From an uncultured Bacteroidales bacterium (lineage in GTDB: Bacteria; Bacteroidota; Bacteroidia; Bacteroidales; UBA932): DNA of 8,578 nt. This document shows, in pieces, positions 1 through 8,578 of the stretch. The position numbers and the translations under genes were made by a program. Numbering within the stretch: the first letter of the stretch is position 1; each line of letters starts with the position of its first letter. A model generated the notes under the pieces. It was not told the DNA's origin and searched no databases. It saw nothing but the letters and a program-made list of their open reading frames with translations. The stretch lies in NCBI GenBank assembly GCA_946405485.1, contig CAMJHJ010000098.1, positions 1 through 8,578 of the forward strand, in the 5' to 3' direction.

Positions 1-55
1 TGACCCGTACGTCGGTTTAGCAAACCGGTGGTTTCAGCCACTCACCCACCTCTCC
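1..55 (-). tRNA. tRNA-Ser(GCU), 3' part cut off by the window edge
   Basis: Read on the minus strand from 55 to 1, this is the 5' part of a serine tRNA. The acceptor strand GGAGAGG (55-49) is followed by T8 and G9, then a D-arm with GGT/ACC stem. The anticodon arm has the seven-base loop TTGCTAA. The anticodon GCT occupies 21-19 and reads the serine codons AGC and AGU. The outermost pair of the anticodon stem appears to be a C-A mismatch, while the inner four pairs are sound. The start of what should be the long class II variable arm follows and is cut at base 1, so the T-arm and acceptor 3' strand lie outside. The gene has its own promoter 30-60 bases upstream. Confidence 0.93.
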
Positions 56-88
56 AGGTCCACGTTGGTTTAAGGCCAAATCGGACTA

Positions 89-118
89 CAAAGATAGGGA
101 AAATTATTTGCTTTGCAA
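89..118 (-). promoter_or_regulatory. Bacteroidota-type promoter of tRNA-Ser
   Basis: On the minus strand, TTG at 118-116 is followed after 19 bases by TATCTTTG at 96-89. This matches the Bacteroidota housekeeping sigma pattern TTG-N19-21-TAnnTTTG. Transcription would start near 82-84, giving a leader of about 28 bases before the tRNA 5' end at 55. The -33 TTG lies inside a 17-bp repeat shared with the 3' end of the rhamnosidase gene. Confidence 0.8.
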
Positions 119-121
119 GAT
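105..121. repeat. 17-bp direct repeat, intergenic copy
   Basis: Bases 105-121 match 962-978 in the same orientation at 16 of 17 positions; the mismatch is A118 versus G975. On the minus strand both copies would read I-L-Q-S-K-stop (TAA here, TAG in the other copy). The other copy is the true C-terminus of the rhamnosidase. The two copies bracket the phosphodiesterase gene. This one also contains the -33 element of the tRNA promoter. Confidence 0.75.
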
Positions 122-134
122 GCTTGGGTTAAAA

Positions 135-956
135 TCAGTATATGACCTTGACCCAGGGCATTTTCTCTTCTAAAAACTGCTTCTGGGCGACGGGGATGTC
201 GCAGCAGAGGCGGTCGGCACCGAGGTAGATGCCGAGGACGAAGTCTTCGATCTTCTGGTTCGGCCAGAGGCTGACGGTGAGGCCGGCTTCATGGGCTTTT
301 TCGACCATGGCGCGGGAGGTGCCTTCCAGTCTGCAGCCGAGGGCTTTGATGCCGACGGTCTTTGCCAGGGCTATTGTCTCTTCATTAATCGGCTTGCCGA
401 CGATGAGGAGGAGTTCGGCGTCGGGATGGTGCTCTTGGAGGTAGCGGAGGCCGCGGTAGTCGGATGAGGTGAAGACGAGTTGGGAGCCGTGGGTCTTGAT
501 GGACCGGACAGCGGCATAGACCTTTTCCACATACTCTTCGAGCCGGTCCTGGGGGTAGAGCGCCGCGGGGGTTGTTTTCATCTCGAATTCGACATAGAGC
601 CCGTCTTTACCGTCGAGAAAGCGGCAGAATTCTTCGAGGGAGAGGACCGGGTTGCCCTTTTTGGTCCGGAGGCTCCGGATCTCGGCGGCGGTCTTTTCTT
701 CGAAGACGCCGGTGCCGTCGGTCGTCCTTTCGAGGGTGTGGTCGTGGGTCAGGAAGAGGGCTCCGTCACGGGTCATCCGGATGTCAGTTTCAAAGCCGGT
801 GTAGCCGGCGTCCCAGCTTTCCCGGAAGGCTTGGGCGGTGTTTTCGTCCCGTTCGAGACGTCCTCCGCGATGGGAGAAGGCCCGGACGGTCTGGGTTTGG
901 GCATAGGCCCCTGCCGCGAGGCAGAGAAGAATCAGGACGGAGGTAAGTCTTTTCAT
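135..956 (-). CDS. Secreted glycerophosphodiester phosphodiesterase family protein (GDPD)
   Basis: The product is 273 residues and belongs to the GDPD TIM-barrel family. This family uses a divalent metal to hydrolyse glycerophosphodiesters to glycerol phosphate and an alcohol. The first 20 residues form a signal peptide ending A-Y-A-Q, so the protein is exported. Family motifs are present in order: H29-R30, E38-N39, the metal-binding E56-x-D58, D64-G65, the catalytic H71-D72, E123-x-E125-x-K127, and a late Cys-Cys-Asp-Ile-Pro segment. An in-frame extension reaches 1286, but it is proline/serine-rich, lies over the rhamnosidase gene and lacks a signal peptide. ATG at 956, four bases after the rhamnosidase stop, is therefore the start. 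It is the last gene of the operon. The natural substrate cannot be read from sequence: phospholipid head groups, teichoic-type polymers and glycerol-phosphate-decorated glycans are all possible. The gene is bracketed by a 17-bp direct repeat. Confidence 0.92.
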   Translation of the reverse strand: MKRLTSVLILLCLAAGAYAQTQTVRAFSHRGGRLERDENTAQAFRESWDAGYTGFETDIRMTRDGALFLTHDHTLERTTDGTGVFEEKTAAEIRSLRTKKGNPVLSLEEFCRFLDGKDGLYVEFEMKTTPAALYPQDRLEEYVEKVYAAVRSIKTHGSQLVFTSSDYRGLRYLQEHHPDAELLLIVGKPINEETIALAKTVGIKALGCRLEGTSRAMVEKAHEAGLTVSLWPNQKIEDFVLGIYLGADRLCCDIPVAQKQFLEEKMPWVKVIY

Positions 957-960
957 AGCG

Positions 961-3693
961 CTATTTGCTTTGCAGGATATATTTGCCGGAAGGGAGGAAG
1001 ATCTTGGTGGTTCCACCTTCGGTGTAGCTGGCGAGCTTGCCGGGGTTGAGGTTGAAGCGGGCGGGAGCCACGACGGTGGCGGTGGAGCCGACGGGGATTT
1101 CGATCCGCCAGACGATCTTGTGTCCGATGATGGTCCATTCGCTGGAAATCGTGCCCTGAGGGGAGTCGAAGGAGGCTTTGACGTGGTCGAGGCCTTCGGG
1201 GAAACAGGGCTGCATCCAGATGCGCCGGAAGGCGGGGGCGGCGGCGATGATCCCGGAGGCGGTGGGCTCGGGAGCGATGCCGGCAAGGTCTTCGTAATAC
1301 CAGCGCAGGAGGTCGCCGATGAGGTGCGCGTGGCAGCCGGAGTTCATCGAGGGACCGGCCTCGTCGCCGTTCCAGAGCTCCCAGACAGTGGTGGCGCCCT
1401 TCTTGATCATATAGCCCCAGCTGGGATAGGTGTCGATCGTGCAGAGTTTGTAAGCAAGGTCGGCGTGCCCGTTGCGGGTCAGGACTTCCATCACGTAGCG
1501 CATGCCCACGTTTCCGACGCAGAGGTGCCCGTCGAAGTCGTTTTCAATGCGGTTCACGATGTTTTCCACAACGGCCTGCTTGTGCGCGGCCGGGACGATG
1601 TCGAAATACACCGGGATGAGGTTGGCGGTCAGCGTGTTGTTGTCATAGCAGTTGCGTTCCGGGTCGAAGAATTCGCGGTTGTAGGCCTCGACGACCCGCG
1701 CCTTCATGCCCTCGTAGAACGGCACGTCGGCATCGTTCCCGGTGAGGCGGGCGAACTTCATCATCAGGTCGAGGGTGCCGACCAGGATGCCGGTCTGGAG
1801 GATCGGACTGTTCGTGATGCGGGAGGGGTCGGTCGCATGGATGAGCTCGGGCGACTCCGGCGGGACGATCCAGTCCTTGTATTCGTCGTGTTTCATCCGG
1901 AAGATGCCGTCTTCCTTGAGGTTCTTGGCCGTCGCATATTCGAGCCAGGCCTTCATGGCCGGGTAGTAGGTGCGGATGCCGCTGTCGTCGCCATAACGCG
2001 AGTACAGCATCTCGGCCATGTAGAGGAACACGGAGGAATGGGACATGTCGTCCGTGTAGATGCTCCAGTAGCGCGGGGAGACGACGGAGATGCGCTGCCC
2101 GTTCTTCATCGAGTCATAGACGTCGTCCATCCATTTGCGGTACAGGGGAGCCACATTGAAGAGATAGGGCTCGCCCCAGATCGTGCCGCCGCGGTCTCCG
2201 ATCCAGCCCTGGCGCTCGTCGCGCTGGGGGCAGTCGATGGGCATGCCGCGGTAGTTGCTGCGCAGGCCGCAGCGGATGTTCTTGTACAGGCGGTTGAGGC
2301 GCTCGTCGGAGCATTCGAAACTCCCTTTGGGGTCCATCTTGTCCCAGATGACCTGCCCGACCAGGTTGCGGTTGATAGGCGTAGCGGTGACCCCTTCGAT
2401 TTCCATGAAACGGAAGCCGTGCATGGGGAAAGTGGGGGTCCAGGTGAACTTTCCGTCGGAGGCCGGAGTGTACTGGTCGGTCGCCAGGGTGCGGCGCAGG
2501 CTGGCCATGTTGAGGCTGTCGCCGGCGTCGGTGAGTTTCTCGGCATATTTGAAGACGATCGGCTGCCCGGCCTTGCCTTCGAGGGTCATGATGACATAAC
2601 CGACCATGTTCTGCCCAAAGTCCACGATATAGCGGTCGCGGCCCACCTTGCGCACGCTCTGGGCCATGATCTTGTCCTGGATGGCCATGTCGTCCATCGT
2701 CATCGCGCGCATCCTTCCCTTGGGGGCGCCCATCTCGTCCACGCCTTTCCAGCGGCGGTCGCCCTTGAAGCCCACGGTGTTCCAACCCGGCATCTCGAGG
2801 CGCGCGTCATAGTATTCGCCGTCGTACTCGTTGTTGGAGGTGACCGGACCTCCGCTGGTGCCGGTCCAGTCCGTGTCACTGATGACCACGTCCTGCCGCC
2901 CGTCCTTGTAGCGGATCTTCAGCACCAGCTTGACACGCGGGTCGGAAACGCTGCGCAGGGTCTTGGCGCTCAGGGACTGATAACGGCCGCAGCCCAGCAG
3001 CACGGCGAGGGTGTTGTCTCCTTTCTGGACCAGGGAGGTCACGTCGTAGGTACGGTAGTAGACGACCTTGTCGAACAGGACCGGCGGATGCATGAACATC
3101 TGCGGACAGACGCGCTTGCCGTTGATGGAAGCGTCCCCGATGCCCAGGGCGGACATATAGAGTTTGGCGGAGGCGATCTTGTCTCCGGCCCGGAAGTCCT
3201 TGCGCAGGTATTTGGCGGGCAGGTGGCAGGGGTCTTCCTTGAGTTTTTCGCGTTCGCTGATGCCGATCCACTTCGCGCCCATCCAGGCAGCCGAGTCGCG
3301 GAGGCCGGTGGACCAGCGGGCGCGCGTTTCGTCACGGGTCACGCCGGCGCTTGTCCAGACCTTCACCGCCCATTCATAATCGGTCTCGCTCTCCAGGGCG
3401 GGACCGCCGTAAGGCACGAGCACGTTCTCGAAAGACGGGACCTTGCCGCTGTCCCAGACCTTCTTGCCGTCGGCACCCCGCCAGACCGTGATCTGGTAGG
3501 CCGTCTGCAGGGTCTTGTTCTCCCGGGAGTCGACCTTCCAGGAGAAGCGGGGCGTCTCACAGTCAATGCCTTCCGGGTCGGTCCGAAGTTCCGTGGTCAG
3601 GTCTTTGACCCCGACTTTGGGAGCCTTGGCGGCGGAGAGGAGGAGCAGGGCGGCCGGCACGAGGGCCAGCGCCAGGAGAGTGGATTTATTCAT
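961..3693 (-). CDS. Secreted alpha-L-rhamnosidase, glycoside hydrolase family 78
   Basis: The product is 910 residues, normal for bacterial GH78 enzymes, which release terminal alpha-L-rhamnose by an inverting mechanism. Residues 1-22 form a signal peptide with no lipobox, so a soluble periplasmic or secreted enzyme is likely. An N-terminal beta-sandwich (about 28-130, with T-P-R-F-S-W near 47-52) is followed by the Bac_rhamnosid_N-type domain (about 160-340, with N-G-K-R-V at 191-195). Then comes an (alpha/alpha)6 barrel (about 460-810) and a C-terminal beta domain. The signature D-C-P-Q-R-D-E-R-Q-G-W-I-G-D at 487-500 supplies acidic active-site residues. The second conserved glutamate is E772 in T-T-V-W-E-L-W. 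No key motif is missing. The ATG at 3693 overlaps the preceding beta-helix gene by 8 bases, suggesting translational coupling. The TAG stop at 963-961 is four bases before the phosphodiesterase start. Substrate (pectin, arabinogalactan, flavonoid or bacterial polysaccharide) is unresolved. Confidence 0.95.
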   Translation of the reverse strand: MNKSTLLALALVPAALLLLSAAKAPKVGVKDLTTELRTDPEGIDCETPRFSWKVDSRENKTLQTAYQITVWRGADGKKVWDSGKVPSFENVLVPYGGPALESETDYEWAVKVWTSAGVTRDETRARWSTGLRDSAAWMGAKWIGISEREKLKEDPCHLPAKYLRKDFRAGDKIASAKLYMSALGIGDASINGKRVCPQMFMHPPVLFDKVVYYRTYDVTSLVQKGDNTLAVLLGCGRYQSLSAKTLRSVSDPRVKLVLKIRYKDGRQDVVISDTDWTGTSGGPVTSNNEYDGEYYDARLEMPGWNTVGFKGDRRWKGVDEMGAPKGRMRAMTMDDMAIQDKIMAQSVRKVGRDRYIVDFGQNMVGYVIMTLEGKAGQPIVFKYAEKLTDAGDSLNMASLRRTLATDQYTPASDGKFTWTPTFPMHGFRFMEIEGVTATPINRNLVGQVIWDKMDPKGSFECSDERLNRLYKNIRCGLRSNYRGMPIDCPQRDERQGWIGDRGGTIWGEPYLFNVAPLYRKWMDDVYDSMKNGQRISVVSPRYWSIYTDDMSHSSVFLYMAEMLYSRYGDDSGIRTYYPAMKAWLEYATAKNLKEDGIFRMKHDEYKDWIVPPESPELIHATDPSRITNSPILQTGILVGTLDLMMKFARLTGNDADVPFYEGMKARVVEAYNREFFDPERNCYDNNTLTANLIPVYFDIVPAAHKQAVVENIVNRIENDFDGHLCVGNVGMRYVMEVLTRNGHADLAYKLCTIDTYPSWGYMIKKGATTVWELWNGDEAGPSMNSGCHAHLIGDLLRWYYEDLAGIAPEPTASGIIAAAPAFRRIWMQPCFPEGLDHVKASFDSPQGTISSEWTIIGHKIVWRIEIPVGSTATVVAPARFNLNPGKLASYTEGGTTKIFLPSGKYILQSK
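962..978. repeat. 17-bp direct repeat, copy in the rhamnosidase 3' end
   Basis: This copy covers the last codons of the GH78 gene (I-L-Q-S-K and most of the stop codon) and matches 105-121 at 16 of 17 bases. The spacing between copies is 857 bases. Recombination between them would remove the phosphodiesterase gene exactly and leave the rhamnosidase with an intact C-terminus ending in TAA. Confidence 0.75.
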
Positions 3694-5626
3694 CGTCTAA
3701 CCATTTATTCTTGCGGATTCCGATTTCCCCGAGGGGAATCTCCCGGATGCCCAGGGGGTGCAGGATATCCGGGGTGCAGAAGTACGCCGCGTCCCGGCCC
3801 CCGGAGGAGACGGAGACGTTGCCGCCCTCGATCTGGGGTGTCGTGGCGCGGAAATAGAGAGAGTCGCAGTCGACCAGGAGGTTCTGGCGCACGACGTTGA
3901 CATCGATCGTCCGGCCCCAGTTCCGCGCCTCGGGATAGCGGGTCAGAAAGGCCTCGGACTCCATGTCCACCTCGCGGCAGATGCGCTCGCGGATGCGGTC
4001 CCAGGTCGCATGCCAGAGGGAATCGCCGTAGGGCGTGAAGGAGACGGCATAGGGGCAGTCGAAGAAGACGTTCTCTTCGATCACATTGTCGCTGCCGCCG
4101 TGGATCTGGATGCCTCCGAACTCGACGGAGCCGCAGCGTTCGAAGAGGTTGCCGCGGATCTCCACGCCGGAAATCAGGTCGTCCAGGCGGATGCCGGCGA
4201 CGCCGTAACGCGTGCCGCCGCGGATGTCGCGCCAGTGGTTGTAGCGCATGACGATGCCGCGCATCGAGGGGTTGAGATAGAGGTCGAATCCGCCCTGGTC
4301 GTCCGATTCCCGGGCGACCCTTTCGATCCGGTTGAATTCGGCGACGAGGTCGTTGCCGGCCAGGGAAAGGGCTGAGGAAGGGCCGTCGCGCAAGACACAG
4401 TGGTGGATCGTGATGCCGCAGCCGTCGGCCGTAAAGGCGCCGTTGTAGGTACGGTGGAAGCGCTCGTAATCCTCAACGAGGGTGTTGGCGCAGACGTGGT
4501 CCGCCCGTAGGAAACGGGACCGGTCTCCCCCGCGCATCGTGATGCCGGAGGCTTCCAGGTGGCGCAGGACACAGCCGTCGATGCGGCAGCGCTCTCCCCC
4601 GTCCACGCGCAGGGCTTCGGTGCCGAGGTTTTCCATCCGACAGTCCAGGATCTTCACGTCGCGGCCGCCATTGACGCGGAGCGCCCCTCCCCTGCTCTCG
4701 CAGAAGCTCAAGCCCTTGACCGTGACGCCTTCGCAGTCTTCCAGGGTCAGCATGAACTTGGCCTGAAGCGTCGAGAGCGTAGTCCTGGCGTTTTTGGGGT
4801 CTACGCCCTCGGGCATATACCAGTACAGGCGACGCGTATCGCGGTCGAGGTACCATTCGCCGGGGGCGTCGATCTCGCAGAGGAGATTCAGGCCGAAAAA
4901 GCGCAGGCCGTGACGGAAACGCTTGCCCGGGAGCTCCATGATCCTTTGGCGCGGGTCGATGCGCGTGACGGGCTTGTAGCTGTCGGTCCAGTCGAAGAAC
5001 CAGTAACCGCCCACCCAAGGATCCTTCTCGTCGACCCAGCGGTCGATGCGGGGGTCGCTGTATTCAAAAACGCCCTCGACGGTGCCGGAGTTGCCGTTTT
5101 CGACCGGAGGGATGGGGGTTGCGCCCAGGGCCCGGCCGCCATAGACGAAACCTTCGTTGGGGTAACGGGCCAAGGTCTGGACCACACCGTCGCAGAAGAG
5201 CGCCGGACGGTGTCGGTCCTTGACCGGGTCGCCGAGATACTGTTCGTCTAAAGATGTGTAATAGAGCCGCTTGCGTACTTCTTGCGGGAGTTTGGCGAGC
5301 GTCTTTCGCTCGCGTACGCGCTGCCAGCCCTTAACGGGGATGGAACCGCGGAACACGGGCGCCTCGCCTTCTGCCGCTTCGATTACCACGCCGCGGGCGC
5401 CGCTCAGCGTAAGGGGTCCGTCCAGGAAGTAGTTGCCTCCGGCAATGCGGATGGTGTCGCACTCCCCTGCCTTTTCAAGCGCCTTGCGAAGGGTCGCGAA
5501 GGGCCGCTCCCGGGTCCCGGCTCCGGCATCATCCCCTTCCGGGGAAACGTGCCAGACCGCCGGCGACGCCTGGGCGCCTGCCGCGACCAAGACGGCGGCA
5601 AGGAGGGAAAGGGCGGCCTTGTTCAT
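3686..5626 (-). CDS. Secreted right-handed parallel beta-helix protein, probable polysaccharide-active enzyme
   Basis: The product is 646 residues. A signal peptide occupies about residues 1-20. It is followed by the opening W-H-V-S-P-E-G-D-D-A-G-x-G-T...P-F-A-T-L (25-45) that begins many beta-helix carbohydrate enzymes (DUF1565-like). A beta-rich insert (about 95-290) contains P-G-E-W-Y-L-D (255-261) and R-L-Y-W-Y (266-270). Repeated coils of V-x-I-x-x-C or V-x-I-x-x-N type run from about 298 to 605. The segments G-I-R-L-D-D (478-483) and G-G-I-Q-I-H-G-G (504-511) resemble conserved parts of beta-helix glycosidases such as GH141 or GH120. Acidic residues D442-D443 and D482-D483 are candidate catalytic or metal sites, but I cannot verify them. 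The gene starts three bases after the alkaline phosphatase stop, and its TAA overlaps the rhamnosidase start by 8 bases. Co-expression with a rhamnosidase favours a glycan substrate. The fold call is firm and the enzyme family is tentative. Confidence 0.82.
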   Translation of the reverse strand: MNKAALSLLAAVLVAAGAQASPAVWHVSPEGDDAGAGTRERPFATLRKALEKAGECDTIRIAGGNYFLDGPLTLSGARGVVIEAAEGEAPVFRGSIPVKGWQRVRERKTLAKLPQEVRKRLYYTSLDEQYLGDPVKDRHRPALFCDGVVQTLARYPNEGFVYGGRALGATPIPPVENGNSGTVEGVFEYSDPRIDRWVDEKDPWVGGYWFFDWTDSYKPVTRIDPRQRIMELPGKRFRHGLRFFGLNLLCEIDAPGEWYLDRDTRRLYWYMPEGVDPKNARTTLSTLQAKFMLTLEDCEGVTVKGLSFCESRGGALRVNGGRDVKILDCRMENLGTEALRVDGGERCRIDGCVLRHLEASGITMRGGDRSRFLRADHVCANTLVEDYERFHRTYNGAFTADGCGITIHHCVLRDGPSSALSLAGNDLVAEFNRIERVARESDDQGGFDLYLNPSMRGIVMRYNHWRDIRGGTRYGVAGIRLDDLISGVEIRGNLFERCGSVEFGGIQIHGGSDNVIEENVFFDCPYAVSFTPYGDSLWHATWDRIRERICREVDMESEAFLTRYPEARNWGRTIDVNVVRQNLLVDCDSLYFRATTPQIEGGNVSVSSGGRDAAYFCTPDILHPLGIREIPLGEIGIRKNKWLDDE

Positions 5627-5629
5627 CGT

Positions 5630-7021
5630 CTATTTGTAGGCCGCTGCCTGCATGATCAGCCTTCCGATCTCCGCATTGTCTGTCTTGTGGGTGAAAAGCT
5701 GGGAGCCGGCGCCGATGGCGAAGACGGGTACATAGCCGGAGCTGTGGCCGCTGACCCAGTAGACGCGGGCTTTCTGGTTGAGCAGACCGATGGCGGCCGC
5801 GACGATCTTGGCGTTGTCGGCATAGAGGTCCTTGACGGAGCCGGCCTTGCGCTTGGCAACCGTCTCCTCATAGATGTCGCGGAGCGCCTTTTCGTCGTTC
5901 CAGGTCATCTTGACCGAATCCCAGAGACCCAGTTCCTTTTTGAGGAACTCCCGGATCTCGTCCCAGCTGAGGACATCCTGGCGCTCTTCCATCCGCTGTT
6001 TCAACATGGAAGAAAGGACGTTCATGCTGTGCTTCTGCACGCGGAGAAGCGAGAGGTCTTTTTCGTTGCGGGGTCCCAGGGTCAGGAAGCCGGTCTCGTG
6101 GTCGGCCGTGACGACGATGAGGGTCTGTTTCGGGTATTTCTTGTAGAACTCGTAAGCGACCTTGATGCCTTCGTCGAAGTCGATGACTTCATGGATGCAG
6201 GTGGCTGCATCATGGCTGTGGTTGGCGTGGTCGATCTCACTGCCCTCCGCCATCAGGAAGAAGCCCTTCTTGTTGTCCTTCATCAGGAAGGTGACGGCGC
6301 TCTCGACCAGCTGCTTGAAGGTGACATGGTCCTGCTGGTGCTCCGGGGTGTCATTGACCGTATCGATGGAATAGGAGACGTACTGGCCCTCGCCGGGCAG
6401 CATCAAGATTTTCTTCATATCCTTCCAGCCCGCCTGGAACTCCTGGGGGTTGCAAATGGTGTAGCCGGCGGCCTCGAATTGGGGACGCAGGGGGCTGTCG
6501 GGCCTGTTGTTCTCGTGGTAGAGGGCGGCTCCGCCGTAGAAGTCGAATCCGTTGGCAATCATGTCCTGCGCGATCTCGTAATACATCCCGCGGTCCATCT
6601 GATGGGCCTCGAATGCGCCGGGGGTGGCGTGGTTGATGCCCGTGGTGGTCACAATGCCGACCTTCTGGCCCTTGGCTTTGGCCATCTCCGCCATGTTGCG
6701 GACCGGATTGCCGTCCGGGTCGATGCCGAGGCGTCCGTTCTTGGTTTTGACTCCGGTCGCAAGGGCGGTGCCGGACGCGGCGGAATCCGTCACATCACTG
6801 TTGGCAGAATAATGGGTGGCCATCGTAGCGACGGGGAACTGCGAGAAGCAGAGGGGCTCGATGCCAAGTTTGCCCTGGATGGATGCGAGATACATTTCCG
6901 TGAGCTGCACGGAGTTGGCGCCCATGCCGTCTCCGATGAAGAAGAACACATACTTGGGGGTCTGTGCGAGAAGGGAGAGGGAGAGCAGGAACAGGCTGAG
7001 AGCCAATACGATTCTTTTCAT
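5630..7021 (-). CDS. Secreted alkaline phosphatase, PhoA family
   Basis: The product is 463 residues, the usual size for PhoA-type enzymes, which hydrolyse phosphomonoesters with two zinc ions and a third metal. The signal peptide runs to about A19-Q20. Active-site residues are all present: D31 in F-I-G-D-G-M-G, nucleophile S80 in T-D-S-A-A-S, T133, R144, E259, D264 and H268 in E-G-S-E-I-D-H-A-N-H, D307-H308 in T-A-D-H-E-T-G, and H426 in S-G-H-S-S-G. The positions matching E. coli D153 and K328 are both histidine (H131 and H265), as in mammalian alkaline phosphatases. It starts 43 bases after the upstream gene behind an A-rich leader and ends in TAG three bases before the beta-helix ATG. In the operon it could remove phosphate from products of the two phosphodiesterase-type neighbours. 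The name phoA is not assigned because Bacteroidota carry several such paralogs. Confidence 0.95.
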   Translation of the reverse strand: MKRIVLALSLFLLSLSLLAQTPKYVFFFIGDGMGANSVQLTEMYLASIQGKLGIEPLCFSQFPVATMATHYSANSDVTDSAASGTALATGVKTKNGRLGIDPDGNPVRNMAEMAKAKGQKVGIVTTTGINHATPGAFEAHQMDRGMYYEIAQDMIANGFDFYGGAALYHENNRPDSPLRPQFEAAGYTICNPQEFQAGWKDMKKILMLPGEGQYVSYSIDTVNDTPEHQQDHVTFKQLVESAVTFLMKDNKKGFFLMAEGSEIDHANHSHDAATCIHEVIDFDEGIKVAYEFYKKYPKQTLIVVTADHETGFLTLGPRNEKDLSLLRVQKHSMNVLSSMLKQRMEERQDVLSWDEIREFLKKELGLWDSVKMTWNDEKALRDIYEETVAKRKAGSVKDLYADNAKIVAAAIGLLNQKARVYWVSGHSSGYVPVFAIGAGSQLFTHKTDNAEIGRLIMQAAAYK

Positions 7022-7064
7022 TGTTTATCTGTTTCTTTTAGTTTTTGTCTGTTTTTTGGCCTTC
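7022..7064 (-). other. A-rich leader between two operon genes
   Basis: The 43-base gap is strongly A-rich on the coding strand and contains AAACAGA twice, 20 bases apart (7054-7048 and 7034-7028). No TAnnTTTG promoter element and no terminator hairpin are visible. A-rich sequence just before the start codon is a common translation-initiation context in Bacteroidota, where Shine-Dalgarno pairing is little used. I read it as a translation leader within the operon. Confidence 0.4.
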
Positions 7065-7907
7065 TTAAAATAGGAGCTTCGCCTTGACCGGGAAATGGTC
7101 GGAGATGAAGGCACGGCCGCCATACGCCTTGGTCAGGGTCTCATATTCCACGCAACTGCCGAATCCTTTCTCCCAGATGAAATCGATAGAAGAATAGTGC
7201 TTTCCCCAATCGTGGGCGGTATCGAGATTGTCGGACTTGGTCGCGATGGCGCGGCAGTCGTACATCTCCTTTTTGATCGGGGCCATCGAAGGATCGTCGA
7301 TGGTCATGTTGAAGTCTCCCGTCACAAGGAGCGGAAGGCCCTGGGGATTCATCTCGGCGATCTTCCTAAGGATCAGGGAGAGGCCTTCGGCGCGGGCTTT
7401 TTCGCCCGTGTTGTCGAGGTGGGTGTTCACCAGGAAGTACTTGTTGCCGGATTTCTTGTCTTTGAGAAGGGCCCAGGTGGCGGTGCGCATGTATTCGGCA
7501 TCCCAGCCCTTGGAGGGCTTGTCTGGGGTCTCGGAAAGCCAGAAAGTGCCCCATTTGAGAAGGGAGGTCGTCCGTTTGTTGTAGAAGATGGCCATGTGCT
7601 CCCCTTCCTGCTTGCCATCCTCCCGGCCGACGCCGACCCATTTATAGTCATCCAGGAAGTAGACCAAGGGCTTGATCTGGCCCAGGAGCGCTTCCTGCAG
7701 GCCCATCACATCCGGATGCTGGTCTTTAATCATCTCCAGGACGGCGTCCGCACGGAGTTCCCAGGAATTGGTGCCGTCTTTGGCCGTGCCGACACGGATA
7801 TTGAAAGACATCGCGGTCACTCCGTTGAAGCTGTCTTTTTCTGGCTTGCCGGCGCCGCAGGGAAGGGCGCAGAGGAGGATCGCAAGGGCGAGGGTGATTT
7901 TTTTCAT
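7065..7907 (-). CDS. Secreted endonuclease/exonuclease/phosphatase (EEP) family protein
   Basis: The product is 280 residues with the DNase I/sphingomyelinase/inositol-phosphatase fold, whose members cleave phosphodiester or phosphomonoester bonds with Mg2+. The signal peptide runs to about residue 19. Its Cys17 follows L-P rather than a canonical lipobox, so a lipoprotein is unlikely. Catalytic motifs are complete and in order: N36 in M-S-F-N-I-R, E72 in G-L-Q-E-A, H163 in V-N-T-H-L-D-N, D198-F-N200 in T-G-D-F-N, D242 in S-S-I-D-F-I, and D270-H271 in I-S-D-H-F-P. An in-frame ATG at 7952 would add 15 residues ahead of the signal peptide and lie upstream of the -7 box, so ATG at 7907 is preferred. 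It is the first gene of the operon. The family does not reveal the substrate; nucleic acid, phospholipid or sugar-phosphate esters are all possible, and export argues against DNA repair. Confidence 0.9.
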   Translation of the reverse strand: MKKITLALAILLCALPCGAGKPEKDSFNGVTAMSFNIRVGTAKDGTNSWELRADAVLEMIKDQHPDVMGLQEALLGQIKPLVYFLDDYKWVGVGREDGKQEGEHMAIFYNKRTTSLLKWGTFWLSETPDKPSKGWDAEYMRTATWALLKDKKSGNKYFLVNTHLDNTGEKARAEGLSLILRKIAEMNPQGLPLLVTGDFNMTIDDPSMAPIKKEMYDCRAIATKSDNLDTAHDWGKHYSSIDFIWEKGFGSCVEYETLTKAYGGRAFISDHFPVKAKLLF

Positions 7908-7939
7908 GCTTGGGGGCGTTTTGTTGCTGTGCCAAAAGA

Positions 7940-7947
7940 CAAATGTA
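7940..7947 (-). promoter_or_regulatory. -7 element of the operon promoter
   Basis: The minus strand reads TACATTTG at 7947-7940, an exact match to TAnnTTTG. Transcription would start near 7933, giving a leader of about 25 bases to the ATG at 7907. A TTTG at 7975-7972 could be the -33 element, but its 24-base spacing is longer than usual. The element faces away from the plus-strand promoter at 7962-7969. Confidence 0.6.
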
Positions 7948-7961
7948 CTCATTTTATTTGT

Positions 7962-7969
7962 TATTTTTG
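7962..7969 (+). promoter_or_regulatory. -7 element of the ThiL-like gene promoter
   Basis: TATTTTTG at 7962-7969 matches TAnnTTTG exactly. The expected start of transcription near 7975-7977 leaves a leader of about 16 bases before the ATG at 7992. No clear TTG occurs 19-21 bases upstream, so the promoter may be weak or activator-dependent. Confidence 0.5.
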
Positions 7970-7991
7970 CACAAATCAGGCCAGCACAGCT

Positions 7992-8578
7992 ATGGAAGAG
8001 ACTCGCAGTTCGAAAGAAGAAACCCGCACTCCTCAGGAAGAAACCCGTTTCGCAGACATCGGAAAAAGAGAGGCCGTCCGGCGGCTATATGAAGGGACCC
8101 CTTTCCGGGAGGTCCGTTCGGTTCAATTCGCGGCGGCAGGAGCCGGCGACACGGTCCAGCAGGCATCGAAACTGCTGCTGGAGGGGATTGATTTCGACCT
8201 GGTCTATTTCCCACTGAAGCATCTGGGCTACAAGGCGGTGGTCGCCGTGACCGGTGAGTTGCTGGCGGCCTTGGCGCATCCGAAGGTTTTGTCGCTTGTG
8301 CTGGGGATTTCCGCCAAACTGGATTTTGCCCAGATCCGGGAGATTTGGGGCGGAGTCGTCGCGGCGGCCCGGGAATATGGCTACGCCGATGTAGCGCTGG
8401 ATCTGGTTCCGTCTCGTAACGGGCTGGCTATCAGTCTTTCCGCAACGGGGTCCGTCTCACAGTTGACGGCCCGCCGACGGCCCGCACCCAAGAGCAAGGA
8501 CCTGCTCTGCGTGTCGGGCAGCCTCGGTGCCGCGTATCTGGGCTTCCGCCTGCTGGAGCGGGAGAAGAGGGCCTTTGA
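7992..8578 (+). CDS. ThiL-like (thiamine-monophosphate kinase family) protein with degenerate active site, partial
   Basis: The frame is open from ATG at 7992 to the right edge, giving 195 residues without a stop. Residues 61-83 (L-L-L-E-G-I-D-F-D-L...P-L-K-H-L-G-Y-K-A-V), 144-150 (G-L-A-I-S-L-S) and 171-192 (L-L-C-V-S-G-S-L-G-A-A-Y...L-L-E-R-E-K) follow the Bacteroides ThiL pattern almost without gaps. ThiL phosphorylates thiamine monophosphate to thiamine diphosphate with ATP and Mg2+. The motifs that do this are altered. No G-D-D-A-A is found near 40-55. T-T-D before L-L-x-E-G is A58-S59-K60. N-x-S-D is V86-T-G-E89. G-G-D-T-T is A135-L-D-L-V139, keeping only the Asp. V-H-F is I-D-F, and S-G-D is S-G-S. 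There is no frameshift in the visible part. The N-terminus carries three E-E-T-R repeats. The likely product is a non-catalytic or repurposed paralog. Comparison is with family motifs as I remember them, not a computed alignment. Confidence 0.8.
   Translation, partial: MEETRSSKEETRTPQEETRFADIGKREAVRRLYEGTPFREVRSVQFAAAGAGDTVQQASKLLLEGIDFDLVYFPLKHLGYKAVVAVTGELLAALAHPKVLSLVLGISAKLDFAQIREIWGGVVAAAREYGYADVALDLVPSRNGLAISLSATGSVSQLTARRRPAPKSKDLLCVSGSLGAAYLGFRLLEREKRAF
7995..8048 (+). repeat. Three-copy 21-bp repeat encoding E-E-T-R heptads
   Basis: GAAGAGACTCGC (7995), GAAGAAACCCGC (8016) and GAAGAAACCCGT (8037) start exactly 21 bases apart. Each encodes Glu-Glu-Thr-Arg, at residues 2-5, 9-12 and 16-19 of the ThiL-like protein. 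The three-residue linkers differ (S-S-K and T-P-Q). The heptad spacing and charge would suit a short amphipathic or disordered N-terminal extension that ordinary ThiL proteins lack. Confidence 0.7.

Follow-up and report, generated by a model that had tools for sequence, protein, structure and literature searches.

The closest described system is ThiL (TIGR01379), the textbook vitamin B1 enzyme, represented by the structures of AaThiL (3C9R-U), PaThiL (the P. aeruginosa enzyme; 8YKS/8YKU) and AbThiL (5CC8/5DD7). For PaThiL, the metal ligands Asp30, Asp47, Asp75 and Asp211 are described as strictly conserved; Mg is also bound by Asp122, the adenine and ribose of ATP touch Thr123 and Gly121, TMP touches His54 and Tyr189, and a cation bridges Asp214 to TMP (PMC13254938). 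In AbThiL, too, the site lies at the dimer interface, where one chain holds ATP and its partner chain TMP (PMC6416309). Pseudoenzymes, which in the words of one excerpt ‘lack conserved catalytic motifs’ (PMC10211241), are a known kind of protein, and the PurM/AIR-synthase superfamily offers a parallel in SEPHS1, a eukaryotic SelD relative of another family; selenophosphate synthesis activity is, by the abstract of one paper, known only for isoform SEPHS2 and not for SEPHS1 (PMC8584027), which by the title of a structure entry forms part of the ‘Zincore (SEPHS1:QRICH1)’ complex. The protein described here, pseudo-ThiL, likewise appears to keep the superfamily fold without the reaction of its family but, unlike SEPHS1 with its partner in a solved complex, has no known partner. 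No report of a degenerate ThiL or a ThiL pseudoenzyme was found in the open-licence PMC literature.

The window, a stretch of 8,578 nucleotides from an uncultured Bacteroidales bacterium, ends within the pseudo-ThiL gene (Table 1). The frame opens with the ATG at 7992 and runs without a stop through the last full codon (8576), and the trailing bases GA match the Glu that comes next in near-identical full-length relatives; at least seven relatives among the matches listed have 347-368 residues and 98-99% identity across the 195 residues. A frameshift or stop just past the window was considered and rejected on the open frames of the near-identical full-length relatives, the window's own gene being visible only up to the window edge. 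The remaining gene set between 135 and 7021 (rhamnosidase, beta-helix, phosphatase, GDPD) is usual for gut Bacteroidales, and no TPP riboswitch was detected at the Rfam gathering score in the window and eight related loci.

Table 1. Features of the window and loci of the degenerate and foreign-type ThiL genes
Feature	Position	Strand	Remark
GDPD-family protein	within 135-1286	-	Pfam
Alpha-L-rhamnosidase	961-3693	-	Pfam
Right-handed beta-helix protein	3686-5626	-	Pfam
Alkaline phosphatase	5630-7021	-	Pfam
Exo_endo_phos-family protein	7065-7952	-	Pfam; divergent from pseudo-ThiL gene
Pseudo-ThiL gene, N-terminal 195 codons (of ~347)	7992..8578	+	Open at window end
Lys60	8169..8171	+	Replaces ThiL metal ligand Asp47 (T-T-D motif)
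Glu64-Gly65	8181..8186	+	Kept from ThiL LEGxxF; E in 137/143, G in 136/143 members
Asp67	8190..8192	+	Replaces TMP-contacting His54; conserved-but-different position
Gly88-Glu89	8253..8258	+	Replace Ser74-Asp75 (NxSD)
Leu136-Asp137-Leu138	8397..8405	+	Replace Gly121-Asp122-Thr123 (GGDT); Asp kept, ribose/adenine contacts now Leu
degA genes			L164, L167, L203, L204, L208, L209
degB genes			L165, L166, L180, L205-L207, L210
Foreign-type ThiL, 16 genomes			L081-L088, L161, L162, L169, L178, L185, L186, L202, L211

A protein search in which 7999 candidates were scored returned at least 2603 relatives at E <= 1e-3, and the best 120 were listed and used for alignments of 16 (A1) and 99 (A2) proteins. 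When GTDB species genomes were scanned, a relative was encoded in 321 stretches; the best 80, all titled Bacteroidales or Bacteroidia and largely from rumen or gut MAGs, were taken as loci, and the gene was present in 26/26 whole genomes chosen from them. These were complemented by G034, G152 and G250 to give a 29-genome set, by a sample of 119 genomes from the family of G003 (the family sample) and by 295 genomes drawn from the order, among which 282 had an A1 match at E <= 1e-10; 26 of the 30 loci fetched from the order sample (L115-L140) had intact metal ligands. UBA932/Cryptobacteroides-like lineages are candidates for the GTDB family of the pseudo-ThiL genomes. Since the genomes are largely MAGs with completeness values not given, gene absences reported below may be gaps.

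The window fragment matched TIGR01379 at an E of 4.7e-19, although its 68.5 bits fall short of the 184.15 cut-off, and passed the gathering score of 24 for Pfam AIRS (PF00586) with 24.9 bits, a family precomputed on some, not all, of the best 120 relatives. All 16 members of A1 matched TIGR01379 at E <= 1e-3, the full-length relative P0001 reached 119.5 bits, under the same curated cut-off, and pseudo-ThiL proteins reached 90-147 bits in the family sample and 105-135 bits in the 26 genomes; against the HypE model (TIGR02124) P0001 gave only 18.8 bits for a cut-off of 251.6. The scaffold blocks PLKHLGYK and CVSGxLGAAY...LLEREK named by the first-pass annotation are present in the window protein, and a confident AF2 model predicted the ThiL fold, in agreement with that annotation, with ThiL chains as the top structure matches. 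Pseudo-ThiL has in common with ThiL its descent, predicted fold and domain order as well as LEGxxF, NGG(D/E)D and the Asp of GGDT. As a ThiL equivalog it falls short in score, in the metal ligands Asp30, Asp47, Asp75 and Asp211 and in the TMP contact His54; Asp30, Asp211 and His54 are gone, and Asp47, Asp75, Asp214 and Thr123 mostly so.

Residues were tabulated in PaThiL numbering for 143 members, made up of P0001 and 142 loci (141 distinct), the ATP pocket being read from the alignment and not from model coordinates. While Asp30, Asp47, Asp75, Asp122, Asp211 and Asp214 were each Asp in 40/40 intact native ThiL, Asp30 of GDD was Asp in 0/143 pseudo-ThiL, with the loop deleted in 141, and Asp47 (T/S-T-D) had become Lys in 60 and Arg in 57 (Lys/Arg 117/143). 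His54 was replaced by Asp in 142 members and Asn in one, Ser74 of NxSD by Gly in 142, and Asp75 by Glu in 111 and Pro in 13, with Asp still in 10. In GGDT, Leu had taken the place of Gly121 in 133 and of Thr123 in 139, and in DxSDG, beyond the window, Asp211 was Phe in 109 or Leu in 33 (142/143) and Asp214 was Arg in 76, Lys in 22 or His in 19 (117/143). Large hydrophobics thus occupy the ATP/metal positions Gly121, Thr123 and Asp211 in nearly all members, while N, G, G and the last D of the C-terminal NGG(D/E)D were kept in 143/143. The earlier claim that four motifs are replaced holds for GDD, T-T-D, NxSD and the Gly and Thr of GGDT, but not for Asp122 of GGDT, which is mostly kept (Asp in 125, Glu in 14). 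That the motifs are merely shifted was rejected on the alignments, the ‘GD’ of GAGDT in the window protein (residues 52-53) occurring only in the 5 closest of 16 relatives. Orthologs with the same substitutions, for which the first-pass annotation had called, are found, and together with the open frames, the low dN/dS and the fold model they support its proposal of a selectively lost active site on a kept scaffold. In weighted profiles (effective 78 pseudo and 25 intact rows), 68 positions were common at >=80% and 7 were conserved but different, 6 of these in or beside the old site.

Pseudo-ThiL is kept under purifying selection with an open frame. By a plain Nei-Gojobori count (own script), dN/dS was low in the closest pseudo-ThiL pairs, at 0.067-0.132, in line with the maintained gene first proposed; the median over all usable pairs was higher (0.21 and 0.26), perhaps partly from dS saturation. 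When all 260 extracted stretches were recounted, four contained a stop: that of L196 and L204 precedes the ATG, that of L221 and L234 lies at the C-terminal end, and none falls inside the gene body. Of the genes flagged with one stop inside, two (L112 and L114) proved to have none in their extracted frames. Pseudo-ThiL of L221 (G375) ends a few residues short of the usual C-terminus, and the frame of L252 (G419) is unusually long, with 668 residues in the stretch and 832 in the genome search. A pseudogene or relaxed leftover might be expected where TPK could make ThiL dispensable, stepwise motif loss would fit an initial relaxation, and four genomes (G325, G364, G398 and G427; 2.9-3.5 Mb) with TPK have a weak ThiL-like match or none, so that some of the family's lineages may have lost native thiL altogether. 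The low dN/dS of the closest pairs, the gene body free of stops and the 56-98% identity to P0001 across 99 aligned relatives of the best 120 nevertheless make decay extremely improbable, and we have very little doubt that pseudo-ThiL has a maintained function. With conserved catalytic motifs lacking and the gene maintained, it fits the description of a pseudoenzyme quoted above.

The family sample comprised 14 genomes with intact native ThiL, 7 with a mild form (Asp47 to Glu in 6, to Lys in 1), 6 with degA, 7 with degB, 10 with degC and 63 with pseudo-ThiL; one further genome had foreign-type ThiL only, and 11 had a fragment, a weak match or none. The labels degA, degB and degC are of this work and denote the same gene as pseudo-ThiL, in the partly degenerate native form of sister lineages. 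All have lost Asp75 (23/23, including 13/13 in degA and degB), and in degA and degB Asp47 is also mostly lost; unlike pseudo-ThiL, however, degA and degB keep His54 (13/13) and pass the TIGR01379 cut-off (13/13; 231.8-251.5 bits), and degC keeps Asp30 in 9/10. In a quick ML tree of 110 chosen rows, with SH-aLRT support only, all 45 pseudo rows formed one clade (100) joined to its sister clade degC (99) within native ThiL, and degA and degB were placed elsewhere, the placement of degA (86) being less sure. With mild counted as intact, the tree needs three changes between intact and degenerate. ‘Foreign’ ThiL formed a separate branch of 8 ThiL rows, other copies being assigned by BLAST likeness and motifs.

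Divergent SufB/D-, SufC- and SufB/D-type genes were found at 6/10 wide order-level intact loci, one degC locus and 4/5 pseudo loci (SufC, SufD and, beyond them, SufS were each identified in a single example with NCBIfam cut-offs), and this shared position indicates that part of the pseudo genes occupy the old thiL site. The linkage was absent from 4/10 wide order-level intact loci, 2/2 family-level intact loci, one degA, one degB and 1/5 pseudo loci, and was not seen in annotated Parabacteroides, Prevotella (sppA-lpxK before thiL) or Bernardetia. Being common to intact ThiL and absent from several intact, degA, degB and pseudo loci, it was rejected as a functional clue and used for orthology only. 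From the tree and the part of the loci beside sufBCD, pseudo-ThiL is almost certainly the native, vertically inherited Bacteroidales thiL ortholog.

The thiamine pathway genes accompanying pseudo-ThiL point away from a kinase role. In the 29-genome set, TPK was found in 21 and was absent in exactly the 8 with ThiL over the cut-off; ThiE over the cut-off was found in those 8 and in G034 and G152, and ThiC in 2. Foreign-type ThiL occurred in 8/63 pseudo genomes of the family sample (the G343 copy being a fragment at a contig end), and these had TPK in 0/8 and ThiE in 8/8, whereas pseudo genomes without it had TPK in 54/55 (2 of the 54 under the curated cut-off) and ThiE in 19/55, ThiE over the cut-off lacking in the other 36. 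The Fisher p of 2.3e-9 takes no account of kinship and should not be read as a fair probability. Thus 62/63 pseudo genomes have TPK or foreign ThiL, and 8/9 pseudo-clade genomes without TPK carry the foreign type; G419 is the one clade genome with pseudo-ThiL in which neither TPK nor true ThiL was found. No TPK was found in any of the 16 genomes with foreign-type ThiL in either sample, in 10 of which ThiE lies within about 2 kb of it (G005, G010, G020, G324, G336, G343, G344, G354, G361, G397) and in 6 on another contig (G003, G004, G006, G012, G022, G321). Intact native ThiL occurs with or without TPK (7/14 have it). The best explanation is that TPK is the usual TPP maker in this family-level gut and rumen Bacteroidales group.

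This complementarity argues against TMP kinase activity of pseudo-ThiL, which very probably lacks that activity. That it has remained a TMP kinase, its residues having migrated, would suit the retention of Asp122, E51-G52 and NGG(D/E)D, and also the sister-lineage genome G372 (degA), in which ThiE and a degenerate native ThiL were found but neither TPK nor foreign ThiL; yet the metal ligands called strictly conserved in PaThiL (PMC13254938) are gone, foreign-type ThiL is present in every one of the 8 clade genomes that have ThiE but no TPK, and TPK was found in 54 of the remaining 55, which leaves this alternative very unlikely. The first-pass annotation had also suggested a regulatory partner of a true ThiL. 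True ThiL does co-occur in 8/26 and 8/63 genomes, but in 18/26 and 55/63 none was found, so that pseudo-ThiL needs no true ThiL beside it and such a partnership is hardly credible. A thiamine-phosphate sensor, another suggestion of that annotation, would be a conjectural role: the TMP-contacting His is Asp in 142/143 members, ThiE over its cut-off is missing from 36 of the 55 genomes in which no true ThiL was found, and the window and eight related loci gave no TPP riboswitch at the Rfam cut-off.

Loss of the catalytic residues, strong selection and the presence of TPK or foreign ThiL alongside together indicate that pseudo-ThiL most likely has another job. The best explanation overall, to which we assign a probability of roughly 0.55, is that native thiL has turned into a metal-free ligand-binding or regulatory pseudoenzyme. 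In the proposed mechanism, the kinase role of thiL would have passed to TPK, while the protein, no longer phosphorylating thiamine phosphate, kept or gained another role. It would work as a PurM-fold dimer with the ATP/Mg half closed, and its substrate half (E64-G65-D67, D137, N288-G289-G290-x-D292, with positions 60 and 241 often basic) could still bind a small, probably anionic ligand without metal, in the manner of a binding or regulatory protein and not of a kinase.

How the old cleft is used bears on two other possibilities. A pure scaffold, in which the dimer acts by protein-protein contacts and the cleft is filled core, would account for G121L, T123L and D211F/L, which look like filling of the ATP pocket, and has its superfamily parallel in SEPHS1 of the Zincore complex, as that entry is titled. 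However, the polar cleft residues E64, D67, N288, D292 and largely D137 stay conserved, and no consistently linked partner gene is seen: across 71 and 139 related loci no constant operon partner was found, DUF4923 lying downstream on the same strand in 25/71 and 46/139, a DnaE-like gene convergent downstream in 33/139, and an Exo_endo_phos-type gene (family from a cluster example) divergent and next upstream in 15/71. We regard the scaffold as unlikely. A new enzyme, which would correspond to the changed chemistry suggested in the first-pass annotation and, like PurM, HypE or SelD, would use the fold for another reaction, might be read from the consistent new consensus at several cleft positions, which does not resemble drift; but beyond D67, E64, D137 and D292 there is no new invariant set resembling a catalytic centre, the GDD loop is deleted in 141/143 and the T123 and G121 contacts are replaced, and this reading appears distinctly doubtful. 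Several cleft residues conserved in new form moderately favour ligand binding over mere scaffold, although the conserved-but-different positions could serve packing only, and the averagely or poorly conserved former metal positions 47, 75 and 214, now often basic or Glu (entropy percentiles 71, 55 and 77 in the pseudo clade), count against a precise new metal-free site. A ligand-binding or regulatory role, as opposed to pure scaffold or new enzyme, is thus put forward tentatively.

That three lineages lost the metal site yet kept the protein hints that native ThiL had a second function of older date. Speculatively, Bacteroidales ThiL may have a second, kinase-independent selected function; with the kinase no longer needed beside TPK, the three lineages (degA, degB and degC with pseudo-ThiL) would each have lost the metal site independently, and the largest would have rebuilt the cleft for the second role. 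One gene shows, as a natural series, the passage from an intact enzyme to a pseudoenzyme that has become fixed, with the TPK and foreign-ThiL genomes as control, and suggests that a textbook enzyme has a role so far overlooked.

These genes also bear on annotation. In a vitamin catalogue for ruminants, KEGG modules serve to score thiamine synthesis (PMC13108260), and a search of its text for the term ‘thiL’ gave no match. Lying above the TIGR01379 cut-off, degA and degB would probably be named ThiL by annotation pipelines, and as they pass this NCBI cut-off without Asp75, genome-based inference of vitamin B1 synthesis may go wrong for gut Bacteroidales. At least two of the best 120 relatives of pseudo-ThiL itself (P0048 and P0107) are named ‘thiamine-monophosphate kinase’ by one source.
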